DNA of 64,000 nucleotides. Origin: Chloroflexota bacterium (lineage in GTDB: Bacteria > Chloroflexota > UBA6077 > FW602-bin22 > JACPRP01). The position numbers were made by a program, and so were the translations under genes. The notes under the pieces are model-generated. The model was given only the letters and a program-made list of their open reading frames with translations, made no database searches and was not told the origin of the DNA. The stretch is taken from positions 62,001-126,000 of the forward strand of contig JACPRP010000001.1 in the NCBI GenBank assembly GCA_016189905.1, in the 5' to 3' direction. Positions 1 through 64,000 of this stretch are shown here, piece by piece (position 1 is the stretch's first letter; the number at the start of each line of letters is the position of its first letter).

Positions 1-567
1 GTGGGCCGTCCACAGATAGCCTTCGTACTCGTCGAGACGGAAGAAAGCCGAGATGTCCTCCGGATAGCCAACGCCTTTGAAGACGCCCATATTCTTGCCA
101 CTGGAGAAAACGCATGCGGCAGAAAAAGTGGTGTTGATCTGCATGATCTTCTGTACGACCAAGTCGTCCTCCGTCAAGTCCCCTGGCCGCCGGTCGTTCA
201 GGCTCACGAAGTATCGCCAGACGACAGGAGGGTTCACGATGCCGCGCGCCGGCCGCGTAGGGACCTCTTCGGCATAGGCAATGTGAAAGCTATCGCGCAG
301 GAAGGCCTCCACGTCGCGCCGCGTCAAGCTGTCCTCGAACATTATGTGAAGAGCGTATTTGTCGGCGTGCTCAGGATAGATTCCGTAAACGCCGAAACCA
401 CCGCCAAGACCGTTGCCGCGGTCGTGCATATTGGCGATAGCCCTAGTGACATCGGCGCCGGAGAACCTGCGTCCCGACGTGTCCATCATGCCGAAAATGG
501 AGCATGCGGCGATCACCTTGTCATCGCCGTAGGGATTGTACGGATTAGCCATCGTTTTGCTCTGCAT
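1..567 (-). CDS. Glutamine amidotransferase domain protein of split glutamate synthase (3' end cut by window edge)
   Basis: This frame is open from an ATG to the left edge and is absent from the ORF track, probably because no stop is reached. The reverse-strand translation gives an N-terminal ACSIFGMMD segment, in which Cys22 would become the N-terminal nucleophile of a class-II amidotransferase after propeptide removal. It is followed by RGNGLGGGFGVYGIYP, typical of the stand-alone GltB1-type domains of archaeal and deep-branching bacterial glutamate synthases. The predicted role is to release ammonia from glutamine for the FMN domain encoded nearby. A GGAGGG ribosome site lies 6 bases before the ATG. 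It follows the oxidoreductase gene by 24 bases in the same operon. The forward 194-aa ORF here is a shadow. The identity is firm at family level; the C-terminus is not visible. Confidence 0.85.
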   Translation of the reverse strand, partial: MQSKTMANPYNPYGDDKVIAACSIFGMMDTSGRRFSGADVTRAIANMHDRGNGLGGGFGVYGIYPEHADKYALHIMFEDSLTRRDVEAFLRDSFHIAYAEEVPTRPARGIVNPPVVWRYFVSLNDRRPGDLTEDDLVVQKIMQINTTFSAACVFSSGKNMGVFKGVGYPEDISAFFRLDEYEGYLWTAH

Positions 568-591
568 TTCCAACCCTCCGTATGAAGGCAT

Positions 592-1923
592 CTAATCGAC
601 GGCCAGCGCCCTGGCCTTTTCCTGCGGCGCCGCACCAGCGGAAGGCTGTGGCCTCGGGCCAAGCCGCGCCTTGCGTAGCGCTTTTGGCAGGGAAGTGAGA
701 TCGAAATCGTCGGCGATGAGATATTGCTTGAAGCCGCCGACATCCACCTTATCCCGCATCAGTCCACTGAGGATACCCGATTTCTCGATATCGTTGACGA
801 AGGTGAAGCCCATTATCACGTCGTCGCGGAGGATAACTTTCTTGTACACGCCTTCCTCGAGCCTGCGCTCGGTCAGCACCTCGTAGCCCTGCTGCCCATC
901 GGGCATCACCAGGCCGGCTGAAACGATGGCCAGACCGAAGTAGTTGAGGGAGTTCATGCCGGTGCCGCCGGGGTATATGGCGCTCCGCCCCGTCATGTTG
1001 TATCCGGCTATCCTGCCGCCGAGGTAAGCGTTGGGCCAGATCGGCGTCAGCCGATTGATGTCGAGCACATAGTCGTAAGCCTCGGCAACGTCACCACAGG
1101 CGTAGACATTCGGAGCGCTGGTAGCCATGTGGCGGTCGACCACGATACCGCGATTGCGCTGGATGGCGCTGTTGACGACAGCATCGACTCGCGGCACGAC
1201 GCCGATGGCGACCACGACGAGGTCGCACGGCAGCTCGTCCCCATTGGCGAGAACCGCGCTGTGAACCCCCGGGGCCCCGCCTGGCTTGCCGGTGATCTGG
1301 GTCACGGTGCTGTTCGCCATTATGGTGACGCCGGCGCGACGGACGGCCTCTTCCGCGATGCGCGAGCCCTCCTCGTCGAGGATGACGTTCAGAATACGAT
1401 CCTTCAGCTCGACCACGGTGACGACAATGCCCCGCTTGGTCAGCGCCTCGGTGACGCTGATGCCGATAAGGCCACCGCCGATCACGACCGCCCTGCGCAC
1501 CCCAGCTAGCCTACTGGCCATGCGCTCCGCGTCGCCTAACGTCGTAAAAGTGTATACTCCATGCCTATCCGAACCCTCCATTTTGGGGACGAAAGGGACG
1601 CCTCCCGTGGCGACCAGCAGCCTGCCGTATTCGATCTTCTCGCCATCGCTCAAGGTGACAAACGACCCATCGACGTCGACGCCGACAACTTTCTTGCCGA
1701 GAATCGCCTCGACCGCGTTCTCATGGTAGAAATCACGCGATCGATAGAGCATTCTCTCGAGCGAGGTTTCACCCGCGAGATACTCCGAGATAAGGGGGCG
1801 GGAATACGCCGGATAGGGCTCGTCGGAGATGATGGCGAGAGAGCCTTCTTTGTCAACTTCGCGAATCGCCTCCACGGCGCCGATGCCACCCGCAGAATTG
1901 CCGATAATGACGTACTCAGGCAT
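592..1923 (-). CDS. FAD/NAD(P)-dependent oxidoreductase, likely electron-input subunit of glutamate synthase
   Basis: About 443 aa. The N-terminal FAD Rossmann motif is GNSAGGIGAVEAI and the second nucleotide-binding motif is VVIGGGLIGISV. A NVYACGDVAEA segment closes the FAD fold, as in rubredoxin/nitrite reductase-type pyridine nucleotide oxidoreductases. I start at MPEYVIIG because a GGAGGAGG ribosome site precedes it and this ATG overlaps the stop of the ferredoxin gene, implying translational coupling; the longer ORF start is in ferredoxin coding sequence. From context (ferredoxin before, amidotransferase after, FMN synthase domain nearby) it probably passes electrons from NAD(P)H or a ferredoxin to glutamate synthase, replacing the usual GltD. 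The substrate is inferred. The tail is Ala/Pro-rich and probably unstructured. Confidence 0.82.
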   Translation of the reverse strand: MPEYVIIGNSAGGIGAVEAIREVDKEGSLAIISDEPYPAYSRPLISEYLAGETSLERMLYRSRDFYHENAVEAILGKKVVGVDVDGSFVTLSDGEKIEYGRLLVATGGVPFVPKMEGSDRHGVYTFTTLGDAERMASRLAGVRRAVVIGGGLIGISVTEALTKRGIVVTVVELKDRILNVILDEEGSRIAEEAVRRAGVTIMANSTVTQITGKPGGAPGVHSAVLANGDELPCDLVVVAIGVVPRVDAVVNSAIQRNRGIVVDRHMATSAPNVYACGDVAEAYDYVLDINRLTPIWPNAYLGGRIAGYNMTGRSAIYPGGTGMNSLNYFGLAIVSAGLVMPDGQQGYEVLTERRLEEGVYKKVILRDDVIMGFTFVNDIEKSGILSGLMRDKVDVGGFKQYLIADDFDLTSLPKALRKARLGPRPQPSAGAAPQEKARALAVD

Positions 1924-2368
1924 AGCTCGCCTCCTCCGCGTAAACAAGCGCCTCGTTAGGGCAGGCGGCCACACAGGCTGGCGTGCTGCGCCCGGGGCAA
2001 AGATCGCACTTCGGCGCGATGCAGTGGTTGGCGACATCGCGCGTAAGGACGCCGAACGGACAGACCATCACGCACGTCCAGCACCCCACGCACCTTTCAG
2101 GATCGTGGTGCACGACGCCACCGTCCGGCTTTCGGTGCATCGCTCCGGTGAGGCAAGAATAAACGCAATACGGCTCGGGACAATGTCGGCACTGGACGGC
2201 AAAAGAAAGAGGTCCGTCTTCCCGAACGCGAACCCGCGGAACTGGACGGGGCGATTCCCTCTTGAAAGCCTTGAGGATATCCTTGGAGCGCGAGTGCTCG
2301 ACTACGCAGTGGACCTCACAGAGCCGGCATCCGATACAAACATCTTCCTTCGGATAGATTCTCTTCAT
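1916..2368 (-). CDS. Four-cluster [4Fe-4S] ferredoxin (HycB/CooF-like) of the glutamate synthase operon
   Basis: 150 aa with 16 cysteines in four groups (CIGCRLCEVHC, CRHCPEPYCVYSC, CVGCWTCVMVC, CDLCPGRSTPACVAAC), the layout of the polyferredoxins that accompany oxidoreductases (HycB, CooF, DmsB families). It should relay electrons between the flavoprotein that overlaps its 3' end and the FMN glutamate synthase domain. The ORF track starts 43 codons too early. ATG of MKRIYPKED is preferred because it follows a GGAG site and because the promoter and operator found upstream lie inside the longer ORF. It is the first gene of its transcript, with a leader of about 100 bases. CooF-like similarity makes a link to the cooS gene 17 kb away conceivable, but the neighbourhood argues for glutamate synthase. 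Confidence 0.85.
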   Translation of the reverse strand: MKRIYPKEDVCIGCRLCEVHCVVEHSRSKDILKAFKRESPRPVPRVRVREDGPLSFAVQCRHCPEPYCVYSCLTGAMHRKPDGGVVHHDPERCVGCWTCVMVCPFGVLTRDVANHCIAPKCDLCPGRSTPACVAACPNEALVYAEEASYA

Positions 2369-2459
2369 CGGAAACTCCGTTGACGCGAGATAGGAACAAA
2401 GCTGAAGCGCTCTGTCCCGTTGAGGCGAATGCTGCACGGCTCGCGTGCATGACCCCAAC

Positions 2460-2479
2460 GTCGGTAACCGTTTGCCGAC
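2460..2479. promoter_or_regulatory. Operator palindrome (proposed NrpR-like site) of the ferredoxin operon
   Basis: GTCGGTAACCGTTTGCCGAC is a 20-base imperfect palindrome (16 of 20 positions symmetric). It begins directly after the -10 box of the ferredoxin promoter, where a bound protein would block transcription start. The core GGyAACCGTTTGCC is repeated at the promoter of the NrpR-like gene in the same position. That this is the NrpR-like binding site is an inference. Confidence 0.65.
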
Positions 2480-2508
2480 ATTGTAAGCGATAAGCAAGCA
2501 TTTGTCAA
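2480..2508 (-). promoter_or_regulatory. Sigma-70 promoter of ferredoxin-oxidoreductase-amidotransferase operon
   Basis: On the minus strand the sequence reads TTGACA, 17-base spacer, TACAAT. The predicted start falls inside the operator palindrome. The promoter lies downstream of the terminator that ends the gltB2 transcript, so this operon is transcribed separately. Confidence 0.75.
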
Positions 2509-2606
2509 CTGTTACCAGGCTGTTTGTTCAAAACTCCCAAACAATCTGGACATCTGTTGCTGGGGATGGCGGGTCGCAATGTGGGGCGTTTGCGTCGACC
2601 GCGGGT

Positions 2607-2640
2607 GCAAAAGCGGCGAGGTATAATTGCCTCGCCGCTT
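2607..2640 (-). terminator. Intrinsic terminator after the FMN glutamate synthase gene
   Basis: An 11-bp perfect stem (AAGCGGCGAGG / CCTCGCCGCTT) with an 8-base loop; on the minus strand the stem runs into TTTTGC. It lies 47 bases after the gltB2 stop and before the next promoter. Confidence 0.75.
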
Positions 2641-2686
2641 GCGTGTTCTCTCTTTACTTGATGATAGGTCCCAGTTGTTTGAAGCC

Positions 2687-4276
2687 CTACACCCTCACGG
2701 CAACGCCGTTGAGGATGCGGTCGATCTCGAGGGTATCCGATTCCATAACGTAGGGGATTCCGGTGACGTCGGCGCATTCGCGGGTGAGCGAGATGAGGTC
2801 GTCGCGGGTGAGGTGCTTCAACGCGAACTTCCTCGCGCCGGCCATCAGTTGCTGCAGGCCGGCTCCCAATCGGTCGCAGAAGGTGTACATGCCGATCGCG
2901 GCCGCCGGGATTCTCTCGTAGTCTTTGCCGTATTTTTCGCGCAGCGCAGCCGCGCCGACGAAGATCTGCTCGACGGTGCTGCCATATTTGGCGACGTCTT
3001 TCGGCAGCTTGCCTTCCACCATCCAATGAGCGATGTTCTTCCCGATCATTGCGGGAATCATCGTGGCGCGTCCCATGCAGACGGCTTTCACGTACGGTGC
3101 ACCCAGCGCGATCGCCTTGAAAATATGATCTTCGAGGGAGAAGCCGCCGGCCATCGCGATATCCGGAACGTAAGCGCCTTGCTCTTCGAGCCGCTTCGCG
3201 AAGCTATATACCATCGCTTCGAGGTAGATCGTTGGCACGCCCCATTCGTTCATCATGCGCCAGGGGCTCATGCCTGTACCGCCGCCGGCGCCGTCGATGG
3301 TGAGCAGGTCGATCTTGGCCGCCGAGGCAAACTTGATCGCGCGTGCCAGATCAGCCGGCCGGTAAGCGCCAGTTTTCAGCGTGACATATTTTGCGCCGAG
3401 CCGACGGAGACGCTCAACTTCCTGGTAGAACTCATCCTCGCCAACCATGCCCAGGCGCGAGTGGCGCTCGAACTCTTTGAACGCGCCCGCCTTGAAGGCC
3501 TGCTGGACCACCGGGTCCTCGGGATCGGGCAGAACGATGTAACCGCGGCTTTTCAACTGCAGCGCACGCTCGAGGCTGGGTAGCTTTACCTCACCGCCGA
3601 TATCCTTCGCGCCCTGGCCCCATTTTGGCTCGATTGCCTCGACGCCAAGGTCGATGGCGTATTCTGGCACGCCGAGACGGCCATCCTCCACGTTGTACTG
3701 TACGATGATGGTGCCGTAGCCGTTATACCAGTCTTTGTAGCTTTTCACGCGGCGCTCGAGCTCTGGCGACCTCACCACTCGCCCGTTGCGAATCTCCGAT
3801 TGCGGGTCCATCCCGCAGACGTTCTCACCGACGACGACCGAGATGCCGCTGATGGCCGCCCCTGCCGCCATGCCCTCCCAGTTCCTGCGCGCGATCTCCG
3901 TCGAGCCGAGCGCGCCCGTGAAGATCGGCAGCTTCTGCCTGACTTTGTTGGTGTAGCCAAACTCGGTTTCGATGCCGACCGCGGGGAAAATGGCGCTGTC
4001 GGAATCGGCATCAGCCCCGATGGCGCCCACGCAGGTGCCCATAATGTTGAGGTGAGAGTAATCCACGGGGTAGTCTTTTACCGCGCCGGCCGTGATCTTG
4101 CCGAACTGCTCGGGATAGAGAACCTCTCTACCACGAAAAGACGACTTGGCTACCTCGCAGGTGCCCGGGCAGCCATCGAGACAGGTGGCGCAGAGACCCG
4201 AATACGGCGCAACATCAGGGATCCGGTTCCGCGTGCCAGTCACGCCACTGGCGTTGATCCTGTTGCTTAAGCTCAC
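2687..4276 (-). CDS. FMN-binding glutamate synthase central domain protein (GltB2 type)
   Basis: About 529 aa. The N-terminus carries CATCLDGCPGTC (Cys29, 32, 36, 40), a short cluster-binding motif. It is followed by the glutamate synthase TIM barrel with TIDGAGGGTGMSPWRMMNEWG, the FMN and 2-oxoglutarate site signature. It would convert 2-oxoglutarate plus ammonia to glutamate. The amidotransferase, ferredoxin and flavoprotein are separate neighbouring genes, and the GXGXG domain is not in the window. I use the GTG start (MSLSNRIN) because GGGAGGAAG sits 6 bases upstream; the ATG 24 bases earlier lacks a site. It follows the NrpR-like gene by about 140 bases containing a 7-bp hairpin, and no good promoter is visible there, so cotranscription is likely. 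Confidence 0.9.
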   Translation of the reverse strand: MSLSNRINASGVTGTRNRIPDVAPYSGLCATCLDGCPGTCEVAKSSFRGREVLYPEQFGKITAGAVKDYPVDYSHLNIMGTCVGAIGADADSDSAIFPAVGIETEFGYTNKVRQKLPIFTGALGSTEIARRNWEGMAAGAAISGISVVVGENVCGMDPQSEIRNGRVVRSPELERRVKSYKDWYNGYGTIIVQYNVEDGRLGVPEYAIDLGVEAIEPKWGQGAKDIGGEVKLPSLERALQLKSRGYIVLPDPEDPVVQQAFKAGAFKEFERHSRLGMVGEDEFYQEVERLRRLGAKYVTLKTGAYRPADLARAIKFASAAKIDLLTIDGAGGGTGMSPWRMMNEWGVPTIYLEAMVYSFAKRLEEQGAYVPDIAMAGGFSLEDHIFKAIALGAPYVKAVCMGRATMIPAMIGKNIAHWMVEGKLPKDVAKYGSTVEQIFVGAAALREKYGKDYERIPAAAIGMYTFCDRLGAGLQQLMAGARKFALKHLTRDDLISLTRECADVTGIPYVMESDTLEIDRILNGVAVRV

Positions 4277-4340
4277 TGATCTTCCTCCCTTGGGATTCAT
4301 TCAACTATCCTCGGCCCAAAACGTTCGCATCTATAGCAAC

Positions 4341-4360
4341 GGCTTCGCCCTACCGAAGCC
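4341..4360. repeat. Short hairpin between NrpR-like gene and gltB2
   Basis: GGCTTCG / CGAAGCC form a perfect 7-bp stem with a 6-base loop. There is no T-run on either side, so it is not a convincing terminator. It may be an RNA processing or stability element in a bicistronic message. Confidence 0.4.
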
Positions 4361-4419
4361 AGAGCTACCCATTCAGCGCAGTGGCGCGAGGCGACGCGGA
4401 CAGAGAGCGTTATCTCATC

Positions 4420-5406
4420 TCAAAGCTCCCCAAAACTGCGTAACGCCTCGAAATCGTACATCGTGCTCATCGCCCTGTTTTCGCAAACGATTCCCGCTTC
4501 GTCGGCCGCCGCCAAAGGATTCAGCCCGCCGATGATAACAATCCCTACCCGATTAACGCCCACCGGCACGTCCAGCAGTTCGCCGCCCGGCTTGCCCACC
4601 GTGATCAGGCCGCGCAGCCCTATCTGATTGATCTTGTCGAGCATTGACTCTACGGCCGGCTGGCAAATCGCCGGGATTTCGCGGAAGCTGGCGAGAATCT
4701 TCCCTTCGCCAACCTTGGCGGCCTCACGAACGCTCGTCATTTTGCTACGAATGAAAATTTCCAGTGGATCCAACGAGGAGCCAGAATAGCTTATCAACTC
4801 CGTGAACCGCGAGGGCTTGTAGTCCTTAACCTGCAAGATGCCCCCAAACCGCGACTCGACGGGAACGCCGGCCCGCAGAAGAATTCCGTTGATCGTCACG
4901 CTGCAAATCGTGCCAAACCCCACGTAGCCTTTCGGAATGAGAATGTCGCCGAGCTTCTCCCCTTCCTCAGCCACCGCAACCAGGTCGCTGACGCAGTGCT
5001 GCGCCGCGAATACGTCGCGCATCACGGAGATCGCCTTTTTGAACCTGGCGGCGGGAAACAGGGTGGTGTTGAGGATGATCTGACCCTTGCGCGTAGCCAG
5101 ATCGAAGGTGGTGAGGTGAGACAGCGTGTCGATCTTGTTGATGATCAGGCCAACCTTGTCCGAGACCAACGCGTTCGACATCTCGTCGAGGCCCTTTTCG
5201 GTGATCACCCTTCCCTCCTTGCCGTTGTTCCGGGTGAGACCGCGCTCGTCGAGCAGTTGAAGATGATATCTAACTGCGCGCTCCGTGAGGTGGACGCCAT
5301 ACGGTTCCAACTGACGCGAGATCACCCTCGCTCCGAGCGGCTCACAAGCGCCGCTCAGAACCCTGAGTATGGCCAGCACTTTTCTCTCGACATCGTGATT
5401 AAGCAT
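4420..5406 (-). CDS. NrpR-like transcriptional repressor (winged helix plus NrpR/DUF128 domain)
   Basis: 328 aa. Residues 1 to about 70 form a winged helix (KVLAILRVLSGACEPLGARVISRQLE). The remainder is one NrpR domain with FGTICSVTINGILLRAGVPV and a repeated half, GLITVGKPGGELLDVPVGVNRVGIVIIGGLNP. In methanogens NrpR represses nitrogen assimilation genes and is released by 2-oxoglutarate. Its position as first gene before a glutamate synthase gene supports the same role here. Its own promoter and the ferredoxin promoter carry the same palindrome, suggesting autoregulation. Archaeal NrpR proteins usually carry two NrpR domains; this one appears to have a single set, so it probably acts as a homodimer or higher oligomer (inference). 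Confidence 0.85.
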   Translation of the reverse strand: MLNHDVERKVLAILRVLSGACEPLGARVISRQLEPYGVHLTERAVRYHLQLLDERGLTRNNGKEGRVITEKGLDEMSNALVSDKVGLIINKIDTLSHLTTFDLATRKGQIILNTTLFPAARFKKAISVMRDVFAAQHCVSDLVAVAEEGEKLGDILIPKGYVGFGTICSVTINGILLRAGVPVESRFGGILQVKDYKPSRFTELISYSGSSLDPLEIFIRSKMTSVREAAKVGEGKILASFREIPAICQPAVESMLDKINQIGLRGLITVGKPGGELLDVPVGVNRVGIVIIGGLNPLAAADEAGIVCENRAMSTMYDFEALRSFGEL

Positions 5407-5426
5407 CGACCACCTGCATCAACATC

Positions 5427-5440
5427 GGCAACCGTTTGCC
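5427..5440. promoter_or_regulatory. Operator palindrome (proposed NrpR-like site) at the repressor's own promoter
   Basis: GGCAACCGTTTGCC, 12 of 14 positions symmetric, located just after the -10 of the NrpR-like gene. It is nearly identical to the site at the ferredoxin promoter. A weaker partial copy (GCAACCGTTCC) lies between the -35 and -10. Confidence 0.65.
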
Positions 5441-5446
5441 TGCGGC

Positions 5447-5476
5447 ATTATACTGCGCAACCGTTCCATTTGTCAA
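5447..5476 (-). promoter_or_regulatory. Consensus sigma-70 promoter of the NrpR-like gene
   Basis: TTGACA, 18-base spacer, TATAAT on the minus strand: both hexamers match consensus exactly. The predicted leader is about 35 bases. Confidence 0.8.
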
Positions 5477-5592
5477 GTAAGCACAAATAAGCTTAGATAA
5501 CTTGCACAACAGAGTACGGTCATTTATGCAGAATGAACAACAGACGGACGATTTGTCAGTAGCTGTGCGCTATATCCACCGATCCCTCGGGT

Positions 5593-6936
5593 TTATGCCA
5601 TTGGACGCGGCAAATCGCCGTCAAGGCTGTTGATCACCAGGCCCGTCAGCGGCTTGGGGTGGAAATACGTAGACTTCGGCGGCATCTTATCTCCCGCGAG
5701 TGCTACAGCACGAACCTCCGCAACTCTCGGCGCATTCAAGAAGAATGAAAGCGTGTAGCTGCCGTTTCTAACAGACTGGATGGCTTGCCTCTCGTCGCGT
5801 AGGAACGATATCTTGTTTCCGTCGGCGACGCTCATATCGCTGATGCCCAGCACGTGCTCTATCACCACACACTGCAAAACGGCAACGTCGAGATCTTTCC
5901 AGGGACGACTTCGCTCCGTTGGCAGAATTCCCTCCAGATCGACATTCGCCTTCAAGTGAAGCAGGCTGAAAGCATCTGGCCTCAGACCTAGCGCACCGAA
6001 GATCGTGCCCGCGCCATTGTTCTTCGATAGCCCGTCGATCAGAGCGAAGGCATCCTCGTCCGAAACACTCGGGCGATGCTCGATGTCGAAATACTTCTGC
6101 AGCTCGTGCTCGACCGCCGCGCGGTCCAGATCCATCGATCTGACCAGCCGGTGGGTGGGCAACACGACCAGTCCCGAGTCTTCCAAATCCACGAGCAGCA
6201 TGAGGACGAAGTTGAACGCCTCGTCGCCCGTGAAGTCTGGATGCTTCTCCCGCATCTGGTCGCGGTAGCGCAAAGCGGTCTGATAGCGATGATGGCCATC
6301 AGCAATGTAGATTCGCGCCCCCAGCATCGACCAGTGAAGCTCGTGGAGATGCTGAACATCGTCGATGACCCAGAGGCGGTGATCTTCCCCATCCTCGTCG
6401 CGCAACTCGAACGTCGGACGATCCTCCGTCCGCGACCGCAGAAGGCGTGCGATCACTCCGGTCTCGTCCTCATAGAGCCCAAAGGCCGGGCTGAAATTGG
6501 CGTGGCAGGCGCGCATCAAATGAAGTCGATCGGCCAGGGGTTTTGCCAGCGTCTCCTCGTGAGGGAAGATCACTCCAGCGTCCCACTCTTCCAGCCTCAC
6601 GCAGGCGAGATAGCCACGCCGCACCTTCCGCTGCCCCCTGTGATCGAACTCTTGCTCGTACAGATAGATCGATGGCTGTGGGTCCCGCGAGAGAACGTGC
6701 GCCTCCTGCCAGCGCACAAAGATCTCCGCTGCCCGCGTATACTTGTTGTTCTCGGCATTATCGCCCTTCTGGTCCAGCCCAAGCTCCAGGCGAATGACAT
6801 TGTATTCACTCTTCTCGTAATATGCCTTTTGGGCCTGAGGCGAGATCGTGTCATAAGGCGGCGTAGTCACCAGCGATTGCTCGCCAACCTTGCTCAGATT
6901 ATAGCGCAAACCACGAAATGCACGAACGTCTGCCAC
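5593..6936 (-). CDS. DUF1015 family protein
   Basis: 447 aa, full length for DUF1015. Recognisable family segments are the N-terminal ALRYN-like FRGLRYN, TTPPYDTISP, IFPHEET near residue 130 and ADGHHRYQTALRYR near residue 220. The family is widespread in bacteria and archaea and often annotated as SerC-like or uncharacterised, with no settled reaction; the conserved His/Asp/Glu residues suggest an enzyme. The start is GTG with AAGGAG six bases upstream. It is cotranscribed with the unknown protein that ends 13 bases before it, from a promoter upstream of that gene. Confidence 0.8.
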   Translation of the reverse strand: MADVRAFRGLRYNLSKVGEQSLVTTPPYDTISPQAQKAYYEKSEYNVIRLELGLDQKGDNAENNKYTRAAEIFVRWQEAHVLSRDPQPSIYLYEQEFDHRGQRKVRRGYLACVRLEEWDAGVIFPHEETLAKPLADRLHLMRACHANFSPAFGLYEDETGVIARLLRSRTEDRPTFELRDEDGEDHRLWVIDDVQHLHELHWSMLGARIYIADGHHRYQTALRYRDQMREKHPDFTGDEAFNFVLMLLVDLEDSGLVVLPTHRLVRSMDLDRAAVEHELQKYFDIEHRPSVSDEDAFALIDGLSKNNGAGTIFGALGLRPDAFSLLHLKANVDLEGILPTERSRPWKDLDVAVLQCVVIEHVLGISDMSVADGNKISFLRDERQAIQSVRNGSYTLSFFLNAPRVAEVRAVALAGDKMPPKSTYFHPKPLTGLVINSLDGDLPRPMA

Positions 6937-6949
6937 GTAACTCTCCTTA

Positions 6950-7450
6950 CTACGACAATGGAGTCAGGATGATCTCGGCGCGCTGCTTCAGCTTATCGAT
7001 CATCTCTTCGGCAACAGCCACCAGGTCTCCCACGCTTGAAGCGAACCCCTTGCTCTTATTTCGGACGGCAACGATTTCGGCGACCTTCTCGGCGACACGT
7101 TCCACGCCGGCCAACAGAAAAGCGTCAATCAAACGGAGTAACACCACATCTTCTTCCCGCAGCCTCGCCCGGCTTCCCCAGGGACTGCCGCTGGGATCGA
7201 AACCTTTAATTGCATCGATCAGCGATTGCAGCGACATCACAGCCATGTCGACCTCGGCAAACCTGCGATCACGTCTGGCCAGGAGATCCACTCCAACCTC
7301 TGCCAGCCGATCCCGCTGCGCTACCAGGCCATTGGCCACCTGCTGCCGCAGCAACTTATCATCAGCCAAGCGACTATCCACGCGTGCGTATCCGTGGAAC
7401 CCGGGGAGCATTTCGGAGATTCTGTTCGCCGCTGTGCCGTCTTCAGCCAT
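6950..7450 (-). CDS. Hypothetical helical protein cotranscribed with the DUF1015 gene
   Basis: 166 aa, no family recognised. The sequence is largely predicted helix (LADDKLLRQQVANGLVAQRDRL, IDAFLLAGVERVAEKVAEIVAV) with many charged residues, no signal peptide and no membrane segment, so it is probably cytoplasmic. It is the first gene after a good promoter and is followed after 13 bases by the DUF1015 gene, so the two probably act together. Codon use and composition resemble the neighbours, which supports a real gene. Function cannot be assigned. Confidence 0.65.
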   Translation of the reverse strand: MAEDGTAANRISEMLPGFHGYARVDSRLADDKLLRQQVANGLVAQRDRLAEVGVDLLARRDRRFAEVDMAVMSLQSLIDAIKGFDPSGSPWGSRARLREEDVVLLRLIDAFLLAGVERVAEKVAEIVAVRNKSKGFASSVGDLVAVAEEMIDKLKQRAEIILTPLS

Positions 7451-7516
7451 CCGAATCTAACCTGCCTACCGTTCACCCGGTAACTAGCCACACGGCGAGC
7501 CACCGGGCCATCGACA

Positions 7517-7545
7517 ATTATAACGTGAGGGAAATTGGATGACAA
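7517..7545 (-). promoter_or_regulatory. Promoter of the hypothetical-DUF1015 operon
   Basis: TTGTCA, 17-base spacer, TATAAT on the minus strand, about 60 bases before the start codon, in the gap after valS. Confidence 0.65.
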
Positions 7546-7573
7546 GACTGGCAGGGCTACTTGGCTGAATTGG

Positions 7574-10240
7574 CTACTGCAGGCCCGTCATCCTTTCGCG
7601 AAGCTTCGTAAGGCGCTCGTTATAGCCAGCTAATTTAGCGCGCTCCTTCTCGACCACCACAGGAGGCGCCTTCGCGACGAAACCTGGATTCGCCAGGGTG
7701 GCTTCCGTTCTGGCGGCCAGGGCTTTAACGTCCTCGATCTCCTTGCGGATGCGTTCGATCTCGGCCGTCACGTCGATCATTCCGGCCAGCGGCAAATAGA
7801 CCTCGACCTCACCGACGATGACGTGAAGGGCCTGCGTGGGACGTCGATCGAGACGCTCGTGAATCTCGAGCGTCTCCACCCGCGCCAGGGTCTTGATGAT
7901 CGCCTGTTGCCGCTCGAACAACTGCGTTCTGGCCCCCGCGACGACGATGGCTTCTATGCGGCGGGCCGGCTCGATGCCGAACTCTGCTCGGGCATTCCTG
8001 ATTCCGCGAACGGCACCCATCAAAAGATCAAGATCAGTCTCAGCCTCGGGATAGACCGGGCCAGGGATCGGCCAGGAAGAGACCATCAAGCTATCGCCGA
8101 CGTGCGGCAAATGCTGCCAGATCTCTTCCGTGACGAACGGCATAAAAGGATGCAGCAGGTGTAACATCTTGTCCAACACGTCGCCCAGCACCGCCAGGGT
8201 GGTCATCTTCGCTCTATCGGAGCCTTTACCGTACAGAACGATCTTGGAGATCTCGATGTACCAATCACAGAATTCGTTCCAGAGGAACTCGTAGATTATT
8301 CGCCCAGCCTCGCCGAACTGGAACTGCTCGAGCAGGTTCGTGGCATCGGCGACGACGCGGCTGCACCGACTGATGATCCATTTGTCGGCTAGCTGATAAT
8401 CGCCTTCGTCCGGCTGGAAGTCGCCAACTCCGTCCGGCGGCAAGACACTCTGAACGTACCTGGCCGCGTTCCAGAGCTTGTTGGCGAAGTTCCGGCCCGC
8501 CTCGAGCTTCTCCTCGGACATCTTCATATCGTTGCCGGGCGTGCTTCCGGTGAGGATGGCAAAGCGGAGCGCGTCGGCACCGTATTTGGCGATCACGCCC
8601 AAGGGGTTGGCGACGTTGCCTTTAGACTTGCTCATCTTCTCGCCCTTGTCGTCCCGCATCAGGCCGTGCAGATAAACGTGCCGGAACGGCACATCGCCGG
8701 TGCATTCCAGCCCCATCATTATCATTCTGGCAACCCAGAAGAAAATGATATCGTAGCCCGTCTCCATCACGTCGGTAGGATAGAAATAGCGATAATCTTC
8801 GGTCTCGGTGGGCCAGCCCAGCGTGCTGAAAGGCCACAACCCGGAGCTAAACCAGGTATCCAGCACGTCAGGATCCTGCACTATCCGCGGGCTATTACAC
8901 TTGGCGCAGGTTGTCGGCGTCTCCACGCTGACGGTAAGCTCGCCGCAGTCCTCACAGTACCAGACCGGTATACGGTGGCCCCACCATAGCTGGCGGGAGA
9001 TGCACCAATCGCGGATGTTCTCCATCCAATTAAAGTAAACCTTGCCGAATCGCTCGGGGATGAAGCGAATCCGTCCATCCCGCACGGCATCGATCGCAGG
9101 TTCCGCGAGCGGCTTGATCCGGACAAACCACTGCCTGGAGACGATGGGCTCGACGACGCTGCCGCATTTCTCACAATGTCCGATGGAGTGGACGTGGTCC
9201 TCGATCTTGACCAACAAACCCTCGGCCTTCAAGTCCTCGAGAAGCTCTGTTCGGCAGGCGTAGCGATCAAGGCCCGCGTATTTGCCGGCGTTCTCGTTCA
9301 TGGTGGCGTCGAGGTTCAGGATATTGATCGACGGCAGGTTATGGCGTTTGCCAACCTCGTAGTCGGTCGGGTCGTGCGCCGGCGTCACCTTCACCGCGCC
9401 TGTGCCGAACGACGGATCGACCGCGGGATCGGCGATGATCGGGATGACCCTTTTGACCTCGGGCAGGACCGCCTTGCGACCGATAAGATCTTTATAGCGC
9501 GGATCATCGGGATTCACGGCGACGGCGGTGTCCCCAAGGATAGTCTCGGGCCGCGTCGTCGCCACGGTTATGTACTGCTCGGGTTTCCCTTTCTCGGCAA
9601 CCAGCGGATAGCGCACGTACCACAGCTTCGCCTGCGTCTCCTCGTGATCCACCTCGAGGTCTGACAGGGCGGTGGTGCAACGAGGACACCAGTTAATCAT
9701 GTATTCGCCACGGTAGATCAATCCTTTGTCGTACAGACGGACAAAGGTTTCTCGCACAGCCCGAGAAAGGCCCGGGTCCAGGGTAAACCTCTGGCGGGTC
9801 CAATCGCACGAGGCGCCCATTCGTCGCAGTTGTTCGGTGATGACGTTCCCGTATTTCTCCTTCCACCGCCACACGGCCTCGACGAACTTTTCGCGACCGA
9901 GATCGAAGCGGGTCAACCCCTGTTTCGCCAGCTCGCGCTCGACGACGTTCTGAGTGGCGATGCCGGCGTGATCGGTACCTGGCAGCCATAGCGCCTGCCG
10001 TCCCTGCATTCGCCGCCAGCGAATGATGATATCCTCAAAGGCGACGAACATCGCGTGGCCATAGTGCAGCTCGCCGGTCACGTTTGGTGGCGGCATAGAG
10101 ATGACAAAAGGCTGCTTGTCCCAATCTACTTTCGGCGTGAAGTAGCCCTCGCTTTCCCAGAAGGCGTATAGCCTCTCTTCAACCTTTCGGGGATCATACG
10201 CCTTGGCCATCTCTTCGCGTCGAGTTCCGGCTGGATCCAT
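7574..10240 (-). CDS. valS: Valyl-tRNA synthetase
   Basis: 888 aa, normal length for bacterial ValRS. Class I signature PNVTGELHYGHAM (HIGH motif as HYGH) lies near residue 60 and GEKMSKSKGN near 560. The CP1 editing domain lies between (TTRPETILGDTAVAVNP), with zinc-type cysteine pairs CEKCGSVVEP and CEDCGE/CAKC. The C-terminus has the anticodon-binding domain and the ValRS coiled coil (EIERIRKEIEDVKALAARTEATL). ATG is chosen by an AAGGAG site 8 bases upstream. It attaches valine to tRNA-Val in the cytoplasm. The leader of about 160 bases contains a strong terminator hairpin, so expression may be set by attenuation. Confidence 0.97.
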   Translation of the reverse strand: MDPAGTRREEMAKAYDPRKVEERLYAFWESEGYFTPKVDWDKQPFVISMPPPNVTGELHYGHAMFVAFEDIIIRWRRMQGRQALWLPGTDHAGIATQNVVERELAKQGLTRFDLGREKFVEAVWRWKEKYGNVITEQLRRMGASCDWTRQRFTLDPGLSRAVRETFVRLYDKGLIYRGEYMINWCPRCTTALSDLEVDHEETQAKLWYVRYPLVAEKGKPEQYITVATTRPETILGDTAVAVNPDDPRYKDLIGRKAVLPEVKRVIPIIADPAVDPSFGTGAVKVTPAHDPTDYEVGKRHNLPSINILNLDATMNENAGKYAGLDRYACRTELLEDLKAEGLLVKIEDHVHSIGHCEKCGSVVEPIVSRQWFVRIKPLAEPAIDAVRDGRIRFIPERFGKVYFNWMENIRDWCISRQLWWGHRIPVWYCEDCGELTVSVETPTTCAKCNSPRIVQDPDVLDTWFSSGLWPFSTLGWPTETEDYRYFYPTDVMETGYDIIFFWVARMIMMGLECTGDVPFRHVYLHGLMRDDKGEKMSKSKGNVANPLGVIAKYGADALRFAILTGSTPGNDMKMSEEKLEAGRNFANKLWNAARYVQSVLPPDGVGDFQPDEGDYQLADKWIISRCSRVVADATNLLEQFQFGEAGRIIYEFLWNEFCDWYIEISKIVLYGKGSDRAKMTTLAVLGDVLDKMLHLLHPFMPFVTEEIWQHLPHVGDSLMVSSWPIPGPVYPEAETDLDLLMGAVRGIRNARAEFGIEPARRIEAIVVAGARTQLFERQQAIIKTLARVETLEIHERLDRRPTQALHVIVGEVEVYLPLAGMIDVTAEIERIRKEIEDVKALAARTEATLANPGFVAKAPPVVVEKERAKLAGYNERLTKLRERMTGLQ

Positions 10241-10292
10241 GGGTATTGCTCCTTAACGGTCGATATGCCTTCGGGGCGAAATCAAGGTCAAA

Positions 10293-10326
10293 CTAAAAAC
10301 TCCCTTCGTTCAACTGACGAAAGGAG
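10293..10326 (-). terminator. Terminator-like attenuator in the valS leader
   Basis: CTCCTTTCGT / ACGAAGGGAG form a 10-bp stem (one G-U pair) with a 7-base loop followed by TTTTTAG on the minus strand. It lies between the valS promoter and start codon, and no other minus-strand gene lies upstream, so it can only act on valS itself. What controls read-through is not identified; a canonical T-box is not present. Confidence 0.65.
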
Positions 10327-10405
10327 CGCTTTCAGGTGCGGCATTAACAGACATGGGTCGGCACGTGCGGTGCCTTCCCGCCAGCCTCGACCTCACGCCC
10401 GTCAT

Positions 10406-10435
10406 ATTGTAACGTATGCGCGCAAGGCACGTCAA
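10406..10435 (-). promoter_or_regulatory. Promoter of valS
   Basis: TTGACG, 18-base spacer, TACAAT on the minus strand. The predicted leader is about 160 bases and contains the attenuator hairpin. Confidence 0.65.
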
Positions 10436-10551
10436 TGCCGAATGGCAGGAAAGTTTGCGTTGTGAGGAGTCCCAATTGATTGGACACGCTGATGCGCCCG
10501 ATACGGCCGCGCTGGCCATGGCATACAGGCACAAACACAGGCCTAAACTCC

Positions 10552-10580
10552 TTGACTTTTAGTACCCGCTTTGGTATATT
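10552..10580 (+). promoter_or_regulatory. Promoter of the guaB3 purine operon
   Basis: TTGACT, 17-base spacer, TATATT on the plus strand, giving a leader of about 250 bases before guaB3. Confidence 0.7.
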
Positions 10581-10585
10581 TTCCA

Positions 10586-10838
10586 AGAGCGTAAGCTGTG
10601 CTAGTTGCGGCATGCGCCGCCGAGGGGATCAGCTCTCATAGTTTCTCGTGCTGTGTATCCCGGTTATGATGGAATGCCAGGGTACAGCGCAGGCCAAAGG
10701 TTGGCAGCTCAGCCACGGTAGATCTCTCGCCCCGCGAGATGATCCGTCCGTCTGAGCTATTTTTCTAAGGAATGACATCCCCTGGTTTCCAGCTCAAAAG
10801 GAAAATGTGGTTGGAACGTGTTTGGCTGGAGGGAGTGA
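10586..10838 (+). ncRNA. Structured 5' leader of the purine operon with terminator-like hairpin
   Basis: The leader folds into several stems by eye. The last is a nested structure closed by AGCTCAG / CTGAGCT (10706-10712 with 10752-10758), enclosing ACGG/CCGT and ATCTC/GAGAT stems, and followed by ATTTTTC. An upstream AGCTC (10631-10635) could pair with the same GAGCT and disrupt it, which is how attenuators switch. No known riboswitch class was recognised. The function is inferred only. Confidence 0.45.
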
Positions 10839-11990
10839 ATGGCAGAAATGGAATCAGGAACGCGGAAAGAACTGCGGCGTGCCTACGGATTCGACGAGGT
10901 GGCGCTGGTACCGGGCAACGTGACGATCAACCCGGTGGACATCGACCTTTCGTGGCGAATCGGCGGGTGCGAGTTCGCTATCCCTGTGTTGGCATCAGCT
11001 ATGGACGCAGTCGTTAATCCTGATTTTGCCGTTCGCTTTGGGCGATTCGGTGGCCTGGCGGTCTTGAATCTCGAGGGTTTGCAAACGCGATATGAGAATC
11101 CTGAGGAGCCACTGGCCGAGATCGCACAATCCTCACCAGCAGAAGTGACGTCACTGATCCAGCGGGTTTATCAGCAGCCGATTCGTCCTGCCCTCATTGG
11201 AGAGCGCATTCGCTCGATCAAGCAGGCAGGGGTTATCGCCGCTGTGGCTTGCACACCTCAGAATGCCCCCGAGTTTGCACCCCTGGCAGTTGAAGCAGGT
11301 GCAGAACTCTTCGTAGTGGCGTCAACTGTGACCACGGCCAGACACATCTCTGCCGGCAAACAGGAACTATCTTTCGAGAAGTTTTGCAGTTCTATGGAAG
11401 TTCCGGTGCTGGTGGGCAACTGCGTGAGCTACAGCGCCGCTCGCGAGCTGATGCAGACTGGTATAGCTGGCCTGCTCGTAGGAGTGGGGCCAGGCGCAGC
11501 CTGTACGAGTCGCGAGGTGCTGGGGGTTGGAGTTCCACAAGTTACGGCAACTATCGATTGCGCCGCAGCACGAGACGATCACTTTCGAGAAACTGGGCGC
11601 TACGTCCCCATCATCACCGATGGTGGGATGCGTACCGGCGGAGACATCAGCAAGGCAATAGCTGCTGGAGCCGACGCCGTGATGCTAGGGTCCCCGTTCG
11701 CGCAATCTGCGGAAGCTCCCGGACGCGGCTACCATTGGGGAATGGCGACGCCCCATCCGGGTCTGCCACGCGGCACACGCATACGCGTCGAAATTAACGG
11801 TTCGCTGCAACAAATTCTTTTCGGCCCGACGTCCAGGACGGACGGGACCCAAAACCTGATGGGGGCATTGCGCACGTCGATGGGCGTTTGTGGCGCGGCC
11901 AACATCAAGGAGATGCAACAAGCAGAGATGGTCATCGCACCCGCGATAGTGACCGAGGGCAAGATATGGCAGCTAACCGGCAGAAAGTAG
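10839..11990 (+). CDS. guaB3: GuaB3-type IMP dehydrogenase family protein
   Basis: 383 aa, without CBS domains, as in the GuaB3 subfamily. The TIM barrel begins with the FDEVALVPG segment and PVLASAMDAVVNP. The active-site loop is VGVGPGAACTSREVLGVGVPQ, whose cysteine is the IMPDH nucleophile. TDGGMRTGGDISKAIAAGADAVMLGSPFA is the IMP phosphate-binding segment. It should oxidise IMP to XMP with NAD, feeding the GMP synthase gene downstream; GuaB3 proteins were long of unknown activity but act as IMPDH in cyanobacteria. ATG follows GGAGGGAG. First gene of guaB3, NYN-LOTUS, guaA, purD, purE. Confidence 0.88.
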   Translation: MAEMESGTRKELRRAYGFDEVALVPGNVTINPVDIDLSWRIGGCEFAIPVLASAMDAVVNPDFAVRFGRFGGLAVLNLEGLQTRYENPEEPLAEIAQSSPAEVTSLIQRVYQQPIRPALIGERIRSIKQAGVIAAVACTPQNAPEFAPLAVEAGAELFVVASTVTTARHISAGKQELSFEKFCSSMEVPVLVGNCVSYSAARELMQTGIAGLLVGVGPGAACTSREVLGVGVPQVTATIDCAAARDDHFRETGRYVPIITDGGMRTGGDISKAIAAGADAVMLGSPFAQSAEAPGRGYHWGMATPHPGLPRGTRIRVEINGSLQQILFGPTSRTDGTQNLMGALRTSMGVCGAANIKEMQQAEMVIAPAIVTEGKIWQLTGRK

Positions 11991-12003
11991 GAGATAGTGC
12001 CAG

Positions 12004-14202
12004 ATGGCGGACAACAACGAGAATTTCGTTGCCCTCTTTATCGACTGGGACAACCTGGCTATCAGCATTGCCGCTGATCTGGGGGGAGCAACCCCAGATG
12101 TCAAGCGTATCGTACAGACGGCTCAGAAGTACGGAACAATCCTGATCGCTCGCGCCTATGCCGAGTGGAATGCAACAAGCGACCGACTCAACCTTTATCG
12201 CGCCGGTGTCGAGCCGGTGTATGCCCCGACCTTCCGTTTCGATGCAGACCCCATCACCCAGGCCGCCCGTGGGAAGAGCCTGGCAGACCCGTGTATGGTG
12301 GCGGATTGCGTAGATATCCTTCATTTACTTCCAAAAATCACTACCTTCGTCGTGGTGAGCGGCGATAAGGACCTTATCCCTGTGGTGCGATTGGCTCAGC
12401 TTCGGGGAAAACGCGTCGCCGTCATTGGGCCAGACTACGCAGCCGGCGTGCTGCGGGAGATAGCCGACGAATTCATCTCTTACAGAACCCTTGTAGAGGC
12501 CGGTAACGGCAGGATGGCTGAATCGTCGATGGCTGAGACAGCCAAGGGTAATCACCGCCGTCCCCCCGTCAGGGCGGTTCCAAGCCAGCAGCCTAGCAGG
12601 ATGACGCGTGACATCCGCCCGGCAGCCGTACCACAGCCCCCGGTGAAGGCAAGGCCACGAGACATTCTCCCCGATCAGCCGGAGCCGACCCCTCAGACAG
12701 TCGTATCCGAGATCTCAGAGTTACCGGCGATCGAGGCGGCTGCTCCCAAGGAGGTCGCATACGATCTCCCAACGGTCTTCGCTGCTTTGGTCGATATCGT
12801 GAAGCAGCGCACCGGCGAGGGCAAACACCGACTGCGAGCGACGAATCTCAAGGATTCCTTGATGATCAGACTTCCTGGCTTCAGCGAACGGAAATACGGT
12901 TTTGCCAAGTTCAAGGATTTCCTCCTATCGGCCGAGAAGGCCGGGTTCATCTCGGTGAGCGTGGCCGGACCTGTCCACTGGGTGTCGCTGCCTGAGAAGA
13001 TCGATGAGACGAGCGAGGCTCTTGCGCCTGCCGTCGTCGAGCAGCCTGTCGCCGCAGAAGCGCCAGACATTATCAGTATAGCCGACGACCACTACGCAGG
13101 TATCGTCAAGTTTCTCATCGACCTGCGAGGCCGCAGCAGGTGGCTTACCTACACCTACGTGCTCACCAATCTCATCAGCTTCCTCAACAGGCTGCTACCG
13201 CAGGCAGACGCGGAATCCGCTGCGCGAGCAACGCTCAACAGGCTGGTTCAAGAGGGCATCCTGCGCATAGACCGTGAGCCCCAGGAGGTGGAGGTCGGCG
13301 GCATCAAGCACCGGGTGAGAATGTGTCACATCGAAGAGAAGCACCCGCTGGTGGCAGAGATGCTTACGGCAATTAGGTCTGAAACACAGCAGGTAGAGGC
13401 CGAGCTGGCCACCATGCAGACAACCGAATTGGCTGAGGAATCGCCAGAGCCTGAGCCCGCCGCACTGATAGCTTCCGAAGGTGAGGACGGTCTCGCGGGG
13501 GTGGAGCCATTGGCCGACGAGGCGAACGTGGGGCCAGAAGACGTATCCGAATGCCCACCCGAAGCGGTGGAGCAGGTCGGCGCCCAGCCCACGGCGACGG
13601 GTGATGTCGAGCCCGCGGCAACGTCAGAAGAAGATGAAACGAGCCAGGCGCCCGCACCACAAGAGCCGCCAGTGGCTTCGTCGAAGGGCGACCGTCAGCC
13701 TGAAACCGAGCAGGTCAGGAACGGCGACGCTCAGACCACCGCGGCCGCCGAAGCCAAGGTCGACCATGGGTCGGCCCTCATTGGCATCGGCGTTCCGCTT
13801 CGCCTTGACGAGGCCTTTGCGGCAGTCGATAGAGTGATTCGGAAGTCGACCGCCGCTGGCAGAGCCGGTAAGATGGGCGTAAGACTGACCGGACTGAAGG
13901 CCAAGCTCACGGGCGAACTCGGACACTTCGACGAGCAAATCTACGGATTTAGCAAGTTCAAGGATTTTCTGGTTGCTGCCGAGCGGGCTGGATGGATCAA
14001 ACTGGAAGCCTCGGGGCCAGCGGTATGGGTGAAGCTTCCCGCTGCACCCGAAGATGAGCCCCCGACCGATTCCGCACCGCCGCCCATAGTGGAGCCAGAA
14101 ACGGAACTGAAGCAGGCTGACGTGAAAAGTGCTGGCAAGAGGCCACGTGGACCCCGGCGACGCTCGCAGGCCAAGGCGAAAGAGGTGCTAGTTGAAACAT
14201 AA
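12004..14202 (+). CDS. NYN-domain protein with two LOTUS/OST-HTH domains (MARF1-like architecture)
   Basis: 732 aa. Residues about 8-165 form a NYN/PIN-like nuclease domain with FIDWDNLAI (Asp14, Asp16), DCVDILHLL and [13 protein letters not shown]. Two OST-HTH/LOTUS domains follow, near 255-335 ([20 protein letters not shown]) and near 590-690 ([20 protein letters not shown]). They are separated by a winged-helix-like segment ([16 protein letters not shown]) and long acidic Ala/Pro/Glu-rich linkers. LOTUS domains bind RNA, often G-rich or G4 structures, and NYN domains cleave RNA, so a ribonuclease or RNA-control role is likely. It sits 13 bases after guaB3 and overlaps guaA by 11 bases, hence tightly coupled to guanine nucleotide synthesis. 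The reason for that link is unknown. Confidence 0.85.
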
Positions 14203-15877
14203 TAAAGAAGCGCCCGATCTGAGCCACAGAGTAGCGGCTACCGACGACCTGGAGATATCCGCGTATCTTCAGGTCGCGGAGACGCGAAAGGTTCTCGCCG
14301 ATCAAGAATCGGAAGTGCCTTCGTCCACAAACTCGCCGATCTCCCGTGAGGCTGTCGTAATCCTCGACTTCGGCTCGCAGTACAGTCAGTTGATCGCACG
14401 ACGCGTGCGCGAGTGCCACGTCTACTGTGAGATTCTGCCTCCGGATGCGCCCTACGAGCGAGTGCAGGCACTGCAGCCGCGTGGGTTCATCCTGTCTGGA
14501 GGACCCGCGAGCGTGTATGACACGGACGCGCCCAAACTGCCAGGCTACGTACTCGAAACCGGACTGCCCGTTCTGGGCGTTTGCTACGGAATGCAGCTCG
14601 TTGCCCAGGAACTCGGCGGCCTTGTGGCCCCGGCAACGAAGCGAGAATACGGCCACGCGGTGGCCTATGTCAATGACACCAGCAGCCGCATCTTCACGGG
14701 TCTGCCGTTTAGCTTTTCGGTCTGGATGAGCCACGGCGATCAGGTGTCGCAGTTGCCACCTGGCTTCCAGGTACTCGCCTACACCGATAACTCGCAGGTA
14801 GCCGCGATGGGCAAAGAGAAAATCTTTGGCCTTCAATTTCACCCCGAGGTCGTACACACGACCGAGGGCAAGAACATAATCAGAAATTTTCTCTATGAGG
14901 TCTGTGGCTGCGAAGGGAGTTGGACTCCGGGTTCGTTCGTCTCCGATACAATGCAACGAATACGTGAGCAAGTAGGCAGTGGCAAGGTCATTTGCGCGTT
15001 GAGCGGCGGCGTCGATTCCGCGATCACGGCCACGCTGGTCCATAAAGCGGTCGGCGATCAATTGACCTGTATCTTCGTCAACAACGGCTTGCTGCGGCGC
15101 GAGGAAGCGGAGAGAAACATCCACACGTTTCAAAAGAATCTTCAGATGAACCTTGTTTATGTGGACGCCACCGACAGGTTTCTGAGCAGGCTGATCGGAA
15201 TCATCGACCCCGAGCTCAAACGCCGCATAATCGGCGAGGAGTTCATTCGCGTGTTCGAGGAAGAAGCGCGCAAAATCGGCAATATCGACTTCCTCGCCCA
15301 GGGCACGCTTTATCCCGATGTGATCGAGAGCACGACGCCCGAGACGAAGGCGGCGGCCAAGATAAAGACACACCACAACGTCGGCGGCCTACCACCCAAC
15401 CTCAGATTCTCCCTGGTCGAGCCGCTGCGCTATCTCTTCAAAGACGAGGTACGCGCCGTCGGCATCGAGCTGGGTCTGCCTGAAGAGATGGTCTATCGTC
15501 AACCATTCCCTGGTCCAGGCCTGGCCATCAGGGTCATCGGAGAGGTGACTCGCGAGAGGCTCGAGGTACTACGAGCCGCAGACTGGATCGTCATGAATGA
15601 GGTGAAGAGGTCTGGGCTGTATCGCGAGCTATGGCAAAGCTTCGCCATTTTGACGCCGCTGCGCAGCGTCGGAGTGATGGGCGATGGTAGAACCTACGCC
15701 AACGTCGTGGCCGTAAGAGCGGTCACCAGTGAGGATGGGATGACGGCGGATTGGGCTCACCTGCCCTACGATGTGCTGGCCAGAATATCGAACCGCATCG
15801 TCAACGAGGTTCCCGGCGTCAATCGCGTCGTCTACGACATCAGCTCCAAGCCTCCATCTACTATCGAGTGGGAGTGA
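14192..15877 (+). CDS. guaA: GMP synthase (glutamine-hydrolysing)
   Basis: 561 aa by the TTG start. A class-I amidotransferase domain carries [15 protein letters not shown] (nucleophile Cys) and FHPEVVHT (His/Glu). The ATP pyrophosphatase domain has [10 protein letters not shown], and the dimerisation domain ends in PSTIEWE as in all GuaA. It converts XMP to GMP. The TTG overlaps the end of the NYN-LOTUS gene and has AGAGGTG upstream. This gives an unusual N-terminal extension of about 50 residues before the normal beginning ([15 protein letters not shown]). A GTG 42 codons in (VPSSTNSP) would remove most of it but lacks a ribosome site. Enzyme identity is certain, the start is not. Confidence 0.97.
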
Positions 15878-15886
15878 ACTTGAACA

Positions 15887-17146
15887 GTGCGCGTATTAGT
15901 CGTAGGTAGCGGGGCGAGAGAGCATGCCATCATCTGGAAGCTTTCTCAAAGCCCACGCATCACACAGTTGTATTGTGCCCCGGGCAATGGTGGCACGAGA
16001 GCGATAGCGGAGAACCTGGCAATCTCGGCGACGGACGTCGCGGACCTGGTCGAGTGGGCGCAAGCTCACTCCATCGACCTCACAGTCATCGGGCCCGAAG
16101 ACCCTCTCGCAGCCGGCATCGCCGATCGTTTCAGGGAATTGAGCCTGCCGGTCTTCGGACCGAGCAAAGAGGGGGCCAGGATCGAGAGCAGCAAGGCCTG
16201 GGCAAAAGAGCTTATGCAGCGCTATCACGTGCCCACTGCCGCCAGCGCCACATTCACCGAGCCCTCCGAGGCGGAAGAATATTTACGCCACCAATCTCTG
16301 CCTATCGTCGTCAAAGCCGACGGTCTGGCCGCGGGCAAGGGCGTGATCGTCGCTCACACGCGCGAGGAAGCTCTGGCCGCCGTGGCGCACATTATGAAAG
16401 ATAGGGCGGTTGGCGAAGCCGGAAGTCGGATAATAATTGAGGAGTGCCTGACAGGGGTTGAGGTATCGGTGCTCGCCTTCACCGACGGAAAATCAATCCG
16501 TCCGATGGTTCCCGCCTGCGATTACAAGCGGGTGTTCGACAACGACAACGGCCCGAACACCGGAGGAATGGGCGCGTACTCTCCGCCGCGATTTGCCACG
16601 AAAGAGCTGCTTGCGCAAATAGAGGAAACCGTTCTTCAGCCGATCGTTGACGGAATGGCCGCCGAGGACGTCCCATATTCAGGCGTGCTCTACGCAGGGA
16701 TGATGGTCACCGAGAGCGGGCCCAAGGTGCTAGAGTTCAATTGCCGCTTCGGCGACCCCGAGACCCAGGTCATTCTGCCCCGGCTGAAGAGCGATCTGCT
16801 GGACGTCATGTTGCGCATCGTCGAAGGCAAGCTCGGAGAAGCCGATGTCCAGTGGTCAGAAGAGGCTTCCTGCGGCGTCGTGCTCGCCTCGGGGGGATAT
16901 CCAGGCCCGTTTGCCAAAGGATATCCCATCTCTGGCCTCGAGACGATCGATTCCGACGCTCTGGTCTTTCAAGCCGGCACGGCGAGGCAGGGAGGGGCGA
17001 CCATCACGTCGGGAGGACGCGTGCTCACGGTGGTCGGGCTCGACAAGGACCTGGCCGGAGCGAGGGCGAAGGCCTACGCCAACGCCACCAGAATATCTTT
17101 CGATGGGTGCCACTATCGTAAGGACGTTGCTTTAAGAGAGGTCTAG
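15887..17146 (+). CDS. purD: Phosphoribosylamine-glycine ligase (GAR synthetase)
   Basis: 419 aa, typical length. It begins [18 protein letters not shown], the PurD N-terminal signature. ATP-grasp elements include [14 protein letters not shown] and [13 protein letters not shown], with [12 protein letters not shown] as the metal/ATP site. It joins glycine to phosphoribosylamine in the second step of purine synthesis. GTG start, 9 bases after the guaA stop; followed by purE after 2 bases. Confidence 0.97.
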
Positions 17147-17148
17147 AA

Positions 17149-17613
17149 ATGCCGCTGGTCTCCGTGGTGATGGGTAGCGATTCCGACAAGCCATTTATGC
17201 AAGGCACGATCGACATACTATCCGAGATGGGAATAGAATGTGAGATGGTAGTGATGTCGGCACATCGCAATCCGGAGGCGGTGAGGGAGTTTGGCCAGAC
17301 GGCGCGCCAGCGAGGCATCGAAGTGATCGTCGCCGGCGCGGGTGCGGCGGCGCACTTGCCAGGGGTCCTGGCGTCGTGGACGACGATACCGGTCATCGGC
17401 GTGCCCTTGCCCACCAGCGATCTCAACGGGGTCGATTCGCTATACGCGATCGTGCAGATGCCAGCCGGCATTCCGGTGGCCACGGTAGCCATTGGCAAGG
17501 CTGGCGCCAAGAATGCCGCCTATCTCGCCGCCCAAATCCTGGGTCTCAAGTTCGATCGCATCCGACAGTCCTACGAAGATCACCGGAGGCGCCTCGCCCA
17601 GCCGATGAGTTGA
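17149..17613 (+). CDS. purE: N5-carboxyaminoimidazole ribonucleotide mutase (class I PurE)
   Basis: 154 aa. It begins [14 protein letters not shown], with the SDSD loop that binds the ribonucleotide phosphate. MSAHRNP and [14 protein letters not shown] are the catalytic His and substrate-binding segments of PurE. It converts N5-CAIR to CAIR. Last gene of the purine operon; purK is not in the window. Confidence 0.96.
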
Positions 17614-17841
17614 TACGCATGCTGGGCAAGGGTTCCGCGTTTTGTCGTGTTGTAATGAGCGTGGCGAGGATAGGGTAAGGGTGCTCGACTGTTCGAACAG
17701 GCGAACTCTCACCCAGCCTCTCCCTCTTGCGAAATGGAGAGGGGAAATTGTCGTCAGCCTGCCATGCAGCCAAATACAGTGGAAGAATGCCGTCGATACA
17801 CGGAAACGTGGAAGAAACGGAGGACGTGGCGGTGCGCCTGT
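17614..17841. repeat. Gap between convergent purE and site-2 protease with a GC-rich hairpin repeat
   Basis: Contains CCTCTCC (17717-17723) / GGAGAGG (17736-17742) with a 12-base loop inside a CTCTCACCCAGCCTCTCCCT segment that looks like a dispersed intergenic repeat. It may serve as a two-way terminator, though no T-run follows. No gene is credible here. Confidence 0.4.
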
Positions 17842-18960
17842 CTAGGCGGAAAGCCGCTCCTTCGATTTGAGGAACTGTAGCACCCCGCTTCTGCTCAGGA
17901 GACCGATGATCCGGCCGCCGTCGACCACGGGCACCTGGGAGATTTCTCGCTCGCCCATTTCCTCCAGAGCCTGATCGGCGCGTTCCGACGGATGAATCGT
18001 CTTGATATTCTCGATGCCGGTCATCACCTCGGCGACAAATGTTTGCTCCCAGTCTTGCTGCGGCACCTCCCTGAGGCTGTCCAAGGTAACCATTCCTACG
18101 AGCCGCCGCCCGTGTACGACGGGGAAAGCCACCATATTGTATTTCGAGACGTAGCTTTCGACAAGCTCTTTCACTGAAAGGTATTCCTCAACCGTCGGAC
18201 AATCCGTGGTCATCACTTCTTTCACGGATACGTCCTTCAGTAGGCTGTAAGCCAACGAGTTTTGATAGCTGGATTCCGCCGCGTTTTGCAGAAACCAGCC
18301 GATGACGATGAGCCAGATCCCATTGAGCCAACTGCCAATGAGCGCCGCACCTACACCTGTCAGAATGAACAGATATCCGATAACACGGCCGGACGTCGAT
18401 GCGACGCGTGTGGCACGACGAAAATCATCGCTCAAACGCCAGAGCGTCGCTCGCAGGAGTCTTCCGCCATCCAGGGGGAGTCCAGGAATCACGTTGAACA
18501 GAGCGAGCATACCGTTGGTGGTGGCAAGATAAAACGATAGCGCCGCAATCTGTTCGCTGAACCCAGCGGAGAAGTACCAGGTCCCACCGAACAGCACAGC
18601 CAGACCCACGCTCGCAGCCGGCCCGGCCGCGGCGACAGCCAGCTCTGTTGTTGGCGAGTCAGCCTCTTTCCTGATATTGGCGACCCCACCTAGAATGAAA
18701 AGGGTAATGTCTCTGACCGGGATCCCCAGACGAATCGCTACCAGCGAATGCGCGAGCTCGTGCAGCAGCACTGAGGCAAAGAACAGCGTGGCTGTAGCTG
18801 TGCCAACCAGCCAGTAGGTTGTCTCGGACCAGTCAGGATGGTAATTAGGAAAATACATCTTGGCCAGGGTCACGAGGATTCCGCCGAATATCACAAACCA
18901 GCTATAATGAATGGCGATTACAATTCCGCATATTCTCCCTACGCGCCATGATCCCTTCAT
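17842..18960 (-). CDS. Site-2 protease family (M50) membrane metalloprotease with CBS pair
   Basis: About 372 aa from MKGSWRVGRICG, chosen for the GGAGTGG site upstream; the ORF-track start adds 79 residues that run towards the cooS promoter. Membrane segments surround LLHELAHSLV (HExxH zinc motif) and NVIPGLPLDGGR (second zinc ligand, NPxxDGG-like). Two CBS domains follow (VKEVMTTDCPTVEEYL, VAEVMTGIENIKTIHP), probably sensing an adenine nucleotide. The architecture matches Rip/SpoIVFB-type proteases that cut membrane-bound regulators. The substrate is unknown. It is divergent from cooS. Confidence 0.88.
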   Translation of the reverse strand: MKGSWRVGRICGIVIAIHYSWFVIFGGILVTLAKMYFPNYHPDWSETTYWLVGTATATLFFASVLLHELAHSLVAIRLGIPVRDITLFILGGVANIRKEADSPTTELAVAAAGPAASVGLAVLFGGTWYFSAGFSEQIAALSFYLATTNGMLALFNVIPGLPLDGGRLLRATLWRLSDDFRRATRVASTSGRVIGYLFILTGVGAALIGSWLNGIWLIVIGWFLQNAAESSYQNSLAYSLLKDVSVKEVMTTDCPTVEEYLSVKELVESYVSKYNMVAFPVVHGRRLVGMVTLDSLREVPQQDWEQTFVAEVMTGIENIKTIHPSERADQALEEMGEREISQVPVVDGGRIIGLLSRSGVLQFLKSKERLSA

Positions 18961-19063
18961 CGATGCCACTCCAGACTGTGTCACATCGATTAGCTGCAAG
19001 AACCGTGCCAGCAGGCTGGCTCTCAACCAGAACTTGATTATTTCAAGCTTTTCAAGCATAATA

Positions 19064-19092
19064 TTGACAATCGTGGCTGGCATCACTATTAT
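19064..19092 (+). promoter_or_regulatory. Promoter of cooS
   Basis: TTGACA, 17-base spacer, TATTAT, about 36 bases from the predicted start of transcription to the ATG. No CooA/CRP-type palindrome was noticed in the gap. Confidence 0.7.
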
Positions 19093-19134
19093 CAACACAT
19101 AGAGTGGCATCTGTTTCTGTTGAAGGAGGGGAAA

Positions 19135-21093
19135 ATGCCAAATAGCAAGACGTGGGACCCTATCGCTCAATCGATGATCGAGAAAGCCAACGAGCAAGGG
19201 TTCTCCACCGCGTTCAGCCGTGCTGAGGCGATGAAGCCTTGTCCGATAGGGAGGGGTGGTAGTTGCTGTTCGTTCTGCTTTATGGGGCCTTGCCGAATGG
19301 TCGGCAAGAATCGCGAGGAATTAGCAGGCATCTGTGGCGCGAGGCCGGCCACGATCGCCGCGCGGAATCTTGCGCGCTGGATAGCCGCGGGCGCGGCGTC
19401 GCACTCTGATCATGGCCGCGACATGGCCATCGCTCTGCGTGAGACGGCAAAGGGAAAGGCACAGGGCTACGAGATCAAGGACGTCAAGAAGCTCTATGCC
19501 ACGGCGAAGTACCTTGGCGTCAAGGTGGAGGACAGAACAAAAGAGGAGATAGCGATCGACGTTGCCAACGCAGCGCTCGAGGTTTGGAAAGGGCAAGAAG
19601 GAGAAATAGTTTGCCTCTCGAGGGCACCTAAGCGACGCCAGGAAATCTGGCGAAGTCTTGGCATCGCGCCTCGTGGTGTCGATAGAGAGATCGTCGAGAC
19701 CCTCCACCGCACAGGGATGGGCACCGATCAGGATCCCGAGCACATTCTGATGCACGCGCTGCGAGCCTCGATGACAGACGGTTGGGGCGGCTCGATGATC
19801 GCCACCGACATCGGCGATATCCTGTTCGGAACCCCCAAGCCCGTGCGGTCCAAGGTCAACCTTGGGGTGTTGAAAGAGGACGAGGTGAACATCGTCGTCC
19901 ACGGCCACGAGCCGCTGCTCTCTGAGATGATCGTGCTCGCCGCGAGCGATCCAGAGTCCATTGAATACGCGAAGTCCAAGGGGGCCAATGGCATCAACCT
20001 GGCAGGCATCTGCTGCACGGCCAACGAGGTCCTGATGCGCCAGGGAGTGCCTTCGGCAGGGAACTTCCTGAATCAGGAGCTGTCGATCCTCACGGGAGCT
20101 GTCGACGCGATGGTCGTGGACGTGCAGTGTGTGATGCAGGCGCTCCAGGGGTTGAGCACCAAGTTCCATACAAAGCTAATCACGACCTCGAAGAAGGCCA
20201 AGATAACCGGTGCCACGCACATTCAGTTTGACGAGCACAAGGCTCTGTCCATCGCCAAGCTGATCGTCAAAACGGCGATCGATAATTACCCCAACCGAGG
20301 TAAGAGTGAGATACCTGAGGGGCTCGACGATCTAGTCGCCGGGTTCTCGCACGAGTACATTAGCTATATGCTCGGTGGCATCTATCGGGCCTCTTTCAGA
20401 GCCCTTAACGACGCGATCATCGAGGGCCGCATCAAGGGCGTGGCCGGCATCGTCGGCTGCAACAACCCGAGAACGGTTCAAGATCAGGGACACAATTACC
20501 TGACCCGCGAGTTTATCAGCCGCGATGTGCTTGTCGTACAAACAGGCTGTGGCGCCATCGCCTCGGCCAAGGCTGGGCTCCTTACCCCCGAGGCGCTCCA
20601 GTACGCCGGGCCCGGCTTACGCGAGGTGTGCGAAGCGGTCGGCATCCCGCCGGTGATCCACCTCGGGTCCTGCGTGGACAACTCGCGGATTCTGACGATT
20701 GCCACGAACATGGTGACCGAGGGCGGCCTTGGAGACGACATAGCGGACCTACCGGCGGTGGGCATCGCCCCCGAATGGATGCACGAGAAGGCTCTATCCA
20801 TCGGCGCCTACTTCGTCGCCTCCGGCGTTTACGTGCTCTTCGGCGGCGGCGAATCGCCTGTGGGGGACAGCGCCGAGGTCACAGAGATCATCACCAAAGG
20901 ATGGGAGGAGAAGGTAGGAGGTAAGCTGGAGTTCGAGCCAGACTTCGACGAGATACTGCGGAAATCTATGGACCACATAGAGTTGAAGCGTAAGGCGCTC
21001 AAGCTCGGCAGTTGGGCTCCTGGCAAGTACACTCGAACCTACGTCACCCCTCAGGAACTGGCACGCAGAGGCCAGGCCGCGCTGGAGGAGTAA
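19135..21093 (+). CDS. cooS: Anaerobic Ni-Fe carbon monoxide dehydrogenase catalytic subunit
   Basis: 652 aa from the ATG that follows AAGGAGGGG; the ORF-track start is five codons upstream. Cys36 and Cys44 match the D-cluster spacing, and Cys45, Cys48, Cys53 and Cys67 match the B-cluster spacing of CooS. C-cluster segments include VVHGHEPLLSEM (His), NLAGICCTANEVLMRQG, GCNNPR, QTGCGAIAS and GSCVDNSR. It oxidises CO to CO2 (or the reverse) as a cytoplasmic dimer. It stands alone: no cooC nickel chaperone, cooF ferredoxin, ech hydrogenase or acetyl-CoA synthase subunit is adjacent, so its electron partner is not evident. A terminator follows. Confidence 0.96.
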   Translation: MPNSKTWDPIAQSMIEKANEQGFSTAFSRAEAMKPCPIGRGGSCCSFCFMGPCRMVGKNREELAGICGARPATIAARNLARWIAAGAASHSDHGRDMAIALRETAKGKAQGYEIKDVKKLYATAKYLGVKVEDRTKEEIAIDVANAALEVWKGQEGEIVCLSRAPKRRQEIWRSLGIAPRGVDREIVETLHRTGMGTDQDPEHILMHALRASMTDGWGGSMIATDIGDILFGTPKPVRSKVNLGVLKEDEVNIVVHGHEPLLSEMIVLAASDPESIEYAKSKGANGINLAGICCTANEVLMRQGVPSAGNFLNQELSILTGAVDAMVVDVQCVMQALQGLSTKFHTKLITTSKKAKITGATHIQFDEHKALSIAKLIVKTAIDNYPNRGKSEIPEGLDDLVAGFSHEYISYMLGGIYRASFRALNDAIIEGRIKGVAGIVGCNNPRTVQDQGHNYLTREFISRDVLVVQTGCGAIASAKAGLLTPEALQYAGPGLREVCEAVGIPPVIHLGSCVDNSRILTIATNMVTEGGLGDDIADLPAVGIAPEWMHEKALSIGAYFVASGVYVLFGGGESPVGDSAEVTEIITKGWEEKVGGKLEFEPDFDEILRKSMDHIELKRKALKLGSWAPGKYTRTYVTPQELARRGQAALEE

Positions 21094-21129
21094 TAACAGC
21101 GGGTTATCCTCGTTTTTGATCAGTCGGAC

Positions 21130-21166
21130 CCCCGTAGGGGCAGGCTTGAAACCTGCCCCTACGGGG
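21130..21166. repeat. Perfect 15-bp inverted repeat (REP/MITE-like hairpin)
   Basis: CCCCGTAGGGGCAGG / CCTGCCCCTACGGGG with loop CTTGAAA. A shorter related hairpin (GGGCGG..TTGAAA..CCGCCC) occurs near 23700, so this is a dispersed intergenic repeat family. Confidence 0.75.
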
Positions 21167-21183
21167 ATGGTTGCCAGCTCAAT

Positions 21184-21219
21184 TCCAGTGTAGATTGCTG
21201 TTCCAGTGTAGATTGCTGT
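21184..21219. repeat. 18-bp tandem duplication
   Basis: TCCAGTGTAGATTGCTGT occurs twice with no gap, downstream of cooS. No function visible. Confidence 0.85.
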
Positions 21220-21237
21220 AAGGATCGAGGAATAAGA

Positions 21238-21275
21238 AGAAAGCCCTGATGCGTCGCACGTATCGGGGCTTTATA
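21238..21275 (+). terminator. Intrinsic terminator downstream of cooS
   Basis: AAAGCCC..GAT / ATC.GGGCTTT stem followed by an AT-rich TTTATATTATATAA tract on the plus strand. The A-run on the other side may let it work in both directions. Confidence 0.65.
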
Positions 21276-21289
21276 TTATATAATCAGAG

Positions 21290-21319
21290 TTAAAACGACG
21301 CGGTCTGCGAGACCGCGTC
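21290..21319 (-). terminator. Intrinsic terminator of the polysaccharide operon
   Basis: GACGCGGTCT / AGACCGCGTC is a perfect 10-bp stem with a 3-base loop, followed by GTTTTAAC on the minus strand. It lies 44 bases after the last gene of the operon. Confidence 0.7.
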
Positions 21320-21363
21320 GGTCTGGTCCCGAAGCCGCTCGCCCTTTATGGCGTGAAGCGTCA

Positions 21364-22479
21364 TCAATCAGTGCGTCCTATTCCCCCCTCGAACCCGCGA
21401 ATCACCTCGGCCACTCGCTCGACGCTTTCCAGTGGCAGCTCCGGGTACATCGGTAAGGATAGCACCTCTCGGGCGTGCCGCTCGGCAACCGGATAGGCGC
21501 CTGCACTGTAGCCGAGATCACGATAGGCCTCCTGCAGGTGGATAGGCACCGGATAATGAATGACCGTCCCAACCCCGCTGGCCTCCAGGTACCGCTGTAG
21601 CTCATCACGCCTCTGGCTACGAATCGCGTACAGATGGTACACGTGCCGCCCGTAACCCAGTTCTGTCGGGGTCCTCACGGATGTGTCAGCCAGCAACCGA
21701 TCGTATAAGGCCGCCCGCTCCCGACGGGCTTCATTCCACCCATCGAGATACCGCAGCTTGACCCGCAGAATCGCCGCCTGCATCTCGTCCAGTCGGCTGT
21801 TGAACCCTTTGATCGAGTGATAGTAGCGCACCTTTTGCCCATAGTTCCGCAGTAATTGAACCTTGCGCGCCACTTCCTCGTCATCGGTGACGACCATGCC
21901 TCCATCGCCATAGCCACCCAGGTTTTTACTGGGATAGAAGCTGAAGCAGCCCGCGTCTCCCAGCGCGCCCACCCGTCGTCCACGATACTCCGTTCCGTGC
22001 GCCTGGGCCGCGTCCTCGACCACACTGATGTTGCGCCGGCGCGCGATGTCCAGAATCGGACCCATATCCGCCGCCTGTCCGTACAGGTGCACCGGAACTA
22101 TCGCCCGGGTCTTGCTGGTGATCGCGGATTCAAGCCAGTTCGGATCCATGTTGCAGCTAGCAGGATCGATGTCGGCCAGCGACGGAATCGCTCCGGCGAA
22201 CGAGATGGCGGAAGCGGTCGGCACGGCAGTGTTGGGCACGGTGATCACTTCGTCGCCAGGCTGAACGCCGCACGCAAGCAGCGCCAGGTGCAGGGCTTCG
22301 GTCCCCGAGCCCACACCCACCGCGTACTTCGCACCACAGTAGTCCGCGAACTCCATCTCGAGTCGCTCCACGTTCTCACCGAGGACGAACCAGCCCCCCT
22401 CGAGAACCGTTTGAATGGCCTCATCTATCTCGCTCTTTATCGCGGCATACTGCGATTTCAACTCACCAAATGGGATCAT
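21364..22479 (-). CDS. DegT/DnrJ/EryC1/StrS family sugar aminotransferase
   Basis: 371 aa, full length. The PLP lysine is in FSFYPSKNLGGYGDGG, and VEDAAQAHG and SGTEALHLAL are family segments. It transfers an amino group to a nucleotide-linked keto sugar. The ATG overlaps the stop of the preceding epimerase/dehydratase gene (ATGA), so the two probably act in sequence on one sugar. Last gene of the polysaccharide operon. Confidence 0.92.
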   Translation of the reverse strand: MIPFGELKSQYAAIKSEIDEAIQTVLEGGWFVLGENVERLEMEFADYCGAKYAVGVGSGTEALHLALLACGVQPGDEVITVPNTAVPTASAISFAGAIPSLADIDPASCNMDPNWLESAITSKTRAIVPVHLYGQAADMGPILDIARRRNISVVEDAAQAHGTEYRGRRVGALGDAGCFSFYPSKNLGGYGDGGMVVTDDEEVARKVQLLRNYGQKVRYYHSIKGFNSRLDEMQAAILRVKLRYLDGWNEARRERAALYDRLLADTSVRTPTELGYGRHVYHLYAIRSQRRDELQRYLEASGVGTVIHYPVPIHLQEAYRDLGYSAGAYPVAERHAREVLSLPMYPELPLESVERVAEVIRGFEGGIGRTD

Positions 22480-23495
22480 GTCCAGTATCGCTCCTTATTG
22501 GCCAGCAAATACTCCACGGTCCGACTCAGCCCCTCGCGCAAGCCCACCACCGGCTCCCATCCCAACGTCTCCTTGATCTTCTCGAACGAGCCGTAGTAGT
22601 CCCCAATGTCTATCCGCTTGCGGTCTTCCGGGAACGGAACGACCCGATAGCTGGCCTGAGGGCAGAGATCAATCAGCATCTCGACGAATTGGAGCAAGCT
22701 CACTATCTCTGGCCCCCCCAGGTTATAGACCTGTCCGTTCACGTCATCGCTAGACGCCGCCAATAGAAAAGCCAGCACAGCATCGTCGACGTATGTAAAA
22801 TCCCGACGCTGCTGGCCGGTGCCAAAGATCTTTATCTCCTCGCCGTCGATGGCCTGCCGAATCAACCAGCCCACGAACCCCTGCCGGTTGTGCTTCACCA
22901 GTTGGCGTGGGCCGTAGGTATTTGTGAGCCTCAGCGACGTCGCCTTTATGCCGTACACGTTGTTGTACACAATGTGGTACCACTCGCCGGCCATCTTGTT
23001 GATGCCGTTGACATCCGTGGGACGGAGCAGGTGACGCTCATCCACAGGCAGATATTCGGGGACGCCGTAGATCTGACGTGTGCTGGCAAAGACGACCTTG
23101 ACCGTGGGATTGTTGTTCCGACATGCCTCGAGGATCGAAAGCTGGCTGTGGCAGTTGATCTCCAGATCCGTGTAAGGATCCGCCATACTATCGATGTGAC
23201 TGACCTGGCCCGCGAGATTGAAAATGTAGTCCTGGCCCTGCACCAGATGGTTCATCGTCGAGCGGGTGCGAACGTCGGCAATGTTTATCCGCACCACGTC
23301 CTTGATGTCTTCGACGTTGGCCATGTTGCCGCCGTAGTCGGGAATAAGTGAGTCTACTAGCAGAACGTTCGCACCATATTCGACAAGATAGCGAGCCAGG
23401 TTGCTGCCAATGAATCCCAGCCCGCCGGTGACCATCACGTTCTTGTTTCGGAAGACGTTGCGCAAATCCACCATGCTTTGCCTCGACTCCACCAT
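22476..23495 (-). CDS. NAD-dependent nucleotide-sugar epimerase/dehydratase
   Basis: About 339 aa, extended SDR family. MVTGGLGFIGSNLARYL is the NAD-binding glycine motif. The catalytic Tyr/Lys would lie in the NGINKMAGEWYHIVY region, where the usual YxxxK is not clear. Segments resemble UDP-glucuronate decarboxylase or GDP-sugar dehydratases; the exact sugar cannot be named. A 21-bp direct repeat duplicates the ribosome site and start codon, giving two possible ATG starts seven codons apart (23495 and 23474), each preceded by TCGAGGCAAAGC. Confidence 0.87.
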   Translation of the reverse strand: MVESRQSMVDLRNVFRNKNVMVTGGLGFIGSNLARYLVEYGANVLLVDSLIPDYGGNMANVEDIKDVVRINIADVRTRSTMNHLVQGQDYIFNLAGQVSHIDSMADPYTDLEINCHSQLSILEACRNNNPTVKVVFASTRQIYGVPEYLPVDERHLLRPTDVNGINKMAGEWYHIVYNNVYGIKATSLRLTNTYGPRQLVKHNRQGFVGWLIRQAIDGEEIKIFGTGQQRRDFTYVDDAVLAFLLAASSDDVNGQVYNLGGPEIVSLLQFVEMLIDLCPQASYRVVPFPEDRKRIDIGDYYGSFEKIKETLGWEPVVGLREGLSRTVEYLLANKERYWT

Positions 23496-23508
23496 GCTTT
23501 GCCTCGAC
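23467..23508. repeat. 21-bp tandem duplication spanning ribosome site and start codon
   Basis: TCCACCATGCTTTGCCTCGAC occurs twice in direct succession. On the minus strand each copy carries GAGG and ATG in frame, so the gene has a duplicated translation start. Confidence 0.85.
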
Positions 23509-23790
23509 AAGGAAAAGGAACTGTGTTGGTAGGGTAGCATAGGGGACCGCAGGTGTCAAGAAAACGGGCTGGCACCCGAAAAACGGGTAATCCGCTTCAA
23601 GAATGGCACGCAGTTTAACCGCAGAGAGCGCAAAGAGCGCAAAGAAATTAATGGGAGTCTTCACCCTTCTGCGGAACGGTGGCGAAAGATGATGAGGGCG
23701 GGATTGAAATCCGCCCCTACCTGGTTTAGACACCCGTGCAGGAATCAATAATAACAGCCAGTAACCGAGCTGTATTGGGTCGTGTCGGAA
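23509..23790. repeat. Intergenic stretch with degenerate dispersed repeats
   Basis: Holds a GGGCGG..TTGAAAT..CCGCCC hairpin (about 23695-23717) related to the one near 21150, and an ACCGCAGAGAGCGCAAAGAG segment with a duplicated AGAGCGCAA unit. No ORF with gene-like composition is seen. Confidence 0.5.
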
Positions 23791-25842
23791 CTACTGCGTC
23801 AGGACCCCCGTGGCGTAGTCCACCCGTCCGTCAGACGCCACCACTTTGATAACGTAGTAGTAGGATCCGGGGCCCACCCCCTGGCCCGCGTTATCAGCTC
23901 CGTCCCAGACGAGTGTCACACGTCCCGCCGGGGCCGCGTCCGTGGTAATCGAACGCTTCAGCGCTGACTGGACCCTGTTCCATTCGTGGATATCGAGTTT
24001 CATGCTGCTCGCCGCAACCGGAATCGAGAACGTGAAAAATACGGCCGGATACTTCGGCTTCAGCTTGAACACGAGAGGCATAAAAAGCCTGAAATCGGGC
24101 GAAGGAGATGCTGGCGACGATGCCGCCTGCGGTGTGGACTGCAGTGTCGCGGCCGCCGTGCCAACCGAACGCACGTTCCAGGATAGGCCAGAGATGAGCG
24201 GGCCGGTGGACGGCGCCAGGCCCCGATACGTATAGATTGAGCGGTTTTCGTTCGCCATCGAGTTGAGGAACCCCAGATATGGCCTGTCGGAGTTGTCCAC
24301 CAGGCCCAGATTGCAGTTCTCGTTGCCCCATTTGTTGCCGTTCAGTGGGGGATCGACATAGTTCCACCAGAAATCCCCGACTATATATGGAGAATCGACG
24401 CTGGCGCGGCGATAGCTCGCGTAGAGCTGAGCGCGTTCCGCTTGCGTGCCGACGACAGCGCCGTTGGGAACGGTACACGGCATGCCGCTATCCGTTGCCC
24501 CGAAGCTGTATTCGGTCGCCAACAACGGCTTGTTACGGTATACAGTGCCGAATACGCCGTCCATTTCCGCCTTCATTTGATCGTAGGTCATGCTTTCCCA
24601 GATGTAATGATTGACGCTGACGACGTCGGCGTTTGCGGCGACAGAATCGAACAGCTCGGGCGGGTTGCCCGCGACGCTCGGCGGAACGACGAAGCGCGAG
24701 CCAAGATACATATGGTTAGGGTCCGCCGCCCGGATAGCGTCTCTTATCGTACTGAAGTACTTGTCGAAGATGGCACGCAGAAAGCGGCTCTTGTCGCCCG
24801 CCGCGTCCGGCGGCACGGTCGTAGCATTCGCCAACTCTTCGAACGACCCGTAGCCGCTCCCCCACGCCCGGTTCAATTCCTGGAAGTTGTTGTGATATCT
24901 TTCTCGCAGCTCTCTGATCCATTCTTGCTTCCCGTAAGCGGTTGAAGGGAGGGCGATGAAAACATCGGCCATGGTGTTCCCCGATTGCCACGGGCCCCCA
25001 GAGTGTCGTCCGTACCAGAACGGCAGCTCGTTATCGACGAGATACCCGATCAGCCATCGATCCGCGGCGTAGCCATAGTAGGCAATCTCGTCGGCGATGT
25101 AGTCTCTCACCTCCGTGCGGAACTCAGGATGAAAAACGTCGATAAAGTAGCGGCGATAATCTTTATCCCACTGGCTTTCTTCCCATAGCATAGGATAGTT
25201 ATCGCGATACTTTGGCTGCAGGCGTCCCCTCATGGGCTCCAAATTAGCCGTGTAAGGGATCTTGCCAAACAGGCTCTCTGCGGCGTATGGGCCGGCGGTG
25301 TTGTAGCCCCACGATTTCAGCCGATCGATCGCGTCGGTCGACCAGGCGGCCGAATTCATCGGATTGCCATATTTCGCGTACATCACCGATTTGTAGGGGT
25401 TGGTTCCCGACACCGATTCATACCCCCAGGGATTGACGTACGAGACCCCGGCCGAGTAAAAGGCATTGCCATCGGGATCGACCAGCCACCATTTCCCTGA
25501 TGGGTCCTGGGCCTTGGAGAAATAGCCGGTCCTCGCCTCCGGAGGAATTGGCACGCCCGGGTGGCCGCCGTACTTGCTGAGTGCGACCGTGGAGTCAGGA
25601 ACCACACCCAGCGTTTCGAGGGTTGAGGGTTGATGGTTGATAGTTGAAGTGAGCGCGGCTGAGGGTTCGAGATTCGCGCCCGTCCGAACGGGCGTTCCGC
25701 TTTGAGGGGCGGCGGATGCCTGCCGGATGCCCCATAGCAGGGCGCGGGAGAGGGTTGGTTCCAACAACAAGACACCGAGGCCAGCCGTGCAGATCGCAAG
25801 CACAAAGCCGATGAATGGTAGTCTGGTTCTCCTTCTCAGCAC
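23791..25842 (-). CDS. Secreted agarase-like glycoside hydrolase (clan GH-A) with C-terminal FlgD-like Ig domain
   Basis: 683 aa. Residues 1-35 form a signal peptide or signal anchor. A TIM-barrel hydrolase begins with GKWWLVDPDGNAFYSAG, common in agarase-like enzymes. Probable acid/base and nucleophile glutamates lie in IGYLVDNELPFWY and LLATEYSFGATDS. The last 90 residues (LVWDGADNAGQGVGPGSYYYVIKV) resemble FlgD-type Ig repeats used for surface attachment. It probably trims or remodels the polysaccharide made by this operon. GTG start with GAGGTGA five bases upstream. The exact GH family cannot be fixed by eye. Confidence 0.78.
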   Translation of the reverse strand: MLRRRTRLPFIGFVLAICTAGLGVLLLEPTLSRALLWGIRQASAAPQSGTPVRTGANLEPSAALTSTINHQPSTLETLGVVPDSTVALSKYGGHPGVPIPPEARTGYFSKAQDPSGKWWLVDPDGNAFYSAGVSYVNPWGYESVSGTNPYKSVMYAKYGNPMNSAAWSTDAIDRLKSWGYNTAGPYAAESLFGKIPYTANLEPMRGRLQPKYRDNYPMLWEESQWDKDYRRYFIDVFHPEFRTEVRDYIADEIAYYGYAADRWLIGYLVDNELPFWYGRHSGGPWQSGNTMADVFIALPSTAYGKQEWIRELRERYHNNFQELNRAWGSGYGSFEELANATTVPPDAAGDKSRFLRAIFDKYFSTIRDAIRAADPNHMYLGSRFVVPPSVAGNPPELFDSVAANADVVSVNHYIWESMTYDQMKAEMDGVFGTVYRNKPLLATEYSFGATDSGMPCTVPNGAVVGTQAERAQLYASYRRASVDSPYIVGDFWWNYVDPPLNGNKWGNENCNLGLVDNSDRPYLGFLNSMANENRSIYTYRGLAPSTGPLISGLSWNVRSVGTAAATLQSTPQAASSPASPSPDFRLFMPLVFKLKPKYPAVFFTFSIPVAASSMKLDIHEWNRVQSALKRSITTDAAPAGRVTLVWDGADNAGQGVGPGSYYYVIKVVASDGRVDYATGVLTQ

Positions 25843-25956
25843 CGAATCACCTCATTACGTAGCCTAGCGTGTCCTCCCAGCCCAGGATGCCTATTATAGC
25901 ATATTGACTGCCAGCGTTGAATAGGCAAATAATCGCAAATTCTACCGAATCCTTAA

Positions 25957-26706
25957 TCAGTCATGATCATGCAGCCAGGCGGCAACCTGATATAGGCTCG
26001 CGGCAAGGAGAAAGCCCCCTAAAATATCACTCGGCCAGTGGTAGCCATAGAACAACGCACTGTAACTGACGAGCACGGCCATCGCGAACAAGATGCCGAG
26101 CGGCAGCCAGTAACTCAACAGATCGCGACGGCTCCTCAACCGGTGAATCTCGCCGGCTAGCAGGAGGGCAAGTAAGAGGCTCCGGGCAGCGTGGCCGCTA
26201 GGGAATGCGCCCCGGCTTTTGGGCGACGCTGAAGGTGTCGCCGGTGTGGTTGCGGCGGCGACAAACGTTTCGCGCACGACAGCATCAGCACGATCGAGCA
26301 CCGCGCTGATCGACTGCGCGGCAATCTCTCGATGCAGCGCATATGCGCTTCCAGGCACAGGCTGATCGACCGCCAGTTGTATGACCGCCTGCGTGCCTAC
26401 GGCGGCGAAAACGACTAGCGGGGAAAGGGCGGCGAGCACAGAGCGATATCGAAACCACATCAGCGCGGCGAGGACCAGCGCTATCACCGCGTTCACCTGG
26501 GCGAAGCCCAGGCGGAATACCCAGTTCAGCACCGGTTCGAGGGCCAGCGGTCGGAGGCCAGCGACAAGCTTCATCGTCGCCGCGTCCCCGTCGGCAAGAA
26601 GGCGCGCGTGAACCGCAACGGCCAGCCCGATGAATAGAAAGCTCCAGATGATCAGCCATCTCACGCGACGAGCAATGATCCCTTGCGACAACACACCCTC
26701 CGCCAC
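25957..26706 (-). CDS. PAP2-family membrane phosphatase
   Basis: 249 aa, about six membrane segments. Motif 2 is FPSGHAARS and motif 3 is YSALFYGYHWPSDILGG, so both catalytic histidines are present. The usual motif 1 (KxxxxxxRP) is degenerate (QLAVDQPVPG), lacking the lysine and arginine. It probably dephosphorylates a polyprenyl pyrophosphate or similar lipid carrier for polysaccharide synthesis. The annotated GTG has no clear ribosome site; a TTG five codons in follows GGAGGG. It starts 6 bases after the phosphatase gene upstream. Confidence 0.83.
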   Translation of the reverse strand: MAEGVLSQGIIARRVRWLIIWSFLFIGLAVAVHARLLADGDAATMKLVAGLRPLALEPVLNWVFRLGFAQVNAVIALVLAALMWFRYRSVLAALSPLVVFAAVGTQAVIQLAVDQPVPGSAYALHREIAAQSISAVLDRADAVVRETFVAAATTPATPSASPKSRGAFPSGHAARSLLLALLLAGEIHRLRSRRDLLSYWLPLGILFAMAVLVSYSALFYGYHWPSDILGGFLLAASLYQVAAWLHDHD

Positions 26707-26712
26707 ATTTTG

Positions 26713-27480
26713 TCACCAAAGGATCCAGCTCTTCTTCCGTCGGGGAACCGTCGGTTCAGGAAGATCAGGGACCTCATCGTTGATAAGCGCCTCGGGGATG
26801 GATGTCACCATCGCCAGCGCCAGGTCCTCGCCAACGATCCGTCTCGCGTACTCGACTGCCTCCGAGAGAACAGGTGGCCTCGAACTGGCGGAGTGAGCAT
26901 CAGACGCGATGACGTGTGCGAGGTTGTGCTCGAGCATTACCTTTGCCGTGTTCTGGGCGCTCCGCCCGAAGACGCCGAGTATGCTGCCCGCCGTCACCTG
27001 AGTGAGAATTCCTCGTTCGACCATCCTCAGCAGAATCCCGATGTCTTCTTGAAACGCCTTACAGCGCTCAGGATGGGCGAGCAACGGCACATAGCCCTGT
27101 AGCTGAAGCTCATAGAGCACCTGTTCGGTATAACGCGGGAGTGAATGCGACACCAGCTCGACCAGAAGGTAGCGGCTGCCGTTGAGAGGAAAGACCATCC
27201 CGTTTTTGGCCAGCGCGGGCGTCATCGGCGTCAAGAGGACTTCAAGTCCTGGCAGCACGCGAAGCTCGACCCCGTGATCGCCGAGAGCTTGACGCAGATC
27301 TTCGACCCCGTCCCTCACCAGCTTCTGGGACAATTCAGTATCCCCCATACTGTTGTGCGGGGTGGCAACCACACACCTAACCCTATCCAGAAGGGCTCTT
27401 TCAGCCATAGCCAGGGCCTCGTCGATGCTTGATGCACCATCATCCAGACCGGGCAAGATGTGGACGTGAATATCGATCAT
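26713..27480 (-). CDS. CpsB/CapC-type PHP-domain tyrosine phosphatase
   Basis: About 255 aa from MIDIHVHILPGLDDGA, the PHP metal site signature. Other metal ligands appear in VVATPHN, LPGLEVLL, LAHPERC and ASDAHS. CpsB/YwqE enzymes remove phosphate from the tyrosine kinase that controls chain length in capsule synthesis. No cognate kinase lies in the window. The start is moved six codons downstream of the ORF-track start to match the family. Second gene of the polysaccharide operon. Confidence 0.9.
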   Translation of the reverse strand: MIDIHVHILPGLDDGASSIDEALAMAERALLDRVRCVVATPHNSMGDTELSQKLVRDGVEDLRQALGDHGVELRVLPGLEVLLTPMTPALAKNGMVFPLNGSRYLLVELVSHSLPRYTEQVLYELQLQGYVPLLAHPERCKAFQEDIGILLRMVERGILTQVTAGSILGVFGRSAQNTAKVMLEHNLAHVIASDAHSASSRPPVLSEAVEYARRIVGEDLALAMVTSIPEALINDEVPDLPEPTVPRRKKSWILW

Positions 27481-27532
27481 TCGCTCATCTTGAGGCATTC
27501 ATGTTACCGCGTCTGCGGCCCTGACACGCCAA

Positions 27533-28072
27533 TCATCCTCTGGCCTTCGTCAGGTGTTCGGCTCCTACCTGGACGCGCGTGAGCCGCCCAAGGATTTCCA
27601 GCAGAACCAGGCAACGCCCCCGCGGTGTCAGGGCACGATCGAAAATCGCCTCTACACCACGGAAAACTCCCGACGTGACCACCACCCGATCACCTGGCGT
27701 GAACCTGGCCGCTGGACGTTTGGTATTCTCGAGAGCCAATCGCTGCCTGATTTCTTCGATGAGTCTGCTTTCCACAGGTAAAGGGGCACCATCGCCACTC
27801 AGGATGTAGCTGACCCCGGGGGCGGAGCGGCTGCGAAGATACTCGTCGGATTCACAGTCGATCTTGAGAAACAGGTAGCCGGGGAAGAGCGGCTCGACAA
27901 CACGCCGCTTCAGTAACGGTAGATACACGATGATGCGCCGGGCATCGAGCACATTGGCCGTCTGACGCTCGGCGTGGGGCTTGGTCTTGAGAACGTACCA
28001 CCGGCGGTTATCGCCTTGCTCGCCAATTACAACGCTTGTAACGCCGATCGTTTCTGTTTGATACAATGACAC
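27533..28072 (-). CDS. Specialised NusG paralogue (RfaH/LoaP/UpxY-like antiterminator)
   Basis: 179 aa with an NGN domain (RRWYVLKTKPHAERQTANVL, PLFPGYLFLKI) and a C-terminal KOW domain (RFTPGDRVVVTSGVFRGVEAIF). It is more divergent than housekeeping NusG and heads a polysaccharide operon, the usual place for operon-specific antiterminators. It should bind RNA polymerase and suppress termination across the roughly 7-kb transcript. AGAGGG touches the ATG, so a TTG two codons later may be the real start. The leader carries a small GAGCC/GGCTC hairpin that could be its recruitment signal. Confidence 0.85.
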   Translation of the reverse strand: MSLYQTETIGVTSVVIGEQGDNRRWYVLKTKPHAERQTANVLDARRIIVYLPLLKRRVVEPLFPGYLFLKIDCESDEYLRSRSAPGVSYILSGDGAPLPVESRLIEEIRQRLALENTKRPAARFTPGDRVVVTSGVFRGVEAIFDRALTPRGRCLVLLEILGRLTRVQVGAEHLTKARG

Positions 28073-28080
28073 ATCCCTCT

Positions 28081-28093
28081 GAGCCTCTGGCTC
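28081..28093 (-). promoter_or_regulatory. Small hairpin in leader of the NusG-like gene
   Basis: GAGCC / GGCTC with a three-base loop, just before the ribosome site. LoaP-type proteins are known to use a short RNA hairpin in the leader; the assignment is by analogy. Confidence 0.35.
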
Positions 28094-28108
28094 TAGTCCG
28101 ATGCACGC

Positions 28109-28137
28109 ATTATATCAAAGCCAAATGCCCCGTGCAA
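28109..28137 (-). promoter_or_regulatory. Promoter of the polysaccharide operon
   Basis: TTGCAC, 17-base spacer, TATAAT on the minus strand, about 30 bases before the NusG-like start. Confidence 0.7.
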
Positions 28138-28236
28138 CAGTTTTCATCCGAAATCGAGGAACCATAGCTTTGAAGGGTTTCCCCACCACATATCGAATCC
28201 GTTCGGCGGTTCCCTCACATCCTAACCCGCCTGACT

Positions 28237-28977
28237 TCACTCACCAGAAGAATTCCAGATATACTCGACCAGTATATCGATCTCCGCGGCAGTGCCGATT
28301 TTTCCCCACGCTGGCATGTAGACAACTCCTGGTCGGCCTTGATCGACCAGTCTGCCGTGCAAGACAACGCTTCTAACCATCTCCCGCGAGCCGAACTTCT
28401 GTTTGAAACCTGGTCCGCCTATTTTCGGGATGATCTGGTGCGATGGGGAGGATGCCGCTTGGTTGCGGATCCCACCAGTTCCCAATGGGCCGTGGCATTT
28501 TGTACAGGCGAAAGATGTGTAGATCTCCTGGCCGGTCCTGGTGCCCGATACTGGCACGTTCAGATTCGGCAATCCGGCCCTGATGTAGGCAACGATATCG
28601 CCGATCTCCTCATCGGAGAGGATGCTATTCCAGGCTGGCATCGAAGCCACGCCATCTTTTTCGATGATCGCGCCATTCTTGATCATCTGGAGGAGCGCGC
28701 CGTCGAATTCGGCACCTTTCGGAAAAGTCTTCTTAAACTCGGCGGAGACGAGGGATGGTCCGGAGGCGGGGAGCAGATCCCGTCCTCGACCTCCAAGTCC
28801 GTGGCATCGCACGCAGCCAAAATCCACGTAGAGCCACGCCCCGTTCTTTACCTCTGGCGAATACTGCCCGCGCGCCGCCTCCAACTCTCCATCGGGGACG
28901 GCCCGTTGCGCACACGCGGCGACGATGATGACGAAAAGCAGCAGAAGCGATACCTGTAATCCTCGCCGTAGCTTCAC
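28237..28977 (-). CDS. Diheme cytochrome c lipoprotein (copy B)
   Basis: About 246 aa. The lipobox VIIVAAC gives a lipid-anchored extracytoplasmic protein. Two c-type heme sites are CVRCH and CTKCH, with MPAW methionines as likely axial ligands in each half. It is a close paralogue of the first gene of this cluster (copy A), and the similarity continues about 100 bases upstream of the coding regions. Aligning the two shows shared codons MKxxRG after an AGG-rich ribosome site, so I use the GTG nine bases inside the ORF-track start. It is last in the cluster and likely passes electrons between the complex and a terminal acceptor. Confidence 0.9.
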   Translation of the reverse strand: MKLRRGLQVSLLLLFVIIVAACAQRAVPDGELEAARGQYSPEVKNGAWLYVDFGCVRCHGLGGRGRDLLPASGPSLVSAEFKKTFPKGAEFDGALLQMIKNGAIIEKDGVASMPAWNSILSDEEIGDIVAYIRAGLPNLNVPVSGTRTGQEIYTSFACTKCHGPLGTGGIRNQAASSPSHQIIPKIGGPGFKQKFGSREMVRSVVLHGRLVDQGRPGVVYMPAWGKIGTAAEIDILVEYIWNSSGE

Positions 28978-29137
28978 TTTGTGCACCCCTTTGCTTAACT
29001 TTCGATCCTCGATCCTTAGTTTCGAAGACCCAACAGATGGCGAGAATGCAATTGCTATGCATCAGGTCCACATTACAGTGTGGCTGCAACGACATCAGCG
29101 TCGCCGGGTTCATGAACTTTAACTATTTGTGATGATC

Positions 29138-31258
29138 TTAACGGCCACCGGCCATTGCCTTGAAGAACTCGAGCAGAGCCGCGATGTCATCCTTGCTGAT
29201 TGGCCCTCCTTTCTCCTCTCCCCACGATGGCATCGCGCCCTTGCCGTTTGCGATGCTCATTCCCAACGCTGCATCTCCACGCTCCTGTAACCAGGCAGCG
29301 TCAGCCAGCTTCGCCTCCGAGACTCTGTCACGGCTCTGGCCGTGGCAGGCCTGGCAGTTCTTGGCATACAGGTCTCGTCCGCGCGCGGCGTCACCGCTGA
29401 GCTTCACTTCGACGCGCTGGCCAGACCCCGAGCCCGACGCGGCCTGTCCGCCGCGAGCCGCTTCATTCAAATAGGCGAGAACCGCGGCAATATCGTCCGG
29501 GCTCAGCGGTCCACCTTTCTCTTTACCCCACGCCGGCATGAGCTCCTTGCCATTGGCGATGCTCTGACTCAAAGCATTATCGCCGCGCTGCTGGAGCCAA
29601 TCCGCATCGCCCAGCTTCGCCGTTGGCATCGTACTTCGATTCTCGCCATGGCACGTCCCGCAGTACTTGGCGTAGATCTCCTTGCCCTTTGCCGTGATGC
29701 CACCCGGCCCCGCGGCGCTATTGTTGCCAGGCACCGCTGGCGGGTTGTTCGTCGTCGACGCTGATACGCCGGCCGCCGACTTCAAGTACGCGAGCACCGC
29801 CGCGATGTCGTCCTGGCTGAGCTGGCCACCCTTCTCCTTGCCCCAGGCAGGCATCGCACCTTTGCCGTTAGCGATACTTTGAGCCATGGCGGCGTCGCCG
29901 CGCTGCTGAAGCCAGCTAGCATCCGCAAGCTTTGCAGAGGGCAGCAGGTCACGGGCTGCGCCATGGCAAACCGTGCAACTCTTGGTGAAGATATCCTTCC
30001 CACGAGCGACCACAGAGTCACCGGCCTGGGCCGGCGGCGCAGGGGGAGCGTCTCCGGCCGGCGGCGAGGTCTCAGCGACACCCCGCAGATAATCGACCAG
30101 GCTCTTGATTTCAGCCGGCGATAGCGGTCCACCAGATGCCTGGCCCCATGCGGGCATGCCCCGGGTATTGCCCTGACTGATCTGGCGCTGGAGCGCTTCG
30201 TCCGAGCGGGCCCCGAGGAACTCAGGAGATCTAAGGTTGGCGCCAGCGACCTTATTGCCGCCTTCGCCGTGACACCCCGCGCAGCTATTAATATAGAGAT
30301 CGCGACCCTGGCTGGCCTTCTCTGGACCGATCAGCGCCGTATCGGCTGGGAGCCCTGCCGAAGACTTTAGATAGGCAAGGATAGCGCCGATCTGCGATGC
30401 CTGAAACGTGCCGCCCTTTGACGGCCCGAAGCCAGGCATTACCCCACTCCCTTCTGAGACCACCGAGGTGAGCCTGCCATCGCCAAGTCGACGAAGCAAC
30501 TCTGGGGTCGTGAGGGCGACATTCGGCACCAGGTTGCCGCGCTCGCCGTGGCAGTGGAGACAACTGGCCATATAGAGGTCACGCCCCTGGCGTACTTCCT
30601 CGGCCGTTGCCGCCTCAGCATTATAGCGCAAGTAAGAGACGAGCGCTTGCACCTGCTCCTCGCTGAGTGGATTCGGCACCCCTGAACGGAAAGCTGGCAT
30701 CGGACTCTTCCCATCGCTGATGACATCGATCAACTGAGCATCGGTTCGCGAATTAAGGAAGCTCTTCTCGGCCAGCGGCACCGCCGGGATGCGGTCGCCC
30801 CTGTCGCCGTGACAGCGGGCGCACTCTTGCTGGAAGACGGTCCGGCCAGAGCTGGCGAGGATAGTCGGGCTCGTACGCCCGGCGGAGGCATTCAGATAGG
30901 CCACCACGGCGCTGATCTGATCGCGCGTGAGCGGGCCACCGCGCTCATCACCCCACGCCGGCATCACCCCCTTACCTCCGCTGATCGCGCTAAACAGGGT
31001 GGCATCGCCACGCAGGTCGAGAAATTCCTTGATGTTCAATGGGGCGACCGGCACACGGTCACCCTTCTCACCGTGGCACGCAACGCAGTTGGCTACATAA
31101 ACCTGCCGGCCTGCCGAAATGGCATCGTCACGCGTCTCAGGTGCCGAACCCTGTAGCGCTGTGCAACCGGCAAAGGCGAGTGCGGCAAAGATGAGTAGGA
31201 TCATCAGCCGGGCCGGACTCGACGGCCACGTCGCAACTTGGGACTGCTGCTCTGTCAT
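29138..31258 (-). CDS. Heptaheme lipoprotein: seven tandem class-I-type cytochrome c domains
   Basis: 706 aa. Lipobox FAGC (Cys32) predicts lipid anchoring outside the cytoplasm. Seven consecutive domains of about 90-95 residues each carry one heme site: CVACH, CARCH, CLHCH, CAGCH, CTVCH, CGTCH, CQACH. Each is followed 40-45 residues later by an MPxW/MPxF axial methionine. Domains 5-7 are most alike (WLQQRGD..SIANGK..MPAWGKEKGG), suggesting recent internal duplication, and Pro/Ala/Gly-rich linkers separate domains 4-7. All hemes look His/Met, hence high potential. It follows the monoheme cytochrome by 21 bases. Probable role: an extended electron wire from the NrfD complex to an acceptor. Confidence 0.92.
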   Translation of the reverse strand: MTEQQSQVATWPSSPARLMILLIFAALAFAGCTALQGSAPETRDDAISAGRQVYVANCVACHGEKGDRVPVAPLNIKEFLDLRGDATLFSAISGGKGVMPAWGDERGGPLTRDQISAVVAYLNASAGRTSPTILASSGRTVFQQECARCHGDRGDRIPAVPLAEKSFLNSRTDAQLIDVISDGKSPMPAFRSGVPNPLSEEQVQALVSYLRYNAEAATAEEVRQGRDLYMASCLHCHGERGNLVPNVALTTPELLRRLGDGRLTSVVSEGSGVMPGFGPSKGGTFQASQIGAILAYLKSSAGLPADTALIGPEKASQGRDLYINSCAGCHGEGGNKVAGANLRSPEFLGARSDEALQRQISQGNTRGMPAWGQASGGPLSPAEIKSLVDYLRGVAETSPPAGDAPPAPPAQAGDSVVARGKDIFTKSCTVCHGAARDLLPSAKLADASWLQQRGDAAMAQSIANGKGAMPAWGKEKGGQLSQDDIAAVLAYLKSAAGVSASTTNNPPAVPGNNSAAGPGGITAKGKEIYAKYCGTCHGENRSTMPTAKLGDADWLQQRGDNALSQSIANGKELMPAWGKEKGGPLSPDDIAAVLAYLNEAARGGQAASGSGSGQRVEVKLSGDAARGRDLYAKNCQACHGQSRDRVSEAKLADAAWLQERGDAALGMSIANGKGAMPSWGEEKGGPISKDDIAALLEFFKAMAGGR

Positions 31259-31279
31259 CCCGTTGTACCCCCCCTGTCC

Positions 31280-31720
31280 TTACTTGTTCATCGACTTTAG
31301 ATAGGCGGTGATCGCCGTCAGGTCGTAATCGCTAACATCCCGCTCCGCAAAAACCGGCATGCCACCCGGGCCCCGACGGACGTTCTCACGCAGCACCTCG
31401 AGGTCTGGTATAGGGCGCGGACCGACAGCGCCGCCTTCTCCATTTACACCGTGGCATCCGGCGCAGCCGTACGCAACATATAGGGCCTTGCCGCGCTCCT
31501 CCATCGGCGCAGTGGCGTCGACCTGGATGGAGAGTGACGCGGGTCGGTAGAGCCGGGGTGGGCCAACCTCCGCCTGCTCGGTGCGGGTGTAACCTGAATC
31601 GAAACGCGATACCAAGTTCGCGTGGGTATATGGGCTGCGCAGGGCCACCCCAATCAAAGTGGCGGGTAACACCACGACAACGATCGTGGCGATGATTGGC
31701 ACGGCGAAACGATGGTTCAT
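31280..31720 (-). CDS. Membrane-anchored monoheme cytochrome c
   Basis: 146 aa from MNHRFAVPIIATIVVVVLPATLIG, a single N-terminal membrane anchor, then one CAGCH heme site and a GGMPVF methionine. ATG follows GGAGAGGG and overlaps the stop of the Ig-like gene (ATGA), whereas the ORF-track start is 52 codons inside that gene. It resembles small cytochrome subunits of NrfD-type quinol dehydrogenases such as ActE. It probably takes electrons from the ferredoxin/NrfD pair. Confidence 0.88.
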   Translation of the reverse strand: MNHRFAVPIIATIVVVVLPATLIGVALRSPYTHANLVSRFDSGYTRTEQAEVGPPRLYRPASLSIQVDATAPMEERGKALYVAYGCAGCHGVNGEGGAVGPRPIPDLEVLRENVRRGPGGMPVFAERDVSDYDLTAITAYLKSMNK

Positions 31721-32448
31721 TGGCCCTCTCCTTTCCGTCGCACACCAGACGCACCGGCATGCACGGACTGGGACGACAGAGTACCGCTGCCGCCTGCCGA
31801 AGCAATCCGAAATATCTGGCTCACCGCGACACCATATAACGACCAGATAGTCAGCAGCACCAGGACTATTGGCCACACGCTAAGCGTAGGCCAGAGCGCC
31901 CCCAGCCCTGTCGCTGGAGACCCAGATCCATGCGCATTCATTTCTGCATTCGATTGTTGACCGCCCGGCGCCGTGTTCAAGCCAGGGATCTGCACTCCTG
32001 CGTGCTGGACATACAGTTGCTGCGCAGGCTCGTCGACCAGAAACCGGTCCGTAGCTCTCGCCGATGTATAGCGGTCATTACCACGAAACTCGGCGCGAAC
32101 ATCGAGCCAACCCGGGTTCCGTACCGAATACTCCGTCTCGGCCACCCCTTCCTTATCGGTCTGAACCTCGGCGATCAAGACATCGGCGGTGGAGCCGAGG
32201 AAAAAAGTGTTGGGCACGACGAAAGCGACCTTGACGCCGGCGAGTGGCGCGCCAGCGGCGTCGACCAGTTTCGCGCCAAGCTTCACGTTCTCTCCCACCT
32301 TCGGCGTCTTCCCGATCGAAAGGCTGATTTTCGTGGCGTTTGCGTGCGTCTCAGCGAAAGCTACTCCCGCCCACGCCGGAGCGAGCAAAGCGAGCAAAGC
32401 ACACAACAAGGCGGCCGACCGGATTCCCTTGACTGTCCTGCAGTTCAT
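31717..32448 (-). CDS. Secreted Ig-like domain protein with C-terminal membrane anchor, part of cytochrome cluster
   Basis: 243 aa. A signal peptide (LLALLAPAWAGVAFAE) precedes a beta-rich domain resembling bacterial Ig-like/invasin-type folds (PKVGENVKLGAKLVDAAGAPLAGVKVAFVVP). A linker and one membrane helix follow (WPIVLVLLTIWSLYGVAV). It has no heme or cluster motif. It overlaps both neighbours by 4 bases, so it is probably a structural subunit of the NrfD complex, perhaps holding the cytochromes at the membrane. Function is inferred only from position. Confidence 0.7.
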   Translation of the reverse strand: MNCRTVKGIRSAALLCALLALLAPAWAGVAFAETHANATKISLSIGKTPKVGENVKLGAKLVDAAGAPLAGVKVAFVVPNTFFLGSTADVLIAEVQTDKEGVAETEYSVRNPGWLDVRAEFRGNDRYTSARATDRFLVDEPAQQLYVQHAGVQIPGLNTAPGGQQSNAEMNAHGSGSPATGLGALWPTLSVWPIVLVLLTIWSLYGVAVSQIFRIASAGGSGTLSSQSVHAGASGVRRKGEGQ

Positions 32449-33866
32449 ACCCCACTCCTTTCCGGGAGACTACGTGGTTCGGGCGCGCGCTGAGGTTCCA
32501 GATCTGCCATAGGCACCGATCCAGGCTCGGGCCCCCTATGCTCGACGACCTCCCATACCGATACCATTGGGAAAAGCTTTACTGCCACCGAGATAATCAG
32601 GGCGAATTGCGCAAAGGCGCCGGCGAGGATCGACCATTCTACCCATGTCGGTGAGTAGCTCGCCGGCTCGTAGGGCATCAGTGGAACGCGAAAGCCCGCG
32701 GCGACGATGAGGTAGCGCTCGATCCACATCGCGATCAGCACCAGAACGGCGGCGACGCAGATCCCTTTTACGTTGCGTGTTTGCGGGAACAGAATAATCA
32801 GACCGGGCACGATCATGCCACCGATGATATAGAACCAGAACTGGACGGAAAACATTCCAACCATCAACTGCTCGAAGTGAAAGCCCGCCTCGCCGGCCAT
32901 CTTGTAGCCGACGGTAACATACTCGTTGAGGTTCGCGTAGGCCATGATCAACGCGAAAGCCCCGAGCATATAGCCCAGACATAGGAACTGCGTCCTGGTG
33001 ACATATTCTTCGAGGCGCAGGAGACGCCTGAGCACCGCCATCAGCAGAATGATGGCGGCAATGCCGGAGTAGATCGCCCCCGCGACGAAGTAGGGGCCAA
33101 AAATGGTACTGTTCATCCCCTCGCGCAGCGTCATAGCAAAGATCCACGAGACCACCGTGTGCACGGAGACTGCCACAGGGATGATGACGATCATCATTAT
33201 CGTCAACGCTCGATCGAGCGCCTTGCGCTGTGCCTCCGTGCCAGTCCACCCCACCGCTGCGACGGTAAAGAAGAGGCGCTTCCAGCGCGGCGCCGTCGGT
33301 CCCAGACGGTCACGACAGAGCGCAAAATCCGGTATAAGCGGCAGGACCAGATAAATCGCGCTGCCCGTAAGATAGGTGCAGATCGCCAACACGTCCCAAA
33401 GCAGGGGCGACTGCCAGCGACCATAAAAGATCATGTTAAGAACTCGGTCGGGACGACCCAAGTCGATCAGTGGGAAAAGGGCACCCACCATCAGCGCGAC
33501 GACGGTGATGAACTCCGCCATGCGCGTGATCGAGAGCTGCCAGCGTGCTTTGGTGACACGCAGAATCGCAGATAAGAGCGTGCCGGCGTGGCTTATACCG
33601 ATGAAGAACACGAAGCTAATAATATAGACGCCCCAGGAGATGCGATCGCGCATGCCCGTCACAATCAGGCCACGATCCCATTGTTGGCTGTAGGCATAGA
33701 ACGCCCAAAGCAGGACCGCCACGAGGAAACCCACCCAAGCGAAATAGGCCGGGCTGCTGCCCGCCAATGGTCGCAAGACACGCCTTTCGAGGCGCTCGCG
33801 CCATTCAGGCGTCACGCCGGGGTGGGCGTGATTGGCGTGCTCACCTTGCATCCTTACCGTGTCCAT
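32445..33866 (-). CDS. NrfD/PsrC-family membrane quinol-interacting subunit
   Basis: 473 aa with about ten membrane helices. Segments WGVYIISFVFFIGISHAGTLLSA and MAEFITVVALMVGALFPLIDLGRPDR are typical of NrfD-like proteins of PsrC, ActC/ActF and QrcD type. It should oxidise or reduce menaquinol at the membrane and exchange electrons with the periplasmic ferredoxin encoded just upstream (13-base overlap). ATG follows GGAGGTGA. Only one NrfD gene is present, whereas alternative complex III has two. Confidence 0.92.
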   Translation of the reverse strand: MDTVRMQGEHANHAHPGVTPEWRERLERRVLRPLAGSSPAYFAWVGFLVAVLLWAFYAYSQQWDRGLIVTGMRDRISWGVYIISFVFFIGISHAGTLLSAILRVTKARWQLSITRMAEFITVVALMVGALFPLIDLGRPDRVLNMIFYGRWQSPLLWDVLAICTYLTGSAIYLVLPLIPDFALCRDRLGPTAPRWKRLFFTVAAVGWTGTEAQRKALDRALTIMMIVIIPVAVSVHTVVSWIFAMTLREGMNSTIFGPYFVAGAIYSGIAAIILLMAVLRRLLRLEEYVTRTQFLCLGYMLGAFALIMAYANLNEYVTVGYKMAGEAGFHFEQLMVGMFSVQFWFYIIGGMIVPGLIILFPQTRNVKGICVAAVLVLIAMWIERYLIVAAGFRVPLMPYEPASYSPTWVEWSILAGAFAQFALIISVAVKLFPMVSVWEVVEHRGPEPGSVPMADLEPQRAPEPRSLPERSGV

Positions 33867-34804
33867 GTCTCACCTCCATCGGAACTCCTCTGCCACGACC
33901 AGACAGTCGGCTTGCGTCCCTTTTTGTATGGGTTACGCCCCACATTCTGGCCGTAGCCCGGGATGTAGTAGACGCGCGGTTCGGTGCCGAGGTCCTCCTT
34001 CAAGTGATAGCTGGAGTTGTAACTGGCGAAGCGCGAAAACTGGACCACCTGAACGCCATTTGTCGCGAGATCCTCTTCCAGGTCGCCGTAGTAGATCGCG
34101 TTGTTCGGGCAGGCCTGCGCGCAATAGGGGAGACGACCTGAGCGCGCCATATGGGGGCAGAAGTTGCACTTCATCACCGTCCCCTTGTAAGCCGGCGACT
34201 GATTCTCGGGATTGTACGTCTGGAAGATCGTCTCGGGCGGCTGCGTTGGCTGGCCCCAGTTGAAGAAGCGGCGGTCATAGGGGCAGGCTTCCATGCAGAT
34301 CCGGCAGCCGATGCAGCGCTCCTGGTCAATCAGCACGATGCCCTCGGGACTATGGAAAGTCGCGCCGACCGGACATACGTTGGTGCAGGGAGAGTTTTGA
34401 CACTGCTGGCACGGTGTCGGAATGAACTGCGTTCCCCCGCCGGGGAGCTCCGCCTCGTACGTCTCAATCCATTCCATCGGTTCTGGGGCGTAATGGCCCT
34501 GGACGCATGCCTGTGTGCACTGTGGTGGCTTGCCCACTGATTGGCAGCCATCACAGGAGCGCAGGTCGATGATCATCGCCCAGCGGCGCACTCGCTTCTC
34601 AGTATCGCCAATCGCTTGGGCTACAGTGTGCTGATGTGCTTTATCCTCAGGCGATTGGCGCGCCGCGCCGAGGACCGGCTTCGCTAGCGCTCCCATTGCG
34701 CCGCTTGCCGCGGCTATGAAAGCCCATTTTAGAATGGAGCGTCGGCCCAGACGCAGCCTCTCTGATCGCCGCCCGTCAGCAGAACCTCCAATCTGTTCGG
34801 TCAT
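33854..34804 (-). CDS. Tat-exported four-cluster ferredoxin (NrfC/PsrB/QrcC-like)
   Basis: About 316 aa from MTEQIGGSADG, preceded by GGAGAG. The N-terminus has a twin-arginine signal (LRLGRRSILKWAFIAAASGA). Cysteine groups CDGCQ..CTQAC, CQQCQNSPCTNVC, CIGCRICMEAC and CNFCPH..CAQAC would hold four clusters. It is the electron-transfer partner of the NrfD subunit and acts outside the cytoplasmic membrane. In DMSO/polysulfide reductases the next partner is a molybdopterin subunit, which is absent here, so electrons must pass to the cytochromes. Confidence 0.92.
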   Translation of the reverse strand: MTEQIGGSADGRRSERLRLGRRSILKWAFIAAASGAMGALAKPVLGAARQSPEDKAHQHTVAQAIGDTEKRVRRWAMIIDLRSCDGCQSVGKPPQCTQACVQGHYAPEPMEWIETYEAELPGGGTQFIPTPCQQCQNSPCTNVCPVGATFHSPEGIVLIDQERCIGCRICMEACPYDRRFFNWGQPTQPPETIFQTYNPENQSPAYKGTVMKCNFCPHMARSGRLPYCAQACPNNAIYYGDLEEDLATNGVQVVQFSRFASYNSSYHLKEDLGTEPRVYYIPGYGQNVGRNPYKKGRKPTVWSWQRSSDGGETWTR

Positions 34805-34869
34805 GCAATCTCTCCTTCCTTTGGTCCAAACGGTGTTGCCTGAACAGTGTGACCCGTAGGACAGTGTTT

Positions 34870-35604
34870 TCAGTCGAAGTTCCAGATATAGTCGACGATC
34901 CGGTCGATCTCTTCGGCCGTACCGATTCTGCCCCACGCGGGCATATAGACCACTCCTGGTCGACCTTGATCCACCAGACTGCCGTGCAGTATCACCGCTC
35001 TAACATTGGCGGGCGAGCCGAACTTTCCGCGAAAATCCGCTCCGCCAAGCTTCGGGATGGTCCTCTGTTCTGGATTAGAAGCGGCGATGTTGCGGATTCC
35101 CCCGACGCCCAGCTCGCCGTGACACTTGCTGCAGGCAAATGAACTGTAAATCTCTTGGCCCGTCCTTGTACCTGGGATCGGTAGGCCCAGGTCCGGCAGT
35201 CCGGCCCTGATATATGCGACGATGTCCCCCATATTTTCGTCGGTGAGAATGCCATTCCAGGCTGGCATGGACGCGACCCCATCTTTCTCGATAATTGCGC
35301 CGTTCTTGATCATTTGGACGAGTGCGCTGTCGAATTGCGGACCTTTGGGAAAGGCTTTCTTGAAGTCGGTTGACACGAGAGACGGCCCGGCAGCGGGCAT
35401 CAGATCGCGTCCTCGCCCTCCCAGGCCGTGGCATTGGACACAGCCATAGTTGACGTAGAACCATCCTCCGTTTGTGACCTCAGCCGAATACTGCACGCCC
35501 TCACCTGACGACGAAGTGCCAGAAACCGTTCCTCGCGAGCATGCGACGATGACGATGGCAGATAAGAACAGTATTAATAACAGTGATCCTCGCCAAACTT
35601 TCAA
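34870..35604 (-). CDS. Diheme cytochrome c lipoprotein (copy A)
   Basis: About 244 aa. Lipobox VIVAC; heme sites CVQCH and CSKCH, with MPAWNG and MPAWG methionines. Strongly similar over its full length to copy B at the other end of the cluster. I use the TTG start nine bases inside the ORF-track GTG because it follows AGAGGTG and lines up with copy B. First gene of the electron-transfer cluster, 65 bases before the ferredoxin gene, and about 440 bases downstream of the two-component regulator. Confidence 0.9.
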   Translation of the reverse strand: MKVWRGSLLLILFLSAIVIVACSRGTVSGTSSSGEGVQYSAEVTNGGWFYVNYGCVQCHGLGGRGRDLMPAAGPSLVSTDFKKAFPKGPQFDSALVQMIKNGAIIEKDGVASMPAWNGILTDENMGDIVAYIRAGLPDLGLPIPGTRTGQEIYSSFACSKCHGELGVGGIRNIAASNPEQRTIPKLGGADFRGKFGSPANVRAVILHGSLVDQGRPGVVYMPAWGRIGTAEEIDRIVDYIWNFD

Positions 35605-36041
35605 TTCACGCACCTCTTTTTGCCGGTTATCGATCCTCGATGTTTCGTTCCTGATCCATGATCTGCAGAACTCAATGAGTGGCGAGAGTGCAACGCTGCA
35701 GCAAGTCCAGCGCAGGCAATCGCAGCAGCGATATCTGTGCAGTTGTATTCTATTTCCGGATTAGTTGGATGCCTATCACCGCAATGAGACTCTTTTGATT
35801 CAGAGAAGGCTGATCTTGAGGCCGAGGAAGTGTGTACTTAGCGCCATACTTGAGGACTAAGATCCTGGTCGTCTTTCTATGACCTCATGTGTAGTGAATA
35901 AGCGACATGAGTTGTCGTGAATTTATGACATCAGGTGACCTGACTGGGTGAAATGGATTAGGCAACATTTAAAGGAAGCACTAACCTTCACGGTGACAAA
36001 GAGACGGGTCTGATGGTCGAATTGAATCCCTAATTGAAGTC
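35605..36041 (-). promoter_or_regulatory. Regulatory gap between response regulator and cytochrome cluster
   Basis: No gene seen. The part nearest the cytochrome gene (TTGCACTCTCGCCA and flanks) is shared with the region upstream of copy B. Further up lies an inverted repeat CTCATGT (35884-35890) / ACATGAG (35905-35911) and two related direct copies of ATGACmTCAkGTG (near 35880 and 35925), plausible response-regulator sites. No consensus -35/-10 pair is evident, as expected for an activator-dependent promoter. Confidence 0.4.
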
Positions 36042-36698
36042 CTAAAGGTTCAACTGGATTACGCCGCGTCGAATAGCGTACTTGATCAAATCCGCGCGGC
36101 TGCGAAGGTTCAGCTTTTCCATTATTCGACTGCGATACGTCTGAATGGTGCTGACGCTGAGCGTCAGCTTGGTGGCGATGTCCTGGTTCGTGAAACCTTC
36201 CGCTATCAGACGAAGGACTTCACGCTCTCGCGTCGTAAGCGACTCGTAGGTGTCCTTTTCCTCCCCGAATCTCAAGCGCCGCAAGTATTCGGTTACCAGT
36301 CGCTTGCCGAGCGAGGGAGGAAAGTAGATCTCACCGCGACATACGGCCCTAATGGCGAGCGGTATCTCGGCCGATGCGGCCCCCTTGAGGACATACCCGG
36401 CCGCGCCGGCGTTTAGGCTGCGAAAGAAGTAGTCGTCGCCATCGTGGACGGTCAGCGTGACCACTTTGGCCGATGGGCAAAGCTTTTGCAGTTGGCGCGT
36501 TGCCTCAATCCCATTCATTCCAGGAATGCCCAGATCCATCACGACCACGTCTGGCTGCAGCTCCACCGTTTTCTTGACGGCCGAATCTCCATCCGATGCC
36601 TCGCCAATAACCTCGATATCCGGCTCGCACTGAAGCAGCAAGCGAATCCCGTCGCGTACAATACCGTGATCGTCAACCACGAGAACTCGAATCTTCAT
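36042..36698 (-). CDS. NarL/FixJ-family response regulator
   Basis: 218 aa. The receiver domain has the phospho-acceptor Asp in VVMDLGIPGMNG (about residue 54) and KVVTLTVHD. The LuxR-type helix-turn-helix is LTTREREVLRLIAEGFTNQDIATKLTLSVSTIQTYRSRIMEKL. GGAGGG lies inside the end of the kinase gene, five bases away, so the pair is cotranscribed. The obvious target is the cytochrome cluster next downstream. Confidence 0.93.
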   Translation of the reverse strand: MKIRVLVVDDHGIVRDGIRLLLQCEPDIEVIGEASDGDSAVKKTVELQPDVVVMDLGIPGMNGIEATRQLQKLCPSAKVVTLTVHDGDDYFFRSLNAGAAGYVLKGAASAEIPLAIRAVCRGEIYFPPSLGKRLVTEYLRRLRFGEEKDTYESLTTREREVLRLIAEGFTNQDIATKLTLSVSTIQTYRSRIMEKLNLRSRADLIKYAIRRGVIQLNL

Positions 36699-36703
36699 TC
36701 CCG

Positions 36704-39025
36704 CTACCCTCCCTCTGCTATCGGAACCTTAATCGTTAACTGGGTTCCCTTTCCTGGTAATGAACGAATGACGAGCGAGCCTCCGAGAAGCTCAACCCGC
36801 TCGCGCATCCCCAGTAAGCCTAGCTGCCTGCCATCGGCAGCGTGTCCCACATCTTCCAGTTGGAATCCCCGCCCATTATCTTCGACAGACGCCATCAGCA
36901 ACCCGTCGGAGCAGCGTAATCTGATCCAGGCCTTTGTAGCACCCGCGTGCTTGGCGATGTTCGTGATGGCCTCCTGCAAGATGCGGTATACCTCAGTTTC
37001 TACTTGAGTGGCCATGCGTTCTTGAAGCCCCAGAATAGATACGTTAACGCGGATATCCTCCACTTCTAAGCGTTGCTGCGCGTATGATCGGATGGCTGCG
37101 CCAAGGCCGATGTCGTCGAGGACGGTGGGGCGAAGGTCCAGGATCATCTGTCGAACGTCGGTCAAGGCGCGCTCGCTCAAAGCTTTCGCCTGTCCCAACC
37201 GCTCGCGCTGGGCGTCAGGAATGTCGGATCGGCCGGCTTCGATAGCTTCCAAGGACATTCTCACAACGGCCAGCGCTTGCGCGAACCCGTCGTGGAGCTC
37301 TCGTGCGATGCGCCGCCTCTCCTCTTCCTGAGCGGTAATGACCTTCATCAACAGTCTGCCGCGCAGCTCCTCTTTCTGCTGAACCTCTTCATAGAGTTGG
37401 GCATTGTCCAGGGCAATCGCCGCCTGGTAGGCGATTGCCTGAAGGGCTTTCAACCCCGCCTGGGAGAAGGAAGAAGGCTCTTTGAAGTCATAAACGATGA
37501 GAATGCCGAGCGTTCCTCGCTTGGCGACCAGGGGAACGCACATGGCGTATTGAGAACCATCCACCGTGAGCCCGGCGGCCTTAAACGTACGGCTGTTTTC
37601 GGGGGTCAGATTCAGGTTTTCGTCCGTCAAGACGCGATCTGGCAGACAAACTGGCCGGCCGCTTTCGAAAACCCTTCCGATCACGCCCTCGCCGGGCCTC
37701 AAACGAGCTTCACGTAAAGCCTCGATGTCGCACCCAAAGCTGGCAACGGGAACGAGCCTGCCGAGGTGCGGCTCAAGCATTACCATCACGCCGGCATCGG
37801 CGTCCGGGCACACGCGCCTGGACTCGGTTAGGATTATGTTCAGCAGTACGGAAAGATCAAGGGTCGAGGTGAATGCCTCTGACGCAGCCAGCAAAGCGGT
37901 TACCTCGCCGGCCCGTTGCTCGGCCTCCTTCTCTAAATCAGCCTCGTACTGTTCCCTCTTATCGATCAGGTCTCGCAGCCTCTGGCGCATAGTCTCCACG
38001 GACTCCGTCAGCGTGCCTATCTCGTCTACCCGCTGCGACCGTGGGATCGGGCTCGCGAGGTCTCCTGATCCAATTCGGGCGGCGGCCAGCGTCAGCGCAT
38101 TTATAGGTTTGACCACGCGGCGGATGTCGACCCAGGCGACGGTGACGGCAACGATGAGCGAAATGGCACCAAAGGCAAACAACTGCCTCTCCAGGTCCTG
38201 GGCCAGGTCTAGCGTTGTGTACAGCGGTTGCTCCATAAGAACTCCCCAGCCAGGTACGCTAACCATTGGCGCATATGCAACGGTGTGCCGTGGCAAGCCT
38301 GGGACGTCGTGCACAACCACACCGGCTCTGCGCTCTCGAAGGAACTGGGCTATTATGTTGGCGTGTACGTTACGCCGATACCTGATACCCGTCTCGCTCG
38401 AGCTCGCCAGCACCAGGTTCTGATTCACGAGCTCCACCGCCACGGCACCCTGGTCAGCCGAGTGAAGCGTGATATGGAAGCCTGTCGCATCAGGATCCAG
38501 TTCTGCCATCAGCACACCGATGATGGCACGGGACTGATTTCGCACGGGGACTGATAAGCAGGCTAACGTTTTCCCCCCGTCTATCTGTGAGCGCCATTCG
38601 GCCACCTGCGGCTCGCCAGTGATTAAAGCTGCCCCGGCCGCCGGATGGGTCAAAAAGAAATCAGTATCATCCGTGGCTAGCTTTGGTGGCTCGCCAGCCA
38701 CGACCTTACCAGACATATCCAACAACCTGATTTCGGCAAAACCCCCAAGGCGTATTGCAGTATCGCGCAGAATTTCCCTTTTTAGCCCCAAGTCGGCATC
38801 CTCTCGCATAATGCCGGGGAACTCGGCGGTTTTCTTGAGGACCCCGATCGAATGATCCATCATGCCATCCAGGTGGCTGGCGATGGCCTCGGCAAGGACG
38901 AGGCGGGCCTCGGCGTCGGCATCGTTGCTCTTGCCGAGCGCCCATCTACCCAGATAGCCAAAAATGAGCATTACCACGAACAGACTCAAAACTACAGTCA
39001 GGATCATCCGGTACTGCAGCTTCAT
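36704..39025 (-). CDS. NarX-like membrane sensor histidine kinase (Cache-HAMP-GAF-HisKA_3)
   Basis: 773 aa. A membrane helix at about 7-28 and another near 285-303 flank an extracytoplasmic Cache-like sensor domain. Then come HAMP (VKPINALTLAAARIGSGDLASPI), a coiled coil, and a GAF domain at about 395-545. HisKA_3 carries the phospho-acceptor His in RRRIARELHDGFAQ near 570, and HATPase_c has VEDNGRGF and GLLGMRERVELLGG. It senses an external ligand, and perhaps a cytoplasmic one through GAF, and phosphorylates the adjacent regulator. Confidence 0.93.
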   Translation of the reverse strand: MKLQYRMILTVVLSLFVVMLIFGYLGRWALGKSNDADAEARLVLAEAIASHLDGMMDHSIGVLKKTAEFPGIMREDADLGLKREILRDTAIRLGGFAEIRLLDMSGKVVAGEPPKLATDDTDFFLTHPAAGAALITGEPQVAEWRSQIDGGKTLACLSVPVRNQSRAIIGVLMAELDPDATGFHITLHSADQGAVAVELVNQNLVLASSSETGIRYRRNVHANIIAQFLRERRAGVVVHDVPGLPRHTVAYAPMVSVPGWGVLMEQPLYTTLDLAQDLERQLFAFGAISLIVAVTVAWVDIRRVVKPINALTLAAARIGSGDLASPIPRSQRVDEIGTLTESVETMRQRLRDLIDKREQYEADLEKEAEQRAGEVTALLAASEAFTSTLDLSVLLNIILTESRRVCPDADAGVMVMLEPHLGRLVPVASFGCDIEALREARLRPGEGVIGRVFESGRPVCLPDRVLTDENLNLTPENSRTFKAAGLTVDGSQYAMCVPLVAKRGTLGILIVYDFKEPSSFSQAGLKALQAIAYQAAIALDNAQLYEEVQQKEELRGRLLMKVITAQEEERRRIARELHDGFAQALAVVRMSLEAIEAGRSDIPDAQRERLGQAKALSERALTDVRQMILDLRPTVLDDIGLGAAIRSYAQQRLEVEDIRVNVSILGLQERMATQVETEVYRILQEAITNIAKHAGATKAWIRLRCSDGLLMASVEDNGRGFQLEDVGHAADGRQLGLLGMRERVELLGGSLVIRSLPGKGTQLTIKVPIAEGG

Positions 39026-39080
39026 TTCAGCCTCGCAATCCAGATCAAAGAGCTGTACCTCTCCCGGAACGTCGACGGAG

Positions 39081-39116
39081 ATGTGTCACCTTACACATTA
39101 TCGATAGACCATTATA
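39081..39116 (-). promoter_or_regulatory. -10 box and palindrome upstream of the sensor kinase
   Basis: TATAAT on the minus strand (39111-39116) without a good -35 at normal distance. Just downstream is ATGTGT-CACCTT-ACACAT, perfect 6-bp arms, a possible operator in the leader. Confidence 0.4.
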
Positions 39117-39198
39117 TCCTTAAAAGCGCCGGATGAGAAGTCTTTATGTCAATTCAGTGTGTTTTCAAATCGGCGCCACAGGCTTCGTCTGCCCTTGC

Positions 39199-39227
39199 TT
39201 GACTTGGGCCGGCGGATAATTTACTAT
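39199..39227 (+). promoter_or_regulatory. Promoter of flippase-like gene
   Basis: TTGACT, 17-base spacer, TACTAT on the plus strand, giving a leader of about 20 bases to the GTG start. Confidence 0.65.
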
Positions 39228-39255
39228 ACCATTGCCGATACGGTTGAGGAATAAG

Positions 39256-40380
39256 GTGCGTTATTCAAAGAGCGAAGGCATCAAACTCGCGGCCGGCACG
39301 GCCTTGAGCCTGACGGCTATCGCGCTCGTGCTGCGCGACGTCGATATCTCGACGATGGCCAGAGCCGTCGCTAACGTGGACTACGGTCTCGCCCTTACGT
39401 CCTTTCTCACCTTCGTCTTGGCCCTTGGCGCGAAGGCCGTCCGGTGGAGCCTGCTGCTTGGCAGTTCTCAGAGTCTTCGCTACTCCAGGGCACTGACCTT
39501 TCTGATCATCGGCCAGATGATCAACGCTGCCTTTCCACTGCGTTTCGGCGAGCTAGGAAGAATCTATCTGGCTGCCGAGAAGGAAGAGGTTTCCGGCGCG
39601 GTGGCCGCCGGGAGCATCGTTCTCGAGAAAACAATCGATGCCGCGATTCTCGTCGTCAGCCTGACAATCATCATGCCGTTGATCCTGACGCCAGCCTGGA
39701 TCATTCAACCCGCGCTGCTTAGCGCAGCCAGCACAGGCACAATGCTGATAGCTGTCGTCCTGGTCCTGCGAAACAGGCGCCGGGCATCGTCGGCGTTGGT
39801 TAGGATACGGCGAGCGGTGAGCGCGCTCGCACGGCGTGCTAGTGTGCCCTCGCAGGCATCAACGCACGACGGCGATCCGAGTGTCATCAGGACTGAAGGA
39901 GAGGCTGCCGCTCTGGATCAGCAGATTAGCGCCCTGTTGTTGGCGATGCGCGAGATCGGCGATCTGCGTCCGGCCGCGGTGATACTGGCCTGGTCGGCGA
40001 TCATCTGGCTGCTATCCGTAGCCACCAACTACCTGGCCTTTCTGGCGATGGGCCTCAACCTACCGCTTCTGGCCGCTATCTTTCTTTTGATCGTTATTCA
40101 GGTGGGGGTGATGGTGCCATCGGCACCCGGTCGCGTCGGCCTCTTTCAGGCCGCGACAGTGCTCGCGCTTGCCCCTTTCTCGCTGGACGCGACCCGGGCG
40201 CTGGGCTACAGTATGCTCCTTTACGCGATCGTCTTCCTACCCGTCGTCGTCGCGGGCCCGCCCCTTCTGTGGCGGGAGCACATAAGCCTGTCCCGTTACA
40301 TCGCTCGAAACGACATTGGCAAGGCGCTGCGTCAATTGGCGACCGCCGCCCGGGGGTCCGGCTCGGAGCAGAAACTATGA
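39256..40380 (+). CDS. Flippase-like / lysylphosphatidylglycerol synthase-type membrane protein (UPF0104)
   Basis: About 374 aa. Several membrane helices, with family segments FLTFVLALGAKAVRWSLLL, MINAAFPLRFGELGRIYLAA, IVLEKTIDAAIL and PSAPGRVGLFQAATVLAL. Members of this family resemble the membrane part of MprF and often accompany glycosyltransferases, perhaps moving lipid-linked products. GTG is chosen for GAGGA five bases upstream. Its stop overlaps the glycosyltransferase start (ATGA). Confidence 0.85.
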   Translation: MRYSKSEGIKLAAGTALSLTAIALVLRDVDISTMARAVANVDYGLALTSFLTFVLALGAKAVRWSLLLGSSQSLRYSRALTFLIIGQMINAAFPLRFGELGRIYLAAEKEEVSGAVAAGSIVLEKTIDAAILVVSLTIIMPLILTPAWIIQPALLSAASTGTMLIAVVLVLRNRRRASSALVRIRRAVSALARRASVPSQASTHDGDPSVIRTEGEAAALDQQISALLLAMREIGDLRPAAVILAWSAIIWLLSVATNYLAFLAMGLNLPLLAAIFLLIVIQVGVMVPSAPGRVGLFQAATVLALAPFSLDATRALGYSMLLYAIVFLPVVVAGPPLLWREHISLSRYIARNDIGKALRQLATAARGSGSEQKL

Positions 40381-41345
40381 TCTCCATCATCGTGCCGGCC
40401 CATAACGCCAGGGATCATATCGGAAACTGCTTAAGTGCTCTGTTGCAGCAGGATGGGCTGCAGGATGACTACGAAGTGATCGTCGTGGATGACGGCTCGA
40501 CGGACGGCACTGAAGACCTGGCCCGAGGCTACGGGGTACGTATTCTCTCCCAGGCCCATCGCGGCCCCGGCGCCGCGCGCAACTATGGCGCCAGCCAGGC
40601 GAAGGGATCGCTGCTCCTCTTCACCGACGCCGATTGCGAGCCCGCCGTCGATTGGGCAACCAGGATGGCTAAGGCTTTCGCTCAGCCAGAGGTCATAGGC
40701 GCTAAAGGCGCTTACAGGTGCCGCCAGAAGGGCCTTGTCGCCAGGTTCGTCCAGGTCGAGTTCGAAGACAAGTACGATCATCTACGCAAGAGCGAGTACA
40801 TCGACTTTGTCGACACCTATTCAGCGGGCTACCGACGGGAGGTCTTGCTCGCTGGTGGAGGTTTCGACCCGAGGTTCCTGCGTGCGAGCGTCGAAGACAT
40901 CGATCTGTCCTTCAGACTGGCAAAGAACGGGTGCAAGATGGTCTTCGTTCAGGATGCGATCGTCTATCATCGGCATCCGGCGACGTTGCGTGAGTACGCT
41001 CGTCGCAAATTCTGGTTCGGATACTGGCGCGTGGTTATCTACCGGCGCTTCCCTGGCAAAGCGCTGGCCGATTCACGGACACCTCTTTCTCTGCGCGTCC
41101 AGGTTACGCTCGCTGGTCTGTTGGTTCCCGCGATCCTCGCCTCCATCGCAACGACGTGGCTACTGGCGCCAGCCATCTTCATGCTCTTCATGGTTTCGAC
41201 CGTACCTTTCACGATCAAGGCCCTCTGTAAGGACCGAGCGATAGGATTGATCGCTCCCTTTATGCTTCTCACACGTGCCCTGGCTCTCGGCGTCGGCCTC
41301 GCCGCCGGTACCATCGGAACGCTCAAACGCGGAGGCAACGTCTAA
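40377..41345 (+). CDS. Glycosyltransferase family 2
   Basis: About 322 aa from MISIIVPAHNARDHIGNCL. GT-A motifs include EVIVVDDGSTDGTEDLA, GAARNYGASQAKGSLLLFTDADC (DxD-like) and ASVEDIDLSFRLAKNG (ED acceptor motif). Two C-terminal membrane segments near residues 250-320 anchor it. Coupled to the flippase-like gene, so it probably glycosylates a lipid carrier. The ORF-track start is 36 codons too early. Confidence 0.9.
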   Translation: MISIIVPAHNARDHIGNCLSALLQQDGLQDDYEVIVVDDGSTDGTEDLARGYGVRILSQAHRGPGAARNYGASQAKGSLLLFTDADCEPAVDWATRMAKAFAQPEVIGAKGAYRCRQKGLVARFVQVEFEDKYDHLRKSEYIDFVDTYSAGYRREVLLAGGGFDPRFLRASVEDIDLSFRLAKNGCKMVFVQDAIVYHRHPATLREYARRKFWFGYWRVVIYRRFPGKALADSRTPLSLRVQVTLAGLLVPAILASIATTWLLAPAIFMLFMVSTVPFTIKALCKDRAIGLIAPFMLLTRALALGVGLAAGTIGTLKRGGNV

Positions 41346-41354
41346 ATCGCGTCC

Positions 41355-42551
41355 CTACCTATCAGACGCGATAAACCGCACCAGCGGATAGATCGCTCGC
41401 TCCCAGGTCAGTAGGCTGCGAATGGCCCGGAAGCGCGGGCGATGCGCTGCCTTGAGGTCAGGCTCGTCGAGCATGGAGTTCAACGCGGCAGCGAGCGCGT
41501 CGGCATCGCCAACTGGAGCAACCTTGCCCAGGCCGTGCGCTTCGACGAACTCGCTCCACGTGTCACCGCTCGACGTGACGATGGGTAGCTCACACCACAC
41601 ATAGTCGAGCAATCGCGTGCGCTGTGCGTAGCGCGTCTCGATAGAGCGCTGGTGGCAACTCACCCCGATGTCTGCCTCAAGGAGATAATTCTGCCGCTCA
41701 TCGTACTCTACCCAACGATCGTTGAAGAAAACGGAACGGCCCAACAAACCTAGCTTTCGGGCAAGATCGACCGCCTGGGAGTACAGACTGAGGTTGGAAG
41801 ACGCCAAGCTCGGGTCTGGATGCTCCTTGCCCATAAAGAACAGCCTGGCCTCGGGGTACGCCGCCGCGACTGTTGTCATAGCTCTGACCAGGACCAGAGG
41901 GTCGAGCCAGGCCCAGATGCCCCCGCCCCAGACGATCACACGATCCCCTTCGCCAATGCCGGGCACCACCCCCTTCAGCACCTGTCTCGTATGCGATGGC
42001 GAAATTTCCGGCAGCCCGAAAGGCACGACGTCGACCAGGTCCCGCAATCCAACCTCGCGCCCATCGCAGTGACCAATCCTGCCAGCAGCGGCCAGCATTC
42101 CCAGCCAGTAATCCCTCTGTCTCTCGTTCGAGCACACAAAGAAATCGCCCCGCCTCAACTGTTCGAGCACCACCACGAGATCTCTGGCGTGGATCACCTG
42201 ACGGTGCGCCGCCCTGCGGAAACGGTGCGCCTCGAAGTTCTCGAACAGGAATGGATCATAGAGATCCACGACCAGCGGCTGAGATACATTCTTCAGAAAT
42301 GGGAACGTCTGCAAGACGTAGCCCTGGACGAGGACGACGTCGGCGGAGGCGAGACATTCGCGAATCACGGTGCCCCTGCCATCGTACGCGACGAGCTGGA
42401 TCTGCGGGTCCGCCAGCATGGTGGCGCGTGGTGTGGCCAGAGTAACATCGGCGTGCCTGGAGAGCGCGCAGGCTATCTCCCAGCACCTGATGCCAGATCC
42501 GGCCATCCGCACGTCCACCATGTGGGACGAGACTATAAGAACCCTGGCCAA
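41355..42551 (-). CDS. Glycosyltransferase (GT4-like), second of a tandem pair
   Basis: About 398 aa. GT-B fold: N-terminal RVLIVSSHMVDVRMAGSGIR, VVDLYDPFLFEN, DFFVCSNERQRDYWLGML, VVPFGLPE, and C-terminal LFFMGKEHPDP and LDYVWCELPIVTSSGD. The ORF begins with GTG overlapping the previous stop, but the overlapping GGAGGTGA is a near-perfect ribosome site for a TTG three codons later, which I use. Clear paralogue of the preceding gene. Sugar and acceptor unknown. Confidence 0.85.
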   Translation of the reverse strand: MARVLIVSSHMVDVRMAGSGIRCWEIACALSRHADVTLATPRATMLADPQIQLVAYDGRGTVIRECLASADVVLVQGYVLQTFPFLKNVSQPLVVDLYDPFLFENFEAHRFRRAAHRQVIHARDLVVVLEQLRRGDFFVCSNERQRDYWLGMLAAAGRIGHCDGREVGLRDLVDVVPFGLPEISPSHTRQVLKGVVPGIGEGDRVIVWGGGIWAWLDPLVLVRAMTTVAAAYPEARLFFMGKEHPDPSLASSNLSLYSQAVDLARKLGLLGRSVFFNDRWVEYDERQNYLLEADIGVSCHQRSIETRYAQRTRLLDYVWCELPIVTSSGDTWSEFVEAHGLGKVAPVGDADALAAALNSMLDEPDLKAAHRPRFRAIRSLLTWERAIYPLVRFIASDR

Positions 42552-42556
42552 CCGCT

Positions 42557-43936
42557 TCACCTCCGAAGCTCAGGCAACTTCCCCCGCAGGTACGAACGCA
42601 TCTCTGCGGCAAGGCCCGCTACCCCACCTACCTTCAGATAGTACAGCGCCCGCCCTGGCATCGCCCAAAACGACGGCAGTGTGGGATCAATCGTGACGCG
42701 AGGGAGGTCATGCTTCGAACCAGCAGGTCGATCTGGCGCTCTTCTTGGGAGCTCGCACCATCGGACCAATGGTAGTGAGGTGACTTCCCAGGAGAGCTCA
42801 CTGGCCGCTTTCTGAGCCTTGTCGTCGAGCGCTTTGCGCAAGTCGGGCGCGGCAAGGAATTCCCGCAGGCTTCGAACTACTTGCTCTACCGTGCTTTCGG
42901 AAACGACCCACCCCAGCGGGAAACGAGAGATCACTTGCGCGTTATTCGGCGTGGCAAGCACTGGCAACCCCGCCCCTACGTAAGCCTCGATTTCAGGGCG
43001 CACCGCGAACCGGGCTGCAAAGCAGTCTTTTTGCAGGCTGATCCCCAGATCGGCCTGTCGCAAATAGCGATTCAAGTCGCCTGTCGCGCAATTTATGAAG
43101 AACGCGTGCCGATCAGTCAACTGCCGCAGATCGCTGGCGTTCTTCGCTGCCGCAACGATGCCAGTCCGTGTCCAATCAGAGCGAGGGGACACGAGAAAGA
43201 GAATCTTCAAAGCAACGGTGCTCTGAACCAGATCGGCCACCGCATGGACCAGGGTAACCGGATCGAGCCACGGCAAGTCGTCGAGAGCCCAAGCCACCAC
43301 CATGTCACCTTCCCGGATTCCGAGGGGGAGATCTGCAAGCGAGCAACTATCAGCTTCAGAGAGCCATCGCTCGATCCCCCACGGCACCACCGCCAGCAGG
43401 TTGCCCAGCGTTTTATCGTCGGCGTAGACGAGCGGATTAACGCGGCCATAGACCGTGAGCATCCCCAGCCAGTAATCGCGCTGAGCCTCGTTAGCACAGA
43501 GAAAGAAATCGCCCACCAGCAGTTGCTCGCGAATCATTGTCTCACGCTCGGCTGCTCGCGCTGCCGGATCGATCGGGCCAGGCCATTGCGATGGATCATC
43601 GGCAATAAGCGGGTCGTAGAGATCCACGACAATAGGCGCAGTGACAGCTATCAAAGATGGCACCTGTCGCAGGACCCTGCCGTCGACGAAGACCGCATCC
43701 ACAGCGCCTCCAAAGCCTGCGTCAGGGGCAACGCTCCTGGCAGCCTCGCTATCGCGCACGCCGTCGTCGATAGAAAACTCTAGTCCCTCTGGTGTGGCGA
43801 AAGCTAAAGCGAAGGATCGGCTGAGGACTTTGCTTAGATGAGCGAGCCGCTGACCGGCGAACAGGCCTCTGTGATGCTGTCGGTTATGGCCGGGGTCAGT
43901 TATCACCAGAATGCTGCCCCTCCCGTCTCGGTGCAC
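42557..43936 (-). CDS. Glycosyltransferase (GT4-like), first of a tandem pair
   Basis: About 459 aa from a GTG preceded by GAAGGAG; the ORF-track start is 16 codons upstream. It shares VVDLYDP, GDFFLCANEAQRDYWLGML and VVPWGIE with the next gene, showing that the two arose by tandem duplication. A C-terminal tail (LYYLKVGGVAGLAAEMRSYLRG) is extra. It probably adds a sugar to the same glycan as its partner. Confidence 0.82.
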   Translation of the reverse strand: MHRDGRGSILVITDPGHNRQHHRGLFAGQRLAHLSKVLSRSFALAFATPEGLEFSIDDGVRDSEAARSVAPDAGFGGAVDAVFVDGRVLRQVPSLIAVTAPIVVDLYDPLIADDPSQWPGPIDPAARAAERETMIREQLLVGDFFLCANEAQRDYWLGMLTVYGRVNPLVYADDKTLGNLLAVVPWGIERWLSEADSCSLADLPLGIREGDMVVAWALDDLPWLDPVTLVHAVADLVQSTVALKILFLVSPRSDWTRTGIVAAAKNASDLRQLTDRHAFFINCATGDLNRYLRQADLGISLQKDCFAARFAVRPEIEAYVGAGLPVLATPNNAQVISRFPLGWVVSESTVEQVVRSLREFLAAPDLRKALDDKAQKAASELSWEVTSLPLVRWCELPRRAPDRPAGSKHDLPRVTIDPTLPSFWAMPGRALYYLKVGGVAGLAAEMRSYLRGKLPELRR

Positions 43937-43974
43937 AGCCCAAGCTCCTTCACAGGATTGAGGAATCAGCAGCA

Positions 43975-44004
43975 ATGTTAGCACAGCATTGCTGACCTTG
44001 TAAA
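43975..44004 (-). promoter_or_regulatory. Promoter of the tandem glycosyltransferase operon
   Basis: TTTACA, 18-base spacer, TAACAT on the minus strand; it overlaps the divergent DUF4012 promoter. Confidence 0.5.
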
Positions 44005-44026
44005 CGCGTCGGCATTATGGCACAAT
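43998..44026 (+). promoter_or_regulatory. Promoter of DUF4012 gene, probably giving a leaderless message
   Basis: TTGTAA, 17-base spacer, CACAAT. The expected start of transcription is at or within a base or two of the ATG, and no ribosome site precedes the ATG. Confidence 0.5.
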
Positions 44027-44032
44027 GCGTGT

Positions 44033-46015
44033 ATGGTCTTCACCCACGCTCGTCAGATAAAGGCGATTTCATTGGCGCGACCGCCCAAGGCTTGGGTCAT
44101 AATCTTCCTGGTGGCGCTGGCAATAACGATAGGCGCTTACGGGTACTGGAAGTACACCGTGGCTAGAGGCGCTCTCCAACGTGTGGAGGCTCACGTTAGG
44201 AACGCCGAGGCAGTGTGGCGGGACGCCAATGCCCAGCAAGCAGGCATCGACATCGATCGCATCCAAACGATGATGGCAGAAATCAACGCGACGCGGCAAG
44301 ATGTCGGACTTATCGTCGCCGAGACCAGAATCCTGGACCCGATCCTGTTGGTCGCGTCCTATCTGCCAGGGGTTGGGGGGGACGCGAGAGCTATTCGTCA
44401 TCTCTTACGAATGGCTGATCCTGGGTTGCAGGCGTGGGACGGCGCTAATGAAGCACAGAAAGCGGTGTTCGACGCACTGACCAAGCCCGGCGACACGCAG
44501 AGCACCCAGAGAATGCTCGCCGCAGCCCAGGCTGCATACCCAGGACTGGAGAAGATATCCCGTGCGCTCAGGGCTGTGCAGGATGAATATTCGCAGATTC
44601 CGCGGGACGGGCTACACCCCGGGCTGGCCAGGCCCATTGCCCTACTGGGCGAGCGATTGCTACAACTCGCCGAAGAGCTCGACGGCGCCCGTGAGGGCGC
44701 CAGGTTGCTCCCTGTTCTGCTTGGTGTGGGAGAGGAGAAAACCTACCTTGTTCTCCTGCAAGACTCTGGCGAGATTCGCCCCACTGGTGGCTTCATTGGC
44801 AACTATGGCATAATTGGCGTCTCCAACGGGCACATTTCGCGCCAGCAGTTTGCCGACGTCTATACGCTCGATTGGCCCTACTACTACTCGGGTAAGTCGT
44901 CGCCACCGGCGTCGATGTTCGCTCGCTACATGCCCGAGTCCACGTTTTGGGCGTTGAGGGATTCCAATATCTGGCCCGACTTCCCCACCTCGGCAAAACA
45001 GGCAGCGCAATTCGCAGTCGAAGAAGGCGCAACAGATCGAATCGACGGCGTGATCGCGATTACCCCGGCGCTGGCCAGCAGGCTGCTGCGAGTGCTGGGC
45101 CCCCTAACGGTGCCCCAGTTCGGCGAGATGATTACCGCCGACAACCTGGAAGAGCGGATAAGGTATTTCGAGACCGATGTGTCCCAGGACGAGTTGCGGC
45201 GAATCATCGGCACTGACGAGAATGTAAGCCGCAAGGTGATCACGTCGTTGTTGGTAAGCGCGCTCATCGAGCAAATCGAACACCTGGATTTAAATAAGGC
45301 TCTAGCCCTCGGGCCCGCCCTGCGGGACGCCGTACGCGCCAAAGATCTGCTGGTATACCTTGCCGAGCCTCAGGCCCAGCGAACGGTCGAGCGATTCGGC
45401 GCCGGTGGGGAGGCGAAGCCTTCACCGGGAGATTACCTGTGGATCGTGGACATGAACCTTAGCGTCGGGAAAGACAATCTTTATGTCCAGCAAGCAGTTC
45501 AGTACAGCGTCACTGTCGGGACGGACGGAGGGGCTATCGCCGATCTGTCGATCACCTATGATTACCGCAACGCGGGGGACTTGTATCTGTGGAGCATCAT
45601 GCGCGGCTATTACGGAGACTTTCTCAGGGTGTACGTCCCCCCGGGCAGCAGGTTGATAGGGAGCGAAGGTTCCGACGAGCCGGTCGCGACTACTGGCGAG
45701 CACGGCAAGACCGTGTTCGAGACGTTCCTCAAGGTCTACCCGAAGACCATGAAAACCATGAGGCTGCGCTATTGGATTCCCTTAAGGGTCTGGCGGGATG
45801 ATCCGGTGACCAAGTATCAATTGCTGATACAAAGACAGCCGGCCACCAATATCAAGTCTCTGGACGTACAGGTTATTCTGCCCGATGGCTCGACAGTCAA
45901 GCGCGCACAAAGATTGAGCGGGGAAAGCAAAGAGCTGCGCTATCGTGGCACAATCGACAACGATCTCAGTTTCGAGGTAGACTTCAAGTTGCCTGGAGCC
46001 CCTGGGGTTCCTTAA
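44033..46015 (+). CDS. DUF4012 family membrane-anchored protein
   Basis: 660 aa. An N-terminal membrane helix (KAWVIIFLVALAITIGAYGYW) is followed by a helical stretch to about residue 230. The DUF4012 core has YLVLLQDSGEIRPTGGFIGNYGIIG and FPTSAKQAAQFAVEEGATDRIDGVIAITP, which recalls LCP-type enzymes. The C-terminal part is beta-rich. The family is common in Gram-positive and Chloroflexi genomes near glycosyltransferases; its reaction is not established. It acts outside the membrane. Its stop overlaps the convergent HD-GYP gene's stop. Confidence 0.85.
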   Translation: MVFTHARQIKAISLARPPKAWVIIFLVALAITIGAYGYWKYTVARGALQRVEAHVRNAEAVWRDANAQQAGIDIDRIQTMMAEINATRQDVGLIVAETRILDPILLVASYLPGVGGDARAIRHLLRMADPGLQAWDGANEAQKAVFDALTKPGDTQSTQRMLAAAQAAYPGLEKISRALRAVQDEYSQIPRDGLHPGLARPIALLGERLLQLAEELDGAREGARLLPVLLGVGEEKTYLVLLQDSGEIRPTGGFIGNYGIIGVSNGHISRQQFADVYTLDWPYYYSGKSSPPASMFARYMPESTFWALRDSNIWPDFPTSAKQAAQFAVEEGATDRIDGVIAITPALASRLLRVLGPLTVPQFGEMITADNLEERIRYFETDVSQDELRRIIGTDENVSRKVITSLLVSALIEQIEHLDLNKALALGPALRDAVRAKDLLVYLAEPQAQRTVERFGAGGEAKPSPGDYLWIVDMNLSVGKDNLYVQQAVQYSVTVGTDGGAIADLSITYDYRNAGDLYLWSIMRGYYGDFLRVYVPPGSRLIGSEGSDEPVATTGEHGKTVFETFLKVYPKTMKTMRLRYWIPLRVWRDDPVTKYQLLIQRQPATNIKSLDVQVILPDGSTVKRAQRLSGESKELRYRGTIDNDLSFEVDFKLPGAPGVP

Positions 46016-47934
46016 ACCCATTCAGGCCTGATGTTGGAGTTCCAAAGACGAATGGTCGTCGGAGCCACGGTCCGTCGAAACTGAATCGACGTGACAGGTG
46101 CCGGCGGTCGGCGGTTAGCCTCTGGCTCAATAATAGCGAGGAAAGCCTCAACCACTTCCGCATCGAACTGGCTGCCTGCCCCTGTCTTCAATTGAGCAAT
46201 AGCGTATTCCTTTTCCATCGCCTTCCGATAGGGCCGGTCTGACATCATAGCGTCATAAGCATCGGCAACGCCGATTATCGCCGAAAGCCTCGGTATTTCG
46301 CCATCCAGCCCATCAGGATAGCCCTTGCCATCACAGCGCTCGTGGTGCGACCGAATTATCGGGATCGTCTCGGCCAGCGTCGGCACGTGCTTCAGTATGC
46401 TCTCCGCAACCACCGGATGGCGCTTAATGAGCTGCCATTCGTCATCGGTGAGGCTGCCATTCTTGCCCAGGACGTTTTCTGGAATGCCAATCTTCCCTAT
46501 ATCGTGGAAGAGCGCGGCCAGCTCCAGGCAATCGAGATCCTCTTGCCCCAGGTTCATTTGCAGCCCAGTAGCCAGGGTATAATCTCTCACCCGTTCGGAA
46601 TGACCTCTTGTATACGGGTCCTTCGCCTCGACAGTAGCAACCAAAGCGGCGATGGTGCTAAGGTAGCTCTCGTGGACCTGCTGGTAAAGCCGCGCGCTAT
46701 GAATTCCTGCCGCAGCCTGCTCGGCGAACGTCTCGAGCACCGTGAACTCGTTATCCGAAAACACGTGAGGCTCTTTGAAGCTCACATCCAGGGCGCCCAC
46801 AACCTCGTTGCCCACGGCGAGTGGCAGACAGGCCGAAGCGACGATGCCCTCTTCAGCCGCTGGCAGACTCAAGAAGTCAGAATTGCCTGAATCACCCTGC
46901 AGTACAATGCGCCTTCTCTCGCCAATGGCCCGCGAAGCTGAGCCGTTCAACGATAGCTCTGGCTTCGCCAGATAAGCAGCGCTCAGGCCAACCTGGCTCT
47001 CCAACTTCAAAGTATTGTGTTCCTTATCATACAGGTATATGGCAACGCCGTGCGCTCGCGTCAACTCGCGCACGCTACTCGCAATGTAGCCCAAAACATG
47101 TTGAGTTTCGAGTGAACGGTTCAGCGCCATGCCGACGCGATAGAAGGCACCCATTTCCTCAACCCGTCGCTGCAAACTTGCGTTTGCCTCCGCGAGCTTG
47201 GCATTTACCTGGATCAAATCGGCGTTGCGAGCGATCACCGTCTTAGTCTGAGCCACATACATTCGGGTGGAGACCCAGGGCATCAGCAGCGGCAGGGAGA
47301 AAGCCAGCAGGCCTGCCCACCCCATCGATCTGAAGCCGAGCGCGGCCATCAAGCTGATGGCCGCTATTGTCAAATAGTGAAGGATAAGCCAGCGATGGCT
47401 CTCGTTGAAGACTGTACGAAAGTTGGCATCCGTCGTCAGGCTTACCGCCAGGGAGACGAGAGCTGAATTAGCCAGGAAATAGACAACTGCCGCGGTTCCC
47501 GCAGGGACAGCGGCTGAAATGAGATCGCGCGCGGGCCAGTGGCCACCAACCAGCGCATAGGTTGCGCCCGCCGATGCCGCGGAAATAGTCAACACCCCAG
47601 TGTTGAAGACTATCTTGTACCACGCCCTCCGTTTCGGGTAGAACGCGTAGACAGCCGCACCACCTAGATTCGCCAGAATGGCGCCGGCTGGGCCAAAAAG
47701 GAGGAGCGAGATGAACGATATCGCGAAGGCAAGGGATACGCTGCTGCCAGAGAAAAGGGGCACTGACACGACCTGGGCCAATCCGCACATCGCGACGAGA
47801 ATGATCAGCGCAAGGGTATCGTCATCACCGGGCAGGCTCATCAAGCCATAAGCCAACGCAGCCAGACCACCTAGTGCAACGATTGCTATATAAGACCTGG
47901 CTCGGTCATTCAATGCCCCACCCCCAGAACACAC
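46012..47934 (-). CDS. Membrane GAF-HD-GYP cyclic di-GMP phosphodiesterase
   Basis: 640 aa. Residues 1-230 hold about eight membrane helices. A coiled coil (NAKLAEANASLQRRVEEMGAF) and a GAF domain (about 270-420) follow. The HD-GYP domain carries HDIGKIGIPE and HHERCDGKGYPDGL, complete for c-di-GMP hydrolysis. GTG is the ORF start; a TTG seven codons in has GGGGGTGGGG upstream and may be used. It is 10 bases after the subtilase gene, so both are cotranscribed. Confidence 0.92.
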   Translation of the reverse strand: MCSGGGALNDRARSYIAIVALGGLAALAYGLMSLPGDDDTLALIILVAMCGLAQVVSVPLFSGSSVSLAFAISFISLLLFGPAGAILANLGGAAVYAFYPKRRAWYKIVFNTGVLTISAASAGATYALVGGHWPARDLISAAVPAGTAAVVYFLANSALVSLAVSLTTDANFRTVFNESHRWLILHYLTIAAISLMAALGFRSMGWAGLLAFSLPLLMPWVSTRMYVAQTKTVIARNADLIQVNAKLAEANASLQRRVEEMGAFYRVGMALNRSLETQHVLGYIASSVRELTRAHGVAIYLYDKEHNTLKLESQVGLSAAYLAKPELSLNGSASRAIGERRRIVLQGDSGNSDFLSLPAAEEGIVASACLPLAVGNEVVGALDVSFKEPHVFSDNEFTVLETFAEQAAAGIHSARLYQQVHESYLSTIAALVATVEAKDPYTRGHSERVRDYTLATGLQMNLGQEDLDCLELAALFHDIGKIGIPENVLGKNGSLTDDEWQLIKRHPVVAESILKHVPTLAETIPIIRSHHERCDGKGYPDGLDGEIPRLSAIIGVADAYDAMMSDRPYRKAMEKEYAIAQLKTGAGSQFDAEVVEAFLAIIEPEANRRPPAPVTSIQFRRTVAPTTIRLWNSNIRPEWV

Positions 47935-47944
47935 AATCGATGCA

Positions 47945-49720
47945 TTAGTCTAGTCGGCCAACGGTATCCCAGGTTATGTTATCCCAGGTGACGTTGTCCC
48001 AGGTGACATTGTCCCAGGTGACGTTATCCCAGGTGATGTTATCCCAGGTGATGTTGTCCCAGGTGACGTTGTCCCACGTAATGTTGTCCCACGTAATGTT
48101 GTCCCAGGTGATATTATCCCACGTAATGTTGTCCCAGGTGATATTACCCCACCGAATCCCCCGCGAGTCGACGCCACCGTTGAAGCTCAGATCCTTCCAC
48201 ACCAGAGGCGATTTGCCTTTGATCCAGGGCAACACCAGTACCGCCAGCGAATCTGCTGGTCTGGCCGATTGTTTTCGCTTCGCGATATCGCCTTCCACGG
48301 CTCTGGAGGCGTCCACATAGCCAGCCCCCGCCGAGTTGGCGTCGAAGCCGGTTATGCTGGTCGCCGATGACATCAAGCGTGCCTTAACGTCATCTGGAGT
48401 CAGACGAGGGTTCTTGTCGAGCAAGAGTGCGGCCACGCCCGAGACCACAGCCGCGGCCTGGGATGTGCCAGTCAGTCGAAAATAGCTCTTATCGACGACG
48501 CGGTCAGGAAGGAGCCGGTCCAGATAGCTCTTGGGCACTCGGGTTGAAACCATCTTTCGTCCCGGCGCCACCACATCTGGCTTCGCCAAGCCATCGTTCG
48601 TCGGCCCGCGAGATGAGAACCAGCTAATGACGTCATCACCACGTTTTTCCGTGGCGTTCATATCCACCGCGCCAACGGTGACGACATAAGGATCGTAGCC
48701 AGGGGTCGAAACTGTTCCGGCAGCAGGTCCCTGATTGCCTGCCGAAACCACCACTACGAGGCCGGCGTGCCAGGCTATCTCGACCGCGGCGGCTAGCGGA
48801 TCATTCTTATATGAGCCGGTTGCCGGCGCGCCAAGTGAAATGTTGACGATATCGATACCGTAGGTCTTGCGGTTCTGAACGACCCATTGAATCCCTTTGA
48901 TAACCGTGGACATGCGGGCTATGCCCTTATCGTTGACGACGCGCACGGATACGATGTTGGCTTCAGGAGCAATCCCGCTCCAGTCGTCGCCTTGTCCGGC
49001 GATAATGCCGGCCACATGTGTGCCATGTCCACCTGGATCGTCCAGTTTTCTGGAGCCCTTGACCAGATCGATAGACGCCACCAGCCGATTCGGGTCCACT
49101 CCGTGAGGGAGAGGCTCAACTCCTGAATCTATTACTGCTACAGTAACCCCTGACCCGTCAACGCCCTTATCCCATACCGCCTCGGCGTTCACGGCCCTGG
49201 TGAAATCCACCATGTCACCGCTGAACGGGCTTCCTCCGTCTCCCTTCGGTGATTTTTGCCGGCCAGCCATTCTAGTGGTTGAATCCACCATGTCACTGAT
49301 GAACGGGCTTCCAGCGGGAGTCAGCAACACATCACGGGTAATATACCGAACACCTGGCTCGCGGCTCAGGACGGAGAGGCGATCGATGCTAATCCTACCA
49401 CTGGCACCTCTGACAATCCCCAGACTCTCCGTGGCCGCACCGCCGTGCTTTTCGAGCGCACCTTTCGCTTTATGTTCGGGCTTGTCCCCGACCTGCAGTG
49501 CTGCGGTGGAATCTGTTGCGTCCATCTGTACGATAACAGGCACTGTACCGTGTTTGTTCGAAGCAAGCATGGACCGCAAATCGGGCGAGAGTTTCTCCCA
49601 AGCGGGATCCTGGCCGGAGCCATTCCCGCCGGCTTGCACGGCCAACGTGAACGGCCCGAGAAGAATTCCTATCGCCACGAGGATTGTGACTATCAGCCTA
49701 ACGCATCTCTCAATCGTCAT
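47945..49720 (-). CDS. Secreted S8 subtilisin-like protease with C-terminal WDN[IV]T repeats
   Basis: About 591 aa. Signal peptide (LIVTILVAIGILLGPFTLAVQA), inhibitor-like prodomain (residues 45-140), then the catalytic domain with Asp in VTVAVIDSGVE, His in GGHGTHVAGIIAG and Ser in FRLTGTSQAAAVVSG. The last 70 residues are 13 tandem pentapeptides, WGNIT, eleven WDN[IV]T and a final WDTVG. A second small duplication (GSPFISDMVD / GSPFSGDMVD) sits between prodomain and catalytic domain. Likely secreted and retained at the surface. ATG at MTIERC is favoured by spacing from AAAGGA. Confidence 0.93.
   Translation of the reverse strand: MTIERCVRLIVTILVAIGILLGPFTLAVQAGGNGSGQDPAWEKLSPDLRSMLASNKHGTVPVIVQMDATDSTAALQVGDKPEHKAKGALEKHGGAATESLGIVRGASGRISIDRLSVLSREPGVRYITRDVLLTPAGSPFISDMVDSTTRMAGRQKSPKGDGGSPFSGDMVDFTRAVNAEAVWDKGVDGSGVTVAVIDSGVEPLPHGVDPNRLVASIDLVKGSRKLDDPGGHGTHVAGIIAGQGDDWSGIAPEANIVSVRVVNDKGIARMSTVIKGIQWVVQNRKTYGIDIVNISLGAPATGSYKNDPLAAAVEIAWHAGLVVVVSAGNQGPAAGTVSTPGYDPYVVTVGAVDMNATEKRGDDVISWFSSRGPTNDGLAKPDVVAPGRKMVSTRVPKSYLDRLLPDRVVDKSYFRLTGTSQAAAVVSGVAALLLDKNPRLTPDDVKARLMSSATSITGFDANSAGAGYVDASRAVEGDIAKRKQSARPADSLAVLVLPWIKGKSPLVWKDLSFNGGVDSRGIRWGNITWDNITWDNITWDNITWDNITWDNVTWDNITWDNITWDNVTWDNVTWDNVTWDNITWDTVGRLD
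47954..48150 (-). repeat. 15-bp minisatellite encoding WDN[IV]T pentapeptides
   Basis: About 13 contiguous copies of a TGGGACAAyrTyACC-type unit with mainly third-position variation. It stays in frame at the 3' end of the subtilase gene. Variation between copies suggests slippage plus selection for the amino-acid pattern. Confidence 0.9.
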
Positions 49721-50355
49721 AGCCCCCATCCTTTCCTGTCACGCTCAGACTGAACGCGTGCGCCGCAAACACCTCCTCCCTCCCCCGTTTCTTAACCAAG
49801 TGCCAGAAGCGCTCGCTAATCAATAAACCGAGAAATCCAACCAATCCTTCTCTGCTGATGGAGCACAAACATCGAATCGCCCACGGCGAACCTGGAGGCA
49901 CAGCCTTGCCTCTCAGCCCGACCGTGAGTAGATATCCATCTTCCTGGGATGCCCGAGGTCCGCAAGTTAGGCGAGCATCCCCCTGCTAGCGTTCATTCTA
50001 GGGTTGCCAGTCTGCACCGTCAATAGGAAATAAGTCCTAGCCGTTCTGGCCCGTGCTGCGCAGATTGCTATCCTGATGCTGAGGGCCCTCGGCTCTATTT
50101 GAAGAAGGTCGAGCCGTGATTCAAGGTCCTTGGGGTCCATGATCCAACGAACGGTTGGCAGACCTGACAATGATGGGGACAGGTTCAGGAACACGCCTGA
50201 GAGCAATCTACCAGAAAAAGGCAGTTTTCGCAACCCCTGGTGGGCAAATCGCTTGAGATTTGGGTATGGGAGCATAAATTAAGCGAGAATACCAGGCTGG
50301 TGAAGACATTTTTCACTTTGCCCCGGGTGACATTCTTTTTATGACATTCTTTTTA
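49721..50355. other. Long intergenic stretch without a convincing gene
   Basis: The ORFs here are short and lack ribosome sites. On the minus strand an AGGCA/TGCCT hairpin lies in the subtilase upstream region near 49890. Close to 50330-50355 there is a 14-bp tandem repeat next to the promoter. No RNA family was recognised. Confidence 0.4.
50328..50355 (+). repeat. 14-bp tandem repeat abutting a -35 box
   Basis: TGACATTCTTTTTA twice without gap, directly followed by TTGACA. Each unit contains a -35-like TGACAT. Confidence 0.75.
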
Positions 50356-50384
50356 TTGACAAACGGGAGACGAGGTGCTAAATT
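50356..50384 (+). promoter_or_regulatory. Distal promoter of solute-binding protein gene
   Basis: TTGACA, 17-base spacer, TAAATT. It would give a leader of about 325 bases. Confidence 0.6.
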
Positions 50385-50568
50385 GTCGCTGAAGTAAACA
50401 GTCCCCGCTCCCGTGAACCACAACGGCAGGCCGGCGTTGATACTACGTCGGTAGGCACGGGATCTCTCAGGATGAACTGGCTTTCAGCAACCACCAGGAC
50501 GGTGCAGCGCCACACGTCGACCTCGATTGTAAGATGCTCCGAGCTACGAAGTAATTTAGGAGGAAGCT

Positions 50569-50607
50569 GTGTTCAACGGGGATGAGAACATGGCAAGTCC
50601 GTCTTAA
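50569..50607 (+). CDS. Possible 12-codon leader peptide
   Basis: GTG five bases after a perfect AGGAGG, then 11 codons and TAA (MFNGDENMASPS). It lies between the two promoters of the solute-binding protein gene. It could be a leader peptide or the remnant of a lost gene start; the only support is the ribosome site. Confidence 0.3.
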   Translation: MFNGDENMASPS

Positions 50608-50626
50608 TGGCAATCTCCCGTACGTA

Positions 50627-50655
50627 TAGACAAGCGAGCGACTTAGTGCTATATT
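50627..50655 (+). promoter_or_regulatory. Proximal promoter of solute-binding protein gene
   Basis: TAGACA, 17-base spacer, TATATT, about 50 bases upstream of the ATG. Confidence 0.6.
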
Positions 50656-50715
50656 GCGCACGGACCGTTTATCCTCTCTGTTGGGACACGTCTAATAATG
50701 AGGAGGTTAGTGATA

Positions 50716-51873
50716 ATGAAGCGCCACACCAGATCGGCTAGCAGAATGCTAGTTCTCGTGCTCGTCTTCCTAATGGCTGCGTCGGCCTTAGCCTGCAGCC
50801 AGCCGGCCCCGACACCCACGCCATCCCCGACCTCGGCGCCAAAGTCCGCGCCGACCAAAGAGGCCAAGCCTGAGGCCAAAGATGTGAAACAGGCGACACC
50901 ACAGGCTAGCGCCGCTAAGCCCGCAAAGGAACCGGCAAAAGAAGAAAAGAAGCTCGTCAAACTGACCGTGCCATTCAGCGCAATCTCAGGGTCACAGGCG
51001 GCGTTGTGGATAACGAAGGAAGCCAAGCTTTTCGAGAAATACGGCCTCGACGTGGAAATACCCTATATAACATCGAGCACGACGCTAACCCAGTCCCTGC
51101 TCTCGGGCGAGGTAAAGCTGGCCCAGGGATCCGGCAGCGCGGTGGTCAACGCCAATCTGGCCGGCGCCGACCTCGTCATCCTCTCGATTTCCAACAGCGT
51201 GCTGACCTACTCGATGTACGCGCGTCCTGAAATCAAGACCTTCGCTGACCTGAAAGGGAAGGCGGTAGGCGTGGGCGGACTTGGTGCAACCCTGGACTTT
51301 GCGGCTCGCGCCGCGCTCAAGAAGAACGGGCTGGAGCCAGATAAGGATGTGGCAATCCTCTCGGTGGGTAGCTCGCCCGATATAATGGCTGCCATCGTGG
51401 CGGGCGGAGTGCAGGCAGGTGTTTTCGGCCCTCCCACTACCCTCCAGGCGCGCAAAGCTGGCTTACACGAACTTTTGAATATCTCTGAGCTAGGCATCCC
51501 ATACCTCGCGGGGGCCATCGGCGGCAGCAAACGGTATATCGCCAGCGACCGGGCGACCACAATGAACTTCATGAAAGCTATGGTCGAGGGCATCTCTGTG
51601 GCCAAGAAAGACAAGAACTTCGCGATGGACGTGATTGGCAAATATAGCAAGACGGATGACAGAGAGGTCCTGGACGAGACCTACGAATACTATCTGACGA
51701 AGTTCCTTCCCAAGGTGCCGTACGCCACTGTGGAAGGGGTGCAGAGCATCCTCGACGACGTCGCGCGGCGAGACCCCAAAGCGAAAGATGTGAAGGCGGA
51801 GAGCTACATAGATAGCAACTTTTTGAAGGAACTAGAGGATAGCGGGTTCGTCAAGAAGCTTTACGGTGAATAA
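50716..51873 (+). CDS. ABC-type solute-binding lipoprotein (SsuA/NMT1/TauA-like)
   Basis: About 385 aa from the ATG nine bases after AGGAGG. Lipobox LACSQ, then a Pro/Thr/Lys/Ala-rich linker (about 25-80). The periplasmic binding fold has GSQAALWITKEAKLFEKYGLDVE, FADLKGKAVGVGGLGATLDFAARAAL and SPDIMAAIVAGGVQAGVFG, as in nitrate/sulfonate/taurine or pyrimidine-precursor binders. No permease or ATPase gene is adjacent, so it is an orphan; the ligand cannot be predicted. Confidence 0.85.
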   Translation: MKRHTRSASRMLVLVLVFLMAASALACSQPAPTPTPSPTSAPKSAPTKEAKPEAKDVKQATPQASAAKPAKEPAKEEKKLVKLTVPFSAISGSQAALWITKEAKLFEKYGLDVEIPYITSSTTLTQSLLSGEVKLAQGSGSAVVNANLAGADLVILSISNSVLTYSMYARPEIKTFADLKGKAVGVGGLGATLDFAARAALKKNGLEPDKDVAILSVGSSPDIMAAIVAGGVQAGVFGPPTTLQARKAGLHELLNISELGIPYLAGAIGGSKRYIASDRATTMNFMKAMVEGISVAKKDKNFAMDVIGKYSKTDDREVLDETYEYYLTKFLPKVPYATVEGVQSILDDVARRDPKAKDVKAESYIDSNFLKELEDSGFVKKLYGE

Positions 51874-51908
51874 GCGCCTATCCGACAGCGTAGCACGGGG
51901 CTTGTCCC

Positions 51909-52186
51909 CCTTACCGGCTTCAAGTATGCCAAAGACGTGATATTGGGCCTTGCTCGGGGGATGTGCCTGAGGAGAGAGTGGAGTATCTGAGAAGTATCTT
52001 CCAGAAGCTCGCCAACAACGAGGACCTTCAGAGTGAACTGGAGAAGGTGTCCGGACCAGGAGAGCCATTCATGTCGGGCAAAGACCTTCAGCAAAACTTC
52101 AGCAAAAGATAGGCATTATGAAGGCCAACAAAGCATTGGCGGGCCAACTGGACTCGATATTCGCAAAGTATAGCGCCGTCAAGTAG
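51909..52186 (+). pseudogene. Decayed C-terminal fragment of a TctC/Bug-type substrate-binding protein
   Basis: Three frames together read GFKYAKDVILGLARG, then VPEERVEYLRSIFQKLANNE and PFMSGKDLQQNFSKR, a stop, then MKANKALAGQLDSIFAKYSAVK. This follows the order of the C-terminal end of tripartite tricarboxylate transporter receptors (VP..VVxxLxxAFxKALxD, later LAxxL). At least two frameshifts or stops and the missing N-terminal two thirds make it a pseudogene. It directly follows the intact solute-binding gene. Confidence 0.6.
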
Positions 52187-52202
52187 CCCCCTCGCCAACA
52201 AC

Positions 52203-52218
52203 TGGTACGTTCCTTGCA
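52203..52218 (+). promoter_or_regulatory. Sigma-54 promoter of MFS transporter
   Basis: TGGTACGTTCCTTGCA fits GG-N10-GC with TTGCA at -12. The predicted start is about 22 bases before the ATG. An inverted repeat GTTCCTT/AAGGAAC overlaps the start site. Confidence 0.6.
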
Positions 52219-52250
52219 AGCCGATTAAGGAACATCAGGCTGAGGCGAGG

Positions 52251-53675
52251 ATGTCCATGTTGAACAAGCCACATACAGGGAAGGAACGAGATAGCCGCCA
52301 ACCGACGAAGTTCACTCCGATCAAGCCAAAGACCGGAGAACGCCGCGCCGAGGAGGGCGCTGTTTCGCGCTGGACAGATAAGAGAGCCGATGCCGTCGTC
52401 GATACAAACGTCGTCGCCGGCCGGGGGCCAGGGAGCACGCTCCAGTTCCAACCGCGCCCCGTCGGACTAGCTCGTGGTCTCACGGCACTCAGCCACCGGG
52501 ATTTCCGGCTGTTCTGGATCAGCCAATTGATTTCTCTTACCGGGACGTGGATGCAGGTGCTGGCGCAGGGGTGGCTCGTCCTGCAAATAGGCGGAACACC
52601 CTTCGACCTCGGCGTCGTCAGCGCCCTACAGTTTCTGCCCACGCTGGCATTGTCCATTTTCGGTGGGGTGCTCGCCGACAAGTTCCCGAAGCGCTACTTG
52701 CTGCTGGGCACTCAATCAGCCGCGATGTTCCTCGCATTTGCCCTGGCGGCGCTATCCTGGGCCGGAATCGTGAATCTTGTCCACGTGATGATACTCGCCA
52801 CTCTTCTCGGCTTCAGCAATGCCGTGGACATGCCGACGCGACAGGCGTACGTGATCGAGCTCGTAGGTCGGCGAGACCTCCCCAACGCGATAACATTGAA
52901 CGCCGCCGCCTTTAACGGAGCACGTTTGATCGGCCCAGCGCTGGGGGGCCTGGCCATCGCGCTGGTCGGCCTCGACGCGGCGTTCTTCTTAAACGGCGTC
53001 AGCTTCCTCCCAGTGCTCGCTGCGCTCCTACTGATGAAAGCGGGGGCTGAGGCCCGGGCCGAAGAGCTGAGGCCCCACGAGGTTCTGGCGCATGTCCAGG
53101 AGGGACTGAGCTTCGTTCAGCAGTCGCGACTCGTTCTGCTGACGATCCTGCTGGCCGGGCTGGTGGCAACGTTTGGCATGAACTTCAATGTCATCGCGCC
53201 GGTGTTCGCTAGAGACGTTCTTCACGCGGGGGCAGATGGGCTTGGAGCGCTCATGGCGGCCATGGGGGTGGGCGCCCTCACGGCTTCTTTGCTGCTCGCC
53301 TTCTTCGAATGGGAACCGCATCCGATGGTGCTCTCCGCAGGAGCGGTGGGATTAGGTGCGTTCGAGATTCTGCTTTCGCAGATCGCTACTTTGCCGGTCG
53401 CGCTAGTGTTGATGAGCGCCATCGGGTTTGCGATGATCATTCTCACAACTATGGCCAACATCACTTTACAGACATCCACTCCCGACGCTCTTCGCGGTCG
53501 AGTGATGGCCGTATACACGACCGTCTTCGTGGGCTCGGTCCCGGCCGGGAGCCTGTTCACTGGCGCACTGGCATACGTTGGTGGCGCCGAAATGCCCCTT
53601 TTGATCGGCGGCACCATCAGCGTCGGCGTGGCCGTCTGGGTATGGTGGCAAGTCTCCAGGCCTGCCGTGGTGTAG
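52251..53675 (+). CDS. MFS transporter (MFS_3/EntS-like exporter) with long cytoplasmic N-terminus
   Basis: 474 aa. Residues 1-75 are hydrophilic and basic, unusual for the family. Twelve membrane segments then begin with ALSHRDFRLFWISQLISLTGTWMQ, typical of the EntS/MFS_3 group, with GGVLADKFPKRYLLL as the loop 2-3 motif. It probably exports a small molecule or takes part in drug efflux; the substrate is unknown. ATG follows GAGGCGAGG. It stands alone behind a sigma-54 type promoter. Confidence 0.87.
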   Translation: MSMLNKPHTGKERDSRQPTKFTPIKPKTGERRAEEGAVSRWTDKRADAVVDTNVVAGRGPGSTLQFQPRPVGLARGLTALSHRDFRLFWISQLISLTGTWMQVLAQGWLVLQIGGTPFDLGVVSALQFLPTLALSIFGGVLADKFPKRYLLLGTQSAAMFLAFALAALSWAGIVNLVHVMILATLLGFSNAVDMPTRQAYVIELVGRRDLPNAITLNAAAFNGARLIGPALGGLAIALVGLDAAFFLNGVSFLPVLAALLLMKAGAEARAEELRPHEVLAHVQEGLSFVQQSRLVLLTILLAGLVATFGMNFNVIAPVFARDVLHAGADGLGALMAAMGVGALTASLLLAFFEWEPHPMVLSAGAVGLGAFEILLSQIATLPVALVLMSAIGFAMIILTTMANITLQTSTPDALRGRVMAVYTTVFVGSVPAGSLFTGALAYVGGAEMPLLIGGTISVGVAVWVWWQVSRPAVV

Positions 53676-53728
53676 AAGGAGATCGCTAACTGCCCTTCGC
53701 GAGCGTGACTCATCGCTTCTGAAGCGTC

Positions 53729-53744
53729 TGGCACAACTTTTGCA
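53729..53744 (+). promoter_or_regulatory. Sigma-54 promoter of GT9 gene
   Basis: TGGCACAACTTTTGCA matches the -24/-12 consensus almost perfectly (GG-N10-GC). The predicted transcript starts about 27 bases before the ATG. Confidence 0.75.
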
Positions 53745-53781
53745 CTTCTCCATGGCGAAGCGTTGCGATAAGGAGGTGTGG

Positions 53782-55056
53782 ATGACGATGTCTGGCGCGA
53801 TACGCAACGTCCTCGGCGAGATGGGACCATCACCGAAGATCGCTATCCTTCGAGGCGGAGGAATCGGAGATTTTTTGTCCATCACGGCGGCTCTCCGCGC
53901 GTTGAAGAAGTCGGTCCCCGGAGCTCATACCACGCTCATCACTACCCCGGGTCTGAGCGAGTTCTGCCAGCGATACCCATCCATAGATAGGATAATCCTC
54001 GCTCCGCGTTACCAGGGCGTGAACGATGGCCCAGTGGACCCAGCAAAAGTGAACCAGTTTTTCGCTCAAATGCGGCGCGAGAAACTCGATCTAGCGCTCC
54101 AATGGCACGGCGGAGGAAGGAACTCCAATCCGTTCGTCAGCAGCCTCGGCGCACGCGTGACCGCCGGATTCCGCAGCGACGATGCCGCCGCGTTAGACAT
54201 CTGGCTGCCCTACGATCACCATCATCACGAGGTTTTACGCTATCTGGACCTCGTGACCCTCCTGGGTAGCAGGACCGACGGCGTTCATACTGAATTGCCA
54301 CTGGTTCCAGATGATTATGCGGATCTAGGGCATCTGGCCCATTCCATCGATCTCGACGCCCTGCGCGAGGGGAGATACATCGGATTCCACGTCAGCGCCG
54401 GAGCACCTTCACGCCGCTGGCCTCCCGAGCGCTTTGCGGCCGTGGCGAACGCATTGTTGGCAGAACACGATCTCGCGGGAATCATCGTTACGGCTGGACA
54501 GGGGCAGGATTCTGACGCGGCGGCTGTGATTTCGCGTATCGAGGACCGGCGCCGCGCCATCAACCTGGCCGGGCGCACCTCTCTCGGCGGGTTGGCAGCC
54601 CTCATCAGCCAACTGCGACTCTACGTGAGCAACGATTCCGGTCCAGCCCACATGGCCGTCGCCCTGGGCACACCGTGCGTCGTCGTTTTCGGCTCAGGCA
54701 ACCCTATCAACTGGGCGCCCCTCGAGCGAGCGTGGCATCGGCCGGTGGCCGATCTAAGCTCACCGTGCCGCTGGATGGTTCACGATGGCTGCAAAGATGA
54801 GCCGACCGTTCCTTGCCTTCAGGGCGTCCAGGTCGAGGCGGTGCTGCGAGAGACACATAGTCTGCTGGGCTTGAAGAACATAATGTCTTGGCCAGCGTCG
54901 TGTGAGGAATGCTCTCCAAACCTCCTCAGCGAGGGCTACGTGTCAAACAGCGAGTACAAGAGATCAGGAAGGGTGATATTAAGTGGTCAAGAGAAAAGCT
55001 TACCCATTACCGAAGGAGGAAAAAGAGGTCTTCGTAAAAGCGCTGCGAGGCCTTAA
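53782..55056 (+). CDS. Glycosyltransferase family 9 (heptosyltransferase-like)
   Basis: About 424 aa from the ATG after AAGGAGGTG. The N-terminal domain has ILRGGGIGDFLSITAALRALK. The C-terminal domain has GFHVSAGAPSRRWPPERFAAVA and LYVSNDSGPAHMAVALGTPCVVVFG, the ADP-sugar binding signature of GT9. Expected to add a heptose or related sugar to a surface glycan. The C-terminus runs about 55 residues past the usual end and overlaps the nucleotidyltransferase gene by 74 bases, possibly through loss of an earlier stop. Confidence 0.88.
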   Translation: MTMSGAIRNVLGEMGPSPKIAILRGGGIGDFLSITAALRALKKSVPGAHTTLITTPGLSEFCQRYPSIDRIILAPRYQGVNDGPVDPAKVNQFFAQMRREKLDLALQWHGGGRNSNPFVSSLGARVTAGFRSDDAAALDIWLPYDHHHHEVLRYLDLVTLLGSRTDGVHTELPLVPDDYADLGHLAHSIDLDALREGRYIGFHVSAGAPSRRWPPERFAAVANALLAEHDLAGIIVTAGQGQDSDAAAVISRIEDRRRAINLAGRTSLGGLAALISQLRLYVSNDSGPAHMAVALGTPCVVVFGSGNPINWAPLERAWHRPVADLSSPCRWMVHDGCKDEPTVPCLQGVQVEAVLRETHSLLGLKNIMSWPASCEECSPNLLSEGYVSNSEYKRSGRVILSGQEKSLPITEGGKRGLRKSAARP

Positions 55057-55783
55057 CGCGGCCCAGGTGCCGTACGTCATCGGCGGAGCTTTCGCGGTTT
55101 TCCACTACTCTGGCGTGTGGCGGAACACGAAGGACCTCGACGTCTTCGTTACGCCAAGTCGCAGGCAGGAGGCGATGGACGCGCTAGCGAAACTCGGATT
55201 CAACACGTGGATCAAGCACGAGCCCTGGCTAGCCAAGGCGACGATGGACCCATACTACGTAGATGTCGTGTACGGCATGGGCAACTGGCTCGCCCCGGTG
55301 GACGATGTGTGGATCGACAAGGCTGCTCCGGGCACGTTTCTAAACGTGCCGGTGCACTTTGCCCCTCCTGAGGAGATAATCTGGGCCAAGGCGTTCATCG
55401 CAACCCGTGAGAGATACGATGGCGGCGACGTAAACCACATCATTCAAGGCACAAAAGGCAACCTCGATTGGCGTCGGATCGTGGATCGCTTCGACGGCCA
55501 CTGGGAGGTGCTGCTCGCCAGCCTCATAATGTTCCGCTACGTCTACCCCTCCCATCGAGACTACGTCCCCAACTGGGTCTTGCGCGACCTGCTCGCTCAT
55601 CTGCGCGAAAGCATGATCGAGCCGTGGCGGGGAGGCAAGCTATGTCGCGGTCCGATCATCGACGGCATCGGAACCTACTCGATGGACATCCAAGAGTTTG
55701 GCTATCGCGACGCCCGCCAGGAGCTGTGGGAAGCGAGCCAAGCCGCAGCCGGTCAAGGGTCTAAGACAGCGCGGAGCGCGTAA
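54983..55783 (+). CDS. Nucleotidyltransferase-fold protein
   Basis: 266 aa. VPYVIGGAFAVFHYSGVWRNTKDLDVFV is the GG/GS...DxD core of the pol-beta nucleotidyltransferase fold, as in MNT, AbiEii-like or aminoglycoside adenylyltransferase-like proteins. The rest (PPEEIIWAKAFIATRERYDGGDVNHII) resembles the helical part seen in DUF6036/AbiEii-type enzymes. GTG start with GGAAGGGTG upstream. It shares the GT9 transcript. A toxin role cannot be excluded, but no antitoxin-like partner is seen. Confidence 0.7.
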   Translation: MVKRKAYPLPKEEKEVFVKALRGLNAAQVPYVIGGAFAVFHYSGVWRNTKDLDVFVTPSRRQEAMDALAKLGFNTWIKHEPWLAKATMDPYYVDVVYGMGNWLAPVDDVWIDKAAPGTFLNVPVHFAPPEEIIWAKAFIATRERYDGGDVNHIIQGTKGNLDWRRIVDRFDGHWEVLLASLIMFRYVYPSHRDYVPNWVLRDLLAHLRESMIEPWRGGKLCRGPIIDGIGTYSMDIQEFGYRDARQELWEASQAAAGQGSKTARSA

Positions 55784-55804
55784 TCGGGCAAGTACAGACC
55801 GAGC

Positions 55805-57649
55805 CTAGAATGAGCTTGAGTTAAGTATGGTTTCCCCGTTATTCCCGTTATTCCCTGACCTATTTTCCCGCGCCCGCCTCACCAGCAGGTCGATGAACAG
55901 CGCGGCTGACCAGCCGAAGGCTGGTGCGGCCTTGGCGGGCACTTCGCCTGTGATCGAATTGAAGTACTCGGCGGCGCCCCGGCGCATCACCAGGTCGATC
56001 GTCCGATCAGCCAGCGTTGTCGCCAGACCTCGATAGCCAGCACGCGTGAGGGCTTCGACCAGCATATAGTTCACGTTGACCCAGGTCGGACCCCGCCACA
56101 TCGTGTCAGGATCGTAGTTACTATCGGTTCGCGCCACCGTCGGAACCCCAAACTCTGTCCAGAAAATGTCCGGGTTGCCCAGATTGGCGATGGCGGCGCG
56201 CACCTGCGAAGGTCTCAGGCTCCCGGTCCAGATGGGCAAGATGTTAAACGGCGTGAGGACGCGGAGGGGCTGATGGTCCTTGGTGGCCCAAAAGATGCCC
56301 GACGCCTCGTCGTAGAAATGCGCCACCGTGCGTCGCGCTAGCGCTCTGGAACTGCGCTCCCAGCGCTCGATGTCGCCGGAGCGCCCGATTATGCGCGCGA
56401 TTGCCGCCAGCGATTGCATGTGGACGCAGAGATACGTGTTCAAGTCCGGCGACTCGACCGGCATGCCCGCGTCCCACAGGGGGCTGTCGTCGAGCCCCGA
56501 AGAAAAAGGGTGGTTGTACTGGGCCACTCCATCGCCGTCGTCGTCGCAGCGCTCCAGCCACCAGTTGTTCCAGCGCACTAGCGGCTCGTAAATCTCCCGC
56601 AAGAAGTCACTTCCGCCGCCGCTCTCGAAGATCTTCAGAGCCGCCCAGGCCATCAGCGGTGGCTTGGTCAGCTCCCTGCAGCGCGGGCCATCCTCACACA
56701 CGATGAGCCCTTCGTCGTGTACCATGTCCGGGATCAAGCCGCTGTCTAGCTGGTGATCGAGCAAAGTCCGCAGTTGATCTTGCGCCAGCCGCACATCAGC
56801 GTGGCGATAGGCCAGCGCGTGGAAATACGCGTCCCAGTGCCAGACGCCCAGGTAGTGGGTTTTCGACGGCGCCATGGCCTCACGCTTGAGGTAGCCTTTC
56901 GGGCTAAGGAGTCCGTTTCTGAGCAGCATCCAGGCGAAGTAGTACTCTCTCCAGTAGCCCTCGCTCACCCTCGGAACGGCGTCGAACCAGGTGCGCCACG
57001 CTTTCTCCGCTCGGCGCTTAACGGTCTCGCCGGGCTCTACGCTCCTGGATAGACTATCGGATTCGGGGATGTGGATCGCCAAGACTGTCGCGTGACCATC
57101 CGGGCTATCCACAAAACACGAACGATGCCCCTCCGTCCTCGGGCCAACACGCAGGCTTGTCACATAACTATCAGCGGTGATGGCCAGGAGGCGTGGGGTA
57201 TCGAACGTGCCGCCGAGATCGTCGGCCACGAAGCGCTCCGCCATGATCGAGCACGAGAGGCCGCACCCACGGGACGGCAAGCAAATGTAAAGCGTCTCTC
57301 TGTCGCCAAAGAAGACCTCGAAGCTCCCCACCGAGGTCTCCAGGCGCAGCAAGTGTGGCCAGGTCACAAGCCTGAACGGCAGCGCCCTCCCCGCGTCGTC
57401 GGCGGGCTCGATCCTTGCTATCAGAGGCGAGCGATCACGATGACCACCCAACTTCTTTTCGAGGTGTGGCCACCGCTCCGCCATCCGCACAGCAAGACCG
57501 CCATCTCGGTCTGTACCGACCAGTATGCGCGACCCACGCTCTGAGAAAGGCACCGCCGAAATGTCGAGTCTGTCCCTTAGAATATCGAAATAGTGAATTT
57601 GACAATCTCCGGGCGCTTCGGCCACGTCGAGGTGATCGATGGAAATCAT
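55805..57649 (-). CDS. GH63-like alpha-glycosidase (mannosyl-/glucosylglycerate hydrolase type)
   Basis: About 614 aa from MISIDHLDVAEA, which follows AAAGGG. An N-terminal beta-sandwich is followed by an (alpha/alpha)6 barrel with YLGVWHWDAYFHALAYRH, HPFSSGLDDSPLWD, and MWRGPTWVNVNYMLVEAL, as in clan GH-G enzymes (GH37 trehalase, GH63). Probable catalytic acids are Asp in LDDSPLWD and Glu in FWTEFGVP. The substrate is likely a small compatible solute or oligosaccharide. No signal peptide, so cytoplasmic. Confidence 0.82.
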   Translation of the reverse strand: MISIDHLDVAEAPGDCQIHYFDILRDRLDISAVPFSERGSRILVGTDRDGGLAVRMAERWPHLEKKLGGHRDRSPLIARIEPADDAGRALPFRLVTWPHLLRLETSVGSFEVFFGDRETLYICLPSRGCGLSCSIMAERFVADDLGGTFDTPRLLAITADSYVTSLRVGPRTEGHRSCFVDSPDGHATVLAIHIPESDSLSRSVEPGETVKRRAEKAWRTWFDAVPRVSEGYWREYYFAWMLLRNGLLSPKGYLKREAMAPSKTHYLGVWHWDAYFHALAYRHADVRLAQDQLRTLLDHQLDSGLIPDMVHDEGLIVCEDGPRCRELTKPPLMAWAALKIFESGGGSDFLREIYEPLVRWNNWWLERCDDDGDGVAQYNHPFSSGLDDSPLWDAGMPVESPDLNTYLCVHMQSLAAIARIIGRSGDIERWERSSRALARRTVAHFYDEASGIFWATKDHQPLRVLTPFNILPIWTGSLRPSQVRAAIANLGNPDIFWTEFGVPTVARTDSNYDPDTMWRGPTWVNVNYMLVEALTRAGYRGLATTLADRTIDLVMRRGAAEYFNSITGEVPAKAAPAFGWSAALFIDLLVRRARENRSGNNGNNGETILNSSSF

Positions 57650-57764
57650 TTCGAGACCCTTTCTTGCTACGCGTAGTCCTCGCGACAATCAGCCGGGCAT
57701 GCAGCCAGACGAAGTGGCATGGGTCTTTCGGGTGGCGGCCAGCCTTCGGAGGTTGTGGGCTATC

Positions 57765-57793
57765 AATATAAGGCAGTCATCAGGCGCTGTCAA
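57765..57793 (-). promoter_or_regulatory. Sigma-70 promoter of the GH63-like gene
   Basis: TTGACA, 17-base spacer, TATATT on the minus strand. It lies back to back with the sigma-54 promoter of the divergent GT4 gene. Confidence 0.7.
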
Positions 57794-57809
57794 CAAGCGC
57801 GCCACCTTC

Positions 57810-57825
57810 CGGCACGCTTCTTGCA
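57810..57825 (+). promoter_or_regulatory. Sigma-54 promoter of GT4 gene
   Basis: CGGCACGCTTCTTGCA: GG-N10-GC with CACG and TTGCA in the right places. The transcript should start about 26 bases before the ATG. Confidence 0.7.
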
Positions 57826-57861
57826 ACGTTGATCCTGACCGAGCTAGTGCGTGGAGCGCCG

Positions 57862-58866
57862 ATGCGAATTGCGCAGATATCTACACCCCACATTCCAACG
57901 CCGCCGCCAGCTTACGGGGGGTCTGAGCTGGTGGCAAGCTACATCACGGAAGAGCTGGTCAGGCAGGGCCATCAGGTCACCCTCTTCGCGGCTCCGGGAT
58001 CTCGCACGGCGGCAACACTCATCTCGTTTCCTGAGGTCAACCAGGCATCCACCTTCGATGCTCGTGAGTTGGTGCACGTCGCGCGCGCTTTTCGATACTC
58101 CCATGATTTCGACATCGTTCACAATCACTGCCTCTCCGCTGGCCCCGCGCTGGCGCACGTCTCACCTGTGCCTGTGATGAGCACGCTTCATTACATTCAC
58201 CACATTCTCGGTTGCTTCCCCGATCACAACTACGCAGCGGTGAGCCAGCGCCAGAAGCAACTGGCGAGCAACCTGAGAATTCGCGATGTCGTTTACAACG
58301 GAATCGACGTCAACCTGTTTCGTCTCGGAGAGGACAAAGACGACTTCATACTGTTCCTCGGCCGATTCCATCCTAACAAGGGGGCACATCTGGCTATCCA
58401 GGTGGCACTTCGCGCCGAGCGCGCCCTCGTCATAGCGGCGCCGCTTCCGCCGCCCGATCAGCAGGATTACTTTGACGCTTTGATAAAGCCACATCTGCAC
58501 GGAAGGATCACTTATGTTGGGGAGGTCAGGGGCCAGACTAAGACAGAGTTGCTGGCGAAAGCCAAAGCAATCGTCTCACCGCTGACGTGGGACGAGCCCT
58601 TCGGGCTGGTCCTGCTGGAGGCGATGGCGTCAGGTACGCCGGTCATCGCCACCAACAGGGGGTCGGTTCCCGAGCTAGTCCTTGACGGTAAGACCGGCTT
58701 CGTCGTCGCCGATGTGGACGAGATGGTGCAGGCGATCGAGCGCGTTGGGGAGATCGACTCATCAAGCTGCCGCGCACACGTGGAGCAAAACTTCAGCATC
58801 CAGGCGATGGTCGACAAATACCTCGCCCTGTATCGCCTGCTCCTTGGAAACCAGTGGATCCCATAG
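57862..58866 (+). CDS. Glycosyltransferase family 4
   Basis: About 334 aa from MRIAQISTPHIPTPPPAYGGSE. The C-terminal domain has FLGRFHPNKGAHLAIQVA, VSPLTWDEPFGLVLLEAMASGTPVIATNRGSVPE (EX7E motif) and DGKTGFVV. Retaining GT-B enzyme in the cytoplasm. The neighbouring divergent GH63-like gene suggests a link to a glucosyl or mannosyl solute, one enzyme making and one degrading, but this is inference. Confidence 0.9.
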   Translation: MRIAQISTPHIPTPPPAYGGSELVASYITEELVRQGHQVTLFAAPGSRTAATLISFPEVNQASTFDARELVHVARAFRYSHDFDIVHNHCLSAGPALAHVSPVPVMSTLHYIHHILGCFPDHNYAAVSQRQKQLASNLRIRDVVYNGIDVNLFRLGEDKDDFILFLGRFHPNKGAHLAIQVALRAERALVIAAPLPPPDQQDYFDALIKPHLHGRITYVGEVRGQTKTELLAKAKAIVSPLTWDEPFGLVLLEAMASGTPVIATNRGSVPELVLDGKTGFVVADVDEMVQAIERVGEIDSSSCRAHVEQNFSIQAMVDKYLALYRLLLGNQWIP

Positions 58867-59075
58867 GTCAGGTCTCACGACGGAGGCACAGAGACACGTA
58901 GGAATCGAGATCAGGGCGTCTGTGGCGTCCTTCCGCAGAAGGACATACGCTTTGCGAAGAGCGGACGATCTATACAGCGCAGGGACGATTGGCCAGTCGC
59001 CCCATGCGCATCAAGCTGAAACGGGCTCGCTCGGGAAACAGCAGTTCAGGTGGTGGAAGAGAGGCGTGGCTCCCA
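58867..59075. other. Gap between convergent GT4 and decarboxylase-like genes
   Basis: Contains a perfect hairpin GTCCTTC-CGCA-GAAGGAC (58927-58944) without a T-run and a CGGAGGCACAGAGACAC segment of a common dispersed repeat type. No gene. Confidence 0.4.
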
Positions 59076-60044
59076 TCATGAGTCCAACAAACTGCTGGCA
59101 AAAAGCTCCTCTGGGTCCAGCGATCTATCGATGAGGCCCTGGCGGAACGAGTAACCGATGAAGCGCTCCAGGTTCACACGGTTGCGAGACAATCCGTTTG
59201 GCCAGGGGTCTGACCCCATGAGTTGGCGCTGCGCTCGGAACTCCTGATATCCCCAGGCGAGGTGCCCCCAGTTGGGGTCCCTGGCGTACTCACCGTAGCA
59301 GACCTGTTTCGCCGCTTCAAAGGCGTCGTAGAGCGCCCTGGCCACCCAGAGGTTTGATTCCAGGACATCGTTTGCGATCGCCACCACGTGCATAATAGGA
59401 TAGAATCCATTGCGCCGGTAGTAAGCCTGTTCCTCGGACTTGCCGTCGGGGAACAGATAGCCCACGTTCGGAGAGCCCTCGCGTACGGGTCGGGGCACCG
59501 AGGGCAGCACCAGGGCGTCGACCCCACCGCTTTCCAGCATGGCTTCGATGTTCTCCCGATCTGGCACACGCTCTATCCTGACGCCCGCGGGTGGGTCGAA
59601 CGAAATGGTCTCGTGCCTGCCAACCACCCAGGTGACCTTCTCCAGAGGCACGGCGTATTCAGATTGCAGGTCGCCCTTCGCCAAAACGGATAGGGTCGTC
59701 TGGTAGGTATTCAGTCCGACGCGCTTGCCGATCAGGTCCTTCGGGCTGCCGATGCCCGCTTGCTTATTGACGTAGATGTTGGACTGGCTGAAGAGGCGTC
59801 TGGGGAATACGGGGATGGCCGTGAAAGGCGCTCCACGGCTTCTCGCCATCAGGTAAGACGACAGCGAAACCTCAGAAGCGTCAAACTCGCGGTGGTGTAG
59901 CATGCGCTGATGTCGGTCTCCTGGATGCTGGGAGACGGCCAGAGCCACCAGTTCTATCCCTTCGGGACACACCCGCCCATCCAACAAGGGCTGCGTACGA
60001 TCATACCGTTCCATGGCTAACGACAATCTCAATCTAAACGCCAT
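59076..60044 (-). CDS. 4,5-dihydroxyphthalate decarboxylase-like / periplasmic-binding-fold protein
   Basis: About 322 aa from MAFRLRLSLAMERYDRTQPLLDGRV, which follows AGGAGGGG. Segments FDASEVSLSSYLMARSRG, IYVNKQAGIGSPKDLIGKRVGL and WVVGRHE fit the family annotated as 4,5-dihydroxyphthalate decarboxylase (Pht5), built on a type II periplasmic-binding fold. No signal peptide, so a cytoplasmic enzyme is more likely than a transporter component. No other phthalate genes are near, so the true substrate may differ. Confidence 0.75.
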   Translation of the reverse strand: MAFRLRLSLAMERYDRTQPLLDGRVCPEGIELVALAVSQHPGDRHQRMLHHREFDASEVSLSSYLMARSRGAPFTAIPVFPRRLFSQSNIYVNKQAGIGSPKDLIGKRVGLNTYQTTLSVLAKGDLQSEYAVPLEKVTWVVGRHETISFDPPAGVRIERVPDRENIEAMLESGGVDALVLPSVPRPVREGSPNVGYLFPDGKSEEQAYYRRNGFYPIMHVVAIANDVLESNLWVARALYDAFEAAKQVCYGEYARDPNWGHLAWGYQEFRAQRQLMGSDPWPNGLSRNRVNLERFIGYSFRQGLIDRSLDPEELFASSLLDS

Positions 60045-60070
60045 CTTACCCCTCCTATATCGCAGTTTGG

Positions 60071-60100
60071 ATATTAGCAGGCAGCCGGCCATGAAGTCAA
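60071..60100 (-). promoter_or_regulatory. Promoter of the decarboxylase-like gene
   Basis: TTGACT, 18-base spacer, TAATAT on the minus strand, about 20 bases before the start of the ribosome-site region. Confidence 0.6.
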
Positions 60101-60296
60101 GAGCCCTGACTGGCATGTATAGCAGTTTGCGTTTGGGTTTGGCTACGTCGATGCGCTCGACCTATCGAATGTTGCTTCTCTCGCTGAATCTTCTCGAAAA
60201 CCGCCGTAGCTTACACGAGATTGCGGAAACTTGCTGGGAGGTTTGTTAGGGCGTCAACGGACAAAAACGGATATATGGAACGCAGAAGGGGTCACA

Positions 60297-62282
60297 TCAA
60301 GGTGACTGCACGGCCGCTTCAGCCTCGGCTCTGGGCTCAGCGATCAGGGGCGTTTGGAGTTCCTTCGCGTGGGCCTTGCGATCTAGGACGTCGCGCACCG
60401 CCCGCGCGAGCTTCTCCAGCGTCACCGGCTTGCGGAGGTATGGTCCGGCGCCAAGCATTTGCGCCTCCCGCACGCGCTCCCGCTCGGCAAAGCCCGAAAC
60501 GATGATCGCCTGCTGCCCGGGTCGGACAGCCAGAATTCGTCGGTACGTCTCCGCACCGTCTATTCCCGACGGCATCACCATATCAAGCACCACCAGGTCC
60601 ACGTGACGCTCTTTCAGATAGGAGACTGCCTGCTCGCCGCTGCACACAGAATCGACGCGATAGCCCAGCGTTCCCAACATCTCCCGTTCGACCTCCCGCT
60701 GAACCTCGTCGTCGTCCACCACTAAAATAGCCTCGTTTCCACCGACAACCTCCTGACTCGGCTGCTCTTCCATCTTCCCACGATAGACAGGTAAGTACAC
60801 GGTGAACATCGCACCCTTTCCCGGTTCAGTTTCCACATCCAGATAGCCGCGATGATCGCTCACGATCCCCTGCACGATGCTCAGCCCCAATCCGGTGCCA
60901 CGGCGCTTGCTGAACTGCTTCGTCGTGAAGAAGGGATCGAAGATTCTATCGATGATCTCAGGGGCGATGCCCCGCCCCGAGTCCTTCACCTGAAGGGCCA
61001 CGTACTCCCCGACCTCAACGCGAGTGAAGTGGCCAAACGGCTTGTCGACGTAGACGTTTCTCGTACTCACCGAGAGAATACCGTTGTCGTTCATCGCGTC
61101 GCGCGCGTTGCCGATAAGGTTGGAGACCACCCGCAGGAGCTGCGCATCGCAGCCGCCAACCGGTAACAGGTCCGGGGCGAGGTCGGTCTCGACGGTCAGA
61201 GTGGTCGGCTGAGCAGGCATTTGCGCGATGGATTGCTCAACTATCGGATTCAGAACGGTTATCTCCTGATTGAAATGGCCCCTTCGACCCAAAGCCATCA
61301 GATCGTCGGTGATAGCGGACATCTGCTGGGCGGCCTTCAGCATCGTATCACAATACCTGATGGCTGGATGGTCCGCGGACAGATGCTTCTTGATAAGCTG
61401 CGGATACGCGGCCAGCGGCGACAGAAGATTGTTGAAGTCGTGGGCGACCTGAGCCACTACCGTTCCTGCCATCTCCAGCCGCTGGGCGCGCAGCAGTTGT
61501 TCCTCCAGCTTTTTGCGCTCGGAAATGTCACGCGCGATGCCCTCGACGGCCACCAGATTACCAGCTTCGTCCTGGATGGGAACGTTGCGCAGCTCCGTCC
61601 AGACCGTGTGTCCTTCCTTGTGCCGCCATCTCACGGTCACCGCCAGAGGCGGCTCACTACCCAGCATCGCGTCCAGCAGGTGTCGATCATCAGGATGAAT
61701 AATCCTGCGCACCAGGCCAGGATCCGCGAGATACTCTTCTGGAGCAAAGCCGATCACCCTTGTGATAGCCGGGCTCAGGTAACTGAGTGTCTTGCGCGGC
61801 TGAAGCTCATACCGATAGATGATATCGTGAGCGTTCTCCGCCATACGAAGGAACCGGGCCTCGCTTTCGCGCAGCGCCACCTCCGTCTTGCGGCGTTCCC
61901 GCCGGTTCGCCACCTCGCGCAGCTCCCGCTGTATCGCCGGAACCAATCGCGTGAGATTGCCCTTCACGATATAGTCGTGGGCGCCGGCTCTCATGGCCTC
62001 GACAGCGGTTTCCTCGCCAATCTTGCCGGAAACGACGATGAATGGGAGATCGAGCCCCTTCTCCTGCAAAAGCTGCAACGCCGCCAGCCCACTGAACTGG
62101 GGCAACACGTAGTCCGCAATGACGACCTCCCAGGCTTGCTTCATCAGGACGTTACTCATACCTGACGGCGTTTCGACCCGCTCGAATTTCGGGTCGTAGC
62201 CACCGCGCCCTAGCTCGCGCAGCAGGAGACGGGCATCTTCTTCTGAATCCTCGACAATCAGCACGTGTAGTGGTGTGCACAT
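60297..62282 (-). CDS. Hybrid histidine kinase REC-PAS-HisKA-HATPase-REC
   Basis: About 661 aa from MCTPLHVLIVEDSEEDA, chosen for GGAG seven bases upstream. First receiver about 6-125 (Asp in VVIADYVLPQFSG), PAS about 140-265 with PAC end, HisKA with phospho-acceptor in VVAQVAHDFNNLLSP, HATPase_c with GNARDAMNDNG and GTGLGLSIVQGI, and a second receiver about 525-640 (VVLDMVMPSGID). No membrane helix, so a cytoplasmic sensor. No output domain or adjacent regulator; the partner is unknown. Confidence 0.92.
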   Translation of the reverse strand: MCTPLHVLIVEDSEEDARLLLRELGRGGYDPKFERVETPSGMSNVLMKQAWEVVIADYVLPQFSGLAALQLLQEKGLDLPFIVVSGKIGEETAVEAMRAGAHDYIVKGNLTRLVPAIQRELREVANRRERRKTEVALRESEARFLRMAENAHDIIYRYELQPRKTLSYLSPAITRVIGFAPEEYLADPGLVRRIIHPDDRHLLDAMLGSEPPLAVTVRWRHKEGHTVWTELRNVPIQDEAGNLVAVEGIARDISERKKLEEQLLRAQRLEMAGTVVAQVAHDFNNLLSPLAAYPQLIKKHLSADHPAIRYCDTMLKAAQQMSAITDDLMALGRRGHFNQEITVLNPIVEQSIAQMPAQPTTLTVETDLAPDLLPVGGCDAQLLRVVSNLIGNARDAMNDNGILSVSTRNVYVDKPFGHFTRVEVGEYVALQVKDSGRGIAPEIIDRIFDPFFTTKQFSKRRGTGLGLSIVQGIVSDHRGYLDVETEPGKGAMFTVYLPVYRGKMEEQPSQEVVGGNEAILVVDDDEVQREVEREMLGTLGYRVDSVCSGEQAVSYLKERHVDLVVLDMVMPSGIDGAETYRRILAVRPGQQAIIVSGFAERERVREAQMLGAGPYLRKPVTLEKLARAVRDVLDRKAHAKELQTPLIAEPRAEAEAAVQSP

Positions 62283-62393
62283 TCGATCACTCCACATAGC
62301 AAGAGATGCACCCCACCGGCGGACATCCCCTCAACACTCCGAACACTACCCTCTCAATGGCCGAACCGAACAAGGCTTCCGACGATTGTTCCG

Positions 62394-62409
62394 TGCAAGA
62401 ACGATGCCA
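62394..62409 (-). promoter_or_regulatory. Sigma-54 promoter of the hybrid kinase gene
   Basis: On the minus strand TGGCATCGTTCTTGCA fits GG-N10-GC. The leader would be about 100 bases, longer than at the other sites. Confidence 0.55.
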
Positions 62410-62465
62410 CGTCGCCAACAATACCTTGACCGTTCAACGCAATAGAACCCTGCATGGTGTGGTAA

Positions 62466-62481
62466 TGGAACACTTCTTGCT
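62466..62481 (+). promoter_or_regulatory. Sigma-54 promoter of the secreted-protein gene
   Basis: TGGAACACTTCTTGCT: GG-N10-GC, one mismatch to CAC at -24. The start is predicted about 29 bases before the ATG. Confidence 0.55.
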
Positions 62482-62520
62482 GAAACACGTGGAACGGCCG
62501 CGGCAGAATGGAGGGGATAG

Positions 62521-63411
62521 ATGATTCACAGAAAATCACCGCGAATGGCACTTTGCCTCGCGTTCTTGTTGTCTTTGACGATGTGGGTAACGCCTGCGAA
62601 GGTGGAAGCCGATCCGACCATCGTAGTGCAGTCAGAAGAGACGGCCACGGTCCTCGAGAACCGCCGTCTGCTCACGTACTATGGCAACCCCTACGATGGG
62701 CGGATGGGCATTATGGGGGCCTTAAGCCCGGAGGAGCTCGTCGCTGCCTTACAGCAGCGGGCGGCGATGTATGAGGCGCTAAGCGACAGACCGGTCCAGC
62801 CAGCCATACATTTCATCGCCACGGTGGCTCAAGCGAGCGCCGGCGCCGACGGTATGTACCGGGCGCGAATGCCGGTATCCCTGGTGCAGGAATACGCGGA
62901 CCTCGCGGCGCAAAACGGGATGCTGCTGTTCATCGACATTCAGGTAGGGCGCAGCACGGTGCAGGAGGAGCTCGCTCCGTGGATTCCACTGCTATCACAA
63001 CCCAACGTCCACCTTGCGCTCGACCCCGAGTTCGATATGTGGGGCGGACAGGTTCCTGGCGTACAGTTGGGACATATGACAGCCGACGAGATCAATTATG
63101 CCCAGGAGCTGTTGACCAGCATAATTGAGCAGAACGGGCTGCCCAACAAGGTGCTGATCGTTCACCAGTTCGCCGCGAGCATGCTTCCGGATAAGGGACG
63201 CATTGGCAGCTATCCTCGCGTCGAGATAGTCACCGACATGGACGGGTTTGGCTCCCAGCCGTTGAAGCTGAAGCACTACGAGTGGTACGTAAGGGATGAG
63301 CTGATCGAGTACGCGGGAATCAAGCTCTTCTTCGATCAGGACACACCGCTTTTCACTGCCGAGGAAATCATGAGCCTGGATCCGGTGCCCGATGTCATAA
63401 TCTACCAGTAA
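62521..63411 (+). CDS. Secreted protein of unknown function
   Basis: 296 aa. Signal peptide (MALCLAFLLSLTMWVTPAKVEA) with likely cleavage after VEA. The mature part alternates helices and strands (IHFIATV, MLLFIDIQVG, HLALDPEFDMW, KVLIVHQFA, VEIVTDMDGFG, IKLFFDQDTP) like a TIM barrel. Asp/Glu residues at strand ends (LDPEFD) suggest a hydrolase, but no family is recognised with confidence. ATG follows GGAGGGG. It has its own sigma-54 type promoter, divergent from the hybrid kinase. Confidence 0.7.
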   Translation: MIHRKSPRMALCLAFLLSLTMWVTPAKVEADPTIVVQSEETATVLENRRLLTYYGNPYDGRMGIMGALSPEELVAALQQRAAMYEALSDRPVQPAIHFIATVAQASAGADGMYRARMPVSLVQEYADLAAQNGMLLFIDIQVGRSTVQEELAPWIPLLSQPNVHLALDPEFDMWGGQVPGVQLGHMTADEINYAQELLTSIIEQNGLPNKVLIVHQFAASMLPDKGRIGSYPRVEIVTDMDGFGSQPLKLKHYEWYVRDELIEYAGIKLFFDQDTPLFTAEEIMSLDPVPDVIIYQ

Positions 63412-63451
63412 GTGATTATCTCAAGGTGATGCAGATGAGAAAGATCATAAG

Positions 63452-64000
63452 TCAGCGGTTCCCGGACTTCCGTCGTTTGCCTCTGGGTCTCCGCTGCTTT
63501 AGCTCATTTTCCAGGCGGTCTTCGTAAACGGCAAGATCTTCGGGTATGGCAGGCGCCTGGCTCGGCGTGGATGCCTGGTCTCGGCTCGACCAACGACGCA
63601 TCGTGTAACCGAGGAACCATACCCCGAAGATCAGGCCCAGAACCGGCAGCCCCCATAGGATCTGATTGAATCCCTGCTTCGGTGGATCACGAAGTATGGC
63701 CTCACCATAGCGATCGACGAAGTACTGTAGAATCTGGTCCCGCGTCTCCCCTTGCGCCAGCTTCCTTCGGATCACGGATTTCATATCCTGCGCAAGCGGG
63801 GCTGAGGAATCGGCCACGGACTGGCCGTCGCAGACCGGACATTCAAGCGATTGCGCGATCTCACGCACCTGTCTATCTTGCTCGGCATCCGCCAGCGCGG
63901 TCCCACCCAGACTCATAACCATTAATGCCGCCAGGGAGACGATCAGAAGGCTTTTGCCCAGGCGATTGGAGCCCGCCTTCGAGTTCATCTTCGAGTTCAT
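63452..64000 (-). CDS. ccmH: Cytochrome c maturation protein CcmH (CycL), 5' end at window edge
   Basis: 182 aa visible. Signal peptide (LLIVSLAALMVMSLGGTALADA), then LECPVCDGQSVADSSAPLAQDMK, the CcmH heme-ligation motif (LRCxxCQNQ type), DQILQYFVDRYGEAIL, and a membrane helix (ILWGLPVLGLIFGVWFLGY). It reduces apocytochrome CxxCH cysteines for heme attachment, needed for the many cytochromes in this window. The first codons are a 12-base tandem repeat (MNSKMNSK) at the very edge, so the true start may lie outside. Confidence 0.88.
   Translation of the reverse strand: MNSKMNSKAGSNRLGKSLLIVSLAALMVMSLGGTALADAEQDRQVREIAQSLECPVCDGQSVADSSAPLAQDMKSVIRRKLAQGETRDQILQYFVDRYGEAILRDPPKQGFNQILWGLPVLGLIFGVWFLGYTMRRWSSRDQASTPSQAPAIPEDLAVYEDRLENELKQRRPRGKRRKSGNR

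Follow-up and report, generated by a model that had tools for sequence, protein, structure and literature searches.

A lipoprotein with seven tandem single-heme domains encoded in an ActC-type NrfD operon of a Chloroflexota bacterium

Explanations of long-range electron export mostly invoke densely packed multiheme proteins. Some of the described systems closest to the locus analysed here are built around NrfD subunits, which exchange electrons with quinones, carry no cofactor themselves and belong to complexes that run in either direction (PMC8076601). For the alternative complex III (ACIII) of F. johnsoniae, ActA has been proposed to provide the last shuttle, in the form of a mobile monoheme domain anchored to the membrane (PMC8552683). 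We analysed a stretch of 64,000 nucleotides (the window) from a Chloroflexota bacterium (assembly GCA_016189905.1, contig JACPRP010000001.1, positions 62,001 to 126,000), in which an operon with an ActC-type NrfD subunit also encodes a lipoprotein with seven tandem heme domains, hereafter called the heptaheme. This protein is most likely the arm through which electrons leave (or enter) a pared-down ACIII-like quinol complex.

The heptaheme gene and its operon

The genes are read leftwards on the reverse strand, in the order histidine kinase, response regulator, a 428-bp gap, diheme B, ferredoxin, NrfD, Ig protein, monoheme, heptaheme and diheme A:

36704..39025 (-): HAMP/GAF sensor histidine kinase, upstream and conserved with the core operon (Pfam, neighbourhood comparison)
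36042..36698 (-): NarL-type response regulator, upstream and conserved with the core operon (Pfam, neighbourhood comparison)
34870..35613 (-): diheme cytochrome c lipoprotein B, first operon gene (ORF, Pfam, motifs)
33854..34936 (-): periplasmic 4Fe-4S ferredoxin subunit of the ActB C-terminal/DsrO/PsrB type, with a Tat-like signal (Pfam, profile matches)
32445..33866 (-): NrfD-family quinone-interacting membrane subunit, closest to ActC/DsrP (PF03916, E 5e-34; 6f0k_C, E 8e-55)
31717..32448 (-): Ig-like (Big_1) protein with a C-terminal membrane helix (Pfam; partner kept in genomes G005, G009 and G023)
31280..31720 (-): membrane-anchored monoheme cytochrome c, 146 aa from the ATG at 31720, overlapping the stop of the preceding gene (ORF, Pfam, motif)
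29138..31258 (-): heptaheme cytochrome c lipoprotein, seven domains, 706 aa, ATG start (ORF, Pfam, motif positions)
31163..31258 (-): its lipoprotein signal peptide, with the lipobox at the end (sequence; ortholog)
30884..31129 (-): heme domain D1, CVACH ... MPAW (domain comparison, motif positions)
30620..30865 (-): heme domain D2, CARCH ... MPAF, 8-residue linker from D1 (motifs, domain tree)
30359..30604 (-): heme domain D3, CLHCH ... MPGF, 7-residue linker from D2 (motifs, domain tree)
30077..30325 (-): heme domain D4, CAGCH ... MPAW, 13-residue linker from D3 (motifs, domain tree)
29774..30019 (-): heme domain D5, CTVCH ... MPAW, preceded by a 22-residue Pro/Ala-rich linker (motifs)
29459..29704 (-): heme domain D6, CGTCH ... 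MPAW, preceded by a 25-residue Asn/Pro/Ala/Gly-rich linker (motifs)
29150..29398 (-): heme domain D7, CQACH ... MPSW, preceded by a 22-residue Gly/Ser-rich linker (motifs)
28237..28986 (-): diheme cytochrome c lipoprotein A, last gene, after a 151-bp gap behind the heptaheme (ORF, Pfam, motifs)

The CxxCH motifs of the heptaheme lie at residues 58, 146, 233, 326, 428, 533 and 635 and are followed by MPAW, MPAF, MPGF, MPAW, MPAW, MPAW and MPSW at residues 99, 187, 274, 368, 469, 574 and 676, a distance from CxxCH to MP[AGS][WF] of 41–42 residues in all seven domains. Seven CxxCH motifs are not a chance occurrence, because shuffled proteins of the same composition contain a mean of only 0.0035. 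Both Cytochrome_CBB3 (PF13442, total E 1e-93) and Cytochrom_C (PF00034, E 4e-57) match seven stretches; these matches, the motifs and the fold of a D1–D2 model (see below) place the domains in class I cytochrome c. Heme density is about 1 per 100 residues, with hemes spaced 87–105 residues apart. The signal peptide ends in LAFAG-Cys32, read by eye as a near-consensus lipobox, which points to a lipoprotein. The sequence-only reading of this gene, as one lipoprotein in which each of seven single-heme domains combines CxxCH with MPx[WF], is thus borne out. Weak Pfam matches to MtrC, cytochrome c3 and the like were attributed to a pile-up of CxxCH motifs. The NCBIfam model ccoP (TIGR00782) scores 214.7, above its cut-off of 179.95, only by summing the seven domains, an annotation trap through which the protein could automatically be called cbb3 oxidase subunit III. 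Identity with CcoP was rejected, since COX1 family matches fall on contigs 116, 12 and 76 and none on the contig of the window, which leaves the CcoN partner absent there.

Within the operon, the FeS/NrfD, NrfD/Ig and Ig/monoheme gene pairs each share a few bases, and the spacer between the monoheme and heptaheme genes is 21 bp long; promoter and terminator scans gave results near chance levels. Besides 6f0k_C, the NrfD subunit matches ActC of solved ACIII in 8k9e_C (E 2e-53) and 6lod_C (E 8e-53), and the DsrP model matches it below cut-off. The ferredoxin subunit, with an ORF of 360 aa whose true start is probably the ATG near 34804, resembles PsrB, DsrO and the ferredoxin end of ActB. The diheme lipoproteins A and B are 67% identical paralogs that flank the heptaheme cluster. 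Just downstream, at 25957–28072 (-), a polysaccharide cluster begins with a NusG-domain (RfaH-like) gene followed by genes for a CpsB/CapC-type phosphatase and for a PAP2 protein.

The set of histidine kinase, response regulator, ferredoxin, NrfD, Ig and monoheme genes is found again, in full or in large part, in G005, G009 and G023, where it has no heptaheme gene with it and where all three have a monoheme ORF at the corresponding place. The heptaheme is therefore an optional add-on to a working or recurrent quinone complex. In G023, which does encode an ortholog, that gene is not beside the NrfD operon and has as neighbours CcsA-, ResB- and ResA-like biogenesis genes, genes for TPR and NHL proteins and one for a six-CxxCH protein. 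The partnership between heptaheme and NrfD is therefore not fixed by gene order, and this different neighbourhood is the chief objection to an exclusive one. Another complex could also serve as the partner, since the host genome contains an ACIII-like locus that includes a pentaheme cytochrome, and a COX1 oxidase on contig 116. The ortholog's neighbourhood would suit a general cytochrome c lipoprotein that serves several complexes, the ACIII-oxidase among them, and lies in this operon by chance. We regard this as very improbable in view of the 21-bp spacing within a co-directional run of overlapping genes and of an independent pairing of ferredoxin, NrfD and a tandem cytochrome in Gemmatimonadetes (see below).

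Cytochrome c assembly proteins are encoded in the host genome. No Omp85/BamA was detected in this MAG, which is 86% complete, so that absences from it are weak evidence. Because no Omp85/BamA was found, the heptaheme probably sits on a single (cytoplasmic) membrane and faces outward to the wall; Chloroflexi are thought to be monoderm (PMC5808234).

Relationships of the domains, linkers and models

Among 29 genomes of the class, the only full-length relative of the heptaheme is that of G023, a member of another family, at 55% identity. No further one was found at E<=1e-15 in 400 genomes of the phylum, and one scan of genome contigs returned distant relatives only (25–34% identity). The G023 ortholog likewise has seven domains and a lipobox (...LVAG-C). 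In a single-domain tree, with W1–W7 denoting the domains of the heptaheme under study and G1–G7 those of the ortholog, W2/G2 (support 100/99), W3/G3 and W4/G4 form well-supported pairs. In the tail, W5–W7 group together with G5 and G6 beside them and G7 apart, a grouping with support of only 84–85. Because D2–D4 pair orthologously while the tail clusters by genome, the tree suggests an ancestral front part of the array and a tail that each of the two lineages duplicated or homogenised on its own after they had split; the equal count of seven domains may then be a coincidence.

The last three domains, D5–D7, share 56–66% of their amino acids and 61–65% of their DNA, against 27–44% amino acid identity for the remaining domain pairs. 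Their earlier description as near repeats is thus apt relative to the other pairs and not in absolute terms. Third codon positions are identical in only 43–45% at residues common to the three, and comparisons among W5, W6 and W7 show saturation at synonymous sites, with a dS that is 2.9 or could not be calculated; G5 and G6 of the ortholog are 82% identical, with a dS of 0.44. This saturation rules out a recent duplication of D5–D7. These duplications are old, and the proposal that the array grew recently therefore fails for the heptaheme gene of the window, the ortholog also having seven domains.

The linkers fall into two classes. Those between D1 and D2, D2 and D3, and D3 and D4 (8, 7 and 13 residues) have identical lengths in the G023 ortholog and similar sequences in both proteins (AGRTSPT, AEA..AE and AGLPA..AL.GPE). 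Those between D4 and D5, D5 and D6, and D6 and D7 measure 22, 25 and 22 residues, compared with 41, 38 and 35 in the ortholog, and are rich in Pro, Ala, Gly and Ser, of low complexity and unconserved in length. Judged from these sequences, the heptaheme would consist of a fixed four-domain block, D1–D4, and three tethered domains, D5–D7. A full-length model built from the two sequences was poor (pLDDT 45). A model of D1–D2, based on an alignment of D3–D4, D5–D6, both neighbouring diheme proteins and one relative, reached a pLDDT of 84.5 and a pTM of 0.64, values that are good per domain and leave the relative placement of the domains uncertain. Its single domains fit cytochromes c6/c552 (TMt about 0.66–0.76, rmsd 2.2–3.4 Å). 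No known two-domain arrangement matched the whole model, the best reaching a TM of 0.35–0.38 at an rmsd of 13–14 Å (QcrC about 0.35, 13 Å).

An electron wire built by domain duplication, as first proposed for this gene, agrees with these results in that a single class I domain has been duplicated, with no compact bis-His multiheme fold; as a single rigid object it is doubtful, short linkers of conserved length being confined to D1–D4. A continuous heme wire would require all seven domains to be stacked, with electrons hopping along the whole length. The short D1–D4 linkers, equally long in the ortholog, suit such fixed neighbours, and D1–D2 are modelled as adjacent class I domains. Set against this are the 22–41 low-complexity residues that precede each of D5–D7, unconserved in length, and a D1–D2 model of uncertain domain placement that fits no known diheme arrangement, and we consider the wire unlikely. 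Alternatively, the seven hemes could act as a reservoir, or capacitor, that stores electrons and buffers either the complex or an acceptor of low abundance, in which case no path would be required. Similar single-heme domains are indeed repeated here, and the ActE heme of ACIII has been proposed as a buffer or sink (PMC8552683). This seems improbable to us, as it leaves unexplained why two linker classes are kept across 55% identity.

A proposed tethered electron arm on a quinone complex

The reading that we favour, to which we assign a probability of about one half, is that the heptaheme is a lipid-anchored electron arm functionally attached to the NrfD/ferredoxin quinone complex, with D1–D4 as a block and D5–D7 on tethers. 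We counted in its favour the overlapping operon, the ActC-type NrfD and the matching ferredoxin, the add-on pattern, the linker classes, the class I folds of D1–D2, the Gemmatimonadetes pairing (see below), the ActA precedent and the failure to detect Omp85/BamA. Menaquinol, or another quinol, would be oxidised at the NrfD subunit, and electrons would travel from there by way of the periplasmic ferredoxin, and then of the small anchored cytochromes (monoheme or diheme), to the heptaheme. Here, D1–D4 would form a short block of four closely spaced hemes near the membrane, and D5–D7 on their flexible tethers would collide with distant partners, within the cell wall or outside it, and so deliver electrons to them, each extra copy of the domain adding reach and contact sites. 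By analogy, the shuttle principle of ActA would be multiplied in a single protein. The seven domains, the two linker classes, the operon, the ActC-type NrfD and the recurrence of the core operon elsewhere are observed; that the heptaheme would assemble with this complex as its partner, the direction of flow and the contacts between the hemes of D1–D4 are inferred.

Outward electron flow appears more likely than inward. For inward delivery, an outside donor (a metal, a sulfur compound or a partner cell) would reduce the arm and the NrfD complex would reduce quinone, as in Qrc and Nhc. Class I hemes with His/Met ligands usually have rather high potentials, which counts against this direction, and the best match of the NrfD subunit is ActC, from a quinol-oxidising complex. 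Weak matches to the QrcC and QrcD models and the occurrence of NrfD complexes working in both directions (PMC8076601) speak for it, and on balance we think it rather unlikely. A bolder form of the electron arm, possible rather than probable, is one that spans the cell wall of an organism that lacks an outer membrane: a rigid base of four hemes, continued by disordered, tethered heme domains, would swing electrons from the ActC-type quinol complex to outside acceptors, with no stacked wire, and domain number and linker length would grow lineage by lineage.

Among the selected loci of relatives that we compared, which are not a census, arrays of two or three single-heme domains are common, four domains occur once, and seven only in the heptaheme and its ortholog. 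We found no described case of a tandem single-heme array of seven-domain length in the open literature searched, which is weak evidence. In a Gemmatimonadetes MAG (L083, 194–2848 (-)), the gene directly after ferredoxin and NrfD encodes a cytochrome with four single-heme domains in tandem that belong to another subfamily, so that an NrfD complex and a tandem array are paired there independently. At a further locus (L040, 3773–5203, G000 contig 120), a NapC-like six-heme part is fused to three tandem single-heme domains, 33–49% identical to those of the heptaheme, and adjoins PsrABC-like genes and a 12-CxxCH cytochrome. Another (L042, G038 contig 544) combines NrfD, a band-7 protein, a seven-CxxCH protein with five compact and two single-heme domains, and a 9-CxxCH protein.

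If the electron arm is real, an array of ordinary single-heme domains in tandem, half of it fixed and the other half on tethers, would offer a simple alternative to dense multiheme proteins, one that evolution can lengthen by duplication, and the operon would show a stripped-down ACIII working without its pentaheme subunit.

Comparison with known systems

With ACIII (ActABCDEF) the window operon shares an ActC-type NrfD, a ferredoxin subunit and a small anchored monoheme cytochrome, and with F. johnsoniae ActA the heptaheme would share a tethered heme domain as electron shuttle. Unlike ACIII, the operon has no pentaheme ActA (no five-CxxCH ORF), no Mo-enzyme-like ActB half and no second NrfD (ActF), and has instead seven tandem class I domains and two diheme lipoproteins. 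DsrMKJOP and Qrc resemble it in their NrfD (DsrP/QrcD) and ferredoxin (DsrO/QrcC) subunits, whose models match, all below curated cut-offs; they differ in that the operon is without DsrMKJ or QrcAB. The best sequence and structural matches of the heptaheme itself are QcrC, CcoP and cytochrome c6. CcoP and actinobacterial QcrC also have tandem class I domains from the same Pfam families, but two rather than seven, and the orientation in QcrC misfits the D1–D2 model (rmsd 13 Å). Tandem duplication of a single-heme domain is likewise known from the magnetochromes MamE/P/T/X, where the domain is a different one and is usually present in two copies, three at most (PMC3971196). Nanowire cytochromes of the OmcS type have in common with the heptaheme many hemes in one exported protein and possible long-range transfer; whereas they form a compact chain of densely packed bis-His hemes, the heptaheme is made of separate class I folds with His/Met ligands.
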